64,000 nucleotides of DNA. Source: Bermanella marisrubri. Lineage in GTDB: Bacteria > Pseudomonadota > Gammaproteobacteria > Pseudomonadales > Oceanobacteraceae. This document shows positions 1 to 64,000 of this stretch, piece by piece. The DNA lies in NCBI RefSeq assembly GCF_012295615.1, contig NZ_CP051183.1, forward strand, positions 2,817,001 to 2,881,000, given 5' to 3'. The translations under genes and the position numbers were made by a program. Position 1 is the first letter of the stretch. Each line of letters opens with the position of its first letter. The notes below the pieces were generated by a model that did not search any database, was not told where the DNA came from, and saw nothing but the letters and a program-made list of their open reading frames with translations.

Positions 1-567
<567 letters not shown>

Positions 568-570
568 GAC

Positions 571-1497
571 TTATATCCGTTTTTCTGCTACTCGCATAAT
601 GGCACTGCGAGATCTTACATTTTGCTCTACTTCTTCTTTACTTGCTTTTATTGCCTTACCAATATGTTTCAGCGGACGCGGAGCGTCTTGTTCCATAATG
701 GGTAAATCAGGTGGAAGCTGGGGCCCCTTCTCTTTATCTCGAATGAAGCGTTTTACTATCCGGTCTTCTAGTGAGTGGAAACTAATCACGACCAAGCGAC
801 CACCTTTGGCAAGCATCTCTACGGTCTCATCTAATACGCTTTCTAAATCACCTAATTCATTGTTAAGAAAAATGCGCAAACCTTGGAAGCTACGAGTTGC
901 TGGATGCTTATTTTTTTCCCATCGCGGATGTGCATGCTTAATGACTTCTGCTAAATCTAACGTCCGCGTAAAGGGTTCAATTGCGCGACGCTCAACGATG
1001 GCACGCGCCAAGCGGCGACTAGCACGCTCTTCACCAAACTCGTAAAACACATTGGCGATTTCTTCTTCACTGGCGGTAGCAATCCATTCTTGAGCAGTGA
1101 TACCCGCTTCGGTATTCATCCGCATATCTAAGGGACCATCTTGCATAAAGCTAAAGCCGCGTTCGGCCTCATCTAATTGAGGACTACTCACCCCTAAGTC
1201 CATTAACACACCAGACAATTCCTTACCTTGACCATGAGCTTCCACGAATTCTCGCAACTGAGCAAAAGAGCCATGGCAGATCTGAAAACGCTGATCTTGT
1301 GCCATTAACTCTTGACCCGTAGCAATAGCTCTTGGGTCTTTGTCTATACCAATAACACGACCTTGTTCACTCAGCTGATCAAGCAATAACTTGGTGTGCC
1401 CACCACGCCCAAATGTGCAATCCACATATAAGCCATCCGGGTCCTGATTCAGAGCCTCGACCGCTTCGTGCAATAAAACCGTGATATGTTTGCTCAT
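571..1497 (-). CDS. rsmH: 16S rRNA (cytosine1402-N4)-methyltransferase RsmH
   Basis: RsmH (MraW) methylates N4 of C1402 in 16S rRNA using S-adenosylmethionine; RsmI, encoded at 2608-3444 here, adds the 2'-O-methyl group to the same nucleotide. The 308-residue length is normal. Visible signatures are the SAM-binding stretch [14 protein letters not shown] near residue 27, [19 protein letters not shown] near residue 99, and [14 protein letters not shown] near residue 238. Its ATG overlaps the mraZ stop by four bases, indicating translational coupling in the mraZ-rsmH-ftsL-ftsI operon. Confidence 0.97.
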
Positions 1498-1949
1498 AGG
1501 GATAAATTCATCAGTTCATCGGGCATTTGTGCATCATCTTTCATGGCGTCCAAGTACTCTTGGCGACACTGATTCCAATGATCTTCATCCCATAGTTCAA
1601 ATTTGTTGCCTTGCCCCATCAATACAACTTTCTTATTTAGGCCGGCATATTCGCGTAGTGGACCAGGTAAAAGCATGCGGCCATTTGTATCCATATCCAC
1701 ATCCGTGGCATGGCCAATGATTAGACGCTGAATACGTCGAGCAGCAGGATTAAAACTGGGAAGGGCTTCTAGTTTGGCCTGAATAGGCTCCCATTCATGC
1801 AGTGGATACACTAATAAACAACGCTCTTCAGTATCAATCGTAACAACCAGAGCTCCATCGTTGCTCTCATGCAACAATTGGCGGTAGCGGGTGGGCACAA
1901 CCATACGGCCTTTTGCGTCAAGATTAATATGATGCACGCCTCGAAACAT
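1494..1949 (-). CDS. mraZ: Transcriptional regulator MraZ
   Basis: MraZ is a DNA-binding protein of the AbrB/SpoVT fold that in E. coli represses its own division-cluster promoter. The 151-residue protein carries both expected half-domains, each with the DxxGRxxxP signature: [13 protein letters not shown] near residue 11 and [15 protein letters not shown] near residue 86. The start sits about 40 bases from an array of four 10-bp-spaced TGGG-like boxes, which fits autoregulation. It is the first gene of the cluster. Confidence 0.97.
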
Positions 1950-1986
1950 GATTTTTGCGCCTTTGTTAGCCTACAAGCTCACAATT

Positions 1987-2021
1987 TCCCACTTTTACCC
2001 ACAAAACTACACTTTTACACA
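1987..2021 (-). promoter_or_regulatory. Putative MraZ-binding repeat array
   Basis: Read on the minus strand, four pentamers TGTGT, TGTAG, TGGGT and TGGGA occur at exact 10-bp intervals (plus-strand positions 2017-2021, 2007-2011, 1997-2001, 1987-1991). MraZ of E. coli and other bacteria is known to bind TGGG-type repeats separated by 5 bp upstream of its own gene. Two repeats here match well and two are weaker. Assignment to MraZ is inference from location and spacing. Confidence 0.7.
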
Positions 2022-2155
2022 CTATAGAAACAGTAGACGTGCTTTGCAAGGAGAGAAACAGTAAAAACATCGCTTTGAGCTAGAGATCACGGTATTTTCA
2101 GGCGGATGACCTTAGATTTTTTAGGAATATAAAACGGTAGCAAAGAAGGTTTTTG

Positions 2156-2196
2156 AAAAAGCCCATAAAACAAGCGCATGAAACGATGCCTAGGGC
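2156..2196 (-). terminator. Possible terminator after rnpB
   Basis: Downstream of the RNase P RNA on the minus strand, GCCC (2193-2196) can pair with GGGC (2161-2164), with a further weak GCAT/ATGC pairing inside, followed by TTTTT (2156-2160). The outer stem is only four base pairs over a long loop, so this is tentative. Confidence 0.35.
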
Positions 2197-2206
2197 AAAA
2201 AAGAAG

Positions 2207-2570
<364 letters not shown>

Positions 2571-2607
2571 GGCGCGCAGCATACTCTGTGATCACAATTA
2601 ATCAAGT

Positions 2608-3444
2608 TTATTTTGCTTCTAACGCCAGCTGGTACAGTTGATTCTTTTTATAACCCGTATGAGTTGCCGCTAGAGCCGCCGCCTTTTTCATCGGCAGTTC
2701 GGTAGACAGCAGCAAGGTTAAATCGATGGCCTCTTGACTGACCTCCTGATGTTTTTTCGCCTGCGCCCCGCGTATCATAATAACGAACTCGCCTTTCTGT
2801 TGGTTGGCATCGTCCTGCATGGTTTTCAGAATATCACTGGCCGAACCTCGTAAAAAAGTTTCAAACGTTTTGGTGATTTCTCGCGCTACCACCAATTGCT
2901 TATCATCGCCCATTACTTCGATCAAATCAGAGAGAGAGGCTGTAATGCGATGGGGTGAATCATAGACCACTACGGTGCGCTCTTGCTCCAAAATGCTTTG
3001 GAAATAGGCTTGTCGACCATGGCTTTTAGCTGGTAAAAAGCCATCAAATAAAAAGCGATCAGTGGGCAATGCCGCAGCCGACAACGCTGCAATAATTGCG
3101 CAACTGCCGGGGATTGGTACCACATCAAACCCAGCCTCAACCACGGCTTGTGTTACATGATATCCAGGATCGGCTATAAGCGGTGTACCTGCATCACTTA
3201 CAAGCGCCATAGACTCTCCCGCACTTAGCTTATCAATGATACGCTTTGCGACCTGATCCTCATTGTGATCATGGGCAGCTAACAGGGGTTTTTCAATGGT
3301 TAGGTGATTGAGTAAACGTTTAGTGTGCCGAGTGTCTTCTGCCGCGATACAGTCTACAGAATTTAAAATTTCAACGGCTCTTTGTGTGATATCCGCCAAA
3401 TTTCCTATGGGTGTGGCCACCACATAGAGTTTATTTTCTGCCAT
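2608..3444 (-). CDS. rsmI: 16S rRNA (cytidine1402-2'-O)-methyltransferase RsmI
   Basis: RsmI transfers a methyl group from SAM to the 2'-O of C1402 of 16S rRNA. The 278-residue protein is a tetrapyrrole-methylase-fold enzyme of usual length, with the N-terminal LYVVATPIGNLADIT, AEDTRHTKRLL, ALVSDAGTPLIADPGY and the glycine loop VPIPGSCAIIAALS. Its start codon is separated by only a base or so from the first possible lpoA start on the opposite strand, so the two genes are divergent with overlapping promoter regions. Confidence 0.97.
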   Translation of the reverse strand: MAENKLYVVATPIGNLADITQRAVEILNSVDCIAAEDTRHTKRLLNHLTIEKPLLAAHDHNEDQVAKRIIDKLSAGESMALVSDAGTPLIADPGYHVTQAVVEAGFDVVPIPGSCAIIAALSAAALPTDRFLFDGFLPAKSHGRQAYFQSILEQERTVVVYDSPHRITASLSDLIEVMGDDKQLVVAREITKTFETFLRGSASDILKTMQDDANQQKGEFVIMIRGAQAKKHQEVSQEAIDLTLLLSTELPMKKAAALAATHTGYKKNQLYQLALEAK

Positions 3445-3466
3445 AATGCTCGCCTTTAAGATACTG

Positions 3467-5269
3467 ATGAAAACTCAAGCTATGTCGAATCGTTTATTGT
3501 CTGTACTCATTATCACCACTCTGATGATCGCAGGCTGCTCAACCCAGCCAAGTCGTACCAAAAGCGGCAGTGTACCGATTGTCGAAGAGGGACCATTATC
3601 AACGATTCAAAACCATATAGCCATGGATCGTTTGTTTGAAGCAGACATCTCCATTCAGGAATTAGACCCTTATACACTCAGCCAAGACGACCAAGTCCGC
3701 TACTACTGGCTCAAAGCCAAACTAGCTGTTGCATTGGGTCGTGGCGAAGAGGCCATTAGTGCATTAAATGCGGTTCCGCCCGGTGCATTCAGCCGCATAA
3801 AAGACATCCCCGAACATGACAGTGGATTTATTCGCGCACAAGCCCTGTACTTAAAGGGTGAGTTCATCGCTAGTGCTCGCGAGCGCATGTTTTTATCTGG
3901 AGTATTAAGCGGACAAGCTAACCAACAAAACCATCAAGGTATTTGGTCAAGCTTAATGCAGGCAGAGCTTAAAGACATAGAAGCCCTTCAACAAAAAACA
4001 CAAACGGTTTTATTTAAAGGCTGGCTTGACCTGGCGCTACTAATTAAACGAAATCAAATCAACCTCGACCAGCAGCTTAGCAACTTGAGACTATGGCAAG
4101 CACAATACGATGGCCACCCCGCTGCTAAAGACTTGCCAGGTGAATTGGATCAGTTAGAAGATTATGTAGAAAACAAGGCCGATTATATTGCGTTGATGCT
4201 GCCACTTAATGGCAAACTTGCACGCACAGGCAAAGCAATCCGCGATGGTTTTTTTGCATCGTATTACCAAGCATTGCAAGCCGGTGCCAAAGTGCCACAA
4301 GTCAAAGTCTACGATACCAGTCAAGGGGACTTTTGGAATCTTTACAAGCAAGCGATCCTAGATGGTAACGAACTGGTAATCGGTCCATTGAGTAAGCAAA
4401 GCGTCGAACGCCTGCAGCAGGAGCATCGCTTGCCCGTTCAAACACTGGCGCTGAACTACGGCAATCGCGATTACCAAGAAAACCCGGAGCAACTTTATCA
4501 GTTCGGCCTCGCAGTTGAAGATGAAGCGGAACTCGCTGCTACGTTCGCTCGACAACAAGGTCATCAAAGTGCTATCGCTCTTGTTCCTCAGGGATCATGG
4601 GGAGAACGCGTTTTTAGCCGCTTTAGTCAAGCATGGCAAGGCCAAGGTGGTGCCTTGGTAGAAGCCCAATTTTTCAGCGGCAGTGGTGATTACAACAAAG
4701 TGATCAGCCAATTACTTTCCGTGGACGATAGCGAACGCCGCGCGTACCAACTACGTCGCCAACTACGTACACGCTTAGAGTTTCAGGCTCGCCGCCGCCA
4801 AGATGTGGATTTTATTTTCGTAGCGGCCTTGCCCCATCAAGCCCGACAAATCAAACCAACATTAGCCTTTAACTTCGCCAGCGATTTACCCATGATTGCC
4901 ACTAGCCAAGTGTATTCTGGTAGCCCTTCCCGCTCTAAAGACAGGGATCTAAACGATGTTATGTTCTGTGATATTCCTTGGATTCTAGATGACCCTGAAT
5001 TGCGTAGTACAGTGAAAAAGCAATGGCCACAGGCAGCGGGCGGACTTGACCGTTTATATGCAATGGGGGCTGATGCATTTACGCTCTACCCTCGGTTAGG
5101 GCAAATTAAAGTACTGCGCTATAGCCGGATTCCTGGCTATACCGGGCAGCTTGCCATGGACCAATATGGACAGATTGTGCGTAAGCTTTCATTTGCTCAA
5201 TTCAAAAATGGAATTGCCAAAAAAACACAAGGAGTAGTGGGGCATGTGGAGCAACAGCGATCACTCTAA
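3467..5269 (+). CDS. lpoA: Outer-membrane lipoprotein activator LpoA
   Basis: LpoA (YraM) is an outer-membrane lipoprotein that activates the bifunctional peptidoglycan synthase PBP1A. The protein starts with a lipoprotein signal ending LMIAGC, followed by a TPR-like helical domain (to about residue 230) and a periplasmic-binding-protein-like domain beginning near ALMLPLNGKLARTG, which is the expected two-domain layout. In-frame ATGs occur at 3446, 3467 and 3482; 3467 gives a normal lipoprotein leader with basic residues before the hydrophobic core, but 3482 would also work. The end overlaps yraN by 26 bases. Gene order rsmI/lpoA/yraN/diaA is the usual one. Confidence 0.93.
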   Translation: MKTQAMSNRLLSVLIITTLMIAGCSTQPSRTKSGSVPIVEEGPLSTIQNHIAMDRLFEADISIQELDPYTLSQDDQVRYYWLKAKLAVALGRGEEAISALNAVPPGAFSRIKDIPEHDSGFIRAQALYLKGEFIASARERMFLSGVLSGQANQQNHQGIWSSLMQAELKDIEALQQKTQTVLFKGWLDLALLIKRNQINLDQQLSNLRLWQAQYDGHPAAKDLPGELDQLEDYVENKADYIALMLPLNGKLARTGKAIRDGFFASYYQALQAGAKVPQVKVYDTSQGDFWNLYKQAILDGNELVIGPLSKQSVERLQQEHRLPVQTLALNYGNRDYQENPEQLYQFGLAVEDEAELAATFARQQGHQSAIALVPQGSWGERVFSRFSQAWQGQGGALVEAQFFSGSGDYNKVISQLLSVDDSERRAYQLRRQLRTRLEFQARRRQDVDFIFVAALPHQARQIKPTLAFNFASDLPMIATSQVYSGSPSRSKDRDLNDVMFCDIPWILDDPELRSTVKKQWPQAAGGLDRLYAMGADAFTLYPRLGQIKVLRYSRIPGYTGQLAMDQYGQIVRKLSFAQFKNGIAKKTQGVVGHVEQQRSL

Positions 5270-5618
5270 AAGCAAAATTGAAACTGGCTCGTTTTACGAA
5301 GCACAAGCCAAGCAGTTTCTAGTGAATCAGGGACTGATCTTTATTGAACAGAATGTGAACTTTAAAACCGGTGAACTCGACCTCATCATGAAGCACAACA
5401 AGCACTTGGTGTTTGTTGAAGTTCGCTATCGATCGTCACAAGATTACGGTGGTGCAGTCACAAGCATCACGGCTAGTAAACAAGCGCGAGTAAGGCGAGC
5501 CGCACAAACTTATTTACAAAAGCATTTTGGCAATCGTCCACCACCATGTCGTATTGATGTGGTCGCTTTTGAGGGAGCGAATACCAAAGCAATTTGGATC
5601 AAGAATGCATTTGCATAA
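5244..5618 (+). CDS. yraN: UPF0102 family protein YraN
   Basis: This is a 124-residue member of UPF0102, a small restriction-endonuclease-like fold of unproven function. The nuclease-type motif is visible: GELDLIM followed by VFVEVRYR (near residues 42-63), matching the family's GEIDLI...FVEVK pattern with Arg in place of the usual Lys. It begins inside the last codons of lpoA (26-base overlap), implying coupled translation, and is followed after about 120 bases by diaA. Confidence 0.93.
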   Translation: MWSNSDHSKSKIETGSFYEAQAKQFLVNQGLIFIEQNVNFKTGELDLIMKHNKHLVFVEVRYRSSQDYGGAVTSITASKQARVRRAAQTYLQKHFGNRPPPCRIDVVAFEGANTKAIWIKNAFA

Positions 5619-5718
5619 GCAAATAACAGCACATCTGTGTGAAGGCACGGATTTTTATTGGGTAATACTAGTCAATAACCGCAAGGCTTTGTAAGCTAGA
5701 CAACAATAATTCGACTAG

Positions 5719-6339
<621 letters not shown>

Positions 6340-6378
6340 CGACTCGAATAGGTTTAAAACACTTGAAGCAGAGCAGTG

Positions 6379-7281
6379 CTAACTCTCTGCTTTATGTTTT
6401 TTAATAGATATAATGTCAGAGGCCAATAAAGCTACTAACAGTATCAAGGTAGCAATCTCAATCGACCACTGCATCAGCAAAGCCAGCAAACTAACCACTA
6501 TCGCTACTGAAATCAAAATCATCCCTACAAGAGATAGTTTATCTTCCCCTTCTTTCGCTAGAACAGTAAACCAAGGCAATAGGTTAGATTTTAAAGGAGA
6601 CTTCCATGCGTTCATTCCCAAAATTCCGATTTTTGGGTTGGATTGCTGCTCAGCAAAAGTTCCAAAAAATCTATCCCATACAATAAAAACGCTTCCAAAG
6701 TTTTTATCGATATATTCTGGATTGGTTGCATGGTGTAAGCGGTGATGGCTTGGAGTATTTAGGATCCATTCGAATATACCAAATCGAATATTCCATTCAT
6801 TGTGAAGAAACAATTGATAAAGTCCGTGTGTTGCGACACTGAAAACAATCATGTCACTGCTAAATCCAAGCCAAAACATTGCTCCTAAAATAATCCAGAT
6901 AACCGCAAAGTCGAAAACACTCGACCTCACACCAAGACTGGGAACCAAGCGCTTGCTTTGATGGTGCACTGAATGGACACTCCATAGAAGTCGATATCGA
7001 TGGGAAGCGCGATGAAACCAGTAATATAGGAAATCGTATGCTAGTACTGCTAACGCGTATGTTGCAATACTAGAGGGCAACTCCAACCAAATACGCTGGA
7101 AATAAATCCAATGATACAGTGGCGTGATAACGACCAACATTATGCCACCAACTGACATACTTAAGACCCAGACAGCCACATTACTAACGTCATCTTCAAA
7201 GCTCGCACCTTTAACCCAAGCATGCCATACACTCAAGACAACAAGTAGGAACAGCGTTATAACTAGCGCCAACTCGGACAA
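6379..7281 (-). CDS. Sterol desaturase/fatty acid hydroxylase family membrane protein
   Basis: This is an integral membrane di-iron oxygenase-type protein of the fatty acid hydroxylase superfamily. The three histidine clusters that bind iron are present: HRASH at residues 90-94, HSVHH at 103-107 and HRLHH at 180-184, within several hydrophobic segments including a C-terminal pair (about residues 250-290). The substrate cannot be told from sequence; bacterial members act on sterols, hopanoids, carotenoids or acyl chains. It appears to start at TTG, with a good AAGGAG ribosome site about nine bases before. It is divergent from the GlyGly-CTERM gene and sits where conserved synteny breaks. Confidence 0.9.
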   Translation of the reverse strand: MSELALVITLFLLVVLSVWHAWVKGASFEDDVSNVAVWVLSMSVGGIMLVVITPLYHWIYFQRIWLELPSSIATYALAVLAYDFLYYWFHRASHRYRLLWSVHSVHHQSKRLVPSLGVRSSVFDFAVIWIILGAMFWLGFSSDMIVFSVATHGLYQLFLHNEWNIRFGIFEWILNTPSHHRLHHATNPEYIDKNFGSVFIVWDRFFGTFAEQQSNPKIGILGMNAWKSPLKSNLLPWFTVLAKEGEDKLSLVGMILISVAIVVSLLALLMQWSIEIATLILLVALLASDIISIKKHKAES

Positions 7282-7356
7282 ATTAAAACTCCTTTATCGT
7301 TCATTATTTATACGGTATAGTCGCGCCATTTTTACACAAACCACTAGGATTCGATA

Positions 7357-8874
7357 ATGAAAAGGAATCTTTTCTTCTCTATTTTGTTTATTTCAGCCTC
7401 TCAATTGAGTTATGCAGGTTCGAGTGTAGCCTACTTCCCTGCAAAGCCAGAGGTCACAGCCCCTACCCAGCAAGAAAAAAACGTAGCTCTAGAAGCAACC
7501 TTTGAAACCTCTGGAATGGAAATTATTGACAGCCAAGGAAACCCAAGTGCCGACGGTATTACTTTCAAAGAGGTAAGGTGGTATCTGCAGCATGAACCAC
7601 AGGGACTTGACCAAACAATAACTATTCTAGGCGGTCAACGAGCACTTGGAGATCACTTCATAGCGCTTGGTGTGATGCCTGAACAATCCTATGACTACAC
7701 CGTCAGTGAAGATTTAAACCTTTCTTTTGATGATATAGCCGTACCTACTTTACGTATTTTCAACACAGGTAAGGTAGAACTGATTAGCGAATCCAATACA
7801 GTTATTGGTACAGTATCTGCACAAGTTGAACATTTATACGATATTGAACCTGCCGATTTCGAGCCTAGAATTATTGTCAAGGAATACAATAATGCAGTAG
7901 CTGTTAGATGGTCTTTTGAAGCTCATCCTGAAGGCTATGTAACAATAGAAGCAATAATAAAAGATGACGAGAATATTGCTTTATTATCAGACCCTTCTCT
8001 TCTTACTGATGACATTTTTACTTTAAACAGTGGGGAAGTTGGCGTCACAATAGGTAGTAAGGAACAAACACAATCTTTAGCGGACTGGAAAACCACGCTA
8101 ACGCAAAACAGTATTAGCAACTTCGGCCTATTTTTTGAAAACTCTACTGAGGAATTACTTACTAAGACAACTGAATCAACAAACTTAAGTACTTTTTCCG
8201 CTCCAGTGTTCATCGAAACAACTGCTGAAAGTTTTAGCTCGACGCAATCAATAGACCCAGGGATAGAGTATAATGTCTATTCTCAACACATAGCTACAAA
8301 CCAATATGACTATACAATATATTCAAGTCTATCTGATCCCATCAGATTCTCTTCACTATTAAATAGTAGCTACACATTGACTCTGAATAGCGATAAAAAA
8401 GCCGTAATAGGTGAACCAAAGACCTTCGATTTTAGCCTTGCAAGTACTGGCGAGCATCTTGGAACTCCACGTGTAGAGCTTAAATTACCATTCAATGCCC
8501 TGAATAATCTAAATGGTAACTTGAGCGACTTTTATAGCGCTGAATCAGACTACATAGAGTCAGACTGCGGTGTCGAAATCATCGGTGGCGAAACTATTCT
8601 AAGTTGCATCAATCCAATGGAACCAGGTGACACCGACTCAGTTACATTCAATGCGACTTTTAATGAGGCAGACTCAACCTCAATTCAATATCGCGTTTGT
8701 GAGTCAAAACTCAATCTTTGCGAGGGAGTTGAGTATGAAACGATTTCTATATCAGTAGAAACAGATGACTCGGCAACAACCAGCGATTCCCAGCAAGAAT
8801 CTAGCGGAGGTGGTGCTTTATTGTGGTTATCTCCACTATTACTGTGTCTAATTAGGCGCAGAAAAAGCCTTTAA
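7357..8874 (+). CDS. Secreted protein with GlyGly-CTERM-like tail
   Basis: I do not recognise the main body of this 505-residue protein. It has a signal peptide (MKRNLFFSILFISASQLSYA) and is acidic with many Ser/Thr. It ends with a Ser/Gly/Gln linker and SSGGGALLWLSPLLL followed by CLIRRRKSL. That tripartite tail (Gly-rich motif, hydrophobic helix, basic end) matches the GlyGly-CTERM sorting signal, processed by rhombosortase and linked to type II secretion and surface anchoring. A region near residues 370-450 (ELKLPFN, LSCINPMEPGDTDSVTF) resembles DUF11-type beta domains. The start has an AGGA site. The gene looks more AT-rich than its neighbours, so transfer is possible. Confidence 0.8.
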   Translation: MKRNLFFSILFISASQLSYAGSSVAYFPAKPEVTAPTQQEKNVALEATFETSGMEIIDSQGNPSADGITFKEVRWYLQHEPQGLDQTITILGGQRALGDHFIALGVMPEQSYDYTVSEDLNLSFDDIAVPTLRIFNTGKVELISESNTVIGTVSAQVEHLYDIEPADFEPRIIVKEYNNAVAVRWSFEAHPEGYVTIEAIIKDDENIALLSDPSLLTDDIFTLNSGEVGVTIGSKEQTQSLADWKTTLTQNSISNFGLFFENSTEELLTKTTESTNLSTFSAPVFIETTAESFSSTQSIDPGIEYNVYSQHIATNQYDYTIYSSLSDPIRFSSLLNSSYTLTLNSDKKAVIGEPKTFDFSLASTGEHLGTPRVELKLPFNALNNLNGNLSDFYSAESDYIESDCGVEIIGGETILSCINPMEPGDTDSVTFNATFNEADSTSIQYRVCESKLNLCEGVEYETISISVETDDSATTSDSQQESSGGGALLWLSPLLLCLIRRRKSL

Positions 8875-8885
8875 ATCTAGAAAAC

Positions 8886-8914
8886 AAAAAATCCCGCTTA
8901 AGCGGGATTTTTTA
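8886..8914. terminator. Bidirectional rho-independent terminator
   Basis: A nearly perfect inverted repeat AATCCCGC-TTAA-GCGGGATT is flanked by an A-run on the left and a T-run on the right, so it can terminate both the rightward secreted-protein gene and the leftward purL gene. Confidence 0.93.
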
Positions 8915-8983
8915 TGTCTGCACCATTGGCATTTGTTTTAGTGAAATGAAAAGCTTTCCATTTCACTGCACACATATTTAGGC

Positions 8984-11900
8984 TTAGCTACACCATTTAC
9001 GTGCATTGCGGAACATACGCATCCAAGCACCATCTTCTGACCATTCATCAGGTTGATAGCTGTTTTGAATAGCTCGGAATACACGCTCAGGGTGCGGCAT
9101 CATAATGGTCACACGACCATTAGCAGCCGTTAAACCGGTAATGCCTTGAGTAGAACCATTAGGGTTAAATGGATAGCGCTCAGTCACCATGCCATAGTTA
9201 TCAACATAGCGTAGTGCGACCTGACCTTGCTTATTTACTGCTTCAAGATCAACCTCATTGGCAAACTCAGCATGACCTTCACCATGAGCAACCGCAATTG
9301 GCATACGAGAACCTTGCATGCCTTGCAGCATAATGGAATCCGTTTCTTGAACTTCTACCATGGCAACACGAGCTTCAAATTGCTCCGATTGGTTACGCAC
9401 GAAGTGAGGCCAATGTTCAGCACCTGGGATCAATTCGTGTAGGTTTGAAAGCATCTGACAACCATTACATACACCCAAGGCAAATGTATCTTCACGCTCA
9501 AAGAATGCTTTAAATTGATCACGTGCTTGCGCATTGAATAAAATAGACTTGGCCCAGCCTTCGCCGGCACCCAATACGTCACCATAAGAGAAACCACCGC
9601 AGGCAACCAAACCACGGAAAGATTCTAACGTGGTTCGACCACTTAAGATGTCACTCATATGCACATCTACCGCTTGGAAGCCCGCACGATCAAACGCTGC
9701 GGCCATTTCAATTTGACCATTCACACCTTGCTCACGAACGATGGCAACTTTTGGTCGCTCTGTCGCCGACAATGCTGACGTAATATCGTCATTCACATCG
9801 AACGTTAGTTCAGCATGCAGACCCGGATCATCCGCATCAAGCAAGTTTTCAAACTCTTGCTTCGCGCATTCTGAATTGTCACGAATCGCCTGAATCTCGT
9901 GAGAAGTACGCGACCACAAACGCTGCAACTGGATACGAGATTGAGAATAAATCGTCGCATCTTGTAGTTGAACATTGATTTGATCTTGATCGTTCAGTTG
10001 AGCCACAACTTGCGTGCAATCACCCAAACCGGCCGCGCTTAATTGAGCCAAAACATATTCAGTATCATCCTTACGTACTTGAATCACGCCGCCCAACTCT
10101 TCAGCAAACAACGCAGGAATCACATCGTCAGAAGAATCCACTAAGCCATCTAATTTAATATCGATACCCACGTGGCCAGCGAAACTCATTTCCGTTAAGG
10201 TCGCCCACAAACCACCATCACTGCGATCGTGATAAGCGAGTAATTTGTCGTCTTGATTTAGCCCCTGAATGACAGCGAAGAATGCTTTCAAGTCTTCAGC
10301 CTGATCCACATCCGGCACTTCATTACCGACCTGATCAAATACTTGTGCAAACGCCGAGGCGCCCAAACGATTCTGACCACGACCTAGGTCAATCAAAATC
10401 AAATCAGTCTCTTCATCATCCGCACGTAGCTGCGGAGTCAACGTTTTACGTGCATCTTTTACTGGCGCAAAACCCGTCACTATCAAAGACAATGGCGCAG
10501 TAACAGTTTTTTCTTCACCGGATTCTTCATTCCATTTGGTTTTCATGGACATGGAATCTTTGCCCACAGGAATGGTTAATCCAAGCTCAGGACACAACTC
10601 CATACCTACCGCTTTTACGGTTTGGTATAGCTTTTCATCTTCACCATCGTGACCCGCTGCACACATCCAGTTTGCAGACAGTTTTACATCTTTAAGCTGT
10701 TCGATATTGGCCGCAGCAATATTGGTAACCACTTCACCTACCGCCATACGACCTGATGCAGGACCATTAATAATAGCCGCTGGTGTACGCTCACCCATGG
10801 CCATGGCTTCGCCTGTATAGGAGTCATAAGAGGAAGTCGTAACCGCAACATCGGCTACCGGAACCTGCCAAGGACCCACAAATTGATCACGTGCGACGGT
10901 ACCGGTGATGGAGCGATCGCCAATGGTAATCAAGAAACTTTTGCTCGCTACCGCTGGTAGTTGCAAAACACGTTCAGCTGCTTGCTCAAGTTCAATACCT
11001 TTAAACTCAACTGCCGGTAACGTTAGATTTTTGGTTTTTACATCACGATGCATGCGTGGTGGCTTACCCAGTAACACCTGCAACGGCAAATCCACTGGTG
11101 AATTATCAAAGTGGCGATCGGTAACGGTTAAGTGTTCTTCTTCAGTGGCTTCACCAATCACCGCAAACGGGCATCGTTCACGCTCACAAATCTCAGCAAA
11201 CTGCTGCAAGTTTTCAGGCGCTACCGATAATACATAGCGCTCTTGAGATTCATTACACCAAATAGCCAATGGCGACATGCCAGGTTCGTCGTTTGGTACT
11301 TCACGCAATTCAAAACGACCACCACGACCCGCGTCACTGACTAATTCAGGGAACGCATTAGACAAACCACCGGCACCAACGTCATGAATGAAAACAATAG
11401 GATTGTCATCACCCATTTGCCAGCAGCGATCAATCACTTCCTGACAACGACGTTCCATTTCTGGGTTACCGCGCTGCACCGAAGCAAAATCTAAATCTTC
11501 GTTTGATTCGCCAGTATCCACAGATGACGCTGCGCCACCACCTAAACCAATTTGCATGGCTGGGCCACCCAATACGATGAGCTTGCCGCCCACTGGAATT
11601 TCACCCTTTTGCACGTGCTCTTCACGAATATTGCCGTAACCACCTGCGATCATGATGGGCTTGTGGTAGCCACGCACTTCTTCTTCGTTTGCACTAACCA
11701 CGTTTTCTTCGTACGTACGGAAATAACCGCACAAATTTGGACGACCAAACTCATTATTAAATGCAGCACCACCAATAGGGCCTTCGATCATAATATCCAG
11801 TGCCGACGCGATGCGCGCTGGACGTCCGTATTCGCTTTCCCAAGGTTGTTCGTAACCAGGAATGCGTAAATCGGAAACGGTAAAACCAGCTAAACCCGCT

Positions 11901-12871
11901 TTGGGTTTTGAACCAATACCTGTTGCACCCTCATCACGAATCTCGCCACCAGAACCTGTCGCTGCACCTGAGAATGGCGCAATGGCTGTGGGGTGGTTAT
12001 GGGTTTCAACCTTCATCAAGATATGCATTGGCTCTTGATGATACTGGTAATCTTTCCCTTGAGGTGTCGGGAAAAAACGCCCCGCCGTATGGCCTTTAAT
12101 AACGGACGCATTATCTTTGTATGCAGATAGAATATTTTCGCTGTAACACTCGTATGTGTTCTTGATCATTTGGAAAAGCGACTTATCTTGTGCTTCACCA
12201 TCAATGTCCCAACTGGCGTTGAAAATTTTGTGACGACAGTGTTCTGAGTTCGCTTGCGCAAACATCATTAACTCGATGTCATTGGGATTACGACCAAGCT
12301 TGTTGTAATTTTCGACAAGGTAATCAATTTCATCGTCAGCCAACGCCAAACCCAACTCGGCATTCGCTTTAACCAGTGCATCACGACCGCCTGTCTGAAT
12401 ATCAACCTGCGACATTGGTGCTGGCTCAGCCTGCTTAAATAATATTTCCGCTTCATTAAAGTCTTTAAGAACCGTCTCCACCATTCGATCAAACAAATAC
12501 GATTGGAGTTCGGTAGCGGAATCTACACCCTCAATCCAGTATGCGATGCCACGCTCGACTCGCTTCACTTTGTTCAAACCACAGTTATGTGCGATATCCG
12601 TTGCTTTCGATGACCATGGGCTAATCGTGCCGATGCGCGGCACCACCAAAACCATTTCACCACTTGGATTTTGTTTATCAGCTCTAGGACCATATTTCAG
12701 CAAGCGCTCGAGCACAGTTTGCTCTTGGTCTGTTAGGGCATCAGTAACATCTGCAAAATGAACAAATTCAGCGTAAACAGAACGCACTTCAGGATTCGCT
12801 AATTGCAATTTGCTAAGGAGTTTTTCTCGACGAAATGCAGAGAGTGCAGGAGCACCGGACAGTTTGAGCAT
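8984..12871 (-). CDS. purL: Phosphoribosylformylglycinamidine synthase PurL
   Basis: PurL converts FGAR, glutamine and ATP to FGAM in step four of purine biosynthesis. It is the large single-chain proteobacterial form: linker and FGAM synthetase domains (two PurM-like halves, with [20 protein letters not shown] and [14 protein letters not shown]) followed by a class I glutamine amidotransferase containing the nucleophile motif [10 protein letters not shown] and the histidine segment PHPERVFRA. The start at 12871 gives [14 protein letters not shown], which matches E. coli PurL at its N terminus and gives 1295 residues, the E. coli length; an in-frame upstream start at 12934 would add 21 unconserved residues. 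Confidence 0.97.
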
Positions 12872-13152
12872 TGCTGTTAGGCCTACTGTTTCATAAGTGG
12901 TGAAATTTGGAGGCGTAATTCTACTGGAAAGCACCCCTACTCACCAGAGCTATGCACAAATAAGCCAAAAGCACGAAGCAAGTTTGCAAAAGATTATTAT
13001 TTAGACACCATAGGTCAAATATTAGCCCTATATAACAAAATGATATAAAAATTTATAATTCAACAACCACGGGGGCTAGAAGCCATTTATGTGAAGTTCG
13101 GCCACAATTGTCAAACAAGCGTGTTTGGTGAAATTTAAAGCAAATAATAAAA

Positions 13153-13168
13153 TATGATGTAGATCACA
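13153..13168 (+). promoter_or_regulatory. CRP/Vfr-like site upstream of mltF
   Basis: TATGA-TGTAGA-TCACA matches the CRP consensus TGTGA-N6-TCACA at nine of ten positions. A possible -10 hexamer TATCAT lies at 13186-13191, which would place the site near -40, a class II activator position. The window encodes a class III adenylate cyclase, so cAMP signalling exists in this organism. Binding is inference. Confidence 0.5.
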
Positions 13169-13247
13169 TTTTGCTGGAAATACGGTATCATCCGCAGCAC
13201 AAGAATTAAGCAAAGCAACGCACTATTCATTATTGGGGAGGAAGGCG

Positions 13248-14714
13248 ATGCATAATCAAGCAGTTAGCAAGCGCCAATGGTTATTAAAAGCCAGTTTCGC
13301 TCTATGTCTCATATGCGTTGCCGTCATTATGGTGCTTACCACCGGCAATGATCATGGCTACGATGACATAATGGAAAGAGGTAAGTTACAAATCATCACC
13401 CGTAACAGTCCTACTACCTACTTTGAAGATAAAGACCAAGCTGCCGGTTTTGAATATGAAATGGCGTCCATGTTTGCTGACTACCTGGGCGTGGAACTAG
13501 AAGTTAAGGTCGCCGACACCCTGGAAGACCTCATTAACGAAGTGGCCTCGGGCAACGTGGCCCTTGCTGCGGCAGGCTTAACAGTTACAGATGAGCGCAA
13601 AAAGCTGGTCAGTTTCGCTGATAGCTATATGTCAGTGACCCAAAAGCTAGTTTATCGCGTGGGTTCTCAGCGGCCTCGCAATATCGAAGACCTGTTAGGC
13701 AGTAAATTGGTCGTGACCTCTCACTCTAGTCATGCACAGTACTTACGAAAATTACAACGCGATCACTTACCAAAACTTAGTTGGATCGAGCGTGAAGATG
13801 CTGAAGTGGTGGAACTTGTACAAATGGTCGAAAATGGAGAAATCGACTACACCATAGTGGACAGCAACGAATTAGAATCCATTGATAATTTTTACCCTAA
13901 TGTAGCCAGTGCATTTACTTTGGGCGAAGAACAGCAATTAGCTTGGGCGTTTGCAAAATACAGTGATCAAACTTTGATTGCCAAAGCTCGTGAATTCTTC
14001 AATCGTATTCGCGAGACAGGTGACTTGTCTCAATTAGAAGAAAGACACTACGGCCACTTGAAGCAAATCGATAATGTCGGCACTCTAACGTTCCTGCAGC
14101 AAGCGGATCAGCGCCTCCCTCGATACCAAGATTTATTCATTAAAACAGCCGAAGAGCTAGAAGAAGACTGGCGCTTACTCGCTGCTATTGGTTATCAAGA
14201 AAGTCATTGGCGCCCTCACGCTCGCTCTCGCACCGGTGTACGTGGGTTAATGATGCTAACCCTCAATACCGCGAAAGAAATGGGTATAAAAAATCGCTTA
14301 GACCCAGTGCAAAGTATAAAAGGTGGTAGCGCCTACTTTGCCAAACTGAAAAAACGTTTCGATCACATTGCAGAACCGGATCGTACTTGGCTGGCACTTG
14401 CCGCTTACAATGTCGGGGCAGGGCACCTTCGCGACGCGCAAGATATTACTGAAATGCAGGGCGGCAACCCAGAACGCTGGCTTGACGTAAAAGAACGACT
14501 ACCGCTGCTAACGCAAAAGAAATGGTACAAAAACACACGACATGGCTACGCGCGCGGGTATGAGCCAGTCAAATATGTACAAAACATTCGCAGGTTCTAT
14601 GACTTACTAGTATGGCGCGACCAGCCTGAACCAAATTACGCTTTAATGAACAAAGAAGAAAGCTTCTTTACTGCCAGCAATGGCTACAAAAAAATAGCAC
14701 CGCTTATAAACTAA
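13248..14714 (+). CDS. mltF: Membrane-bound lytic murein transglycosylase F
   Basis: MltF (YfhD) cleaves peptidoglycan glycan strands, giving 1,6-anhydromuramoyl ends. After an N-terminal hydrophobic signal/anchor (about residues 14-35), it has a family 3 solute-binding-like module (GKLQIITRNSPTTYFED through about residue 265) and a C-terminal lysozyme-like transglycosylase domain with catalytic Glu in AAIGYQESHW, then GVRGLMMLT and LAAYNVGAGH. The ATG at 13248 is preceded by GGGGAGGA; an upstream in-frame TTG at 13233 overlaps that site and is unlikely. Divergence from purL is the usual arrangement. The stop codon lies inside the downstream terminator stem. Confidence 0.95.
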   Translation: MHNQAVSKRQWLLKASFALCLICVAVIMVLTTGNDHGYDDIMERGKLQIITRNSPTTYFEDKDQAAGFEYEMASMFADYLGVELEVKVADTLEDLINEVASGNVALAAAGLTVTDERKKLVSFADSYMSVTQKLVYRVGSQRPRNIEDLLGSKLVVTSHSSHAQYLRKLQRDHLPKLSWIEREDAEVVELVQMVENGEIDYTIVDSNELESIDNFYPNVASAFTLGEEQQLAWAFAKYSDQTLIAKAREFFNRIRETGDLSQLEERHYGHLKQIDNVGTLTFLQQADQRLPRYQDLFIKTAEELEEDWRLLAAIGYQESHWRPHARSRTGVRGLMMLTLNTAKEMGIKNRLDPVQSIKGGSAYFAKLKKRFDHIAEPDRTWLALAAYNVGAGHLRDAQDITEMQGGNPERWLDVKERLPLLTQKKWYKNTRHGYARGYEPVKYVQNIRRFYDLLVWRDQPEPNYALMNKEESFFTASNGYKKIAPLIN

Positions 14715-14738
14715 GCGGTGCTATCACGATTTTTTTTG
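14694..14738 (+). terminator. Rho-independent terminator containing the mltF stop codon
   Basis: A perfect 13-bp stem, ATAGCACCGCTTA / TAAGCGGTGCTAT with a five-base loop, is followed by TTTTTTTT at 14731-14738. The TAA stop of mltF (14712-14714) forms the start of the right arm. Confidence 0.85.
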
Positions 14739-14748
14739 ACCTTACTTC

Positions 14749-14772
14749 GCCGGCTGACGCCGGCATTTTTTT
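14749..14772 (+). terminator. Second terminator after mltF
   Basis: GCCGGC-TGAC-GCCGGC followed by ATTTTTTTT; a second, GC-rich hairpin only a few bases behind the first, probably a backup stop before the convergent cysE gene. Confidence 0.85.
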
Positions 14773-14775
14773 AAT

Positions 14776-15546
14776 TTAAGATTTGGTATTTGCTTCATCA
14801 TCCAGCGCATTCCGCAACTTAGGCAATTCGCCTGTGCATTCTTTATGACCAAGATCTCCTAGGGCGCTACTCATGCGATCAATCTTTGCATCAACAGCAT
14901 GCATGTGATCTAAAAGATTATGGATTGAGCGAGCAATTGGATCTGGCATTTCATCTGTCATACCGTAGGCATCAAAGCCAATTTTATCCGCCATGGCTTG
15001 ACGACGACGATCCTGTTCATCAGATGCTTTTTCTTTTTTAACAACAATGCGACCCGGAATGCCGACCGCCGTTGCTCCGTCAGGAACCGCTTTGGTTACT
15101 ACAGCATTGCTGCCAACCCGTGCGTTTTCGCCTATTTCTACTGGCCCTAGCACCTTAGCTCCTGCACCGATGACAACACCATCCTTTAGAGTTGGGTGAC
15201 GTTTACCCGCTTTCCAAGACGTGCCACCAAGGGTGACGCCATGATAAAGCGTGACGTTATCACCAATCTCAGCCGTTTCACCGATCACCACACCCATGCC
15301 GTGATCAATAAAAAAACCCTTACCGATTTTAGCGCCTGGGTGGATTTCAATTCCCGTAAACCAGCGGCTCATGAAGCTGACAAATCGTGCAGGGTATTTC
15401 AGACCGTGATTCCAACACCAGTGAGCAAAGCGGTAATGCATTAGCGCGTGCAACCCTGGATAGGTCGTCAGCACTTCAAATGTATTACGGGCAGCAGGGT
15501 CCCGATCAAAAACGCATTTTATGTCTTCGCGTATGGTGGTAAACAC
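14776..15546 (-). CDS. cysE: Serine O-acetyltransferase CysE
   Basis: CysE acetylates L-serine from acetyl-CoA to make O-acetylserine, the committed step of cysteine synthesis. The 256-residue protein has the N-terminal helical domain and a left-handed beta-helix of hexapeptide repeats: [41 protein letters not shown] and [12 protein letters not shown]. The active-site aspartate/histidine pair region ([11 protein letters not shown]) is intact. It lies downstream of trmJ on the same strand, as in Pseudomonas, but the iscR-iscS genes that normally follow are absent. Confidence 0.96.
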
Positions 15547-15598
15547 AGTCTCTCCTGTTGAGTCACTGATTAGAAAGTATCAACCATGAGGGCGGTTT

Positions 15599-16360
15599 CT
15601 ACTGCTTATTATTTCTTAAAACCATCTTGAGGATGCCACGTAAAATGTTGACTTCTACCTTGTCGGGCATGGCTCTTTGGAACAATCTCCGTAAGCGTGG
15701 CATTAATTGTTTCGGATTATTGGGGTCTAAAAACTGAATATCAACCAAAGTTTCTTCTAAATGCTGGAAAAAACCGTTCATCTCTCCTTGCGTGGCCAAT
15801 TCGTTGTCCCAACTGACTCCCCAATCCCCTTCATACTCAGGCTCCAAGGCCTGTTGGTGATCCAAGGCCGCCATTCTCACCTCGTAGCAGAGAACTTGTG
15901 CCGCCGCTGCTACATTGAGTGAGGCATAATCTGGATTCGCTGGTATATGGATATGAACCTGACACATGGCCAACTCGTCATTGGTTAAGCCGGTACGCTC
16001 ACGTCCTAGCACCAAGGCCACCTTTTGCCCTCGGGGCAATACCTCCATGGACTTAGCAGCCGCTTTGCGCGGATGCATCAACGGCCAGGGTAAGTGACGA
16101 CTGCGGGCGCTGGCGCCCATGACCACAGCACAATCCTCAATGGCTTGCTCAAACGTGGAAACCACTTTGGCGCTGGCCAATAGGTCCGTGGCGCCGCTGG
16201 CCATGGCAATCGCGTCATCACAAAGGTTGTTAGGATCAAAGGACTTTGGCTCAACCAATACCAAATCATTAATCCCCATAGTTTTCATAGCACGAGCCGT
16301 GCTGCCAATATTACCGTTATGACTGGTACCAATTAGTACAATTCGTAGATTTTCGAGCAT
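15599..16360 (-). CDS. trmJ: tRNA (cytidine/uridine-2'-O)-methyltransferase TrmJ
   Basis: TrmJ is a SPOUT-class enzyme that 2'-O-methylates position 32 of several tRNAs with SAM. The knot signatures are clear: GTSHNGNIGSTARAMKTMGI at residues 12-31 (including the catalytic Arg), LVLGRERTGLTNDEL, and IPANPDYASLNVAAAAQVL. The 253-residue length is normal. It is divergent from suhB and upstream of cysE with a gap of about 50 bases, suggesting one transcript. Confidence 0.96.
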   Translation of the reverse strand: MLENLRIVLIGTSHNGNIGSTARAMKTMGINDLVLVEPKSFDPNNLCDDAIAMASGATDLLASAKVVSTFEQAIEDCAVVMGASARSRHLPWPLMHPRKAAAKSMEVLPRGQKVALVLGRERTGLTNDELAMCQVHIHIPANPDYASLNVAAAAQVLCYEVRMAALDHQQALEPEYEGDWGVSWDNELATQGEMNGFFQHLEETLVDIQFLDPNNPKQLMPRLRRLFQRAMPDKVEVNILRGILKMVLRNNKQ

Positions 16361-16472
16361 TTTTCGCAGAATATTGAAGAAATTGCTCCCAGTGTACTCG
16401 TTTTACTTAGAGTTCTGAAAAGTTTTTGGTAGAATGCTCGGCCCTAAATTTTACTGAGCGTTATAGATCTCT

Positions 16473-17255
16473 ATGCAACCCATGGTCAACCTAGCCCTGC
16501 GTGTCCTTCGTGATGCTGGCCAAGAGCTGGTCCACGCAGTGGAGCGTTTCGATTTCGAACGCGCTTCAGATCAGGAAATCAGCAAATTCATTGCCGACTG
16601 TGCCATTGGTACCGAGAAGCAAATTATCTTTAAACTGCGTAAACACTTCGCAAACGACAGCTTTGAAGGCCGCGAAACAGGTCGCAAAGATGCTGAAGAA
16701 CCCAGTGGTACGGTATGGCATATCAGCCCTATCGAAGGCCAAGAAAACTTCCGCACAGGTTTTCCTTGCTTCAGCATGGTTATTGCCTGCCAAGTGAACG
16801 GAAAAACCGAGCATGCGATTGTAGTAAACCCAGTTACCGGTCAAGAATTCACTGCCACTCGCGGTCGCGGCACCGAAATGAATGGTCGCCGCATGCGTAC
16901 CGGCGAGAAGACCAAGATCAATCAAGCCATGCTTGGCGTTAAATTCCCAGGTATTGCGCAAAATGAGCAAAATGACCGCATTCGTCAGCGCATCAGTAAG
17001 CTGGCCCAAGAAACTCGCATGATTCGCGCTATGGGTGACGATGCTCTTAGCCTTGCACATCTTGCAGCAGGCCACTTAGACGCTGTTTGGTTAAGCCGCG
17101 TTGATAGCACTGCCCTCCAAGCTGGAGCACTATTAGCGAAAGAAGCAGGCTGCCTACTGACTGATTTTAGTGGTGGTGCTCATTATGAAGCAGACGGCGA
17201 CGTTATCGCCGCCAACCCTAAGCTCATCAAGAGCTTAATTAAAGCTTCAATCTAA
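16473..17255 (+). CDS. suhB: SuhB orthologue lacking catalytic residues
   Basis: This is the inositol-monophosphatase-family protein at the conserved suhB position, divergent from trmJ. In E. coli SuhB has a second role in the NusA/NusB/NusE/NusG antitermination complex on rRNA operons. The fold is recognisable from MQPMVNLALR at the N terminus to TDFSGG near the C terminus. The Mg-binding residues are gone: the usual GEES is GRET (residues 66-69), DPLDGT is SPIEGQ (residues 85-90), and the Asp of WDxAAG is replaced in TALQAG. It should be inactive as a phosphatase; retention in place suggests the Nus-factor role is what is kept. A second, intact family member lies at 49812-50615. Confidence 0.88.
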   Translation: MQPMVNLALRVLRDAGQELVHAVERFDFERASDQEISKFIADCAIGTEKQIIFKLRKHFANDSFEGRETGRKDAEEPSGTVWHISPIEGQENFRTGFPCFSMVIACQVNGKTEHAIVVNPVTGQEFTATRGRGTEMNGRRMRTGEKTKINQAMLGVKFPGIAQNEQNDRIRQRISKLAQETRMIRAMGDDALSLAHLAAGHLDAVWLSRVDSTALQAGALLAKEAGCLLTDFSGGAHYEADGDVIAANPKLIKSLIKASI

Positions 17256-17264
17256 TCAAAGTGT

Positions 17265-17297
17265 GTCTATTCCTGTCCTGCTTGGGCATGAATAGAC
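17265..17297 (+). repeat. Inverted repeat downstream of suhB
   Basis: GTCTATTC (17265-17272) and GAATAGAC (17290-17297) form a perfect 8-bp stem with a 17-base loop just after the suhB stop. It is followed by CCCCTTCTTATT rather than a clean T-run, so it is a weak terminator or a transcript-end stabiliser. Confidence 0.4.
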
Positions 17298-17390
17298 CCC
17301 TTCTTATTCCAACATCGAACCTTGTAAAAGGTTTGGATTATCCCCACTATCTAGCTATACTCAAATAAAGATTGGTATGGAGTAGAGCCC

Positions 17391-17531
17391 TTGAAACAAC
17401 TTATTCAAACCTTCGTTGAATCCGTACAGGCTTTTATCCAACAATGGACGTTAGATCAACAAAAGCCGCAACCCATCCGTGTTGAGGTGGAAGAGCAACG
17501 CCGTCAACAGATGCAGCGTCGCCGCCGATAA
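17391..17531 (+). CDS. Hypothetical 46-residue protein
   Basis: A short reading frame starts at TTG, nine bases after a GGAG ribosome-binding site at 17378-17382, and encodes 46 residues. The first half (KQLIQTFVESVQAFIQQW) could form an amphipathic helix; the second half is Gln/Arg-rich and ends RRQQMQRRRR. It has no recognisable family. It lies alone between suhB and the deaD terminator. The coding call rests on the ribosome site, the ordered composition and the lack of any other explanation for the interval. Confidence 0.5.
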   Translation: MKQLIQTFVESVQAFIQQWTLDQQKPQPIRVEVEEQRRQQMQRRRR

Positions 17532-17606
17532 AAATAACATAAGCAATAATAGTGCAACTTGACCCTAGCGGTCACAGAGCTGTCAGAAAACGAATTCAAA
17601 AAAAAA

Positions 17607-17637
17607 CCCAAGCAGCCTTCACTGCTTGGGCTTTTTA
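17607..17637. terminator. Bidirectional terminator between small gene and deaD
   Basis: CCCAAGCAG (17607-17615) and CTGCTTGGG (17622-17630) form a 9-bp stem, preceded by an A-run and followed by CTTTTTATTT, so it can act for the leftward deaD transcript and for rightward transcription. Confidence 0.92.
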
Positions 17638-17668
17638 TTTAAGCCAATCTTTTAAACAAGCTTATAGC

Positions 17669-19513
17669 TTACAGGGCACTCATGCGAGGCTTGCGATCAC
17701 CGGTACGCTTAGGCTTACCTGACTTAGCACCGCCCTTATTCTGACCACGCTCGCCTTGAGGCTTCTTACCTTTGTTGCCACCTTTCGCATTGCGGCGTGG
17801 CTTTTGACCACCGCCAGCACCACGGTTCTTCAATGGTTCGATATTAATCGGACGACCACAAACACGTGCTTTCTTCAGATGTGTCAATGTCTCTTCAGGC
17901 ATGCCCGATGGTAAATCGACCGATGCGAATGTATCATAAATCTCAATATGGCCAATGAACTTGCTTTCAATGTCCGCTTCGTTGGCTATGGCGCCAACGA
18001 TATTGCCTGGCTTAACCCCGTCTTTATAGCCAACCGCTAGTCGATAGCGACGCATTTCCACATCCGGGAAATCTTTCAACGGCATGGCTTCCAATTCAAT
18101 AGGCTTACGCTCTTCTCGGCCACTGTTATTACGACGCTCTTTTCGTTCGCCGCGCTCACCACGATCGGTTTCTGGTTTAAAGCGTGGTTCCGATTCATCC
18201 ATAAATAATGGCTTGTTTCCTTGTGACATTTGCGCAAAGGCAGCTGCCAATTCAATCGGATCTAATGCTGGTTGCTCAGCCAAAATTTCACTGGCAATCT
18301 TTTTAAAGATCTCTATATCACGACCTTCAATGTGTTCAAGCGCTCGCACTTTAAATTGATCGCGACGTTTAGCGTTCACTTCTTTCGCCGTAGGCAATTC
18401 AATTTGCTGAATCTTCTTACGTGTAACACGCTCGATGGTGCTCAGCATACGGCGCTCACGGGGACGCACAAACAAAATCGCTTCACCTGAACGACCTGCA
18501 CGACCAGTACGGCCGATACGGTGTACGTACGACTCTGCATCATAAGGAATATCATAGTTCACCACGTGACTGATACGCTCTACGTCAAGACCACGTGCAG
18601 CCACGTCCGTTGCTACTAGCATGTCCACTTGACCCTTCTTCAGACGATCAACCGCACGCTCTCGCTGTGCTTGAGCCACATCACCGTTTAATGCTTCACA
18701 GCGTAAACCATGAGAGCGCATATAATCTGCTACCTCTTCAGTGGCTTGCTTAGTACGAACAAACACCATCATGGCGTCGAATTCGCTGGTCTCACAGATG
18801 CGCAACAATGCTTGGTTCTTATCGACACCTTTTACTAGCCAATATTTCTGCTCGATAGACTCATTGGTCGCGGTTTTGCTTTTAATTCGAATCTCAGTCG
18901 GTTCACGCAAATGCTTTTCGGCAACCGCTTTAATTTGCTTAGGCATGGTGGCACTAAATAGTGCGATCTGACGCTTTTCAGGTACTTGATCCAATACCCA
19001 ATCCACATCATCAATGAAGCCCATACGCAACATTTCGTCAGCTTCATCAAGCACTACGGCACGAATGCCTTCAAGCTTCAAAGTACCGCGACGAATATGA
19101 TCCATAACGCGACCGGGCGTACCCACTACCCATTGTGGACCCTGCTTAAGTGCACGGAATTGAGAACCAAAATCGCTACCGCCATAAATGCTAGCGACTT
19201 TTACATTCGATTCATGCTTGCTGTAAGACTCCACCGCCATCGCTACTTGCTGGGCTAATTCGCGGGTAGGGGCCAAGACTAAAACCTGCGGCTCGCGCAC
19301 TTCATTCTGAGTGCGAGCCAATAATGGTAGGGTAAAGGCTGCTGTTTTACCGGTACCCGTTTGCGCTAAACCTAATACATCTTTACCTTCCAAAAGGTGA
19401 GGAATACTCTGCTCTTGGATCGGGCTAGGTTGTTCATAACCTTGCTCTTCGATAGCACGCAATAAATTAAAAGGAAGACCAAGACTGGCAAAGCCAGTGG
19501 ATGATTCTGACAT
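17669..19513 (-). CDS. deaD: ATP-dependent DEAD-box RNA helicase DeaD/CsdA
   Basis: This is a DEAD-box helicase acting in ribosome assembly and mRNA decay, especially in the cold. Helicase motifs appear in order: Q motif (GYEQPSPIQ), AQTGTGKT, PTRELAQQ, TPGRVMDH, DEADEML, SATMP, ARGLDVERISHVVNYD and HRIGRTGRAGR. A DbpA/CsdA-type RNA-binding domain (YRLAVGYKDGVKPGNIVGAI) and a basic Gly/Lys/Arg-rich tail follow. The 614-residue length fits DeaD rather than the shorter DbpA or SrmB. The long hairpin-containing leader upstream recalls cold-shock mRNAs. Confidence 0.95.
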   Translation of the reverse strand: MSESSTGFASLGLPFNLLRAIEEQGYEQPSPIQEQSIPHLLEGKDVLGLAQTGTGKTAAFTLPLLARTQNEVREPQVLVLAPTRELAQQVAMAVESYSKHESNVKVASIYGGSDFGSQFRALKQGPQWVVGTPGRVMDHIRRGTLKLEGIRAVVLDEADEMLRMGFIDDVDWVLDQVPEKRQIALFSATMPKQIKAVAEKHLREPTEIRIKSKTATNESIEQKYWLVKGVDKNQALLRICETSEFDAMMVFVRTKQATEEVADYMRSHGLRCEALNGDVAQAQRERAVDRLKKGQVDMLVATDVAARGLDVERISHVVNYDIPYDAESYVHRIGRTGRAGRSGEAILFVRPRERRMLSTIERVTRKKIQQIELPTAKEVNAKRRDQFKVRALEHIEGRDIEIFKKIASEILAEQPALDPIELAAAFAQMSQGNKPLFMDESEPRFKPETDRGERGERKERRNNSGREERKPIELEAMPLKDFPDVEMRRYRLAVGYKDGVKPGNIVGAIANEADIESKFIGHIEIYDTFASVDLPSGMPEETLTHLKKARVCGRPINIEPLKNRGAGGGQKPRRNAKGGNKGKKPQGERGQNKGGAKSGKPKRTGDRKPRMSAL

Positions 19514-19797
19514 CTGTTATAACCTGTTTTTTGGGGAGTACTTTCTAGATCGGCGCTGAATACATGCACGGGCATGCTCCAAGGGGCTCAATCAAAATTA
19601 ATCCACGTTAATTTGATTCCCACCACCCTGCACATTGGTCGAGACGACCTTCAATAGACGACAGTGACGCATCACTGTGTTCTGAAATCCAAAGATTCTT
19701 CTTTGGATACACGATAGGACCTGGGGAATACCTCAATAGGGGGCGCATTCTGCCAGTTTTGTTTATAAACTGCCAGTACATTTATAGTCTTTTTTGT
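19514..19797 (-). promoter_or_regulatory. Structured leader region of deaD
   Basis: The 284-base gap between tilS and deaD contains three compact hairpins: ATCCAAAGA-TTCT-TCTTTGGAT at 19687-19708 (perfect 9-bp stem), ACAGTGA-CGCA-TCACTGT at 19661-19678 (perfect 7-bp stem) and CATGC-ACGG-GCATG at 19563-19576. Two TGCCAGT direct repeats lie at 19751-19757 and 19771-19777. E. coli csdA has a long structured 5' untranslated region, so a regulatory leader is plausible but unproven. Confidence 0.5.
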
Positions 19798-21138
19798 TTA
19801 TTTTTTGTTCAGCTTGAATTTTAGCTGAATCTGCCATCCTTTCACTTGAGAAAAACCCTCACACACACAGATACCAGGTACAGCCGCTACCTGCCCACGG
19901 GCCGTCAATACTGGCCAGTGAGGCCTCTGCCAAGGTGGAATATTTGCCTCTTGCATGAGCTTTTTATAGGTTTTACTGGGTCGCCCCAATGGTCGAATCG
20001 ATTGTCCTGGGTTGCCCCATACAATCTTATATTGATCCGGCTTTAAGCCTGTCTCTTTAGCTGGGCTTTGCTGCAGCAACACAAAGCTTAAATCAAGCAG
20101 CTCACCACGCCACACCTCGGGCAGGTCATTATGATCAACGGGAAACAAGGAATCGTTCAGTAGAAATAGACCATTGCGATACCTTGCTAGAGAGTGTGTC
20201 TGCCAATGAAAACGCGGCTCGGCATCCTCTCTTGCCGCTATCACCTCATCAAATATCGTATCCAACTGGCTTTGTGTGGGTAATGGAAATATCTCATTAA
20301 ATTGCAGCCAATAGCGAATGATCTGTTGCTGTATAAATTTCGGGTATTGTTGCAAAACTGATATTGCTAAGCTCGCATCGGACAACAAAACCTTTTCAAG
20401 CGCCTGCTGTAAAAAAAACTGTAAGCAAGACTGCTCTTCCTGTAGCGCATTCAAACTGGCTTGAACGCTTTGTCGATATTGCGGATAACGGTTTTCGATG
20501 AGCGGTAAGACCTGTAATCGCCAAAAATTACGATCAAACTGAGTATCTAAATTTGAATCATCTTGTACATACTTTAACTGATGATCATTTGCGTATTGTT
20601 CAATTTGTTTTTTGGTAGTCGATAACAGTGGGCGCAATATTATCGCTTGTTTATTGTTACCCAAATCCAAGGTTCGCGCCACATTCATGGAAAGTAAACC
20701 GGACAAACCTGAACCGCGCATCAGGCGCTGCATCATGGTTTCAACTTGGTCGTCTTGATGATGCCCTAAAACTAAAACATCCTGATCATCCAAAGAACGT
20801 TTAAATGCATCGTAACGGGCATTCCGTGCTACTTCTTCGATACTGCCCTTCTGTTCTAATTCGACTCTGTGGGAAACTAAAGGGATCGACCAAGCTTCAC
20901 ATAGGCCTTCAACATGTTGCTGCCATTGATCCGCAAATTCACTCAAGCCGTGATTAACATGGATACCATGCAACTCAACCGAGGAGTGATGGTACTCAAC
21001 AAATTGTTTACACAAAAACAACAGGACAACGGAGTCAATACCGCCACTCAAACCAACATAAAGACGCTGTATATTGCCGCACTGAATTAATGGAAGTAAT
21101 GCTGTGTCTAGCGCGTCTTTAATATTTGTTTTAGACAT
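19798..21138 (-). CDS. tilS: tRNA(Ile)-lysidine synthase TilS
   Basis: TilS attaches lysine to C34 of tRNA-Ile(CAU), changing its decoding to AUA and its charging to isoleucine. The PP-loop motif LSGGIDSVVLLF is near residue 29, followed by HGIHVNHGLSE and the family's HHQDDQVETMMQRLMRGSG. The 446-residue protein includes the C-terminal substrate-binding domains seen in the longer proteobacterial form (GRPSKTYKKLMQEANIPPWQR). Its ATG is directly adjacent to the dnaE stop, so the two are co-translated; accA, which usually lies between, is absent. Confidence 0.95.
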   Translation of the reverse strand: MSKTNIKDALDTALLPLIQCGNIQRLYVGLSGGIDSVVLLFLCKQFVEYHHSSVELHGIHVNHGLSEFADQWQQHVEGLCEAWSIPLVSHRVELEQKGSIEEVARNARYDAFKRSLDDQDVLVLGHHQDDQVETMMQRLMRGSGLSGLLSMNVARTLDLGNNKQAIILRPLLSTTKKQIEQYANDHQLKYVQDDSNLDTQFDRNFWRLQVLPLIENRYPQYRQSVQASLNALQEEQSCLQFFLQQALEKVLLSDASLAISVLQQYPKFIQQQIIRYWLQFNEIFPLPTQSQLDTIFDEVIAAREDAEPRFHWQTHSLARYRNGLFLLNDSLFPVDHNDLPEVWRGELLDLSFVLLQQSPAKETGLKPDQYKIVWGNPGQSIRPLGRPSKTYKKLMQEANIPPWQRPHWPVLTARGQVAAVPGICVCEGFSQVKGWQIQLKFKLNKK

Positions 21139-24100
21139 TTATGCAGACTCATAAACCACTTCGACGTTATCATCACCAAATTCATGCTGTAGTCGGTACA
21201 GTAAATCGTCATTGGCCTCTACTTTGTAGTCTTGCCCTAACTGCAAGCGTGCTTTGGCTTGCGGGCCTACATAATCCACGAGAACTTGTGCGCCATCCAC
21301 ATTAAACGGTGCGAGTTTTTCTGTCATACTGCGAATTAAATGGCGATCAATTTTCGCATAATTCAGCGTCAACTTGACGCCCTGTGAAAAAATGGCTCGG
21401 GCCTGAGTTACATCCCACAAATGGATTAAGTTAGCACCCAAAGAATCATTATAATTATCGTATTTAACTTCCACTTCCATAATCAATAAGTGGTCAACCA
21501 ATAGCTTGTCTTTGTATTGTTCATAAATATCACTAAACAAACGCACGTCCATTCGAGCAGTTCGGTCATCAATGGTTACAATCGCCATATTACCACCGCG
21601 CTTAGTCTTCATAACTCGCTGATCAACAACAATGCCAGCAATTTTTTGTGGCTTTTTGTCTGCTTGTATGTTCGCTAAACGTGTTCTCGCAATGTTTTTG
21701 AGCTCAGTTTCATATTCGTCAAATGGGTGTCCGGTTACATATAAACCCAGCGTATCTTTTTCACCCTTCAATTTCTGCTTTGGCGTCCAATCTCGTACTT
21801 TATTTTTATACTCGTCGTAAGGGTTAATGTTGGCTTCTTCTTCGACAACACCAAACATATCCATCATTCCAGCCGCCGCATTTTTCGCACTCTGATCTGC
21901 TGCTTTCAAGGCATCTTCGATACTTGCAAATAAAACCGAACGATTTGGCCCAATTTTATCAAATGCACCACAACGCACTAATGCTTCTAAAACACGCTTA
22001 TTGATTTTGCTTTTATCCACAGACTTACAAAAGTGGAATAAATCTGTGAACGGACCTTTTTCTTTACGTGCAGTGATAATTGCTTCTATTGGGCCTTCAC
22101 CTACACCTTTGACAGCACCTAAGCCATAAACAATGGCTCCAGAATCATTAACCGTAAAGCCATACTCGGACTCATTTACATCAGGCAGCACGAGATCTAA
22201 TCCCATCTCCCGACATTCCTCGATGAAGATCACGACTTTGTCTGTGTTCTGCATATCCGATGTTAGTACTGCTGCCATAAAAGGCGCAGGATAATGGGTC
22301 TTTAGCCAAAGCGTTTGGTAAGACACCACTGCATATGCTGCGGAGTGAGATTTGTTGAAACCATAGCCCGCAAATTTTTCAACTAAGTCGAAAATTTTCA
22401 TTGCAAGATCAGGGTCATTACCAATACTGGCCGCACCTTCACGGAAGGTTTCACGCTGCTTGGCCATTTCCTCTGGTTTCTTTTTACCCATAGCACGACG
22501 TAGCATATCGGCGCCGCCCAATGTATAACCCGCCAATACCTGAGCGATTTGCATAACCTGCTCTTGATATACGATAACCCCATAGGTTGGCTCTAGAATT
22601 TCTTTCAAGCTTTCATGCTGATAATCCGGGTGCGGATACGCCACTTCTGCTCGACCATGTTTACGGTTGATAAAGTCATCTACCATGCCCGACTCCAGCG
22701 GACCCGGACGGAAAAGAGCCACCAGTGCAATCATTTCTTCAATATTGTCTGGTTCTAAGCGACGAATTAGATCTTTCATGCCACGCGATTCCAATTGGAA
22801 TACCGCCGTGGTTTTCGCTTCTTTCAACAATTTATAGGAAGGCGCATCGTCCAGCGGGATTTCTTCAATACGCAGCGGCTCTTCATTATTTTTTGCACGA
22901 ATATCATTAATGGTATTAAGCGCCCAATCGATGATAGTTAGCGTTCTTAACCCCAAGAAGTCGAATTTTACTAGGCCTGCCGTTTCAACATCGTTTTTAT
23001 CAAACTGAGTTACCAAGCCAGTGCCGTCTTCTTCACATAACGTGGGAGAAAAGTCAGTGAGTTTAGTGGGAGCGATCACTACACCACCGGCATGCTTACC
23101 AGTTTGACGCGTAATACCTTCAAGCTTCTGCGCCATTTCCCAAATTTCTTGAGCTTCTTCATCACTATCGATGAACTCACCAAGAGCCGGTTCTTCATCA
23201 AGGGCTTTGGCCAATGTCATACCAGGGTCACCGGGTATTAATTTGGACAACTTGTCAGCCAGACCATAGCTTTTACCCTGCACACGTGCCACGTCACGCA
23301 CTACCGCTTTAGCTGCCATGGTGCCATAGGTCACAATCTGCGATACCGCCTCTCGGCCATAGTTATCAGCCACGTAACTGATTACGCGGTCTCGTTTTTC
23401 CATGCAGAAGTCGATGTCAAAGTCAGGCATGGACACCCGCTCTGGGTTCAAAAAACGCTCGAACAGTAAATCGTATTCAAGAGGGTCAATATCAGTAATC
23501 TTTTGTGCATACGCCACTAACGAACCCGCACCGGAACCACGGCCTGGTCCAACTGGAATATCATGGTCTTTAGCCCACTGGATAAAGTCCATTACAATCA
23601 AGAAATATCCAGGAAATCCCATTTGGATAATGATATCAAGTTCGAAATCTAGGCGATCAAAATAAGCCTTTCTGACCTCTTCATATTGCGGATCGTTTTT
23701 ATCGATTAGAAACTCAAGCCGTTCCTCTAGCCCTTCATATGAAATCTTTTTGAAGAACTCGTTTTCTGTTAAACCGTCTGGAATCGGGTATTCTGGCAGG
23801 AAATATTTACCTAACAGTACTTGCACATTACAACGGGTGGCGATCTCTACCGAATTGGTAATTGCAGAAGGGATATCTTCGAACAGCTCACACATCTGTT
23901 GCTGGGTTTTAAAATACTGCTGGTCGCTGTACCGTCGTTCTCGACGGGGATCAATCAGCGTCATGCCCTCACCAATGCAGACACGCGCCTCATGAGCATC
24001 GAAGTCGTCTTGCTTCATAAAGCGTACATCGTTGGTAGCAACCACTGGTACTTGCTTGTCGGCCGCTAACTTTATGGACTTTTGTAGCAGAGCTTCATCA

Positions 24101-24633
24101 TTGGGTCGCTGAGTGCGCTGTAGTTCCAGATAAAAACGCTGAGGAAACAATTCAAGCCAACGATCCAAACGCGATGCGGCTAATTCGAATTTGTCTTTTT
24201 TCAAAGCTTCTTCGATATCTCCGCGCTGAAAACCGGACAGCGCAATCAAACCATCTGCTTTTTCTTCAAACCATTCCTGTTTTAATTGCGCTCTGTCATG
24301 ATGTTGGTTCTTGGTAAAACCCGCACTCACCAATTCGGTAAGATTGCGATATCCCACATCATTTTGTGCAATTAAGGTAATCGCATATGGGTTTGCCATA
24401 TCGTCAGGGTTCTCAATGAAAACGTCTGCGGAAATAATCGGCTTAATTCCAGTTGCTTGACAAGCCGTGTAAAATTTAACCAATGCGAACATATTACTCT
24501 GATCACTAATTGTCAGAGCAATTTGCTGATCCGCGTCAGCGGCTTTAATCAACTCCTTAACGCGGACAATACCATCTACCAATGAGTACTCAGTATGTAC
24601 TCTCAGATGAACAAAGGAGTTGTTATTGGACAT
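21139..24633 (-). CDS. dnaE: DNA polymerase III alpha subunit DnaE
   Basis: DnaE is the replicative polymerase. The 1164-residue protein has the N-terminal PHP domain (HLRVHTEYSLVDGI), the polymerase palm with catalytic aspartates in PDFDIDFCMEKRD and VKFDFLGLRTLTIID, the beta-binding and helix-hairpin-helix region (YGFNKSHSAAYAVVSYQT, GLGAVKGVGEGPIEAI) and a C-terminal OB fold (IAGIVVDQRVMKTKRGG). Length and motif order match the proteobacterial dnaE1 type. It is the first gene of a dnaE-tilS pair. Confidence 0.97.
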   Translation of the reverse strand: MSNNNSFVHLRVHTEYSLVDGIVRVKELIKAADADQQIALTISDQSNMFALVKFYTACQATGIKPIISADVFIENPDDMANPYAITLIAQNDVGYRNLTELVSAGFTKNQHHDRAQLKQEWFEEKADGLIALSGFQRGDIEEALKKDKFELAASRLDRWLELFPQRFYLELQRTQRPNDEALLQKSIKLAADKQVPVVATNDVRFMKQDDFDAHEARVCIGEGMTLIDPRRERRYSDQQYFKTQQQMCELFEDIPSAITNSVEIATRCNVQVLLGKYFLPEYPIPDGLTENEFFKKISYEGLEERLEFLIDKNDPQYEEVRKAYFDRLDFELDIIIQMGFPGYFLIVMDFIQWAKDHDIPVGPGRGSGAGSLVAYAQKITDIDPLEYDLLFERFLNPERVSMPDFDIDFCMEKRDRVISYVADNYGREAVSQIVTYGTMAAKAVVRDVARVQGKSYGLADKLSKLIPGDPGMTLAKALDEEPALGEFIDSDEEAQEIWEMAQKLEGITRQTGKHAGGVVIAPTKLTDFSPTLCEEDGTGLVTQFDKNDVETAGLVKFDFLGLRTLTIIDWALNTINDIRAKNNEEPLRIEEIPLDDAPSYKLLKEAKTTAVFQLESRGMKDLIRRLEPDNIEEMIALVALFRPGPLESGMVDDFINRKHGRAEVAYPHPDYQHESLKEILEPTYGVIVYQEQVMQIAQVLAGYTLGGADMLRRAMGKKKPEEMAKQRETFREGAASIGNDPDLAMKIFDLVEKFAGYGFNKSHSAAYAVVSYQTLWLKTHYPAPFMAAVLTSDMQNTDKVVIFIEECREMGLDLVLPDVNESEYGFTVNDSGAIVYGLGAVKGVGEGPIEAIITARKEKGPFTDLFHFCKSVDKSKINKRVLEALVRCGAFDKIGPNRSVLFASIEDALKAADQSAKNAAAGMMDMFGVVEEEANINPYDEYKNKVRDWTPKQKLKGEKDTLGLYVTGHPFDEYETELKNIARTRLANIQADKKPQKIAGIVVDQRVMKTKRGGNMAIVTIDDRTARMDVRLFSDIYEQYKDKLLVDHLLIMEVEVKYDNYNDSLGANLIHLWDVTQARAIFSQGVKLTLNYAKIDRHLIRSMTEKLAPFNVDGAQVLVDYVGPQAKARLQLGQDYKVEANDDLLYRLQHEFGDDNVEVVYESA

Positions 24634-24993
24634 ATTAATCGAACCTTGAAACAGACATCGAAAAGCAAACGTCTATTGTAACGGTATCTGGTGCGCTGTT
24701 AAGTCTTTCACAAAGTTTCTTTCCCACCTTTCGCACTATCAGCGTGTCTAAATTAGTCACCAAGTCTGTCCTAACCCGCCCCAGACAGCCTCAGCCAAAA
24801 GTATTAAGCTTTCTGGATCATAAAAAGTCAGTCATTGGCCGTTTTTACCATGTTTTCAGACAAATTCGTGCCTTATGCTATGACTAAATAAGAATAATTA
24901 GACGTTTTTCGCCATCCTTATGACCCAATCGTGTCGATGGGTTTCTGAGCAACTCGTTTTAACAAGGCAATGACTATAATAAAAGGAGCCTTT
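24634..24993. other. Intergenic region between dnaE and fadL
   Basis: This 360-base gap must contain the divergent promoters of dnaE and the FadL-type porin. I see no reading frame, strong inverted repeat or confident operator in it. An AAAAGGAGCC ribosome site immediately precedes the ATG at 24994. Confidence 0.5.
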
Positions 24994-26415
24994 ATGAAGC
25001 ACCCTATGGTAAAAATTAGCGCCCTGAGCGCCTCTATCTTGGCAGCCAGTTCGGCAATGGCAGGCGGTTTTGATAACTCCAGCCGCGCATTTAACATTAT
25101 TTACGGTGATAACAATGTTATCGACCTAAGCTATGGACAAACTTCAGTGCCTATGAAGGCACGTATCGATCGACTGCAAAGGGCACAAACCAGTGGTGCA
25201 GCCCCAACTCAAGATAAAATCAGCGGATCGGGCGAAATTATCGATGACTTTTCACGCCCTCAAGTAGGTATTCGCTACAACATTATGGAAAATGTCACTT
25301 GCGCAGCACAAGTCGAACAGCCTTTCGCAGCACAAGTTGATTACGCTGACGACTCTCTTGCTTACGTAGTGACCAATGATAGTGGAGTGCCACTCGACAG
25401 TGCTGGTAACCCTACCGGCGACCCCGCTAGTATGGCTTTCCGTACGGCACCGATTAGCACAAAATATGAAAGTGAATCCTTCACTGTCGCATGCGGATAT
25501 GATTTCGCACTAGGAACTGGTAACTTGAAAGTATTTGCTGGTCCGAAGATTCAAAGCGTAAACGGGTTCTTCAGTGAAGATTTGTCTCCACAAGATGTTG
25601 GTAACAATGATAACTTGAATGTGACCTTAGATGGTGGCACCGAGGTAGGCTACATTGCCGGTGTTGCTTATGAGATCCCAGAATACGCATTGCGTGCATC
25701 GATTCTCTATCACAATCAAATTGATTATTCAGCTACAGGACAAAACAAAACGTTCCTACCACTATCTGCTGTGACCGGTAATGCAGCCGATGATCGAATT
25801 TATACATTCGATGCGGCAACGAAAACCTTCACTCCACAGACCATTGAACTTGCTTTCCAATCGGGTATCGCGGAAAACACCTTAGCATTCCTAAAAATGC
25901 GTTGGAGTGAATATGGAAAACTGACTAACTTGGACGTACGCGGCAGCAACGAAACAGCTGTTGGCGCTCTAACGTATCAACAACTTGCCACTGCTAACGA
26001 TCAACTAGATGCGCTTATCAATCCAAATGTAAGTATGTTCTCGAATGATACCTTGGACTACAGCCTAGGCTTGGGTCATCGCTTCAATGACAAACTAACC
26101 ATGGGCGCTAGCTTCTCCGGCGGCATTAAGCTAGGTGGAAAAAGTGACGATACCCCGTTGGGCGCAGACTCAACAACACTTCGTTTACCCGGTGATACCT
26201 CACACACACTATCTATAGGGGCTGAATACTCTGTACTTCCAAACTTAAAAGTGAGTGGTGGCCTTGGCTACACTTTCATCAACGATTATGTTGTACAAAC
26301 AACTTTCAGAGAGGATGACGCTGGCAATACAATAGACGATAGCAGCTCTTTCCGTGCTGAATTCAGTAAAACCGAAGCGACTAGCTTCCAGTTTGGTCTA
26401 ACTTACGAGATCTAG
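24994..26415 (+). CDS. fadL: FadL/OmpP1-family outer membrane transporter
   Basis: This is an outer-membrane beta-barrel of the FadL family, which passes long-chain fatty acids or other hydrophobic compounds. It has a signal peptide (MKHPMVKISALSASILAASSAMA), a mature N terminus GGFDNSSRAFN, and repeated amphipathic barrel strands ending in an aromatic-rich C terminus (SFQFGLTYEI). The ATG at 24994 has an AAAAGGAG ribosome site; an upstream in-frame ATG at 24970 would add eight residues. The specific substrate is unknown; neighbouring lipid enzymes in the window make a fatty-acid role reasonable. Confidence 0.85.
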   Translation: MKHPMVKISALSASILAASSAMAGGFDNSSRAFNIIYGDNNVIDLSYGQTSVPMKARIDRLQRAQTSGAAPTQDKISGSGEIIDDFSRPQVGIRYNIMENVTCAAQVEQPFAAQVDYADDSLAYVVTNDSGVPLDSAGNPTGDPASMAFRTAPISTKYESESFTVACGYDFALGTGNLKVFAGPKIQSVNGFFSEDLSPQDVGNNDNLNVTLDGGTEVGYIAGVAYEIPEYALRASILYHNQIDYSATGQNKTFLPLSAVTGNAADDRIYTFDAATKTFTPQTIELAFQSGIAENTLAFLKMRWSEYGKLTNLDVRGSNETAVGALTYQQLATANDQLDALINPNVSMFSNDTLDYSLGLGHRFNDKLTMGASFSGGIKLGGKSDDTPLGADSTTLRLPGDTSHTLSIGAEYSVLPNLKVSGGLGYTFINDYVVQTTFREDDAGNTIDDSSSFRAEFSKTEATSFQFGLTYEI

Positions 26416-26433
26416 TTTTACGTACTCGCCGAT

Positions 26434-26463
26434 AAAAAGGGAAGCTTTGCTTCCCTTTTTTGT
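26434..26463. terminator. Bidirectional terminator after fadL
   Basis: AAAAAGGGAAGC-TTT-GCTTCCCTTTTT is a perfect inverted repeat with A- and T-runs on both sides, placed between the convergent fadL and cpxP genes. Confidence 0.93.
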
Positions 26464-26481
26464 GAGTAGGTGACTCTACGA

Positions 26482-26895
26482 TTAGTGATGATCACGATGG
26501 GAATGCTTACCTTTCTTTTTCTTGTCCATTAATTGTAAGAAGGTCGCTTTCTGTTCATCATCCAGAATCAGCATAACTTGATGCATATGAGAAAATCGTT
26601 GTAAAGCTCGATTTTTTGCTTGTTGAGCAATTTCTTCAGCGAGCTCTTGTGCTTTTTCCTCCGAATAATTTTCTAGTAGGCTGTTTCTTTTCTCATGTAA
26701 CGCTTTCCGTTGCTCGTGAATGAACTTTTTATTGGGCTTGCTTTCCGCATGTAAACGTTCAAATTCTTGTTGCTGCTCGGCAGTCAGATTCAAAGCATCA
26801 ATAAGCGCTTTTGGGCCCTTGGGATGTGCGTGGGCATTCAAACCCACAAGAATCAAAGATCCTACCATTAATATAATGGTCAGTTGCTTTTTCAT
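26482..26895 (-). CDS. cpxP: CpxP/Spy-family periplasmic stress protein
   Basis: This is a 137-residue secreted helical protein of the Spy/CpxP family; CpxP inhibits the CpxA sensor and Spy is a periplasmic chaperone. It has a signal peptide (KKQLTIILMVGSLILVGLNAHA), the LTxxQ motif in LNLTAEQQQEF and a second copy in LDDEQKATFLQL, and a His/Lys-rich end. The start at 26895 follows a GAGAGGA ribosome site; the longer frame from 26955 would bury the signal sequence. It is divergent from cpxRA with a CpxR box between them. Confidence 0.88.
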   Translation of the reverse strand: MKKQLTIILMVGSLILVGLNAHAHPKGPKALIDALNLTAEQQQEFERLHAESKPNKKFIHEQRKALHEKRNSLLENYSEEKAQELAEEIAQQAKNRALQRFSHMHQVMLILDDEQKATFLQLMDKKKKGKHSHRDHH

Positions 26896-26982
26896 AAGTA
26901 TCCTCTCAAAGTGAATGATTAAAGAAGTCTTCCTTCGATTAATCATATTACTCATCTATATTTAAATAAGGGTTAAGGGTGG

Positions 26983-26997
26983 GTAAAGTTTGGTAAA
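26983..26997 (+). promoter_or_regulatory. CpxR box
   Basis: GTAAA-GTTTG-GTAAA is an exact match to the CpxR consensus GTAAA-N5-GTAAA. A weaker half-site GTTAA lies at 26972-26976. The box lies between divergent cpxP and cpxR, so it could serve both, as in the E. coli cpxP-cpxRA region. Confidence 0.88.
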
Positions 26998-27048
26998 GAT
27001 GACAAGGAATACTTGATCTACAACGGCTATCTATTAAAGAATGCATCT

Positions 27049-27732
27049 ATGAGCAGATTACTACTTGTTGACGACGACCAGGCTTTGAATAGTCTACTTA
27101 CTGAATATCTCAGTCAGGAGGGCTTCGAAGTCATCAATGCATATGATGGAAAACAAGCCTTGGACTCCTTAACACAAGAGCCAGACTTGATGGTACTAGA
27201 TGTCATGATGCCGGAACTTAATGGTATCGAAGTACTCAAGCAATTACGTCAAAAAGACATTCAACTACCTATTTTAATGCTCACAGCAAAAGGCGACGAC
27301 CTAGATCGAATTTTAGGACTAGAACTTGGGGCTGATGATTATCTAGCGAAACCATGTAACCCGAGGGAACTACTCGCTCGCATTAATGCCATACTTCGTC
27401 GAAGTCATGTAAATACACTACAAAACTCTCGTCAGAAAAGACCGATAGACATGAACCAAAGTAGATTGGAAGCGTATTTTCGTGGCCAAGAAATAACCCT
27501 GACAGGTGCCGAATTTAAACTTTTGTGGTTACTCAACGAGCGAGTCGGAAAAATAACAAAGAAGGACTTTTTATCCGAACAAGGGTTAGGACGAAAGCTC
27601 ACCAGATACGATCGTAGTATAGATGTACACCTTAGTAACATTCGTAAAAAGTTGGTGGCTATGGGAGCAAGAGATGACATACTTGTAAACCAACGAGGTG
27701 CCGGATACCTTTTAAAAGCGGATGAGTTCTAA
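27049..27732 (+). CDS. cpxR: Response regulator CpxR
   Basis: CpxR is an OmpR-type regulator of the envelope stress response. The receiver domain has the acidic triad in LLVDDDQ, phosphoacceptor Asp in LMVLDVMMPELNG, and Lys in DDYLAKPCNPREL. The winged-helix C terminus (LTGAEFKLLWLLNERVGK ... RYDRSIDVHLSNIRKKL) closely resembles E. coli CpxR. The ATG at 27049 places MSRLLLVDDD at the N terminus; the frame is open from a TTG at 27013 but that adds non-conserved residues. The gene overlaps cpxA at its last base. Confidence 0.92.
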   Translation: MSRLLLVDDDQALNSLLTEYLSQEGFEVINAYDGKQALDSLTQEPDLMVLDVMMPELNGIEVLKQLRQKDIQLPILMLTAKGDDLDRILGLELGADDYLAKPCNPRELLARINAILRRSHVNTLQNSRQKRPIDMNQSRLEAYFRGQEITLTGAEFKLLWLLNERVGKITKKDFLSEQGLGRKLTRYDRSIDVHLSNIRKKLVAMGARDDILVNQRGAGYLLKADEF

Positions 27733-29135
27733 TGTCTTTTAATCTAAAAAACATTGGATTAACCAGTCGCATTCTACTGAGCATTTGGCTAACACTCATA
27801 CTCATTGTCACGTCAATTGTTGTTGTATTAAAACTCAATACACCAGACCGACATAACCTTCCAATGCCGCCCATACAATTGCATGACGATTTGCTACTCA
27901 AATTATTAAATGAACCTTATTCCAGTGTGAAGCAATGGTTTCGCCAACAGCCCAAAAAAGATACAAGGCGACTATTTATTGTCAAAAACGATCAGGATAT
28001 CTTAAACCGCAGAATTCCTGATGCATTAGATGCCTTGCGCACACGTCTATCAGAGCAAAAACCATTTATTCATGAACGTCGTCATGGGCGAGCTATGCTA
28101 GGACGATTATTTCTACTACCCAATGGTAATCACATTGAAGTACTGGTACATACGCGGATTGGGCCTCCACCTTTCCATCACACCATATTAGAAAACATCG
28201 CCTATCTGATAACGCTCTTAATCGCTATCAGCGGTATTATTAGCTGGCTTTTAACACGTTACATTCTTAAGCCCATTATTGAATTACGGCATGCTACGCA
28301 TCAAATTGTTCTTGGTAATTTCGACTTGCGTCTGTCATCAAAAATTAAACAATCAGGTGATATCGCTTTGCTGGCACAAGATTTTGATCACATGGCAGAT
28401 ACTTTACAGAGAAGTCTGCAAAGTCATAAGCACCTATTACACGATATTAGCCATGAGCTACGCAGTCCTATTACGCGACTTCAACTTGCAACGGAACTGG
28501 CAAAGCAAGCATTTTCGGACAAGGATAATGAGCACTTCCTGCGCATTGACAAGGAAATCGAGCAAATCAAAGATATGATTACAACGCTTCTCAATCTCCC
28601 TGCCTACGAACTGGAACCACACTTAGCCATACAGGATAGTATTGATTTACTAGAACTGATTGAAACAATTCGATCCGACCTTAATTTTCAACAAGATCAT
28701 ATTAAAATTGAAATTAACAACCAATTACCAATGATGTATCAGCATGAGTGTATTATTCATGCCAACAGTCAGCTTTTGCATAGTGCGATTGAGAACGTGC
28801 TGCGCAATGCTCTAAATTATCATGATACTAACAGCGCCATTACCATCAATATTCAACTACTTACAAAGAATGCATCTCATTACCTCGCTATCCGTATTTG
28901 TGATCAAGGTCCAGGCGTTAGAAGTGAATTGCTCGAAGAAATATTTAAGCCCTTTTACCGCACCAGCGCTGCCAGAGATCGACTGTCAGGAGGCCATGGT
29001 TTGGGACTTGCCATCAGCAAACGTGCACTTGAACTACATGGCGGCTATATTGAAGCATGTAATCAAAAGCCGTCAGGATTATGTGTAACACTTAGCTTGC
29101 CTCTATCCTTGACAGTTGACGTTAATCCTATTTAA
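27732..29135 (+). CDS. cpxA: Sensor histidine kinase CpxA
   Basis: CpxA is the inner-membrane kinase/phosphatase partner of CpxR. The 467-residue protein has a first membrane helix at residues 13-34, a periplasmic sensor segment, a second helix near residues 155-175, a HAMP linker, the HisKA motif HDISHELRSPITRLQLATEL, an N box around AIENVLRNALNYH, and ATP-lid motifs ICDQGPGVRSE and GGHGLGLAISKR. Sequence around the phosphorylated His is CpxA-like. Start overlaps the end of cpxR (TAATG), and the 3' end overlaps the convergent patatin gene by eight bases. Confidence 0.92.
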   Translation: MSFNLKNIGLTSRILLSIWLTLILIVTSIVVVLKLNTPDRHNLPMPPIQLHDDLLLKLLNEPYSSVKQWFRQQPKKDTRRLFIVKNDQDILNRRIPDALDALRTRLSEQKPFIHERRHGRAMLGRLFLLPNGNHIEVLVHTRIGPPPFHHTILENIAYLITLLIAISGIISWLLTRYILKPIIELRHATHQIVLGNFDLRLSSKIKQSGDIALLAQDFDHMADTLQRSLQSHKHLLHDISHELRSPITRLQLATELAKQAFSDKDNEHFLRIDKEIEQIKDMITTLLNLPAYELEPHLAIQDSIDLLELIETIRSDLNFQQDHIKIEINNQLPMMYQHECIIHANSQLLHSAIENVLRNALNYHDTNSAITINIQLLTKNASHYLAIRICDQGPGVRSELLEEIFKPFYRTSAARDRLSGGHGLGLAISKRALELHGGYIEACNQKPSGLCVTLSLPLSLTVDVNPI

Positions 29136-30177
29136 TTATTTTACTGATAGGCTGCACTGCACTACGACCTGCATCTGTCATCATCATTTCATGAAATTCT
29201 TCTACTAAACGATTGGTCTGATCTAACACTGTATGCCAATAACGCTCACGTTCATCATCGCTTAGTTTATTAAAGTCTTTTCGGTCAGGGATTTTTCCAT
29301 AAGGTAATTGATCGATAAAGGATTGGCTTGGCGTTACCATGACCACATTATCATAGTGTTTGGCTTTAGCACTTCGCCAAGGTAAGGATTTATCAAACCA
29401 AGCAGGTACTATTTTTGGAAAAAAGTGAGGATAAAAAACCAAACCATCGTCAATATTAAATGGCCCGGAGAAATGGTAATCCACCATACCACCATCCCAA
29501 TACCAGCGGTTTATCCCACCCTCGACAAGTGTCGGTTCTAAAACCATTGGGATCGCACCCGAAGCCACCAAAGCTTGCGCGACATTTTTTTCAGTCAACG
29601 GAATTACTTCGGGAGTTTTACTGTAAGGTCCTATGCTGCCTTTATGGCTTATGACAACACGGGGATAAAGGGCCTCAACAATTTTATTGGAAACCAAGTT
29701 GCCTGCAGCTGCGCTTAGCAAGCTAATGGCTTGCATCCAATTGCTTCTTCCATTTAATAGTTTACGATTACGCACGGCCACCACATGTAATTGACGTGAT
29801 GCGTTTTCAACAATATCCCGAGCGTATTGGCCACTGAACAAGGCATCTCGTACACGTTCAATAAAACCGGTAATTTCTTTAGGGCTTAATGTTTTATAAC
29901 GTTGATTTAAGTAGATTTCTTCAAAATCCTTGAAACGCGCTAGGGGGTCTTTTTGCGCATACAATGCCATTCGCCATGCTCCAATACTAGAGCCAATTAA
30001 CGACATGCTATGATTGGGTGAAAAGAAGTGCTCGGTAAAATATTGATCTAGACGGCTTAACATCAACCACTTGGGTCCGCCACTTGCACCAACCATCAAA
30101 CGAATACGATCAGCACTCAGTCCATTCTCTTTAATTTCTGCAAACGCAGATTCACCTGCCAGCAACTCTAAATTCAT
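29128..30177 (-). CDS. Patatin-like phospholipase family protein
   Basis: This is a probable cytosolic lipid acyl hydrolase with the patatin Ser-Asp dyad. The oxyanion-type loop GASGGPKW (about residue 30), nucleophile elbow GSSIGAWR (GxSxG) and WDGGMVDYH (DG[GA]) are all present in the right order. The start at 30177 (MNLELLAGESAF) puts the conserved part at the N terminus; the frame from 30234 adds 19 unlikely residues. There is no signal peptide. It is convergent with cpxA. The physiological substrate is unknown. Confidence 0.85.
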   Translation of the reverse strand: MNLELLAGESAFAEIKENGLSADRIRLMVGASGGPKWLMLSRLDQYFTEHFFSPNHSMSLIGSSIGAWRMALYAQKDPLARFKDFEEIYLNQRYKTLSPKEITGFIERVRDALFSGQYARDIVENASRQLHVVAVRNRKLLNGRSNWMQAISLLSAAAGNLVSNKIVEALYPRVVISHKGSIGPYSKTPEVIPLTEKNVAQALVASGAIPMVLEPTLVEGGINRWYWDGGMVDYHFSGPFNIDDGLVFYPHFFPKIVPAWFDKSLPWRSAKAKHYDNVVMVTPSQSFIDQLPYGKIPDRKDFNKLSDDERERYWHTVLDQTNRLVEEFHEMMMTDAGRSAVQPISKIIK

Positions 30178-30385
30178 GTTCTTTGTACTCTTCAAGGGAT
30201 GATTGCATCTTGCCAAATTCATTGGAAAGCGCAACGCTTATCAACAACAAAAAGCAAAAGATGTTAAGGACACACTGTTTATCTATAAACTAGGTTGATC
30301 GGGGAATATAAAGATTACAAATATTAAAGTTCTTGTGCGTTGTGCCGTTACACTCATTAACGGAATCACCACCAAGGAGGGTGTT

Positions 30386-30595
30386 ATGACACCATTTCAT
30401 GGCTATAAATTTCTAACGGCAATCGAGCACCAAGCATTTCATGAGGGTCTTAAAGCTAAGATCGATGCACCCAACCCATACAATAAGACCAACACGCCTC
30501 ATGCTTCTAAAGCATGGAGTAAAGGAAATCAATTGGCGTTTCGGTTAAACGCGCGCATTGCAGTGCAGTATCTGAACGCATCCAAGCAACTTTAA
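30386..30595 (+). CDS. Rmf/CrpP-family small protein
   Basis: This 69-residue protein follows a strong AAGGAGG site. Its core, AFHEGLKAKIDAPNPY ... ASKAWSKGNQLAFR, resembles the Rmf/CrpP fold (xxGxxAxxxxxxxNPY...xxxW..G). Rmf dimerises 70S ribosomes in stationary phase; CrpP-type proteins are a related group of debated function. The NPY and W-x-x-G positions support the family, but the protein lacks the Cys of classical Rmf and is longer at its C terminus. No operon partner is seen. Confidence 0.6.
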   Translation: MTPFHGYKFLTAIEHQAFHEGLKAKIDAPNPYNKTNTPHASKAWSKGNQLAFRLNARIAVQYLNASKQL

Positions 30596-30636
30596 CTCTA
30601 ACTTACTTTTCCAATAACGGATCTAATTCATTGCAA

Positions 30637-30656
30637 GGACTAGCGAGTGCTAGTCC
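30637..30656. repeat. Inverted repeat at the chemoreceptor 3' end
   Basis: GGACTAGC-GAGT-GCTAGTCC is a perfect 8-bp stem with a four-base loop. The stop codon of the leftward chemoreceptor gene (30650-30652) is inside it. No long T-run follows on either strand, so termination is uncertain. Confidence 0.45.
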
Positions 30657-32158
30657 GTACCTTTAGTTGAAAAGCTCTCAATACTCTTTCTCATCGACTT
30701 AGCAACACTGGCCACCGACTCAGAAGCGCCGACCAAACTTTGCAAACGCTCTCCGTTCGCCTGACTCATGGCTTGCATCGACTTGGCATTATCATTGATT
30801 CCAGCAACCGTGGCCTCTTGTTCTGTTGTTGCACTGGCTATTAGTGTATTCATTTCCAAGATCTGATTCATCGCAGATAGTACTGTATGCAGAGCATCAT
30901 GGGTTGATTGAGCATCCTCTATACACGTCTGCATGATGGTTTGACTTGAATTCATCGCCTCGACTGTTTGACGGCTTCCACCACGTAATTTCTCAATCAT
31001 AGAATGTATCTCTTCTGTGCTTTGCTGAGTGCGAGACGCAAGTGTTCGCACTTCGTCCGCCACTACTGCAAAACCTCTACCTTGCTCACCAGCTCGTGCC
31101 GCTTCGATTGCGGCATTGAGAGCAAGTAAATTTGTTTGATCAGCTATTTCACGAATAACATCTAACACAGATCCAATATCCACAGTATCTTGTGCCAGTG
31201 TTTCTATTGCATTTGACGCGGCATTTATTTCAGTATGCAACTTCTCCATATTACTCTTGGTCAATGCACTTTTCGCGGAGGTTTGAGATACAGTACTTTG
31301 TGTTTCACTGGCAGAGCTCGCGGCTTGCTCTGCATTTTGTGCAATGGATTGTGTTGCTTCACTCATCTCAGCAACGGCACCAGCAATCTCTTCTGTTTCT
31401 TTTAATTGGCGGCGTAATTGCTCACTGTTTTTTTCCATTACATCCATCAACTCTTGGCTGTTGTGATCAAGCGTACTACCACTTGCTTGAATATTCGTTA
31501 CCAAGTTTTCAATGCGATCAAGCAGGTTATTGAAGTTGTTCGCAACTGCGCTTCTAGTTGAACAACGCTGCGTCAAATCCAACGTATCATCGTCTGTTAT
31601 TTCTGAGACTGTATCTTGTAAATCAAATGCCGCTACTTCTTGTGCGAGCGTTGCTCTTGCCATAATTGTCAAAACAATGGTTTCAACAACGACATACCCT
31701 GCATGAATAAGAATGATGGGCCAGCCTCTCTCTCCATTTTCTAAAACAAAGACGGAACCACCTTGCGTCTGCATGTAATAAAAGAGGAGGTGATGGACAG
31801 CTACAAAAGCGGCAGATGCGATAATCGGCCGCCAGTCTTTGTAATAAAGTAAAATAGCGAGAAATGCGAAGAATCCGAAGTGCATCTCTATCATGCCATG
31901 AGCTTGATGAACGTGCAGAGCTGTCATCATCATCAATGCTACACCCATATATATGCGGGTTATGCTTCGACCTTTAGCAGTCTTATACAAGAATACCCCC
32001 AAGCCTAGAGTCAATCCGCTAATAATGATCGACTCTGCCCAAGTGTCATACCAAGATGCCAAACCCAAGCTATAAATCACTGTCACAACGACAACACCAA
32101 GCATGATTTTGTCTGCTTGATAATAATGCTCGTGAGATAATTTTGAATCTGAATTCAT
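30650..32158 (-). CDS. Methyl-accepting chemotaxis protein with polytopic sensor
   Basis: This is a chemoreceptor whose N-terminal ~200 residues form about six membrane helices rather than a periplasmic ligand domain. The hydrophobic part contains clustered histidines ([37 protein letters not shown]) that might bind a metal or cofactor. The cytoplasmic part is a standard signalling hairpin with tip [20 protein letters not shown] and [16 protein letters not shown]. It has 502 residues and is the last gene of a minus-strand set with a thioredoxin-like gene 20 bases upstream and an adenylate cyclase before that. The stimulus is unknown. Confidence 0.9.
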
Positions 32159-32178
32159 ATCTTCACCCTAAGAATCCG

Positions 32179-32697
32179 TTAATAATCACTGCTAGTTTGA
32201 CAAAAACAGCCAATACCTTTTGTGTTTAACCAATCTGGTGGATATCCTCTTTCAATTTCTTGCAGAGTCCGCTCCACAAAACCAATACCTTGACCGCACA
32301 CCGCTCCCGATGAGTAGGGACCAAAATACACCAGCTTACCCTGATCATCCCATATCACTACAGACGGAGTAGCAACTAACAGCCCTAGATCATTTAATTG
32401 ATCACCGCTCAGCGTCAATTGATGCGTTTCTTTAAGTGTAGACTGCAACTGAGCAATGTGTGCATCTTGATAGACAGTACATGGACAAGATTCGCTACGA
32501 AGGTGCATCACCGTAATTTTTGAGGGCTCGGTTACAACTGGCTTTAAAGATTCAATTTGCTCATCCGAGAAGAGCGCTAACTGCTGCTGCCATGTAGACC
32601 AATGACGATACTCAAACCACCATACAACCAGTACACAAGCAGCAATCCAGAGAAGAATCAAAAAAGACAATTGACGGTTTGTAAGTGAACGAGTCAT
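32179..32697 (-). CDS. Membrane-anchored thioredoxin-like protein (DUF6436-like)
   Basis: This is a 172-residue protein with one N-terminal membrane helix (SFLILLWIAACVLVVWWF) and a periplasmic thioredoxin-like domain. It carries the motif SESCPCTVYQ at the place of the redox CxxC, ATPSVVIWDDQGKLVYFGPY (a thioredoxin-type cis-Pro region) and further cysteines in AVCGQGIG and IGCFCQ. It resembles proteins grouped as DUF6436. The start at 32697 begins seven bases after the adenylate cyclase stop. Redox function and partners are unknown. Confidence 0.7.
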   Translation of the reverse strand: MTRSLTNRQLSFLILLWIAACVLVVWWFEYRHWSTWQQQLALFSDEQIESLKPVVTEPSKITVMHLRSESCPCTVYQDAHIAQLQSTLKETHQLTLSGDQLNDLGLLVATPSVVIWDDQGKLVYFGPYSSGAVCGQGIGFVERTLQEIERGYPPDWLNTKGIGCFCQTSSDY

Positions 32698-32704
32698 GGC
32701 ACCT

Positions 32705-34915
32705 CTATTTGCTGGTATGAATAAACGTGCCATCCCAGTCTTGTGGTAAAGTTTGCTTGCTCAACTGATCTATTCTTTGTAAATAAACATCGTATAGGAC
32801 TTTGGGGTGTGCAAGCTGCAAAGCAGCAAATGCTTTTTTAGCGCCGATCCAATCTTGATGAACATATTGTTGATAAGCTGAGTTATATTCCGCTATTTCT
32901 TCTAGGACATCTTGCGAAACATCACCATTCGAGCCTAATGGTTCATAAACTCTTATAGCGGTTTCTTTACCTTTCACCACGATACGATCAACAAATCGAA
33001 AAACAAAACCATCAACCGCATCGTGTGTTTCCTCACCTACCAGAATTTTAACGCCATAGAATTTAGTAATGCTCTCGAGTCTAGAGCCAAGATTGACCGC
33101 ATCGCCAAGAACAGTATAAGCACGCCGAAAACTAGAACCCATGTCACCTACATTCATAAAGCCAGTATTAATACCGATACCAATATTAACCTCAGGCAAT
33201 CCTTGGGCTATAAACATCGGCTTGAGTTGCTCCGTCACCTGCTGCATGCGCAGAGCAGCCTTAATAGCGTTTTCTCGGTGATTTTCGTCGTCCAATGGTG
33301 CTCCCCAAAACGCCATCACCATGTCACCCACATATTTATCAATAGTGCCTTGGTGATCAAAAATCTCTTTGGTAATTGGCGTGAAATAGGTGTTCAACAG
33401 TAGTTTTAATTCACGCGCTGATAATTTTTCGCTGATACTGGTGAAGCTGCGAATATCGCTAAAAAGGACTGTCATTAGCTTATGTTCGCCAGCAAAACTA
33501 TAGGCGTCTGGATCCGCCAACATTTTCTCGATATGCGCAGGAGGAACATATTGATCAAACATGCTTTTCAGTACGCGTTTGCTCACACTCTCTCGTATAA
33601 AGCCGTCCGCAATAAAAAGTGCAGTTAGTGATACGGTTAGAAGTAATGCGGCGGCTAACGGTAAATCAAACCCTTGAATCCAAACAAACCCATTGAAAAA
33701 AAACGTCGCACTAACAATAGCAATTCCGCTCAATAACATGGACATTGCACCAAGCTTAGGTAAGACCACGATCATAAAGATAGCAATAACAACTAATTGA
33801 AATAAAACCGCACCCGCGCTCCAATCTGGCTTGTATGGAAAGCCGCCATTTAACAAGGCATCTAGAATATTGGCATGTACTTCGACACCCGGATACTGAG
33901 GCCCCATAGGCGTACTGCGTAAGTCGGCTAAACCAATAGCGCTGGTGCCAACTAAAATAATACTGTCAGATAATAGGCCCTTCTCCAGTTTTCCATTCAG
34001 TACGTCAGTTGCGCTGATATACGGGTAGCTAAACGCCCGGCCCTGATACGGCACTGTAACAAACCCACGAGGGTCGGTTGGAGCAGGGTGCTCGCTCACA
34101 GCCAGATTTGTCATAGTCAAAACATCGCCCAATTCAGCCACCTCGGGTTTAATATCCTCAATGAATAAGTAGCGCATAGCAGCAGAGAGTGCGAGGGACG
34201 GATACAAGTGGTCTCGATAGCGAATTACCAGCGGCGAACGACGCACTATACCGTCAAAATCAGGAAACATAGTGACAAAGCCACCTCCACTGGCCGCCTT
34301 TTGAAGTATGTCCACATTGGCGGTATAGCCTGGCCTTTGTGTTACCACTAATTTTTCTTTCCATTCTGGATCCAATTCATGGATAGGTAGCGGTAACAAT
34401 CCATTACGATAGGCTTCGTTATCTTGAAAGAAGAAGCCCAGTACCGTGTCGTATCGTTTGAGAGACTCCGCAAGAGCAATATCCGCGTCCACTTCCTCGT
34501 ATATAGCATCAAGAGAAGGCATTTCTTGTCTCATATTTTGTGCTAGTACACGCGACATCTCATCAACAGGGTTAACCTGCTGCTCACTAAACACAACGTC
34601 AAAGGCTATAACAATGGCCCCTGCCTCACCTAAATTATCCACTAACGTTGCTACTTTATGACGGCTCCAGGGGAAACGACCCTGTTCGATAAGAGATCGT
34701 TCATCAATATCCACAATAACAATGGATGTATTTGATGCTTCACGTTGTGTGAAAGGCAAAAGGGTATTGAACCTTAAGTCATACAAAAGGTATTCAATAC
34801 GCTGCATTAGATTGGCGTGATTATCTGATGTGACTGCAAGCCAAGAAATCAACAGTGTGAGTAACACTGCGAAAATTCTCGTGCTATGCGCTTGCATATA
34901 TTTTTTGAAAGCCAT
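32705..34915 (-). CDS. CHASE2-domain class III adenylate/guanylate cyclase
   Basis: This 736-residue membrane cyclase most likely makes cAMP. It has an N-terminal membrane helix, an extracytoplasmic CHASE2 sensor domain (about residues 40-360, with IVIVDIDERSLIEQGRFPWSR), three closely spaced membrane helices (about 370-445) and a class III cyclase domain. Both metal-binding aspartates are present in VLFSDIRSFTSI and DKYVGDMVMAFWGAP, and a GINTGFMNVGDMG segment follows. It is upstream of the thioredoxin-like and chemoreceptor genes with tiny gaps. What CHASE2 senses is unknown. Confidence 0.92.
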   Translation of the reverse strand: MAFKKYMQAHSTRIFAVLLTLLISWLAVTSDNHANLMQRIEYLLYDLRFNTLLPFTQREASNTSIVIVDIDERSLIEQGRFPWSRHKVATLVDNLGEAGAIVIAFDVVFSEQQVNPVDEMSRVLAQNMRQEMPSLDAIYEEVDADIALAESLKRYDTVLGFFFQDNEAYRNGLLPLPIHELDPEWKEKLVVTQRPGYTANVDILQKAASGGGFVTMFPDFDGIVRRSPLVIRYRDHLYPSLALSAAMRYLFIEDIKPEVAELGDVLTMTNLAVSEHPAPTDPRGFVTVPYQGRAFSYPYISATDVLNGKLEKGLLSDSIILVGTSAIGLADLRSTPMGPQYPGVEVHANILDALLNGGFPYKPDWSAGAVLFQLVVIAIFMIVVLPKLGAMSMLLSGIAIVSATFFFNGFVWIQGFDLPLAAALLLTVSLTALFIADGFIRESVSKRVLKSMFDQYVPPAHIEKMLADPDAYSFAGEHKLMTVLFSDIRSFTSISEKLSARELKLLLNTYFTPITKEIFDHQGTIDKYVGDMVMAFWGAPLDDENHRENAIKAALRMQQVTEQLKPMFIAQGLPEVNIGIGINTGFMNVGDMGSSFRRAYTVLGDAVNLGSRLESITKFYGVKILVGEETHDAVDGFVFRFVDRIVVKGKETAIRVYEPLGSNGDVSQDVLEEIAEYNSAYQQYVHQDWIGAKKAFAALQLAHPKVLYDVYLQRIDQLSKQTLPQDWDGTFIHTSK

Positions 34916-34980
34916 GAAGGAAGCATAGCTTTTATTTGAAGAAACACCTCAGCCTTGTGAGCTGAGTTTACGGCAGTCTA

Positions 34981-35340
34981 TTACGCAACAACCTGCCCAC
35001 GATAAATTCGTTTACCCGATGCGCTTTTCGCTTGCGATTCGTTACGCGCCGGTCGTTCCTCAATTACCTGTCCGCGATATACACGACGAATAATCGTTTC
35101 GTGCTGGTCACTGGATTCTTGCTTTTCTTGAGTTGGGTGCTCAAAAGAGATTCCCATCATGTCCTCAAGGTCAGCAAACAACAATAGAGTTTTCTGGTCA
35201 TGACTTTTATTAACCAGTTCCAATAGCCTTTCCACCACATCAGGTTGGCTTAGTCTTAAGTCCACACCAAATTCGCTGCGTATACGTTTACGAAGTTGCT
35301 GCATTAGGTCAATCATTTCTTTTGATAGATTTGGAATCAT
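34981..35340 (-). CDS. Hypothetical protein with repeated YRGQV motif
   Basis: I do not recognise this 119-residue cytoplasmic protein. Its N-terminal half is helical and charged (KEMIDLMQQLRKRIRSEFG); the C-terminal third contains two copies of a short motif, RRVYRGQVIEE near residue 86 and KRIYRGQVVA at the very end, separated by a Ser/Ala/Lys-rich linker. The motif is reminiscent of the YRG pattern in DUF4278. It lies 65 bases upstream of the adenylate cyclase on the same strand and could be co-transcribed. Function unknown. Confidence 0.7.
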   Translation of the reverse strand: MIPNLSKEMIDLMQQLRKRIRSEFGVDLRLSQPDVVERLLELVNKSHDQKTLLLFADLEDMMGISFEHPTQEKQESSDQHETIIRRVYRGQVIEERPARNESQAKSASGKRIYRGQVVA

Positions 35341-35743
35341 AGCGTTCTAATACTTCCATCATTTGTCGGTGACATTGTCATTGTATCTATGCCTTACATA
35401 AGACCCAGAGCAAACCTTGTACCACAATGATGAACACCCGATGACCTATATAAATGTGACCGTTTCGCCAAACGAAAGTAGAGATGAACGCACTTTGTTG
35501 GCGCATTTTGTGAAAATCATGCACCAAATCATTCGCTCTTATCTAAGCCATCTGAATGTATTCTGGTTGATTTTTATACTCACAACGGCCATTTTTAGGG
35601 GATTCGCACCAAAATACGCTCTTAGACAAAATTGGCACCCTTTCTGCAATAACCTAAACGCGAGTCCTATTACTTGCATAGATTGCGGTTTGTAGTGAGT
35701 GATTAGCTGAATAGATGATCAGTCTCTATGAACCAGTCAATCG
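35341..35743. other. Intergenic stretch without a convincing gene
   Basis: Together with the hairpin element that follows, this makes a gap of about 500 bases between leftward genes. A 92-codon frame at 35417-35695 on plus has no good ribosome site and no recognisable protein features apart from one hydrophobic stretch, so I do not call it. The left part should carry the promoter of the YRGQV protein gene. Confidence 0.4.
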
Positions 35744-35829
35744 GCGTAGATTCGTGTCTTCGGACTCAGGACGATCGGGGCCAATTAACATGCACGAGTT
35801 AATTTGATCGTTCTGCATTGAATCTACGC
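35744..35829 (+). ncRNA. Nested-hairpin element, candidate small structured RNA
   Basis: An 86-base segment is closed by a perfect 10-bp repeat GCGTAGATTC (35744-35753) / GAATCTACGC (35820-35829). Inside are two further hairpins: GTC-TTCG-GAC (a UUCG tetraloop, 35756-35765) and ACGATC (35771-35776) / GATCGT (35806-35811), itself enclosing AATTAAC (35783-35789) / GTTAATT (35798-35804). The result is a three-way-junction-like fold. A pyrimidine tract TTCTTTTTCCTCTCTT follows on plus. GGA occurs twice in single-stranded positions. No known RNA family was recognised; it could also be a DNA element or the end of the neighbouring leftward transcript. Confidence 0.45.
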
Positions 35830-35848
35830 TTCTTTTTCCTCTCTTAAT

Positions 35849-36514
35849 CTAGGAACCTGACGTAGTCGCTTCCACTAGTTGTCCACTCTCTGAGAATGCC
35901 CTAATACGCTTAATCGCATATAAAATTTCAGGTCGATCTATGCTTTGCGACTTTAGATAAGTTTCTAATTCGTTAATAAATAAAGTATCTGTCCACTCGT
36001 GACGCGGACGAGAACGAACAAAGTCACTATAAATTCGATGCCCGAGAGACTCAATCATTTGCTTGTTGAGCCTTTCCATTAAGAATTTATGTACGCCTTG
36101 ATTAATTTTGTTTTGTACTTCCTCGATCTGTTTCGCTTCAAATTTGATCGCATTCAATTGCTGAATTAACGAATCACGCCATTCAATTTTTTGCTGGATA
36201 CTCGTTTCTGTATCTTGCTGAGTATTTTCTGCCAGCAATTGTAATGTTGTATCCAATTGAATTTCAGTAAGTTTCTTATATAAAGCAACATGATTGGCAA
36301 TTTGTTCATCGTACAAAGCAAGGCGTCGCTCGTAATGAGCGTCTTCTTCACTATGAAGCAAGTAAATTTTATCTAAACTTAAGATCGCTAAGGCAAACAC
36401 TACTAAGAGAGCCATTAGTGCGCCAAAAACGGGAGCGTTAATTTTTTTTATATGTAATAAAACGGCAAAAAGCGCGGTTAAACCGGCACTGAATAGAATA
36501 ATAAAAACGGTCAT
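35849..36514 (-). CDS. Hypothetical membrane-anchored coiled-coil protein
   Basis: This unrecognised 221-residue protein has two N-terminal membrane helices (about residues 2-22 and 30-50) and a long charged helical region (about 58-150, rich in Gln, Glu, Lys and Leu) expected to be a coiled coil. The ATG at 36514 starts directly before the first helix; a TTG five codons upstream is possible. It is the last gene of a leftward series after the CBS-domain gene (gap 24 bases). Function unknown. Confidence 0.7.
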   Translation of the reverse strand: MTVFIILFSAGLTALFAVLLHIKKINAPVFGALMALLVVFALAILSLDKIYLLHSEEDAHYERRLALYDEQIANHVALYKKLTEIQLDTTLQLLAENTQQDTETSIQQKIEWRDSLIQQLNAIKFEAKQIEEVQNKINQGVHKFLMERLNKQMIESLGHRIYSDFVRSRPRHEWTDTLFINELETYLKSQSIDRPEILYAIKRIRAFSESGQLVEATTSGS

Positions 36515-36538
36515 AAGAGCACAATACAATGATTTGAG

Positions 36539-36973
36539 TTAGGCAACGCTATCACCGCCACCGGGGAAAAACAAATCCTTGAGATGGTGACTGTAGGCAG
36601 TGCAAGCATCACTCATAGTAAAAATACCCGCTAGCTTGTCGTGTCGGGTCACTAAAATGCAGTCACAATGGGTATCACTCATGTAATCTAAAACATCGAT
36701 TAGAGACGTTTGCATATCCACTTGATGGCTTTGTACTGGGCATAAATCCCCCACAGTCAGATCTTCAAAATCAGTGTGGCTGTGCCCTGGCAGTTGAATG
36801 CGCTCGAGCTCTCGAAAACTAATGATGCTTAGATCACCGTTTTCCATGATAACAGGGAGATGCCCAACTCCATGCTCTCGCATCATATCTTTAGCATGGG
36901 CCATGGGCTGGGTTGCATTAATCGTGAAAGGAAAAGCCGTCATTACATCTTTAACCTTAGGAACACGCTTCAT
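36539..36973 (-). CDS. CBS-domain pair protein
   Basis: This 144-residue protein consists almost entirely of two CBS domains: KVKDVMTAFPFTINATQPM...HGVGHLPVIMENGDLSIIS and LTVGDLCPVQSHQVDMQTSLIDVL...CDCILVTRHDKLAGIFTMSD. CBS pairs (Bateman modules) bind adenine nucleotides and usually regulate a partner. No catalytic domain is attached, so the partner is unknown. It lies between the DUF4404 gene (34 bases upstream) and the coiled-coil membrane protein gene. Confidence 0.9.
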   Translation of the reverse strand: MKRVPKVKDVMTAFPFTINATQPMAHAKDMMREHGVGHLPVIMENGDLSIISFRELERIQLPGHSHTDFEDLTVGDLCPVQSHQVDMQTSLIDVLDYMSDTHCDCILVTRHDKLAGIFTMSDACTAYSHHLKDLFFPGGGDSVA

Positions 36974-37007
36974 AGCAACCCCTTTCTTGCTTAGTTAGTT
37001 TGATGTA

Positions 37008-37259
37008 TCAAATACCCATTTTGGATAGAGCGTCCATAATGTCTCTTAAGATAGCTGATAATTGTGGATGCTGCCCCTCGAAGTCTACCGCTTGCTGCTC
37101 TAGGCGATAACTTAGACCTTCATCTTCCTCACCACTCAATACTTTTTGGATATCCGCATCCAGTTGTTTGAGTAAATCTTTTGATTCACTATCCAAAGGC
37201 TCTCCTTTAGACAGCGTATCATGCAGTTGCTCTAAGTGTTGTTTTAGTGATTCTTTCAT
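37008..37259 (-). CDS. DUF4404 family protein
   Basis: An 83-residue helical, acidic protein beginning MKESLKQHLEQLHDTL and ending ILRDIMDALSKMGI matches the DUF4404 family, which is common in gammaproteobacteria and uncharacterised. It is predicted to be soluble. It lies in a leftward run with DUF2788 and CBS-domain genes at about 34-base gaps on both sides, suggesting one transcript. Confidence 0.8.
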   Translation of the reverse strand: MKESLKQHLEQLHDTLSKGEPLDSESKDLLKQLDADIQKVLSGEEDEGLSYRLEQQAVDFEGQHPQLSAILRDIMDALSKMGI

Positions 37260-37293
37260 ATCGCTCTCCTAGCCTGCATTCAAACAGTATACG

Positions 37294-37494
37294 TCAAATA
37301 TCGAAAAAGACTTTGAGTACGCCCTTAATAATAAACCCAAGCATACCCAAGCCCAATGCAAAAAAGAGCACAGCCATGCCAAACTTGCCCGCGTTACTGC
37401 GCTTTCCTAAATCCCAAATGATAAACATCATGAAACCGATAACGGCCGCAAGCCCTATCATCAATGCGAGTTCTTCAAACTGCTCGAAATTCAT
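37294..37494 (-). CDS. DUF2788 family small membrane protein
   Basis: A 66-residue protein with two membrane helices (about residues 9-28 and 40-61: LALMIGLAAVIGFMMFII and MAVLFFALGLGMLGFII) separated by a basic loop DLGKRSNAGK. This is the DUF2788 pattern, a short inner-membrane protein of unknown role in gammaproteobacteria. It is downstream of the AbgT transporter gene on the same strand. Confidence 0.85.
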   Translation of the reverse strand: MNFEQFEELALMIGLAAVIGFMMFIIWDLGKRSNAGKFGMAVLFFALGLGMLGFIIKGVLKVFFDI

Positions 37495-37565
37495 AGCACC
37501 ACCTACTTGTCAAATGCCGCCATTATAACCAAGGCAGACATGCTCGGCTAATATCAAACTATGAA

Positions 37566-39053
37566 TTATTGACTTGGTCCCAATGGCCAACCAAACGCTA
37601 CCCATAGTGTTAATAAGCCACCCCATATCAATAAAAATGTAAAGGCATAAGGCAACATCAATGTAAGCAAACGACCCACACTAAGGTCCGATTGGTATTT
37701 CTGACCATAAGCCAATACTAACGGAAAATAAGGCATCAACGGCGTGATGATATTGGTACTACTATCAGCCACACGATACGCCCCTTGAACCACTTCTGGC
37801 TCGATCCCTAGAATGTAAAATGCAGGCACCAAAATTGGCGCTAATAAACCCCATTTTGCGGAAGCACTGCCAATAAACAAATTTAAAATGGCAGCAAATA
37901 TCATCAAAAACGCCATAGATAATGCTGCATTTAATTGCCAGGCCTCTAATGTTTTTGCCAAATGAACCGCCAGCACAGGTCCTAAACCACTCCATTTAAA
38001 CCAAGCAATGAACTGAGCCACGACAAACATTAAAACCAAATAAGGCGCAATATCCTTTATGCCTTGCTCCAATGCTTTAACCCAAGTAGACCATGAGCGA
38101 AACATTCCTTGCTGTATGCCAAACACGCTAGCAAGTAATGCAACACTTAGCGCGATCATTGCAACCAAAGAAGCCATAAACGGACCTTGCTTTAAAGAAC
38201 CTGTTTGTGGATCTCGCAACACCGCACCATCGGGTACGGTTAAAGCCAACCAAGTTGCCATAATCAATACCAAGGCAACCCAAAAACCGCGACCAAGCGT
38301 ACCTGCATGAGTAGAGACATCATCTTGCTCGCCAACACGAATTAAACTTCCTTTGTTTGCACTTAGGTAAGGTTCCACCCACCAGCGATTAACCAACACC
38401 GCTGTGGCTACTATGAGTGGAACGCTCACTAACATGAAATAATAATTACCAAGGATACTGACTTCTTTATTGGCAACTAGAGCAACCGCTTCTGTACTGA
38501 TACCTGACAACATGGCGTCCACTGGTCCCACCAACAAATTAGCACTGAAGCCTCCGCTCACGCAGGCAAACCCCAAGGCTAAACCCGCGAGAGGATGTCG
38601 CCCTTGGGCATAAAATAAGGCGGCACATAAAGGCAATAAAACGACATAGCCCGAATCAACGGCAATTGAAGACATAACACCTAAAAAGGCAATAGCCCAT
38701 GACATGCTTGCATGGCCCGCACCCTGATTTAATTTCATGATGAGTGTTCGCAATAATCCGCTGCGTTCTGCCAAGGAAAAAGCAAGTGCCATAATCACAA
38801 CTGGGCCGACAGGAGCGAAGCTCATGAAATTATCCACAAGTGAACTTAAAATAAAGCGCAAGCCATCAGCAGAAATTAAACTATTCACAGCAAGAACTTT
38901 CAGATCGCTTGGATGCTGAGCCTGCCAATTGAAAGCCTGACCCACAGCGCTCAGAATCAATACAATAAGCAAAAGATAAATGAACAATGCCATAGGGTGT
39001 GGAATGACACTGGCTTTGCGTTCAATAGAAAACAACCAACGCTGTACATTCAT
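37566..39053 (-). CDS. abgT: AbgT-family transporter
   Basis: This is a polytopic inner-membrane transporter of the AbgT family, known to take up p-aminobenzoyl-glutamate (AbgT) or export sulfonamides (MtrF-type). The 495-residue product has about 11-13 hydrophobic segments, the family's early VDNFMSFAPVGPVVIMAL and SSIAVDSGYVVLLPLCAALF, and a late YRVADSSTNIITPLMPYFPL. The start at 39053 (MNVQRWLFSIERKAS) is preferred to a frame opening at 39080. Substrate cannot be decided: no abgAB hydrolase genes are nearby. Confidence 0.9.
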   Translation of the reverse strand: MNVQRWLFSIERKASVIPHPMALFIYLLLIVLILSAVGQAFNWQAQHPSDLKVLAVNSLISADGLRFILSSLVDNFMSFAPVGPVVIMALAFSLAERSGLLRTLIMKLNQGAGHASMSWAIAFLGVMSSIAVDSGYVVLLPLCAALFYAQGRHPLAGLALGFACVSGGFSANLLVGPVDAMLSGISTEAVALVANKEVSILGNYYFMLVSVPLIVATAVLVNRWWVEPYLSANKGSLIRVGEQDDVSTHAGTLGRGFWVALVLIMATWLALTVPDGAVLRDPQTGSLKQGPFMASLVAMIALSVALLASVFGIQQGMFRSWSTWVKALEQGIKDIAPYLVLMFVVAQFIAWFKWSGLGPVLAVHLAKTLEAWQLNAALSMAFLMIFAAILNLFIGSASAKWGLLAPILVPAFYILGIEPEVVQGAYRVADSSTNIITPLMPYFPLVLAYGQKYQSDLSVGRLLTLMLPYAFTFLLIWGGLLTLWVAFGWPLGPSQ

Positions 39054-39134
39054 GTCGTATTCTTTCCTTGGGATAATCACTGCAGTCTGACAAGGCTATT
39101 GGGGATTTGCAATTACACAATGTACACTTACGCA

Positions 39135-40253
39135 ATGGATAAAGTAGAAGCAATCGTCGTTGGCGCTGGTGCTGTTGGGCTTGCTATTGCCAGAGCAATA
39201 AGCTCAACATTAAATGATGTCGTCATCATCGACCAACATTCTCAATTCGGAAGTGAAACCAGTTCTCGCAATAGCGAAGTCATTCATGCTGGGATTTACT
39301 ACCCAAACAATACGCTAAAAGCGGAGACTTGCGTCAGAGGTAAGCACTTACTCTATGATTATTGCCAGCAATTTAACATACCCCATCGAGCTATCGGCAA
39401 ATTAATCATCGCGTTTAATCCAGCAGAAGTTCAGCAGTTGGAGACATTGCATCAACAAGCCTTACAAAATGGCGTGACGGATTTACAATGGCTAGACGCC
39501 AAACAACTCAAAAAGTATGAACCAGATTTAAACGGTCATGCTGCGCTTTTCAGTCCGAGCACAGGCATTCTCGATAGCCACACGTACATGCAAACCTTGC
39601 TCACCCATGCTCAGCAGCGTGGCACTATGTTCATTGGCCAAACTCGATTTTTACATGCTTCTTTCCAAGTCAATCACTGGGTAGTTAAGTTTCAAAACCC
39701 AGATGGCAGTATTGGTGAGATTGCCAGTCAATGGCTCATCAACAGTGCAGGATTGGGCGCGCAAGCATGTGCTCAGCAAATTGACGGGATAACTCCATCT
39801 CTTATTCCGCCTCTTTATTTGTGTCGAGGCCATTACTTTACCTACAGTGGTCGCAATCCTTTTAAGCACTTGATTTATCCTGTACCAGAAAAAAATCAGA
39901 CGGGCTTGGGTATCCACAGCACACAAGACTTGGCTGGCCAGCTGCGTTTTGGCCCAGATAGCCAATACATTGAAGATCTGGATTACGAGGTAAATAGTGC
40001 TTTAAAAGCAGATTTTATCGACGCCATAAAGCGTTATTGGCCCAAGCTTGATGAGGACAAACTGCATGCTGGCTACTCGGGAATACGCCCCAAACTGCAA
40101 GCACCTGGTGATTCAAGCAAAGACTTCATCATACAAAGCAGTCGTGAGCACGGCCTACCTAACCTAGTTCAGCTTTTTGGCATAGAAAGTCCCGGGTTAA
40201 CCGCCAGTTTAGCTTTAGCAGAGCGGGTTCACGCGCTAATAGCCAGCAAATAG
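39135..40253 (+). CDS. L-2-hydroxyglutarate oxidase-like FAD oxidoreductase
   Basis: This is a DAO-family flavoprotein resembling LhgO/L2HGDH, which oxidises L-2-hydroxyglutarate to 2-oxoglutarate and feeds electrons to the quinone pool. The dinucleotide-binding motif IVVGAGAVGLAIARAI is at the N terminus, followed by SSRNSEVIHAGIYYPNN, the stretch characteristic of this subgroup, and GYSGIRPKLQAPG near the C terminus. The ATG at 39135 sets the FAD motif close to the start; the frame is open 74 codons further back but that part overlaps abgT and is not conserved in character. 372 residues, normal for the family. Confidence 0.85.
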   Translation: MDKVEAIVVGAGAVGLAIARAISSTLNDVVIIDQHSQFGSETSSRNSEVIHAGIYYPNNTLKAETCVRGKHLLYDYCQQFNIPHRAIGKLIIAFNPAEVQQLETLHQQALQNGVTDLQWLDAKQLKKYEPDLNGHAALFSPSTGILDSHTYMQTLLTHAQQRGTMFIGQTRFLHASFQVNHWVVKFQNPDGSIGEIASQWLINSAGLGAQACAQQIDGITPSLIPPLYLCRGHYFTYSGRNPFKHLIYPVPEKNQTGLGIHSTQDLAGQLRFGPDSQYIEDLDYEVNSALKADFIDAIKRYWPKLDEDKLHAGYSGIRPKLQAPGDSSKDFIIQSSREHGLPNLVQLFGIESPGLTASLALAERVHALIASK

Positions 40254-40319
40254 GTTAATTACTTTAAATCTGGCGAATAATATCCACCACTAAAAAGTAT
40301 TTACAGATCAATCACCTAT

Positions 40320-40351
40320 ATGGATATTAGAGCTTTAACTCTAATATCCAT
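40320..40351. repeat. Perfect 13-bp inverted repeat
   Basis: ATGGATATTAGAG and CTCTAATATCCAT flank CTTTAA. The perfect 13-bp stem has no T-run on either side, so it is not a standard terminator; it is about 80 bases before the zinc-ribbon gene and could be an operator or a leader hairpin. Confidence 0.7.
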
Positions 40352-40429
40352 GGCGAATTTCGAACAAGAGTACTAGAAAAAAAGAAAATCGTGCATACAA
40401 TGGCCTCGCATTCAACGAGAGGAGTGAGC

Positions 40430-40705
40430 ATGATCAAGAATCAAGCAACAGCTGATACGTCCATTATTGAGCAGCCAGTGCCCGCGGCTGATACTCGTAT
40501 TAGCACGATTCTGCCTGCTTCCACTGCCATGCCTATTCACTGTGATTTATGCGATGAAGAGCACAATTATTCGATGGCATTTCTAAGAGGTTTACCCAGT
40601 TTAAAGTGTAAACAATGCGGTGACGAACGCCGTTTCTCTTCGTTGGAGCTTAAAGTGCTAGAAGAAGCACTTAAACAAATGGGATATTACATTCGCACGG
40701 CTTAA
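40430..40705 (+). CDS. Small zinc-ribbon protein
   Basis: This 91-residue protein has two CxxC knuckles, CDLCDEEHNY and CKQCGDERRF, separated by about 20 residues, forming a probable zinc ribbon. A flexible N-terminal 40 residues precede it and a short amphipathic helix (LELKVLEEALKQMGYYI) follows. The start is at 40430, after GAGAGGAG; an upstream in-frame ATG at 40391 is less likely. Function is unknown; a nucleic-acid-binding or regulatory adaptor role would be guesswork. A perfect inverted repeat lies in its upstream region. Confidence 0.75.
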   Translation: MIKNQATADTSIIEQPVPAADTRISTILPASTAMPIHCDLCDEEHNYSMAFLRGLPSLKCKQCGDERRFSSLELKVLEEALKQMGYYIRTA

Positions 40706-40738
40706 CGCCGTGCACCTCAATTAAAGCAATACACTTGT

Positions 40739-41791
40739 CTATTTACGAGATTGCTCTACAGCGTTCGCCAGCGTCGCCAACAGCTCTTCCGTATCTGGCC
40801 AACCGATACATGCATCAGTGATGCTTTGACCATAGTGTAAACTGCCTTTGTCTTCTAAATCCTGACGTCCTTCTTCTAGGTGACTTTCCACCATCACCCC
40901 CATAATTGGACTATCGCCCTTCGCTATCTGACGAGCAACATCTGTAGCCACTTCCATTTGCTTTTTAAACTGCTTTTGACTATTGGCATGACTGAAGTCC
41001 ACCATAATATTCTGCGGCAGGTTTTTCTTTTCTAAATCTTTAGCAATTGCCGTCACGCTCTCTTCATCATAGTTTGGCTCTTTACCACCACGTAAAATGA
41101 TGTGGCAATCAGGATTTCCTTCCGTTTCAACAATCGCACTATGACCAAACTTTGTCACTGATAAAAAATGGTGAGAAGCAGCAGCTGCGCCAATGGCATC
41201 CAAAGCAATTTTACTTGTGCCATCAGTACCGTTTTTAAAACCGACTGGGCAGGATAAACCGGATGCCAATTCACGATGCACTTGAGATTCTGTCGTACGC
41301 GCACCAATGGCTCCCCAACAGATTAAGTCTGCGATGTACTGGGGCGTAATCATATCGAGAAATTCGGTTGCTGCGGGCATGCCCATATCATTGAGATCCA
41401 ACAATAGCTTTCGCGCCAAACGCAAACCATCGTTGATGGCAAAACTATTATCCAAGTACGGATCATTAATTAAGCCTTTCCAGCCCACAGTAGTACGAGG
41501 CTTTTCAAAATACACACGCATGACGATATTTAATTGATCTTTGTATTTCTCACGCATGCGGATTAGGCGCCCAGCGTACTCAAGTGCAGCTTGAGGGTCA
41601 TGAATCGAACATGGACCAATAATCACAAGTAATCGATCATCTTTGTTTTGTAAACGAGATTGTATGTCGCTACGAGCCTGGGCTACTGTATCGGCCGCCT
41701 CACTAGACAATGGGAATTTTTCGAGTAACGCGATGGGGGGTAACAATTCTTTAACATTTCGAATGCGTAAATCGTCAGTTTGTGCGTGCAT
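40739..41791 (-). CDS. aroG: 3-deoxy-7-phosphoheptulonate synthase, class I
   Basis: DAHP synthase condenses phosphoenolpyruvate and erythrose 4-phosphate, the first step of the shikimate pathway. The 350-residue product matches the AroG/AroF/AroH type: RLLVIIGPCSIHD near the N terminus, EKPRTTVGWKGLINDP, WGAIGARTTESQVHREL, PVGFKNGTDG and IMVDFSHANSQKQ. Metal-binding residues (Cys in GPCS, His, Glu and Asp regions) are present. Which aromatic amino acid inhibits it cannot be read reliably; length and sequence look most AroG-like. Confidence 0.95.
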   Translation of the reverse strand: MHAQTDDLRIRNVKELLPPIALLEKFPLSSEAADTVAQARSDIQSRLQNKDDRLLVIIGPCSIHDPQAALEYAGRLIRMREKYKDQLNIVMRVYFEKPRTTVGWKGLINDPYLDNSFAINDGLRLARKLLLDLNDMGMPAATEFLDMITPQYIADLICWGAIGARTTESQVHRELASGLSCPVGFKNGTDGTSKIALDAIGAAAASHHFLSVTKFGHSAIVETEGNPDCHIILRGGKEPNYDEESVTAIAKDLEKKNLPQNIMVDFSHANSQKQFKKQMEVATDVARQIAKGDSPIMGVMVESHLEEGRQDLEDKGSLHYGQSITDACIGWPDTEELLATLANAVEQSRK

Positions 41792-41903
41792 AGATAGTTA
41801 CTACTTGTTTTGTATTAAGTCTGGGAACCATATCAGATTGATCGAAGGGTGCCTATTAGTCTCTTGCTATCATGCAGATAACAAGAAACTAATAAAGGAG
41901 GAA

Positions 41904-42650
41904 TTACTCGGTGGGTACGTCAATTTTTAAAATCAATGACACTTGACGCTCTAACATTTGACGTAGCGCGACTTTATCAATGTCTTCTGGCTCAACCAAA
42001 AGACACTCGTACTCAACACGACGCAATGTACTAATTAGGATTTGCGCATCTTCTTTTGGATGTGAACTGTGTACAAGGTTCAGGAATTCAATCAGTTTAT
42101 CTTCAAGGGCTTTTGCATGCTGACTGGCTAAACCTCTTAAATTGTCATTCAACAAAGCTTCATAGCGAAACGCTTGATCCGCTACAGCCATGTCTCGACT
42201 GTGGGTGGTTTTTTCCATCACATAAGCCATTAACTGCTCAACAATGACTTCTACTAATTTTGGCCCGGTAGTGAGTTCCGCAAGCTTTTTACCATCGGCA
42301 TTTTCTAGCGGTTCATACATTTTACGAGCAAACACATTAACAATGGTCTGGGCCTTCTCTGCATAAAGCATGAAGGTATCACTGATTAATTCTTGAATAT
42401 CTTTAAAATAATAAGTCGTCGCAGCCAGCGGGACGTCCGCTTCTTTCGCCACGTTTCGGTGGCGGATAGCACGTACACCGTCCTTCACCACAATACGTAG
42501 TGCAGCCTCTAAAATTGCCCGGCGACGTTGCTCACTACCTGCCCGTGAGGTTTTACGACCTCGATACTGAATTTGCGAATCGGTCGATTCACTGCCTACA
42601 GTCTCGGTCTGTCTTAACTCAGATTGGTGAGTTTTTTCTAGTACACTCAT
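41904..42650 (-). CDS. TetR-family transcriptional regulator
   Basis: This 248-residue regulator has a basic, Ser/Thr-rich N-terminal extension of about 35 residues and then a TetR helix-turn-helix: AILEAALRIVVKDGVRAIRH followed by NVAKEADVPLAATTYYFKD. The C-terminal ligand-binding domain is all-helical without a known signature. An AT-rich upstream region includes a possible palindrome at 42806-42820. Target genes are unknown; the divergent hypothetical at 42958 is a candidate. Confidence 0.88.
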   Translation of the reverse strand: MSVLEKTHQSELRQTETVGSESTDSQIQYRGRKTSRAGSEQRRRAILEAALRIVVKDGVRAIRHRNVAKEADVPLAATTYYFKDIQELISDTFMLYAEKAQTIVNVFARKMYEPLENADGKKLAELTTGPKLVEVIVEQLMAYVMEKTTHSRDMAVADQAFRYEALLNDNLRGLASQHAKALEDKLIEFLNLVHSSHPKEDAQILISTLRRVEYECLLVEPEDIDKVALRQMLERQVSLILKIDVPTE

Positions 42651-42957
42651 GATTCAGAATCCATGTCTATTGGTTTGAATGTAGCCTCAAACCCGAACCC
42701 GGCGGCTCGTTGATTTATTATATTTTTTATAGTGCCTTTAGATTACCCCATAAGAACTGAAAAGCAATTGCTATCAGGGCAATTTACAACCTCTTTTTTA
42801 GAGTAAAAATTCGAAATTTTGTTTTTAAATTCAGCTGTTTACCAATTTGGCCCAAAAATTGATTCTTTTTTTACAAGGCGTTCGAAATATCAAAAGCGGC
42901 AAACATTGTCGGTGAAAATAGATTCACTTTTTGAGTAATAAATAAGGTCATTCAGCT
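42651..42957. other. AT-rich intergenic region with palindrome
   Basis: The 307 bases between the TetR gene and the divergent 149-residue gene are AT-rich. An imperfectly spaced palindrome AAAATT-CGA-AATTTT sits at 42806-42820 and may be an operator for the TetR protein. No reading frame or RNA was recognised. Confidence 0.4.
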
Positions 42958-43407
42958 ATGGATATTATGGGGTTATCAAAACGCATGTTTGATCACTTGG
43001 GGCAAATGAGTCCCAAGCGTGCTGAGGCAACAAATACTACATCTGCAATCGATCAATCAGCAAAGCCCACACAAGTATTAACGGGTTCTATCAGCCAACA
43101 GTTGCAACAGATAGCGCAACGTTTTGATGTGAGATCCTTAGAAGTCAGTGATGTTATTCCACTGCAGCAAGCACTAAAAGACTCTGGTCTCATCAATGAC
43201 ACACAAGTGCGCGCTCAAGGTATGCTGACACAAATGGCTTATCACCATTATGAATCGGGACCAATGAACCTAGAGTCATCATTACAAGAGCATGTGGGAC
43301 GTATGCGAGAACGCCCTACAGTTCTTGCTGATCACCGCGAAAGTCAGCACTTAATGAATATCATTAAAAACCTGCAAAGCGCTCGGGCAGAGATCGACGC
43401 GGCCTAA
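42958..43407 (+). CDS. Hypothetical protein, 149 residues
   Basis: I do not recognise this protein. It is soluble and polar, with a Ser/Thr/Ala-rich low-complexity stretch at residues 18-45 and helical segments after it (SISQQLQQIAQRFDV, SARAEIDAA at the end). The middle part (LEVSDVIPLQQALKDSGLIN) resembles the general look of small gammaproteobacterial proteins associated with flagellar or surface functions, but that is weak. The gene is divergent from the TetR regulator and convergent with the PilH-like gene. It lacks a strong ribosome site. Confidence 0.65.
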   Translation: MDIMGLSKRMFDHLGQMSPKRAEATNTTSAIDQSAKPTQVLTGSISQQLQQIAQRFDVRSLEVSDVIPLQQALKDSGLINDTQVRAQGMLTQMAYHHYESGPMNLESSLQEHVGRMRERPTVLADHRESQHLMNIIKNLQSARAEIDAA

Positions 43408-43416
43408 AGTTAAGTA

Positions 43417-43788
43417 TTAAACCGCCTCTGCTAGCAGTCGTTCAACTGTTTGCTTGAGTTGATCTTCATCTGCCGGTTTTATGAGGTAATCTTTTGCGCC
43501 CTGACGCTTGCCCCACATAATATCGGTTTCTTGATCTTTACTCGTAACAATAACAACTGGGATGTGGGCCGTTTTAGGATCTTTGCTTATTTTTCGCGTA
43601 GCTTGAAAGCCATTCATCTTAGGCATGACGACATCCATCAATACAAGATCAGGCAGCAGCTCGATAGCTTTCGCCACACCCTCTTCACCGTCTTCTGCAC
43701 AGTGAACCGTATGTCCCTGTTTCTCAAGGATCTTTTTATGACCCTCCATCATTGTACTGGAGTCGTCAACAATCAGTATTGTGGCCAT
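43417..43788 (-). CDS. PilH-like single-domain response regulator
   Basis: A 123-residue stand-alone receiver domain: ILIVDDSSTMMEG (acidic pair), LVLMDVVMPKMNGFQATRKI (phosphoacceptor Asp), PVVIVTSKDQETDIMWGKRQGAKDYLIKP (Thr/Ser and Lys). The KDQETD..WGKRQGAxDYL stretch is strongly similar to PilH of the Pseudomonas type IV pilus/twitching chemotaxis system. No pilG, pilI, pilJ or chpA is nearby, so it may be an orphan. Start at 43788 has GAGG at suitable distance; the upstream GTG is less likely. Confidence 0.88.
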   Translation of the reverse strand: MATILIVDDSSTMMEGHKKILEKQGHTVHCAEDGEEGVAKAIELLPDLVLMDVVMPKMNGFQATRKISKDPKTAHIPVVIVTSKDQETDIMWGKRQGAKDYLIKPADEDQLKQTVERLLAEAV

Positions 43789-44034
43789 AAGCACCTCATT
43801 CTTTTTCGTTATTATTATTCTTATAAGTGCGCACCAAAATCATGCAAAAGCATTAATTCATACGGGTGCAGTTTCTATTATCAATTTGATACAGTTTAGC
43901 CCTCAGTGACGTGCTTCGTCTACTGGGTCGTAATACCAGAGAGCACCAATGATATCGCGATCACACTATCACTGAACTTCATACTATCCATCACTGGGCT
44001 GCCCTAACAGTTATTAATTCATGTACAAAATCAC

Positions 44035-44340
44035 TCAACAGCCCAAATACTCGTGATTGAGAAACACCCACACAATGGCGCTGATCAGGGTGGTCAATAC
44101 CGCTAAGCCAAGTGTCAAAAGGATGCGGCGAGGCCATGGGGATTCTTGAGGTTGGGAAGAGAGAAGCAAATCTCGCTGAGCTTCGAGCAGTAATTGAGTA
44201 TCTTTTCCGGCATGCTCGATGAGGTGCCACGCGGCCTCACGCCACATAGGATGGCTTTTTCCTTGACGCAGTATCAGAATCGCTTCTTGAATACGAAATC
44301 TGCGGCTGGGCGTTACCTTAGAGGCTTGAGTCGACTTCAT
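44035..44340 (-). CDS. Hypothetical single-pass membrane protein
   Basis: A 101-residue unrecognised protein with a C-terminal membrane anchor (about residues 72-94, ILLTLGLAVLTTLISAIVWVF) after a basic cytoplasmic region (TPSRRFRIQEAILILRQGKSH). The start at 44340 overlaps the end of the 149-residue upstream gene by 23 bases, so the two are translated together. A tail-anchored topology is likely. Function unknown. Confidence 0.65.
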   Translation of the reverse strand: MKSTQASKVTPSRRFRIQEAILILRQGKSHPMWREAAWHLIEHAGKDTQLLLEAQRDLLLSSQPQESPWPRRILLTLGLAVLTTLISAIVWVFLNHEYLGC

Positions 44341-44770
44341 GCAAAAGGGCTTCCTGTCGTTCTTGCATTTGCCGCTGTAAGTCAAAACGCCATAAATTCT
44401 GAATCTGCATAAGATCCAGCGCCCCTTGGTAGCTATGTTCTAAACACGCTCGGATGCGGACTTTAACGTCTTGCATGCCATGTTTGCTTTGCTCTTGACG
44501 GCAAGTACTGATGACCTCTGCGACACGGTTCTTGAATGCATCAAAATCAGGACTAAATGTGGCTTCGTCTAGTTCAATAGCAAACTCATCCTGAAAGTGA
44601 TCAACAATTTGTTGCAGCCAAAGATTGAGACAGGCTTGCTCATCACTAAGTTGCGTGGCCTTTTCAGCCCGCGCCAATACCTCATCAATGGACTGCGCCA
44701 ACTCAAACTGAGTCGTGGCGTCTAAGGTCATGTATTTGGGTAATTCTGTTTGGTCTTTTTTTGCAGACAT
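44318..44770 (-). CDS. Hypothetical soluble protein
   Basis: A 150-residue acidic, helical protein without recognised domain. Starting at 44770 (MSAKKDQTELPKYMTL), it runs through FELAQSIDEVLARAEK and a Gln/Glu-rich C terminus (LQRQMQERQEALL). It has three cysteines but no metal-binding arrangement. It overlaps the tail-anchored membrane protein gene downstream, suggesting the two proteins act together. It is divergent from the 300-residue gene starting at 44889. Confidence 0.65.
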   Translation of the reverse strand: MSAKKDQTELPKYMTLDATTQFELAQSIDEVLARAEKATQLSDEQACLNLWLQQIVDHFQDEFAIELDEATFSPDFDAFKNRVAEVISTCRQEQSKHGMQDVKVRIRACLEHSYQGALDLMQIQNLWRFDLQRQMQERQEALLHEVDSSL

Positions 44771-44888
44771 GTCAGCCCCCTTCAACGTAGGCTCTATCAC
44801 CTACTAAGCAAAGGTTATTAAAGTTGTCGCGTCAAACGCCGATTTAAATAGTGAGTACTCTCGCGATATCATGGACTAAACTGAATTC

Positions 44889-45791
44889 ATGGCAGAATTA
44901 GATTCACCGTCCAAAAACGGTAAAAAGAATAATAAGGGGCCAGGTCTAGTGGACATTGAGACCTGGTTCAATTTATTCCTACAAAAACTCTTCCCCGTAT
45001 GGTATTGCGTGCGATACGTCGCAGAAATGCCCATGGAATACTTGGGCGATATCAATCCCAAAAGCTTTTTGTGCCATCGTTGGCTAAGCATTTCCGACGT
45101 TAACCATGCTGCGGCCAACTCCCTTGAGCACGCTGGTGATAGTTGGAAAGACTGTGCTGGACTACTTAGAAAGATACATAGAACCAAAAGCTATAAACGT
45201 TATCTATCGATCAGAAATGTAACAGCGGTGCAATCCAGCGTCGTTGACGAGAATTACGAAAGCCTTTACGAATACGGCGAAGCCGAATGTAAAGACATAC
45301 CAAACCACCATGCCGAACACTTTGACGCATTGTCATTCGAATTATTTGGTGACAAAACCAAGCATTACCCCTTTGTTTATCGCGAAGTCGATGGGCGTTA
45401 CTACTATCGGAATACCGAAGAGCCAAGAAAATTCGCAGCTCTGCTTATGCATTGTCGTAATAAACAACGAGATTTAATGGTAAAAGCAGACATTGAAGTG
45501 CAATCTGTTGACATGCGTGTCGTTGAAATCATGCGCAGTCGATACTGGTTATTGCTGATGAAACGAGATAGTGCTTACCAAATAGCCTATCTCGTGAGGG
45601 CCGCCAAAATACACTGCCAAATCGCCGAATTCGAATGGCGACGCAGCGACTTGGTATTTTTGGTTCTGAGAAAAGACGACTACCGTACTGCGCAAATCGT
45701 AGAATCTATGGTTCGGCGGCACTTCCCGCGCAGCGTTATGGACTGGGGGCGCTATTTATGCACCCACAATATTCCGTTCCGAAATCGCTAA
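44889..45791 (+). CDS. Hypothetical protein, 300 residues
   Basis: I do not recognise this protein. It starts with a short Lys/Asn-rich segment, then a hydrophobic aromatic stretch (WFNLFLQKLFPVWYCVRYV), and is rich in Arg, Tyr and His thereafter, without clear membrane helices or signal peptide. Several basic-aromatic segments (RSRYWLLLMKRDSAYQIAYL) and a C-terminal basic end suggest a cytoplasmic or membrane-associated protein. It is divergent from the two overlapping small genes on its left and convergent with a 42-residue membrane protein gene on its right. Confidence 0.75.
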   Translation: MAELDSPSKNGKKNNKGPGLVDIETWFNLFLQKLFPVWYCVRYVAEMPMEYLGDINPKSFLCHRWLSISDVNHAAANSLEHAGDSWKDCAGLLRKIHRTKSYKRYLSIRNVTAVQSSVVDENYESLYEYGEAECKDIPNHHAEHFDALSFELFGDKTKHYPFVYREVDGRYYYRNTEEPRKFAALLMHCRNKQRDLMVKADIEVQSVDMRVVEIMRSRYWLLLMKRDSAYQIAYLVRAAKIHCQIAEFEWRRSDLVFLVLRKDDYRTAQIVESMVRRHFPRSVMDWGRYLCTHNIPFRNR

Positions 45792-45799
45792 TTTTTTTA

Positions 45800-45928
45800 T
45801 CACGAATGATGATGCGGTTTCTTTCGCTCTCTGCGAGTCACTAAATAGCGATGCCAACTCACCGTTAATAAGCCACCGCTTACGAGAATCAACACAGTCA
45901 CAATTCCAAGAAGAACAAGATTGTCCAT
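45800..45928 (-). CDS. 42-residue membrane protein
   Basis: A short reading frame with a GGGGG-type ribosome site just before its ATG encodes 42 residues: one membrane helix (LVLLGIVTVLILVSGGLL) followed by a basic and His-rich tail (RYLVTRRERKK then PHHHS). The layout (N-out helix, basic cytoplasmic tail) is typical of small bacterial membrane proteins. It has no known family. Its 3' end lies nine bases from the convergent 300-residue gene. Confidence 0.6.
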   Translation of the reverse strand: MDNLVLLGIVTVLILVSGGLLTVSWHRYLVTRRERKKPHHHS

Positions 45929-46061
45929 GACGCCCCCTAGCTCCCATATGGATCAGAAATCAAAGACATATATTTATTTATAGTGCATGCACTCCACAGT
46001 ACAATAAGCCCATAAGAACGATTTAATCTAACTCCACAGCTTAAAAATAAGGTCTTCATTC

Positions 46062-46709
46062 ATGGATCAAAATGCCATCGAAGCCGCTGTCATGCGCCGC
46101 TTTCTTCAACACTTAGATACACGTAAAGATGTACAAAATATTGATCTTATGACGTTGGCAGGTTTTTGCCGTAATTGTCTGAGCAAATGGTATCGAGCTG
46201 CAGCTGCAGAGCTTGGCCACGAGGTTAGCGATGACGAAGCCCGCCAGTGGGCCTATGGTATGAGCTATGGCGATTGGAAAGCACAATATCAGCAACCTTC
46301 AACCGACATGCAAATGGCACTATTTCAACAACAACAAGCATTGCAAAACGAAATGAATGATTTTCGCCAAAGCCTTGAAAGTGGTGAACATGCATTCCAA
46401 GCCACGCTAGATCTGGTTGAAAAATGGTATGACGTCACGCCCTGTGCATTTGATAATGGTCTTGATGAGAAAAAAGTGCAAAATGAACAGGGTCAGAATG
46501 CGGGAAGCTTAAAGGTATTTGCTCTGGGGCGCCTAAATGGTTTTACTCCAGAACAAGCGTTAAAAGCATTTGGTGAGCATTATCGTGATGTTTTGGCCAC
46601 ACCAGAAGGCACTGACCATCAAAATATTCGCCAATTCATGCGCTACGGCTGGCAAGGTATACACTTCCATGGCGTGCCCATGATGCCAAAAGCCGTTGAG
46701 GCGAAATAA
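46062..46709 (+). CDS. DUF1244 - HopJ-domain fusion protein
   Basis: This 215-residue protein joins two families that are normally separate. Residues ~8-80 match DUF1244 (RRFLQHLDTRKDVQNIDLM, LAGFCRNCLSKWYRAAA, YGMSYGDWKAQYQ). Residues ~105-210 match the HopJ type III effector family (EKWYDVTPCAFDNG, NEQGQNAGSLKVFALGRLNG, PEGTDHQNIRQFMRYGW). A Gln-rich linker lies between. Despite its name, HopJ-family proteins are widespread in free-living bacteria and are not established effectors. The gene is followed 58 bases later by minC. Molecular role unknown. Confidence 0.88.
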   Translation: MDQNAIEAAVMRRFLQHLDTRKDVQNIDLMTLAGFCRNCLSKWYRAAAAELGHEVSDDEARQWAYGMSYGDWKAQYQQPSTDMQMALFQQQQALQNEMNDFRQSLESGEHAFQATLDLVEKWYDVTPCAFDNGLDEKKVQNEQGQNAGSLKVFALGRLNGFTPEQALKAFGEHYRDVLATPEGTDHQNIRQFMRYGWQGIHFHGVPMMPKAVEAK

Positions 46710-46767
46710 AGATCATCGTAAAGTGACTGTTCAATCGCGCACACCAATTTAGTCAAAAGGATCTGTT

Positions 46768-47439
46768 ATGGAACACGCGCAAAATGCTCAAACCGCGCTT
46801 CGACTGAAAGCCAGTTTGCATCCTTTTACCTTGCTCGAATTGAACAGTCTCGATCTCGCTGTGATTGAGGCTGATTTAAGTCAGCGCCTTAAGCAAGCGC
46901 CAGAGCTACTGAAAAATGCCCCTATTGTCGTAGCCTTACCTCAACAGCCTGTAAGTTTAGACTGGGCACAAAACCTGATGCAGTGTCTTAGGTCTTTAGG
47001 ATTCATTCCGGTGGGTCTTCGCATAGAACAAGCCCACAATGCCTTGGCAGAGCACCTCAACTTGCCGATTTTCAGTGAAACCACACGTAAAAAACCGACT
47101 CAAACGCCAGTATCAACATCACCTAAAGTTGTACAAACCGTGCGCAGCGGTCAACAAGTGGTTAACAGCGACGGCGACGTGATCGTTTTGGGTAATGTGG
47201 GACAAGGGGCTGAGGTGCTAGCCAGCGGAAGCATTCACATTCATGGCAATTTGTATGGCCGTGCTTTAGCCGGCATCAATGGCAATGAACAGGCCTGTAT
47301 CAGTTGTCAGAGTTTTCAGAGCGAATTAATTGCCATATCTGGTCAGTACTTAGTCAGCGATGACTTGCCTCAAGAATACTGGCAAAAGGTCTGTTACATT
47401 TCTCTGAATGACGAACGCTTGAATATCAAGAGCATATAA
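46768..47439 (+). CDS. minC: Septum site-determining protein MinC
   Basis: MinC inhibits FtsZ polymerisation away from midcell after recruitment by MinD. The 223-residue protein has the N-terminal FtsZ-inhibiting domain (LRLKASLHPFTLLEL..., PIVVALPQQPVSLDW) and the C-terminal beta-helical domain that binds MinD (SDGDVIVLGNVGQGAEVLAS, GSIHIHGNLYGRALAG). It is the first gene of the minC-minD-minE operon, 95 bases before minD. Confidence 0.96.
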   Translation: MEHAQNAQTALRLKASLHPFTLLELNSLDLAVIEADLSQRLKQAPELLKNAPIVVALPQQPVSLDWAQNLMQCLRSLGFIPVGLRIEQAHNALAEHLNLPIFSETTRKKPTQTPVSTSPKVVQTVRSGQQVVNSDGDVIVLGNVGQGAEVLASGSIHIHGNLYGRALAGINGNEQACISCQSFQSELIAISGQYLVSDDLPQEYWQKVCYISLNDERLNIKSI

Positions 47440-47534
47440 GAAATACTTCAAGAAATACTATAAATACCACGTGCGCATCTTCAGTAATGAACCGCAAAGA
47501 CGTACGCTCAGGATCACCAACACAGAGTCTTAAC

Positions 47535-48341
47535 ATGGCAAAAGTTATCGTTGTCACTTCCGGCAAAGGGGGCGTGGGAAAAACCACAACCAGCGCAGCA
47601 ATCAGCACTGGACTTGCTTTAAATGGATACAAAACCGTCGTCGTCGATTTTGACGTAGGCCTACGGAATTTGGACCTGATCATGGGCTGCGAACGTCGAG
47701 TGGTTTATGACTTTGTGAACGTCATTAACGGCGAAGCTAATCTGAAGCAAACATTGATCAAAGACAAGCGTTGCGAAAACCTATTTATACTGCCGGCAAG
47801 CCAAACTCGAGACAAGGACGCATTGAGCGTTGAAGGGGTAGAGAAAGTTCTTGCAGAATTACGCGAACAATTCGATTTTATTATTTGTGACAGCCCTGCT
47901 GGTATAGAGCACGGCGCACAAATGGCGCTCTATTTCGCTGATGAAGCGATTATCGTGACCAATCCAGAAGTCAGTTCAGTACGAGATAGTGACCGTATCA
48001 TTGGTATCCTGCAAAGCAAGAGTAAAAAAGCAGAAGCGGGCGAACAAGTCAAAGAGCACTTACTCTTGTCTCGCTACAATCCCAAACGCGTTGAGGAAGG
48101 CGAAATGCTTAGTGTCAATGACGTAGAGGAAATTTTAGCGGTTAATTTATTAGGCGTGATACCTGAATCTCAAGATGTTTTGAAAGCATCTAACCAAGGG
48201 ACGCCTGTGATTCTGAATCAAGACAGTACCGCTGGCCAAGCGTACAGTGATGCAGTCCTACGCTTAGTAGGAGAAGATATACCACATCGTTTCTTAGAAG
48301 CACAGAAGAAAGGATTTTTAGCGCGAGTATTTGGAGGCTAA
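47535..48341 (+). CDS. minD: Septum site-determining ATPase MinD
   Basis: MinD is the membrane-cycling ParA-type ATPase that positions MinC. Visible motifs are the deviant Walker A SGKGGVGKTTTSAAIS at the N terminus, VVVDFDVGLRNLDLIMG, and the switch region IICDSPAGIEHGAQMAL. The C-terminal amphipathic membrane-targeting helix is GFLARVFGG. The start at 47535 gives MAKVIVVTSG, matching the family; the frame open from 47487 adds 16 non-conserved residues. 268 residues. Confidence 0.97.
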   Translation: MAKVIVVTSGKGGVGKTTTSAAISTGLALNGYKTVVVDFDVGLRNLDLIMGCERRVVYDFVNVINGEANLKQTLIKDKRCENLFILPASQTRDKDALSVEGVEKVLAELREQFDFIICDSPAGIEHGAQMALYFADEAIIVTNPEVSSVRDSDRIIGILQSKSKKAEAGEQVKEHLLLSRYNPKRVEEGEMLSVNDVEEILAVNLLGVIPESQDVLKASNQGTPVILNQDSTAGQAYSDAVLRLVGEDIPHRFLEAQKKGFLARVFGG

Positions 48342-48342
48342 C

Positions 48343-48591
48343 ATGGGATTGTTCAGCTATTTTAAAGACGAACCAAAAGCCAGTGCAAGTGTCGCTAAAG
48401 AGCGGTTACAAGTACTCGTCGCCCATGAGCGAAATCAACGCAATGCTCCAGATTTTCTGCCGGATCTGCAACGCGATATCATGGCCGTGATTCAAAAATA
48501 CATTGAGCTGGATGACGACAGTATTCAAGTTCAGGTAGACAATCATGACCAACTATCTGTACTTGAAGTCAACGTGACCCTCCCCAACTAA
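48343..48591 (+). CDS. minE: Cell division topological specificity factor MinE
   Basis: MinE stimulates MinD ATPase and drives pole-to-pole oscillation. The 82-residue protein has the N-terminal membrane-binding segment MGLFSYFKDEPKAS, the contact helix/beta-strand RLQVLVAHERNQRN (MinD-binding) and the dimerisation domain. The start at 48343 lies one base after the minD stop. Confidence 0.96.
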   Translation: MGLFSYFKDEPKASASVAKERLQVLVAHERNQRNAPDFLPDLQRDIMAVIQKYIELDDDSIQVQVDNHDQLSVLEVNVTLPN

Positions 48592-48613
48592 TTGTTGTCT
48601 TGGGTTAACACAC

Positions 48614-48642
48614 AAAGGCCAGTATCATAACTGGCCTTTTTT
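48614..48642. terminator. Terminator after minE
   Basis: AAAGGCCAG-TATCATAA-CTGGCCTTT followed by TTTATT: a 9-bp stem with T-run, ending the min operon about 20 bases before the next gene. Confidence 0.92.
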
Positions 48643-48661
48643 ATTGCTAGAAATAACTGCT

Positions 48662-49147
48662 ATGCCCAATATTCAATGCATCATCGCCGACTACCAAAAC
48701 CCACAGCACGGATCCGATCTTGTGTTTTTACTCAATAGCTATGCTCTCGATCCAATGGGAGGTGGTGAACCTTTGAATAAAGACGTGCAAGAAGGCTTGC
48801 CTCATGCGCTTGCTCAACGTCCCCATGCCATGAGTATTCTATGTTATGTGGATGATCAGCCAGCCGGCTTAATAAATACCTTTGAAGGTTTTTCAACCTT
48901 TAAATGTAAACCTCTGATTAATATTCATGACGTGGTTGTGCATAAGGATTTCCGTGGATTAAAGCTCAGCCAAGTCATGCTCGATTATCTGGAAAATATC
49001 GCCAGAGAAAAAGGCTGCTGCAAACTGACACTGGAAGTAATAGAAGGCAATAAAGTTGCACAAAACGCCTATAACAAGTTTGGCTTTAGTGGTTATGAGA
49101 TGGATCCACAATTTGGTCAAGCCATGTTTTGGGAAAAAGCACTTTGA
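48662..49147 (+). CDS. GNAT-family N-acetyltransferase
   Basis: This 161-residue protein has the GNAT fold: motif A region INIHDVVVHKDFRGLKLSQVMLDYL (the RGxG/A-type acetyl-CoA loop is RGLKLS) and motif B ITLEV-like KLTLEVIEGNKVAQNAYNKFGF. The target is unknown. The start at 48662 (MPNIQCIIADY) is preferred over an upstream TTG. Its stop overlaps the start of the next gene (TTGA), so the two are coupled. Confidence 0.88.
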   Translation: MPNIQCIIADYQNPQHGSDLVFLLNSYALDPMGGGEPLNKDVQEGLPHALAQRPHAMSILCYVDDQPAGLINTFEGFSTFKCKPLINIHDVVVHKDFRGLKLSQVMLDYLENIAREKGCCKLTLEVIEGNKVAQNAYNKFGFSGYEMDPQFGQAMFWEKAL

Positions 49148-49797
49148 TCGATCAGCTAAACACGCTCATTAAAACGATGTTAGCGGATGCCTTTGTCAGC
49201 CCTCAAGCATTACCGCAATGTCCGAATATTGAACTGTATCTAGTAGACCCATCTACCATGACGCGGGCTTTCTCTTTGGATGAAATTCGATCCATTTGGG
49301 AAAACACCGCGTATTGGGCCTTTTGCTGGGCTAGTGGCCAGGTTTTAGCGAAATATATTCTTGATCACCCCGAATGGGTACGTGGTAAACGTGTTTTAGA
49401 TTTCGGCGCTGGGTCTGGTATTGTTGCCATAGCCGCAAAAAAAGCCGGCGCGACTAGTGTCATAGCTTGCGACATTGACCCAGATGCTTTAATCAGCTGC
49501 CAAGCTAACGCTCAATTAAACAACATAGAACTTATTACCAGCGATGATCTATTCGCGCTTGATAAACATAGCTTTGACTGCTTGATTGCAGCCGATGTTT
49601 TATACGATAGAAGCAACCTGAGTTTTCTAGATCAGTTCTTCGACTATGCGCCAGAGGTTCTGTTAGCCGATTCTCGAATCAAGGACTTTAGTCACACTCA
49701 CTATACTCACTTAAACAGAATCGAATCATTCACTGTGCCCGACCTTGATGAGTTGGACGAGTTTCGCTGGGTTAATTTGTATCAGGGCAAACGGTAA
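49144..49797 (+). CDS. ETFB/Nnt1-like class I methyltransferase
   Basis: This 217-residue SAM-dependent methyltransferase resembles the ETFB lysine methyltransferase/Nnt1 group: VLDFGAGSGIVAIAAKKAGA (SAM-binding motif I), VIACDIDPDALISCQANAQLNN (motif II) and DCLIAADVLYDRSNL. Human ETFBKMT methylates lysines of the electron-transfer flavoprotein; bacterial relatives act on ETF beta. Start is uncertain: TTG at 49144 overlaps the GNAT stop, while ATG at 49177 would remove 11 residues. No etf genes are in the window. Confidence 0.85.
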   Translation: MIDQLNTLIKTMLADAFVSPQALPQCPNIELYLVDPSTMTRAFSLDEIRSIWENTAYWAFCWASGQVLAKYILDHPEWVRGKRVLDFGAGSGIVAIAAKKAGATSVIACDIDPDALISCQANAQLNNIELITSDDLFALDKHSFDCLIAADVLYDRSNLSFLDQFFDYAPEVLLADSRIKDFSHTHYTHLNRIESFTVPDLDELDEFRWVNLYQGKR

Positions 49798-49811
49798 TTG
49801 GAGTAGACCTT

Positions 49812-50615
49812 ATGCATTCAATCACATCTACGTTGGAGTTTGCTCAGCAAACCGCTAGGGAAGCAGGTGAATTAATAAAACGGTTACGTCAAAGTGAGTT
49901 ACGCACAGATTTTAAAAAAGGTATCGAACTGGTTACCAATGCCGATACCGAAGCGGATCGCTTTATTCGTCAATGCATAGAGCGTGAATACCCTGATCAC
50001 CAAATACTGGCAGAAGAAAGTAATCCAGATTTGGATAGCATTGAGTTTGATGGTCGCTGTGTCTGGGTCGTAGATCCCATTGATGGCACTGTGAACTATG
50101 CCCATAATCATGCTCAAGTTGCCGTTAGTATTGCACTAATCATTGATGGCAATATCGAAATTGGCGTTGTATATAACCCGTTTACGGACGAGCTTTTTCA
50201 CGCTCAAAAATCCAAAGGTGCATTTCTCAATAATCGACCTATCAGTGCCAGTGATAAACAAGATTTAGAACGTGCGATCATAGCAACAGGCTTTCCATAC
50301 AACAAACAAGCCCAGTTACCAATATTAATAAACCGACTACACAAAGTCCTACAACATGTGGCTGATGTAAGACGATTAGGTAGTGCTGCGCTAGACATTT
50401 GCTGGGTCGCCTGCGGTCGACTGGATGCCTATTATGAAAGCGTCAGTTTGTGGGATTGTGCAGCAGGCTTACTCATTGCTTCGGAAGCCGGCGTACAATG
50501 TGGCCATTTCATCAAACCGGAATCCACGCAGTACGCTCACTTAGAATCGAAACACTTATTATTGTCCAACCACCAACTCTACCCAGCTATAGAAGAGATT
50601 CTACGAAACACTTAA
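49812..50615 (+). CDS. Inositol monophosphatase-family phosphatase
   Basis: This 267-residue Mg-dependent phosphatase retains the active-site residues that the SuhB protein at 16473 has lost: AEESN (Glu for metal 1), VDPIDGTVNYAH (two Asps and Thr), and LWDCAAG (third Asp). It should hydrolyse inositol phosphates or similar sugar phosphates; CysQ-like 3'-phosphoadenosine activity is an alternative. It follows the methyltransferase by 14 bases. It may supply the phosphatase activity missing from the SuhB orthologue. Confidence 0.9.
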   Translation: MHSITSTLEFAQQTAREAGELIKRLRQSELRTDFKKGIELVTNADTEADRFIRQCIEREYPDHQILAEESNPDLDSIEFDGRCVWVVDPIDGTVNYAHNHAQVAVSIALIIDGNIEIGVVYNPFTDELFHAQKSKGAFLNNRPISASDKQDLERAIIATGFPYNKQAQLPILINRLHKVLQHVADVRRLGSAALDICWVACGRLDAYYESVSLWDCAAGLLIASEAGVQCGHFIKPESTQYAHLESKHLLLSNHQLYPAIEEILRNT

Positions 50616-50635
50616 CTTGCTTTGCGTTTTTAAAA

Positions 50636-51664
50636 CTATTGAGACTTGTCATCAGCCATTAATTCATAAGCGCGCAAACGGACTTGCTCGTTTTCGTCAA
50701 ACTGACTTTTTAAGTCATCGATGGCGCTGCTTTTTTCTGAGGCAGTTAATTGCTGGTTTTCCAATATCCTACTACGCTCTGATAGATAAACGTTCACTTC
50801 ATCAATAAACTGATTACGTTTCTCTTCTACTTGTTGCAACCGAATAGCAGCTTCTTGTCCAAATTCTTGCTGATGATACTCAAATATTTCATCTTCAGTT
50901 TTTCCACTTTGTCGATATTCCTGCGTTTGTTTATATACATCACTGATATGTTGCGTTTCTTTGTGTAGCTGCCTAACTTCCTGCGGCAAACTATTTTTTA
51001 ATGATTCAATTTGTGCTTGTTGCTGCGCTTGCGTGAGTTGAGTGTTATTCAGAATCTGTAAACGACTAAGCATGTACTCATCATACGATTCATCAAAACC
51101 AAAGAACGCATTAACCGCCTCCTCGGATAAATATTGACGTCTCACTGACTGCATATCATATAAACGCTGACGCATGGCTTCGATGTCTTGTATTTCATAC
51201 ATGGCAGGAGCTTCTGCTGCTTGCTCTAAAGCAATTAATGCCTTTTTATAACTAATGTAATTGTCGAGAAGCTGTAACGCTTGGGATTGGGCAGGTTCTT
51301 GCAGCTGGCTACGAATATCTGCTTGGATAAGCTGAATAATTTCAGCCAACTCTAGCTCCCCTAGTGTTGAAAGAAAGTATTCAAAACGATCTCGAATGCG
51401 GTCACTTAAAATTAACTGGCCCTGTTCATCTACTGGATAGGCACCATCAGTATCTGTGCCTTTTAGCGACAAGCTTTGTTTTTTCTCGTACGACAGAACC
51501 TCTTTAGGTGAAGATAGAATGTGTTTGGCAACATCCTTGCCTTGGATTAATGTGTCTGACAATGGTTTTTGGTTATTGTCGTCCAGCTCAACCACAGTGA
51601 CCGACTGCTTGATCGCCAAAAGCGATAAAATAACCACTGCACAAAATACCAACCATTTCCACAT
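50636..51664 (-). CDS. lifO: Lipase foldase (secretion chaperone) LifO
   Basis: Lif is the membrane-anchored steric chaperone needed to fold family I.1/I.2 lipases in the periplasm before type II export. The 342-residue protein has an N-terminal anchor (KWLVFCAVVILSLLAI), the conserved SLKGTDTDG motif near residue 67 and long helical repeats (QQQAQIESLKNSLPQEV, LQQVEEKRNQFIDEVNVYL). It lies downstream of lipA with a terminator hairpin between them. Confidence 0.92.
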   Translation of the reverse strand: MWKWLVFCAVVILSLLAIKQSVTVVELDDNNQKPLSDTLIQGKDVAKHILSSPKEVLSYEKKQSLSLKGTDTDGAYPVDEQGQLILSDRIRDRFEYFLSTLGELELAEIIQLIQADIRSQLQEPAQSQALQLLDNYISYKKALIALEQAAEAPAMYEIQDIEAMRQRLYDMQSVRRQYLSEEAVNAFFGFDESYDEYMLSRLQILNNTQLTQAQQQAQIESLKNSLPQEVRQLHKETQHISDVYKQTQEYRQSGKTEDEIFEYHQQEFGQEAAIRLQQVEEKRNQFIDEVNVYLSERSRILENQQLTASEKSSAIDDLKSQFDENEQVRLRAYELMADDKSQ

Positions 51665-51702
51665 AGGCTGACGGCTCCCCTAACCTGATTAGTAGACACA
51701 AA

Positions 51703-51734
51703 AAAGCCAAGGCCGATAGCTCGACCTTGGCTTT
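51703..51734 (-). terminator. Terminator between lipA and lifO
   Basis: Read leftward, AAAGCCAAGG / CCTTGGCTTT form a 10-bp stem with a 12-base loop, followed by TTTTTTGTG. It lies about ten bases after the lipA stop and before lifO, so it should reduce expression of the foldase relative to the lipase. Confidence 0.85.
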
Positions 51735-51743
51735 GATGAGACC

Positions 51744-52760
<1,017 letters not shown>

Positions 52761-52974
52761 TTAGAGACGTAATTAGAGTAAGCACTCTAATTGTAAGAAA
52801 GTATACACAATGTGAAACTAGGCCAGCGGACAAAATTCGCCCATATTTAGATCATTTTGTGATAGCAATAGACATATCTAGTCGAAATGAATTTTGTGTC
52901 GCATACCGACTAGATCAGATGAATGACGACACCGAATGCGCCAGTGTCGTCCAATACTGTTAGCACAGTTTCAG

Positions 52975-54690
52975 TTACAACTTGAGTACTCGCTGCATGA
53001 TCAACTGTGCATCTACTGATGCTGGAAGCGTTCCGTAATACTGACCATGTTTGCCAGTTAAACGTGAATCAATATAAGCCTTCGCAATGTCACGATCTGC
53101 AAATTGAATCAATGTACTGGCCTGCCAAGCGAGCGCAAGTTTCTCTACAACTGTCCTTGCGCGGTATTCCAATGTTTGTAAATCTTGGAACTCGTCTTTT
53201 AATGCTGCTAGATATTGATCAAATACATCATAGCGACCATGCGCTTTTGCCAGCTCGGCCATAAACGCATCAACCACTTTTGGGTCTTTTTGCATAGCGC
53301 GAAGCACGTCTAGGCACTGTACATTACCACTACCTTCCCAGATGGCATTAATAGGGCTTTCGCGATACAAGCGCGGCAATACGTTGTCCTCGACTACGCC
53401 AACACCGCCAATACATTCCATACACTCATAGGTGAACTGAGCTGTGCGCTTACAAATCCAATATTTACCAATCGCAGTTGCTACTCGGCTAAAACGCGCC
53501 TCTTGCTCATCCTCGGGGTTACTTTGCAACTTGTCTAAGCTGTGGGCAACACGCATAGAGATTGCGAGAGCAGCCTCGCTTTCAATAGCTAGATCCGCCA
53601 GCACATTTTGCATCAACGGCTGTTCATGTAAGTTCTTACCAAACGCCGCCCTGCCACTGGTATGATGATACGCCTGCGCCAATGCCTGGCGCATAATGCC
53701 CGATGAACCTACCATGCAATCAAAACGCGTCATGGACACCATCTCGATAATAGTACGCACGCCACGCCCTTCTTCACCGATCATCCACGCAAACGCACCT
53801 CGATATTCAACTTCACTCGAGGCATTGGACACATTGCCCATTTTATCTTTCAATCGCTGGACATACATTTCGTTTTTACGTCCATCTGGACGCCAACGTG
53901 GCAATAAGAAGCAGCTCAAGCCATTGCTTTTACCTTGGACATCGTAAGTGTGCGCAAGCACCAAAAATGCATCACACATAGGTGCACTGCAAAACCACTT
54001 ATGTCCTACGATTTCATAGGCCTCACCAGATCCCACTTTTTCTAGGGGATAAGCTTTCGTCGTGTTCGCGCGCACATCACTACCGCCCTGTTTTTCCGTC
54101 ATGGCCATACCAATGGTCAATCCTTGCTTCTCATAAAACGGAATATTGCGATGGTCGTAATGGTTCGCCGTTATCTTAGGAATCCATTCTTTGGCGATGT
54201 TGGGTTGATGCATCAAAGCAGGAACCGCTGCAAATGTCATGGTAAGCGGACAACCAGAGCCTGGGTCCGCTTGTGTGTGCATGTATTCTAAAGCCGCTCG
54301 CGCCACGTGGGCGCCGGGCTTTTTTTCACACCATGGCAAACTATGATGGCCGGCTTCAATGGCAGTTTGCATAAGTAGATGATAGCTTGGGTGAAAATCC
54401 ACTTGATCAATACGTTCACCGAAACGGTTGTGAGGTTTAAATTCTGGTTTATATTTGTTCGCGGCAAACCCAGCTTCAAACAAGTCGCTACCCACGCGCT
54501 GACCATAGGTGTGCAATTCGCTCTCATGCCAAGCGCCATCAAAAATTCTTACCCAATGCTGTAGTGCTGGATCCGAGGCGTACGCGTTATAGGGATCCAG
54601 TGACGAGGGTTGGTTAAAGACTTCATGAGTTTCCCCGTGACTCAGGGCTTTCCCGTTCGCTGACGGCTGGGAGTATTCGATTTGAGACAT
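52975..54690 (-). CDS. aidB: AidB-like acyl-CoA dehydrogenase
   Basis: This 571-residue flavoprotein matches AidB, an acyl-CoA-dehydrogenase-fold protein induced in the adaptive response to alkylation in E. coli, with isovaleryl-CoA dehydrogenase activity. AidB-like features are THEVFNQPSSLDPYNAY at the N terminus, FHPSYHLLMQTAI, and GSGCPLTMTFAAVPALM; the flavin-binding MTEKQGGSDVRAN and ECIGGVGVVED are typical of acyl-CoA dehydrogenases. It follows a TetR gene by about 40 bases, suggesting control by that repressor rather than by Ada. Confidence 0.9.
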   Translation of the reverse strand: MSQIEYSQPSANGKALSHGETHEVFNQPSSLDPYNAYASDPALQHWVRIFDGAWHESELHTYGQRVGSDLFEAGFAANKYKPEFKPHNRFGERIDQVDFHPSYHLLMQTAIEAGHHSLPWCEKKPGAHVARAALEYMHTQADPGSGCPLTMTFAAVPALMHQPNIAKEWIPKITANHYDHRNIPFYEKQGLTIGMAMTEKQGGSDVRANTTKAYPLEKVGSGEAYEIVGHKWFCSAPMCDAFLVLAHTYDVQGKSNGLSCFLLPRWRPDGRKNEMYVQRLKDKMGNVSNASSEVEYRGAFAWMIGEEGRGVRTIIEMVSMTRFDCMVGSSGIMRQALAQAYHHTSGRAAFGKNLHEQPLMQNVLADLAIESEAALAISMRVAHSLDKLQSNPEDEQEARFSRVATAIGKYWICKRTAQFTYECMECIGGVGVVEDNVLPRLYRESPINAIWEGSGNVQCLDVLRAMQKDPKVVDAFMAELAKAHGRYDVFDQYLAALKDEFQDLQTLEYRARTVVEKLALAWQASTLIQFADRDIAKAYIDSRLTGKHGQYYGTLPASVDAQLIMQRVLKL

Positions 54691-54727
54691 GGGGCCTCCT
54701 AAGTTCGCCCCATATTCTCTTGGGGCA

Positions 54728-55381
54728 TTATGGTTGTGACTTTAAACCTACTGCCCGCAAACTGAGCGCAGTAATGGCATTGACCAGTTGTTGCTTGTGT
54801 TCTTGAGTCAGTGACTCTCGTTCATTTAATTGCTCTTCATAGCTCATCGCTTCCGGAGCTAGAGGCCCGACCAAAGCCTCTGCAAGCATGCCCACCAATG
54901 CCGCAGAGGTAATACTGGCGTTTTGTGGCACAAACTCGTTTTGTTCCATTCCCTCATTGATCAAATCCTCAAATGCTTGCGCATAGGCGAAGCGATAGCT
55001 CAGACGTTCTTTTTCAACCAGAGGGTCCACTGGCTCGGCGATTAATGCATAAGCCAATCGTGGCGCTTGCAAAGCTCGCAAAGCAAAGGTTTCAATTGCC
55101 TTGATCAAACGCTGCTGTGCAGTACCATCGCTCTGAGTCTCGGCGGTGACAGCTTGTAACTCATGTTCAGTAGCATGTCTAAAAACCTCTGCGACCAATT
55201 CCGCCTTTGATGGAAAATGTCGATAAATCGTCCCCGTAGCAATGCCGCTTCGCTTGGCTACTGGCGCTACCGCAGCAGCCATAAAACCGCCCTCTGTCAC
55301 CAATTGCCGAGCTTCTTTTAGGATACGAGCTCTAGTGCCTGCTTTTTTTGCTTTGGTATGCTCTGTTTGGCGATACACCAT
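54728..55381 (-). CDS. TetR-family regulator upstream of aidB
   Basis: This 217-residue repressor has a TetR DNA-binding domain (RILKEARQLVTEGGFMAAAV then KRSGIATGTIYRHFPSKAELVAEVF) with the typical GTIYRHF recognition helix. The C-terminal ligand domain is unknown. It is the first gene of a pair with aidB; a 20-bp palindrome just upstream of its start is the likely operator. Acyl-CoA or a similar ligand is plausible from the partner. Confidence 0.9.
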   Translation of the reverse strand: MVYRQTEHTKAKKAGTRARILKEARQLVTEGGFMAAAVAPVAKRSGIATGTIYRHFPSKAELVAEVFRHATEHELQAVTAETQSDGTAQQRLIKAIETFALRALQAPRLAYALIAEPVDPLVEKERLSYRFAYAQAFEDLINEGMEQNEFVPQNASITSAALVGMLAEALVGPLAPEAMSYEEQLNERESLTQEHKQQLVNAITALSLRAVGLKSQP

Positions 55382-55405
55382 AAAATGAATCCATATTCAT
55401 AGTTT

Positions 55406-55425
55406 AAGTGAACCAAGGTTCACTT
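55406..55425. promoter_or_regulatory. Likely TetR operator
   Basis: AAGTGAACC-AA-GGTTCACTT has perfect 9-bp arms and lies 24 bases upstream of the TetR start. Size and symmetry are typical of TetR-family operators. Confidence 0.7.
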
Positions 55426-55533
55426 CTTTAGTCAAGATAATTTTGTAGGACAATACTAGAGCGTCCTTATTCTTATCTCAACTGATTGATTTTTCTGATA
55501 AAGTTGCGCGATATTAAGGCCAATGATGTTCCC

Positions 55534-56601
55534 ATGAAAGTTCTGTTATTAAGCGCTTATGACACAGATAGCCACAAATCTTGGTGCCAAGGGCTCATGC
55601 AACACCTGCCCGAATTTGAGTGGCACTATAGCTGCCTACCAGGCCGATATTTCAGTTGGCGTATCCGCGGCAATCCACTGAGCTGGATGACTGGCAAAGA
55701 TCAATCCTTATTTCAGCAACGCTTTGACTTAATCATCGCCACATCCATGGTGGATGTAGCAACACTTAGGGGGCTAACACCTGAACTTGCTGGGACCCCT
55801 TGGTTGGTCTATTTCCATGAAAACCAATTTGCTTACCCTAAAAGCCAGCAACAGCATGGCAGCATTGAGCCGCAGATGGTCAATCTTTACAGCGCGTTGG
55901 CAGCTGATCACGTGCTTTTCAATAGTCAGTTTAATCGCAGGACAATGCTTGACGGTATCACCCAATTGATGGCTAAAATGCCCGATTTGGCACCTAGAAA
56001 CCTAGCGCAGAGGATTGAATCAAAGTCTCAGATATTGCCAGTACCGATTAACCTCAAACCGGCAAAAGCATGGGTAAACCACTCCAACGAAAACAAACTC
56101 AAGCTAATATGGAATCATCGCTGGGAATACGACAAAGGGCCGGATAGCCTTTTGAACATTGTCAGAGCGATCGAAGAAAAAAGACTGCCAATTGAAGTCA
56201 ATATCGCCGGCAAACGCTTTCAACGGGCGCCGGACGCTTTTGACAAACTCTCTGACCTGTCTTGTGTTAAACGTATTGGCACCTATGAATCAGTCGAGGA
56301 TTACTTACAAGCCCTCTTAGAAAGTGACATCGTCCTATCCACTGCATCACATGAATTCCAGGGCTTGGCCATGCTAGAAGGTGCCGCTATGAACTGCGTA
56401 CCATTGGCCCCTAATGATTTAGCCTATCCAGAGTGGATACCTCAATCCTGCCTGTATCAAACAGAACAAGACGCCATTTGTTTACTCGAGAAGTGGTGCC
56501 AGCAAGGATTACCTGAAACACCGGATGTTCATCATTACACTTGGCAATATATGGCCCCAAAGTATCAGTCACTATTGGTAAGCCTTTCGGGCCGCTCATA
56601 A
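55534..56601 (+). CDS. tRNA-queuosine alpha-mannosyltransferase-like glycosyltransferase (DUF3524)
   Basis: This 355-residue GT-B glycosyltransferase resembles the DUF3524/QTMAN group. QTMAN (GTDC1) mannosylates queuosine in vertebrate tRNA-Asp; bacterial homologues are known but less studied. The N-terminal part KVLLLSAYDTDSHKSWCQG and LPGRYFSWRIRGNPLSW are typical of this family, followed by WLVYFHENQFAYP, a short linker and the C-terminal LIWNHRWEYDKGPDSLL. Substrate in this organism is inferred only from family. Start at 55534 gives MKVLLL; an in-frame ATG at 55486 is less likely. Confidence 0.82.
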   Translation: MKVLLLSAYDTDSHKSWCQGLMQHLPEFEWHYSCLPGRYFSWRIRGNPLSWMTGKDQSLFQQRFDLIIATSMVDVATLRGLTPELAGTPWLVYFHENQFAYPKSQQQHGSIEPQMVNLYSALAADHVLFNSQFNRRTMLDGITQLMAKMPDLAPRNLAQRIESKSQILPVPINLKPAKAWVNHSNENKLKLIWNHRWEYDKGPDSLLNIVRAIEEKRLPIEVNIAGKRFQRAPDAFDKLSDLSCVKRIGTYESVEDYLQALLESDIVLSTASHEFQGLAMLEGAAMNCVPLAPNDLAYPEWIPQSCLYQTEQDAICLLEKWCQQGLPETPDVHHYTWQYMAPKYQSLLVSLSGRS

Positions 56602-56649
56602 TGAGCTAGTCTATATCTATGGCGCTAGCTCATAGACTAGGGTATTGAT

Positions 56650-59376
56650 TTGCTTCGTTTGCTCACTATTTCTGCACACTATTTTTTACTTTTGTGTCTG
56701 CTTGCCCCATTGTCGTCGCAAGCAAGCAATCGTATTTCTGCGGACCATGATCTTGAATCGATCAATGTAGGGGCACGATTCTACTACCTCGAAGATCCTT
56801 TCCATTCTCTAACATCCAGCATTATTAAACGCGAAGTCCATAATCTGCCATGGCAGCAAATACAAGATAAAGAACCGAACTTCGGTTATAACGAGTCAGC
56901 CCATTGGTTTTGGCTTGAATTGGAAAACGCGTCTATCGGTCAAGTTGAGTGGTTTTTAGAAATTAGTTACCCAATACTTGATGAGGTAGATGTTCATATC
57001 TTTCTTGATAATGGTAAGCATCTGATCTGGCGTTCAGGCGATACTCTAAATTTTAATCAACGTCCGATTGAACACCACAACCATGTCTTTCCGATTAACT
57101 TAGAAGGCGCTCAATCAGCGAACGTTTTTATAATGGTACGCTCAGCGGGCTCCATTCAAGTTCCTACAACACTTTGGGGGAAAGACAGTTTCTATCAAGA
57201 GCATCAGTTAAGCACATTACTGTATGGTATTTTTCTTGGCTTGTTTGTCGTCATGATCCTCTACAATTTCTTTCTCTATATCAGTGTTAAGGATAATAGC
57301 TATCTATTTTATGTTTTGTTTGCCAGTTGCTTTGTTTTATTTTTCATGTCGTTGAACGGCTATGGGTTTTATTACCTCTGGCCAAACAACCCGAAATTTC
57401 AGCAATATAGTGTTTTCACCTTTATCGCCGTTACCCTAATTTTCTTAGCCGAATTTACTATACGATTTTTAAAAGTGAGAGAGCGGCGAATTTGGTATTT
57501 GTGGTTGCTAGAGCTAGTCCAATACACTTCAGCCATTGCGTTAATTAGCTGCCTTTTTTTCAGTTATGAGGTCATGATTCAAATACTCATGTTTTTGAGT
57601 ATTTTTGCTGCAGGTACTTGTACCCTAGTAGGCTTTGGTGCCCGACAATACTTGGGCAATGCGGCTCTCATTTATACTAGCGCTTGGATAATGGTGGCAT
57701 GTGGCATCGCTCTGCTAGCATTGAATAAGTTTGGTGTACTACCTTCAAACTGGGTCACACAATACAGTGTGCCGGCTGCAGCAGCACTGCAAGCACTGCT
57801 GCTCTCTTTCGCCCTCGGCTATCGAATTCAAGATGAACAACGGAATCGAGAGATCGCTGAAAAAAATGCACTGAAGGAACGCTTGAAAGCCAATCAAGCG
57901 GAAAATGAAAGCCAACAGATTCGCATCGCTGCAGAGGCTGAAAGCCGCGCAAAAAATGAATTTCTTGCCATGATGAGCCACGAGATCCGTACCCCACTCA
58001 ATGGCATTATGGGGATGAGCGATCTTCTAAAAAATACTAACATGAATGAAACACAAAGCCGCTATGTGAACACTATTTATCACTCAGGTGAATCACTACT
58101 AGGCATCATCAATGACATTCTGGATTTTTCAAAAATACTGGCGGGAAAGTTAGAGATCGAATCAGTCCCGATACACCTGCTGGATCTTTTAGACCAATGC
58201 GCAGGCATTTTTGCAAAAGACATCGAGAAAAAAGATATAGATGTCACACTAGAACTCGTGCCTGCTAAAGACATCGTTATAGAAAGCGACCCTGTTCGTC
58301 TAAGGCAAGTTATTTTAAATTATCTGAGTAATGCCATTAAGTTTACCCAAAAAGGCTCGGTACAATTAATATTAAGCGTTGAAGGAAATACTTTAAATTT
58401 AAAAGTAAAAGATACGGGCATTGGTATTCCACCTTGCAAGCAAGCGTCATTATTTGAAGCATTCGCGCAAGCTGATACATCGACAACAAGGCAATATGGA
58501 GGTACTGGATTAGGTCTCGCAATCTGTAAAAAAATTGCAGAATTAATGGGAGGCGGCGTAAGCGTCGAAAGCAACGAGAATGAAGGTTCTGTCTTCGAGT
58601 TTTATTGTCAAATCCATCAGCAAGAGAAAAAATTGCTGGATACGCCTCAGTTAGAAAATAAAAAAATCGCATTATTAGTACAACACGCTTTACAGCAAAG
58701 CTTTATCAGTCAGCATATTTTTAACTGGGGAGGCGAATGTCTCTATTACAATGATATAAAAAGTATTCCCAATACAATTGACTATTGCTTCGTCGATGAC
58801 GAAAAGCAAATGCAAGCAGTGGCAGAGCATACACATTTACGACCCAAGAAGATTTTTTGTATTGGCAATTATCAATCACAACATACTTTGCGACAACCGC
58901 TAACCAGCTTAGGAATATGGCAGTGCTTTAAACCAGGAATTCAAGAGCATATACAAAGAGATCAAACAGAGATTATAAGCGACAAACCGCTTAATGGTTT
59001 ATATATATTGGTTGCAGAAGATAACGAAGTAAACCAGATGGTCATCAAAGCACTTTTGCGCAAACTAGGAGCCGAATCCAAGATCCTAGATAATGGCGAA
59101 AAAATCATTGCGGAGATACATCGCAAGCGTAATCATTACGATCTTATTCTAATGGATTGCGAGATGCCCATCATGGACGGCTTTGTGGCTACGAAAAACA
59201 TCCGTCATGAAGAGACCACCCACGGACATAAGCCCATTCCAATTGTCGCATTAACTGCACATGCCATGGACATCCATAAAGAACAAGCCAAACAAAGCGG
59301 CATGAATGATTTTGTTAGCAAACCAATTAAGCAAGATGAATTGATAAAAAGTATTCGCAGGCTTGTAACGCCGTGA
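56650..59376 (+). CDS. 7TMR-DISM hybrid sensor histidine kinase
   Basis: This is a 908-residue hybrid kinase. Order: signal peptide, a periplasmic 7TMR-DISM extracellular domain (residues ~25-175), seven membrane helices (~185-385), coiled-coil linker, HisKA ([19 protein letters not shown]), HATPase ([43 protein letters not shown]), a degenerate receiver-like segment (~675-770, without a phosphoacceptor Asp) and an intact receiver ([30 protein letters not shown]). It starts with TTG; the hydrophobic signal directly after supports this. No separate response regulator follows. Confidence 0.9.
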
Positions 59377-59700
59377 CACACAGCGTTCTGATTTAGGACT
59401 TGTTCTAACCCGCAGACAATGCTTAAATCCTCAGCCTTTTGGTGCACGGCTTAGTCAGGAAATGCCAAACAGCCACCTTAATATGCACCAAGAGCGCACG
59501 CCAGTGATTGACTTACGTGCATCCAGATAGTGCAAACTACAAGAGAGCGAGCTCTAGCCCCTATGAAATGGGCATTTACCGAGTTGGCCTAAGTTGTGCT
59601 TACAGTTTTTCCGGGTTTCATAAGAATTCCGGAGGCGATGCCTTACCACCCCTTAGGCATCGCCATTTAGATTGCAGCTTGTACAGACAATGGAGATAAG
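59377..59700. other. Intergenic region with hairpin before the thioesterase gene
   Basis: The 324-base gap has no credible reading frame. GGCGATGCC (59634-59642) and GGCATCGCC (59656-59664) form a perfect 9-bp stem with a 13-base loop, about 35 bases before the thioesterase start, so it lies in the likely leader. A GGAG ribosome site sits just before the ATG at 59701. Confidence 0.5.
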
Positions 59701-60204
59701 ATGGGGCAAATTATCCAGACCGAAATGACGGAGCTTGTTACACCGTCAATGGCCAATTTTTCAGGAAATATGCACGGCGGTGAGTTACTGAAATTATTGG
59801 ATAAGGTCGCCTACACTTGCGCGATGCGTTTCAGTGGCCATTATGCGGTCACACTCTCGGTTGATAATGTTCTGTTCAAGCAGCCTATCCATATAGGTGA
59901 AATGGTAACTTGCCTAGCTACGGTAAACTATACAGGCCGTAGCTCGATGGAAATCGGCATCAAAGTTATCGCAGAAAACATCAAACAAAAGACAGTGCGC
60001 CATACCCACAGCTGCTTCTTTACTATGGTTGCGATGGATAACGGCAAACCGACTCCAGTGCCACCTTTAGAAATCACTGACGATATTCAACGTCGCCGTT
60101 GGAATAAAGCCGTTAAGCGTAAAGAAGCTCGCTTCAAGCTACAAGAAATGATGAAAGCCATCGAAAACGAAGACGACGAAGCGTTTGAAGCTGCGGCTCG
60201 TTAA
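59701..60204 (+). CDS. Acyl-CoA thioesterase (hotdog fold, YciA/ACOT-type)
   Basis: This 167-residue hotdog-fold enzyme hydrolyses acyl-CoA. The signature NFSGNMHGGELLKLLDKVAYTC, with Asp and preceding HGG, is the active-site region of the BACH/YciA group. It continues with VDNVLFKQPIHIGEMV and ends in a charged helix rich in Lys and Glu. Start follows GGAG. It is convergent with the ketosynthase gene on its right. Substrate chain length cannot be read. Confidence 0.9.
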   Translation: MGQIIQTEMTELVTPSMANFSGNMHGGELLKLLDKVAYTCAMRFSGHYAVTLSVDNVLFKQPIHIGEMVTCLATVNYTGRSSMEIGIKVIAENIKQKTVRHTHSCFFTMVAMDNGKPTPVPPLEITDDIQRRRWNKAVKRKEARFKLQEMMKAIENEDDEAFEAAAR

Positions 60205-60230
60205 CCAACCTTTTCTTCATCTAACTCGTC

Positions 60231-60261
60231 GGTTAAACGAGACTAATTTGCTCGTTTAACC
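60231..60261. repeat. Inverted repeat at ketosynthase 3' end
   Basis: GGTTAAACGAG (60231-60241) and CTCGTTTAACC (60251-60261) form a perfect 11-bp stem; the ketosynthase stop codon (60243-60245) lies in the nine-base loop. It sits between convergent genes and probably helps terminate one or both, though no clear T-run follows. Confidence 0.6.
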
Positions 60262-62756
60262 AATAAGGCGTAGCAGTTCCCCGATTCACTTGCGCCAATG
60301 ACCATAGCATAGCGAATGTCCTTCTCTGTGGGATTACCCAACACAAGATTGACGTCGTCACGTATTGGGCGGTCAGTATTCAAAATTGGGTAAACAAGTT
60401 TGTTATCGATCATACATAACGCGGCCTGCAAATTAAGCGTGCCCGAGGTTGCCTCTAACAAGCCGACATAACCATTCATATTAGTAACCAACGCATTTTT
60501 GGCCTGAATGCGAGCGATTGCGTCTAGCTCTTGAGTATCCTGAGTCACATGACCGCAGCTACTGCCACAGATAAGATCAACCTGATCCGCGCTGATTTGC
60601 CCTTCGTCCAAAGCGATAAGCATCGCTTTTTCTAATGCCCCGGCGTAATCAGCCGCCGTACCATTGGCTCGACCATAACCAGATATCTGTGCGTACACCT
60701 TTGCACTGCGCTCTCGGGCTTTTTGCATTGGTTCTAGCACCATAAGCGCTGCACCTTCACCCATTTGATAGCCTTGTGCGTTTTCATCGTATACTCTAAA
60801 ACTCTCGGCATCTTCTTGATAATTAAGAGATTCATCTTGATGAGCAGCATGCATAACAAGAGAGAAACCCAGAGCTTGCTCATCACACGCGCCGACAATC
60901 ATTAATTCTTGCATAGACTGTCGAATAACTTCATAACCTTGAATCACCGCGCCCAAACCGGCGTTGTAGCCTGTCGCAATGGTTGTATTATAACCACGAA
61001 TGCCTTTCATCGTAGCGCAGCTAGAGCTAATACTGTTGTATAAAGCTTTTGGAAATTCTGAGGTGCGCACATTGCTGGGCTCAGGTTTCATGCTCGAGAA
61101 GAAGTTATCCAATGCAGTTTGAGGACCCCTCGATAAACCTAAAATCATACCGATATCATCACGATTGCGTTTGTTGACTTTCAAGCCAGCATCGCTGATC
61201 GCCTTTTCCATAGCCACCATCGCAAAAATCGTGGCCGGTTGCAGTTTGCGGATATCAACACTTCTTAAGTATTTACGGGGATTGAACTCAGCTACTTGAT
61301 GAAGTCTTAACGGTAAATCTCCATTCTCAGTTAAAGGTAATCGTTTTAACAAGCCACGCACTTCCGAACTAGCGGTTAACCAGTGTAAGTCACTGACGTC
61401 ATCATTATTTAATACTTTTTTATTCACAAGCTCGGATTGTGATTGGCCATGCTGGATAGCCTCCATGAAAGCCTCATGCCCAATTCCCAGTGAAGAAATG
61501 TTTCCAATACCGGTTATGGCTACCTCTTGTTGCTGATAACGTGAAACAGCGTGACGACCAGCATGGACTGATGCCACTAAACTACAATTGTTACCGCCAA
61601 ACGCGTAATTGTTTTTCATAAACAAGTTTACGTCTTTGTGCTGAAAGTCATTGGCAACAACATTCAAATCTACGTATTCTCTGGGTTGTTTAAAATTTAG
61701 AGTTGGCAATAGCTGTTTTTCGGGCAAGGTCACTAAGCAAGCCACCATTTCCATGATGCCAGCAGCGCTAATATTATGGCCAAAATAAGACTTGGTAGAA
61801 CTCACTGGTACATCAGGATTGCTCTCAAATACACGGTTTACAGCTGCACTTTCCGCACGATCGTTGGCTGCGGTACCTGTGCCATGAACATTAATGTAAT
61901 CAATTTCATCCGCCGACACATTGGCGTTACGCAATGCCAAATTCATCACCATACTGGCGCCTTCCCCTTTTGGTTCAGGAGAAGTCTCATGGTAGGCATC
62001 ACATGAAGTAGCGTAACCCAAGACTTCAGCATAAATACGAGCTCCGCGAGCCTTTGCATGCTCGTACTCTTCAAGTATTAACGCACCGGCTCCCTCACCT
62101 ACCGACATGCCTGGTTCCCCAGAAAAGGGGCTACATGGCCCTTGAGCCATGGCATCCAAGATTTTAAAACCAGAGAATGTAGGTAAATATAAAGGCTCAC
62201 TGCCAACGATCAACGCTTGCTGCGTTTTATTATTTTGAATCGCATCGAAACCAAGACCCAAGGCATTCGTACTTGCAGTACAGGCAGTAGCGACGACATC
62301 ATACCCACCTTTTAAGCCTAACAATTCAGTTACGATAGAAGCACAAGCGCCATAATTTCCAACCTTTGCTAACATCTTAGTTGGCACGGGATCATCCTTG
62401 ATAACAGGCATAAATGGTTCGGTAGCGGCGCCGCTAATAGCAAACAATGAATACATATCGTATCTAGATTGCGTATCCAGAATATTACTGTCTTGCATTG
62501 CCTCTTCTGCGACTTTATACGCCCACAAACTGACTTTATCTAGTTCATCGATTTGGCTTTGAGACAAGTTAGAGTATTGGATTTCATCATGAATCTGCGC
62601 CGCATAGCAATCTTCGAAGAATTGATTAAACTCTTCGCTCGATGCAATGGCACTGCGACATGCAAACAAGCCATCTGTAAAGCTTTCTTTATCTTGACCA
62701 ATGGCAGAACAAATGCCAACGCCGGTGATTACAACTCGCTTACGTTCTATATCCAT
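60243..62756 (-). CDS. Two-domain beta-ketoacyl synthase (active KS fused to inactive KS)
   Basis: This 837-residue protein contains two FabF-like ketosynthase domains. Domain 1 (about residues 5-400) has all catalytic residues: Cys159 in TACTASTNALG, His291 in HGTGTAAND and His327 in SYFGHNISAAG. Domain 2 (about 410-835) has lost them: Tyr597 in ATGYNAGL replaces the Cys, CGSSCG replaces HGTGT, and YVGLLEATSG lacks the second His. This is the KS/chain-length-factor arrangement, here on one polypeptide. Neither ACP nor acyltransferase is encoded alongside in the visible part. Product unknown; a type II polyketide or unusual fatty acid pathway is likely. Confidence 0.88.
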   Translation of the reverse strand: MDIERKRVVITGVGICSAIGQDKESFTDGLFACRSAIASSEEFNQFFEDCYAAQIHDEIQYSNLSQSQIDELDKVSLWAYKVAEEAMQDSNILDTQSRYDMYSLFAISGAATEPFMPVIKDDPVPTKMLAKVGNYGACASIVTELLGLKGGYDVVATACTASTNALGLGFDAIQNNKTQQALIVGSEPLYLPTFSGFKILDAMAQGPCSPFSGEPGMSVGEGAGALILEEYEHAKARGARIYAEVLGYATSCDAYHETSPEPKGEGASMVMNLALRNANVSADEIDYINVHGTGTAANDRAESAAVNRVFESNPDVPVSSTKSYFGHNISAAGIMEMVACLVTLPEKQLLPTLNFKQPREYVDLNVVANDFQHKDVNLFMKNNYAFGGNNCSLVASVHAGRHAVSRYQQQEVAITGIGNISSLGIGHEAFMEAIQHGQSQSELVNKKVLNNDDVSDLHWLTASSEVRGLLKRLPLTENGDLPLRLHQVAEFNPRKYLRSVDIRKLQPATIFAMVAMEKAISDAGLKVNKRNRDDIGMILGLSRGPQTALDNFFSSMKPEPSNVRTSEFPKALYNSISSSCATMKGIRGYNTTIATGYNAGLGAVIQGYEVIRQSMQELMIVGACDEQALGFSLVMHAAHQDESLNYQEDAESFRVYDENAQGYQMGEGAALMVLEPMQKARERSAKVYAQISGYGRANGTAADYAGALEKAMLIALDEGQISADQVDLICGSSCGHVTQDTQELDAIARIQAKNALVTNMNGYVGLLEATSGTLNLQAALCMIDNKLVYPILNTDRPIRDDVNLVLGNPTEKDIRYAMVIGASESGNCYALLVKRAN

Positions 62757-62768
62757 GATGTCATCCTA

Positions 62769-63551
62769 TTATTCGAGGGTAATGCCGCGGTCAGCTAAAA
62801 TAACAGTACCTTGAATTGCACTGGCTTTTTCAGAGCACAAGAAGCTCACAACATTTGCCAATTCACGTGGATCTAATAAAAAATCACGACCGCGTATCTC
62901 TAGCATTTGCATAAACCCAGGCCAAACAGTTTCCAGCTGTTCTAACGTATCAGTTTTAACAAGACCGCCACACACACCATTAACACGCACACCTTTATCG
63001 TGTAATTCATAATCCAAATAGCGCACCAAATGCTCTAGCGCTGCTTTCATAACGCCCATTGGATAGCGAGGCATTACTCGTCGACTTCCTGTACTGGTAA
63101 TAAAAACGATGCTGCCGCCTTCTTTCATAAAAGGCAGAACGCCTTGAACACAGCCCACGTTACCCACAAGATTAGTATCCAACAACATTTTCCAATCGGA
63201 TTTATTGAAATCTTGAAACTCTTTGAAAGGAGTCTGGCCCGCGTTTAAAACTAGGTAATCAATTTTTTCGTAATCTTTTTCTAGCTGAGAAAACATCTTC
63301 TCAACATCTTTGCGTTGCGAGATGTCAGCCAATACATTACATGCATTCACGCCTTTCTCTTCAGCGTACTCAATCAGTTGCTTTACCTGAGCCGCTCCTT
63401 TACCGATATTCCGTCGATGATTAATAATCACATCACAGCCTTCATCGATAAGCTCTTTTACAATTGCTTCGCCTATACCGCGTGATCCACCGGTAATAAG
63501 TGCCACTTTTCCTACGTGCTGTCCCTTGGGTTTTGAATGCAAAGTCTCCAT
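62769..63551 (-). CDS. FabL-like short-chain dehydrogenase/reductase
   Basis: A 260-residue SDR with Rossmann motif TGGSRGIG (residues 20-27), NAG (103-105), Ser153 in ITSTGSRR, and Tyr163/Lys169 in RYPMGVMKAALEHLVRYL. The Tyr-Lys spacing is five residues, unlike the three in FabG and closer to the six in enoyl-ACP reductase FabL. The following VNGVCGGLVKTDTLEQL also recalls FabL. It may reduce an enoyl- or ketoacyl-ACP in the same pathway as the ketosynthase, which starts 12 bases downstream. Confidence 0.82.
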   Translation of the reverse strand: METLHSKPKGQHVGKVALITGGSRGIGEAIVKELIDEGCDVIINHRRNIGKGAAQVKQLIEYAEEKGVNACNVLADISQRKDVEKMFSQLEKDYEKIDYLVLNAGQTPFKEFQDFNKSDWKMLLDTNLVGNVGCVQGVLPFMKEGGSIVFITSTGSRRVMPRYPMGVMKAALEHLVRYLDYELHDKGVRVNGVCGGLVKTDTLEQLETVWPGFMQMLEIRGRDFLLDPRELANVVSFLCSEKASAIQGTVILADRGITLE

Positions 63552-63589
63552 GAGAACTCCTTTGTGTATTTTTATATCGTTTTTATTTT

Positions 63590-64000
63590 TTATATAGAGG
63601 GATTAATGTTTAACTGTAACGACCAAGCATATCCATCTCGATCAGTACTACTAATCACGTCCGATAACTGCTGCGGTTTATCTTGAAGCAGGCTATGAAG
63701 CCGGTTCATTAAATTGATACATCCCATATCTGGACCAAAATCTGATTTAATGCCTGAATCCTCTGAAACTGATTGCCTGAAGAACGGATAACAAAACGCA
63801 GAATTATCATATCCTTCAGTAATTTCTTTTTGACTTTCTCTCAATTGGCATTTCAGTGACTCAACAGTTGCCAAAATGTCCGCAGATCGTTCCTGAGCAT
63901 TTTCAGGTGACTCCAAAAGAACAAAACCTGTAGCATCGGCAAGAGATAACTCGTGGTGCTTGTTTTTGGTTAAAGACCTATTGTCTTTCATCCATTGATA
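63590..64000 (-). CDS. Ketosynthase-like protein, C-terminal part
   Basis: This frame is open to the right edge of the window, so only the C-terminal ~136 residues are seen. LADATGFVLLESPENAQERSAD aligns with the EGAGxLVLExxExAxxRxA region of ketosynthases, and SDFGPDMGCINLMNRLHSLL with the KSxxGHxxGAAG region. Conserved histidines are missing, so it is probably another non-catalytic KS/chain-length-factor protein. It lies 38 bases upstream of the FabL-like gene and belongs to the same transcript. Confidence 0.6.
   Translation of the reverse strand, partial: YQWMKDNRSLTKNKHHELSLADATGFVLLESPENAQERSADILATVESLKCQLRESQKEITEGYDNSAFCYPFFRQSVSEDSGIKSDFGPDMGCINLMNRLHSLLQDKPQQLSDVISSTDRDGYAWSLQLNINPSI

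Follow-up and report, generated by a model that had tools for sequence, protein, structure and literature searches.

Whether the enzyme activity of SuhB is needed for making rRNA is a question that has so far rested on work in E. coli. According to excerpts of PMC6614801, E. coli SuhB binds both NusA, at its AR2 domain, and the rRNA signal and is required for recruitment of NusB/NusE, and an excerpt of PMC10250234 describes the SuhB dimer as the hub of the rrn complex. An active-site point mutant of E. coli SuhB is phosphatase-dead yet does its cellular job, and the phosphatase activity is reported as dispensable for the suhB phenotypes (PMC2834668, PMC6614801, both in excerpt), in agreement with what an earlier sequence-only reading of the present locus had stated as known. 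Singh et al. (PMC4807359) argue that the main job of the complex is rRNA maturation and not prevention of termination, which makes "Nus factor" a safer name than "antiterminator". The E. coli mutant was made in the laboratory, whereas a SuhB with a dead-looking site is, as described below, the natural state of many species. Species in which the active site had been given up on two or more occasions would amount to a natural experiment on the question, and dead SuhBs would offer ready-made separation-of-function proteins. The question is raised here by a gene of Bermanella marisrubri whose product stands at the conserved suhB position and looks catalytically dead. The window referred to throughout is the whole stretch of 64,000 nucleotides analysed (contig NZ_CP051183.1, positions 2,817,001 to 2,881,000). 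Features of the locus, in window coordinates, are as follows.

16473 to 17255, plus strand: suhB orthologue without the IMPase metal site, proposed to be a pure Nus factor; 260 amino acids, ATG start.
16671 to 16682, plus strand: codons 67-70, RETG in place of EESG, within GRETG; E67 becomes R (alignment).
16725 to 16742, plus strand: codons 85-90, SPIEGQ in place of DPLDGT (alignment).
17109 to 17126, plus strand: codons 213-218, TALQAG in place of WDFAAG (alignment).
17229 to 17240, plus strand: codons 253-256, KSLI; K253 and I256 correspond to K251 and L254 of the E. coli NusA-AR2 hot spot (alignment, PMC6614801).
15599 to 16360, minus strand: trmJ, divergent and upstream of suhB, marking the suhB position (synteny).
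14776 to 15546, minus strand: cysE-like gene beyond trmJ, further synteny.

Alignment to E. coli SuhB was used to follow the four metal ligands, which change from E67 to R67, D84 to S85, D87 to E88 and D212 to A214. Three of the four are thus gone and the fourth is an Asp to Glu replacement. Further changes in the site are D44 to A44, T89 to Q90 and W211 to T213; positions 44 and 89 have catalytic roles in E. coli SuhB. The sequence-only reading had placed GRET, SPIEGQ and TALQAG at the motif sites, and all three strings are correct, but its statement that all metal ligands are gone was slightly too strong, as the Glu that replaces D87 could still bind a cation. This residue is Asp in 25 of 31 relatives from the window's own family (f1).

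Both the conserved position and the predicted fold are kept, as had been claimed. In E. coli trmJ is likewise divergent from suhB. The protein matches PF00459, and with it the IMPase fold, at 123.6 bits (cut-off 27), and is one of three PF00459 matches in the window genome (2 contigs, 99.99% complete), the other two being the protein of 49812-50615 and a CysQ-like protein. A phmmer search against solved structures returned Nus factor SuhB chains as the best match (9j90, E 2.7e-50), followed by E. coli SuhB. A structure predicted from a 21-sequence alignment had a mean pLDDT of 75.6 and was weak over residues 145-163, 180-186 and 251-260, the last of these being the AR2-binding helix with pLDDT below 50. 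Fold search with this model ranked P. aeruginosa SuhB first (TM 0.83, 37% identity), with the E. coli SuhB of the antitermination complex next. P. aeruginosa SuhB (PDB 8WDQ, 9J90) is accordingly the nearest solved structure by both sequence and fold; unlike the window protein it carries DPLDGT and GEEG, and inositol-1-phosphate is present in one entry. In the SuhB tree the window protein groups among SuhB, apart from the paralogues. The protein scored 153 bits against the NCBIfam model PRK10757, below the curated cut-off of 332 bits, in a model narrow enough to be passed in only 1 of 14 control genomes. Of the PROSITE motifs PS00629 and PS00630, as defined in an excerpt of PMC2834668, neither matched any of the 90 degenerate proteins described below, the window SuhB among them, while one or both are present in all 53 intact SuhB proteins, E. 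coli included (PS00629 in 48, PS00630 in 50), and in 37 of 38 paralogues.

Candidate partners of a Nus factor are also found in the genome. NusA has an AR2 domain, and GATCTTTAAAAA followed by GTGTGGG was found in both 16S leaders, of which one belongs to a partial 16S match; the core TCTTTAAAA is common to both and TTCTTTAAAAA lies in the spacer after the first 16S match. These leader elements may be called boxA and boxC. Neither rRNA leader was matched by a stricter pattern modelled on the E. coli boxA consensus. At the NusA-AR2 hot spot, which in E. coli was tested by changing K251 and L254 together (PMC6614801, in excerpt), the lysine is the same (K253) and I256 is a conservative change. 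The likeness to E. coli SuhB (PDB 6IB8, 6TQN) takes in the adjoining trmJ, the predicted fold, the hot-spot lysine, the AR2 domain of NusA and the boxA-like signals. Set against this are the lack of E67, D84, D212, the other site residues and Arg184, the Glu at D87, and a C-terminal tail that is shorter past position 256.

On these grounds we put the probability at roughly 0.8 that this is a genuine SuhB orthologue that is no longer a metal-dependent phosphatase and has been kept as a structural Nus factor. For the window protein we infer binding to NusA, function at the rRNA operons and a lack of phosphatase activity. SuhB would probably form a dimer hub that binds NusA AR2, and the dimer would probably help to load NusB/NusE onto boxA of the rRNA leader. 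Dead relatives of enzymes that are kept as scaffolds are known as pseudoenzymes. The window protein resembles these in its kept fold, its apparent loss of catalysis and a binding role that is proposed to persist, and differs from pseudoenzymes in general in that the non-enzyme role of its live orthologue lies in a known transcription complex.

A gene on its way out could look similar at the active site, and a decaying pseudogene whose phosphatase duty is met elsewhere would agree with the site having eroded differently between families. Conservation within f1 makes such decay most improbable. A search of 34 f1 genomes, the window's own included, gave a full-length degenerate SuhB sequenced from beside trmJ in 31; one genome (G004) held a partial copy and two (G002, G006) gave none. 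In all 31 orthologues position 67 is Arg and no more than one of the four ligands survives, and GRETG is invariant in 21 aligned members. SuhB of f1 is under strong purifying selection, with dN/dS of 0-0.108 across 13 pairs, all from f1 and some with dS above 1.5; in 10 of the 11 pairs that allow the comparison, TrmJ has the higher dN/dS. The residues of an F-[IV]-x-D motif at the former active site are nearly invariant in the family as well. This invariance, together with that of GRETG, is what would be expected if the former pocket were a ligand sensor tuning the Nus complex and not an empty scaffold. Packing would explain it equally, however, and GRETG is not common to the other families with degenerate SuhB, and we regard a sensor as unlikely.

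The spread of the loss was evaluated in the order by searching 244 genomes with the window protein, which gave a match at 1e-18 in 227 and none in the other 17. Degenerate and intact SuhB were not told apart by bit score alone and were for this reason classified by sequence. In 108 SuhB proteins sequenced from 41 families, two or fewer ligands were found in 56 and all four in 52, while no protein had three. Sampling was uneven, and the fraction of 56/108 is no prevalence, since the sample was enriched for low scorers, the first sequenced set consisting of 30 chosen genomes nearly all of which scored low against the window protein. The intact set thus comprises 52 proteins from the order, or 53 with E. 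coli; L180 and L181, which are other IMPases not beside trmJ, and L072, which is incomplete in sequence, were left out. Degenerate SuhB occurs in 8 of the 41 families (f1, f6, f7, f20, f26, f36, f37 and f43), f43 holding both kinds, and 34 further proteins from f43 brought the degenerate set to 90. The survey of related genomes that the sequence-only reading had called for found loss of the metal site both within the family and well beyond it. trmJ was present in the locus of all 56 degenerate proteins, divergent in every case, and of 43 of the 53 intact ones. No earlier report of a dead SuhB was found by title or abstract start among the open-licence papers listed. As a separate observation, 8 of 11 sampled f15 genomes had no SuhB match at 1e-18, and the two f15 proteins seen (L181, L091) represent a different kind of IMPase; SuhB itself may therefore be missing from f15.

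Which ligands survive differs by lineage. E67 is retained in 2 of 3 and D87 in 3 of 3 proteins of f37, D84 in the degenerate SuhB of f26 and f43, and D212 in 5 of 6 (f6), 3 of 4 (f20) and 5 of 5 (f36). In fact every metal ligand survives in some lineage, while residue 89 is changed in nearly all degenerate SuhB. This pattern fits a piecemeal decay that would have followed the loss of catalysis. It also bears on whether the protein might be a phosphatase or sugar-phosphate binder in which a remodelled site still uses metal. E88 remains (Asp in most of f1), and the invariance of GRETG and other new residues means that the old pocket is under constraint. Against that, the protein differs from E. 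coli SuhB at three of the four ligands and at positions 44 and 89, and the replacements vary by family where one conserved new chemistry would predict otherwise, which renders metal use by a remodelled site distinctly unlikely, more so than the ligand sensor. One replacement does recur, as Arg67 is found in 75 of the 90 degenerate proteins and in all of those from f1, f26, f36 and f43.

The number of origins was investigated with RpoB, SuhB and TrmJ trees. On a quick RpoB tree of 54 rows, computed with a simple model and one outgroup row, a single clade of all 26 degenerate rows was rejected (AU p 0.0041). After removal of the two f43 rows a single degenerate clade was not rejected (p 0.497) and the tree constrained to it was slightly better. 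With these rows in place, RpoB rejects one common origin for degenerate SuhB. The SuhB tree joins the degenerate proteins of f43 to the intact ones of that family (support 95) and gathers the 12 other degenerate proteins sampled into one clade (support 98) with f37 basal; this tree kept the active-site columns, and its long degenerate branches may pull degenerate rows together. The RpoB test and the placement of the f43 proteins support at least two independent losses of the SuhB metal site in the order. A TrmJ tree of 84 rows suggested 6 changes, of which well-supported branches force only 1, and was not used for the count. Within f43, the TrmJ tree splits 35 degenerate rows from 18 intact rows by one branch (support 99), which indicates one event in that family. 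The proposal of a natural separation-of-function case is thus supported, but in a form that is wide and arose at least twice and is not one organism's own.

The sequence-only reading had further proposed that the two roles of SuhB are split here between two genes, the second being the following.

49812 to 50615, plus strand: IMPase-like protein of 267 amino acids from a separate clade, with an intact metal site and P/E in place of the hot-spot residues.

As had been stated, this intact paralogue lies some 33 kb away (32.6 kb) and carries AEES, DPIDGT and WDCAAG. If the claim is read as one of a recent paralogue of SuhB it fails, as the tree puts the protein in a clade of 38 (support 99) well apart from SuhB and so rules out a recent duplicate. 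Three other IMPases branch beside this clade, one of them from G053, a genome with intact SuhB. A search of 63 genomes, one of them unclassified, was performed with the window paralogue as query, and members of its clade scored 195.8 bits or more; G099 (f37), in which SuhB was not sequenced, was left out of the resulting table. Where SuhB is degenerate, 20 of 30 genomes had the paralogue; where it is intact, none of 32 did (Fisher's p 3e-9, descent ignored). At lower scores, G053 holds a more distant relative (118 bits) and G042 a weak second match (75 bits). A tree-based pair test gave three independent pairs, two to three agreeing and none opposite, with a median p of 0.25. The co-occurrence was repeated in f43, where 59 genomes were searched and SuhB was sequenced in 54. 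The paralogue was confirmed by sequence in 33 of the 36 degenerate genomes (genera g50, g66, g116 and g117; exceptions G274, G313 and G316) and was seen in none of the 18 intact ones (g110, g114 and g115), with a further match in G293 left out; in 16 of these the other match was CysQ and in G301 there was none. G307 was counted as degenerate via locus L334. The link rests on two transitions, one of them inside f43.

The division of roles stands in part. It draws support from the co-occurrence, but the paralogue is missing from 10 of the 30 degenerate genomes (G011, G018, G019, G058, G069, G079, G148, G176, G189 and G214), and the phosphatase therefore need not pass to this protein. In the f1 search, five g6 genomes had no member of the paralogue clade, one untyped 179-residue piece aside; such a PF00459 piece in G023 (L071) matches the paralogue and CysQ equally well, at about 50 bits. 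The roles might also have been divided the other way round, with the paralogue as Nus factor and the protein at the suhB position doing something else. The paralogue does outscore the window SuhB on the NCBIfam E. coli-type SuhB model, at 173 against 153 bits. Its absence from those 10 genomes, and its lack of K251 and of most other residues particular to SuhB, leave this arrangement hardly tenable.

In order to sort these residues, all 267 positions were compared between intact SuhB, degenerate SuhB and the paralogue on the sole basis of conservation, each family being given the same weight. Twelve positions are kept in intact and degenerate SuhB and not in the paralogue: P3, A11, R13, E48, E112, H113, E124, R139, R141, A193, A197 and K251. 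Fifteen are kept in intact SuhB and the paralogue and not in degenerate SuhB: K34, V40, D44, E67, E68, D84, T89, S102, T155, G156, R184, A188, E205, W211 and A214. Comparison of dead SuhB, live SuhB and paralogue in this way needs no structure to tell the residues of the enzyme from those particular to SuhB, and the latter include the only NusA hot spot tested so far. All 90 degenerate proteins carry K or R at position 251, as opposed to K in 2 of 38 paralogues, and position 254 is mostly L, I or V; K251 ranks 24th of 267 positions for retention and is therefore not uniquely kept. R141 is Arg in 90 of 90 degenerate proteins and R139 is Arg or Lys in 90 of 90. E112 and P3 are less well retained in f43, and in the window protein itself positions 11 and 254 are V and I.

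Arg184 has been lost from all 90 degenerate proteins and is absent from the intact SuhB of f43 too. In E. coli SuhB this residue is tied to the dimer and to RNAP binding. The 18 intact f43 loci (L308 among them) have all four metal ligands and no Arg listed at 184, so that residue 184 can go while the metal site stays.

Beyond the window protein itself we lean, by a small degree, towards a broader scheme for the order. SuhB would have switched at least twice to an enzyme-dead, pure Nus factor, accompanied by a separate catalytic IMPase clade; Glu67 to Arg would have arisen in parallel as a built-in cation; and R13, E48, E112, H113, E124, R139, R141 and K251 would predict the Nus surface. The conflicting demands of catalysis and transcription on a single protein would then be settled by dividing the jobs over two genes. 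Acquisition of a separate IMPase may have freed SuhB from catalysis, and wherever the cell needs phosphatase activity, a protein such as that of 49812-50615 may provide it. After this release the site would have decayed differently in each lineage. As far as can be judged from sequence, the Arg at position 67, in at least two lineages of independent origin, perhaps substitutes for the charge of the metal. Annotation of such genes as inositol monophosphatases, metabolic models included, is probably wrong for many species.

Several minor observations concern these genes and their surroundings. Contig 15 of G307 (L303) carries a second, trmJ-linked and intact-looking suhB, perhaps from contamination (3% for the assembly). 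The paralogue of G009 (L274) has Ala for the first Asp of DPIDGT, and its site may be going too. In the window, as read from translations, co-oriented acetyltransferase-like and methyltransferase-like genes (48644-49797) lie directly upstream of the paralogue, perhaps in one operon with it, and lipase-chaperone-like (50636-51664) and secreted-lipase-like (51744-52688) genes adjoin it on the opposite strand.
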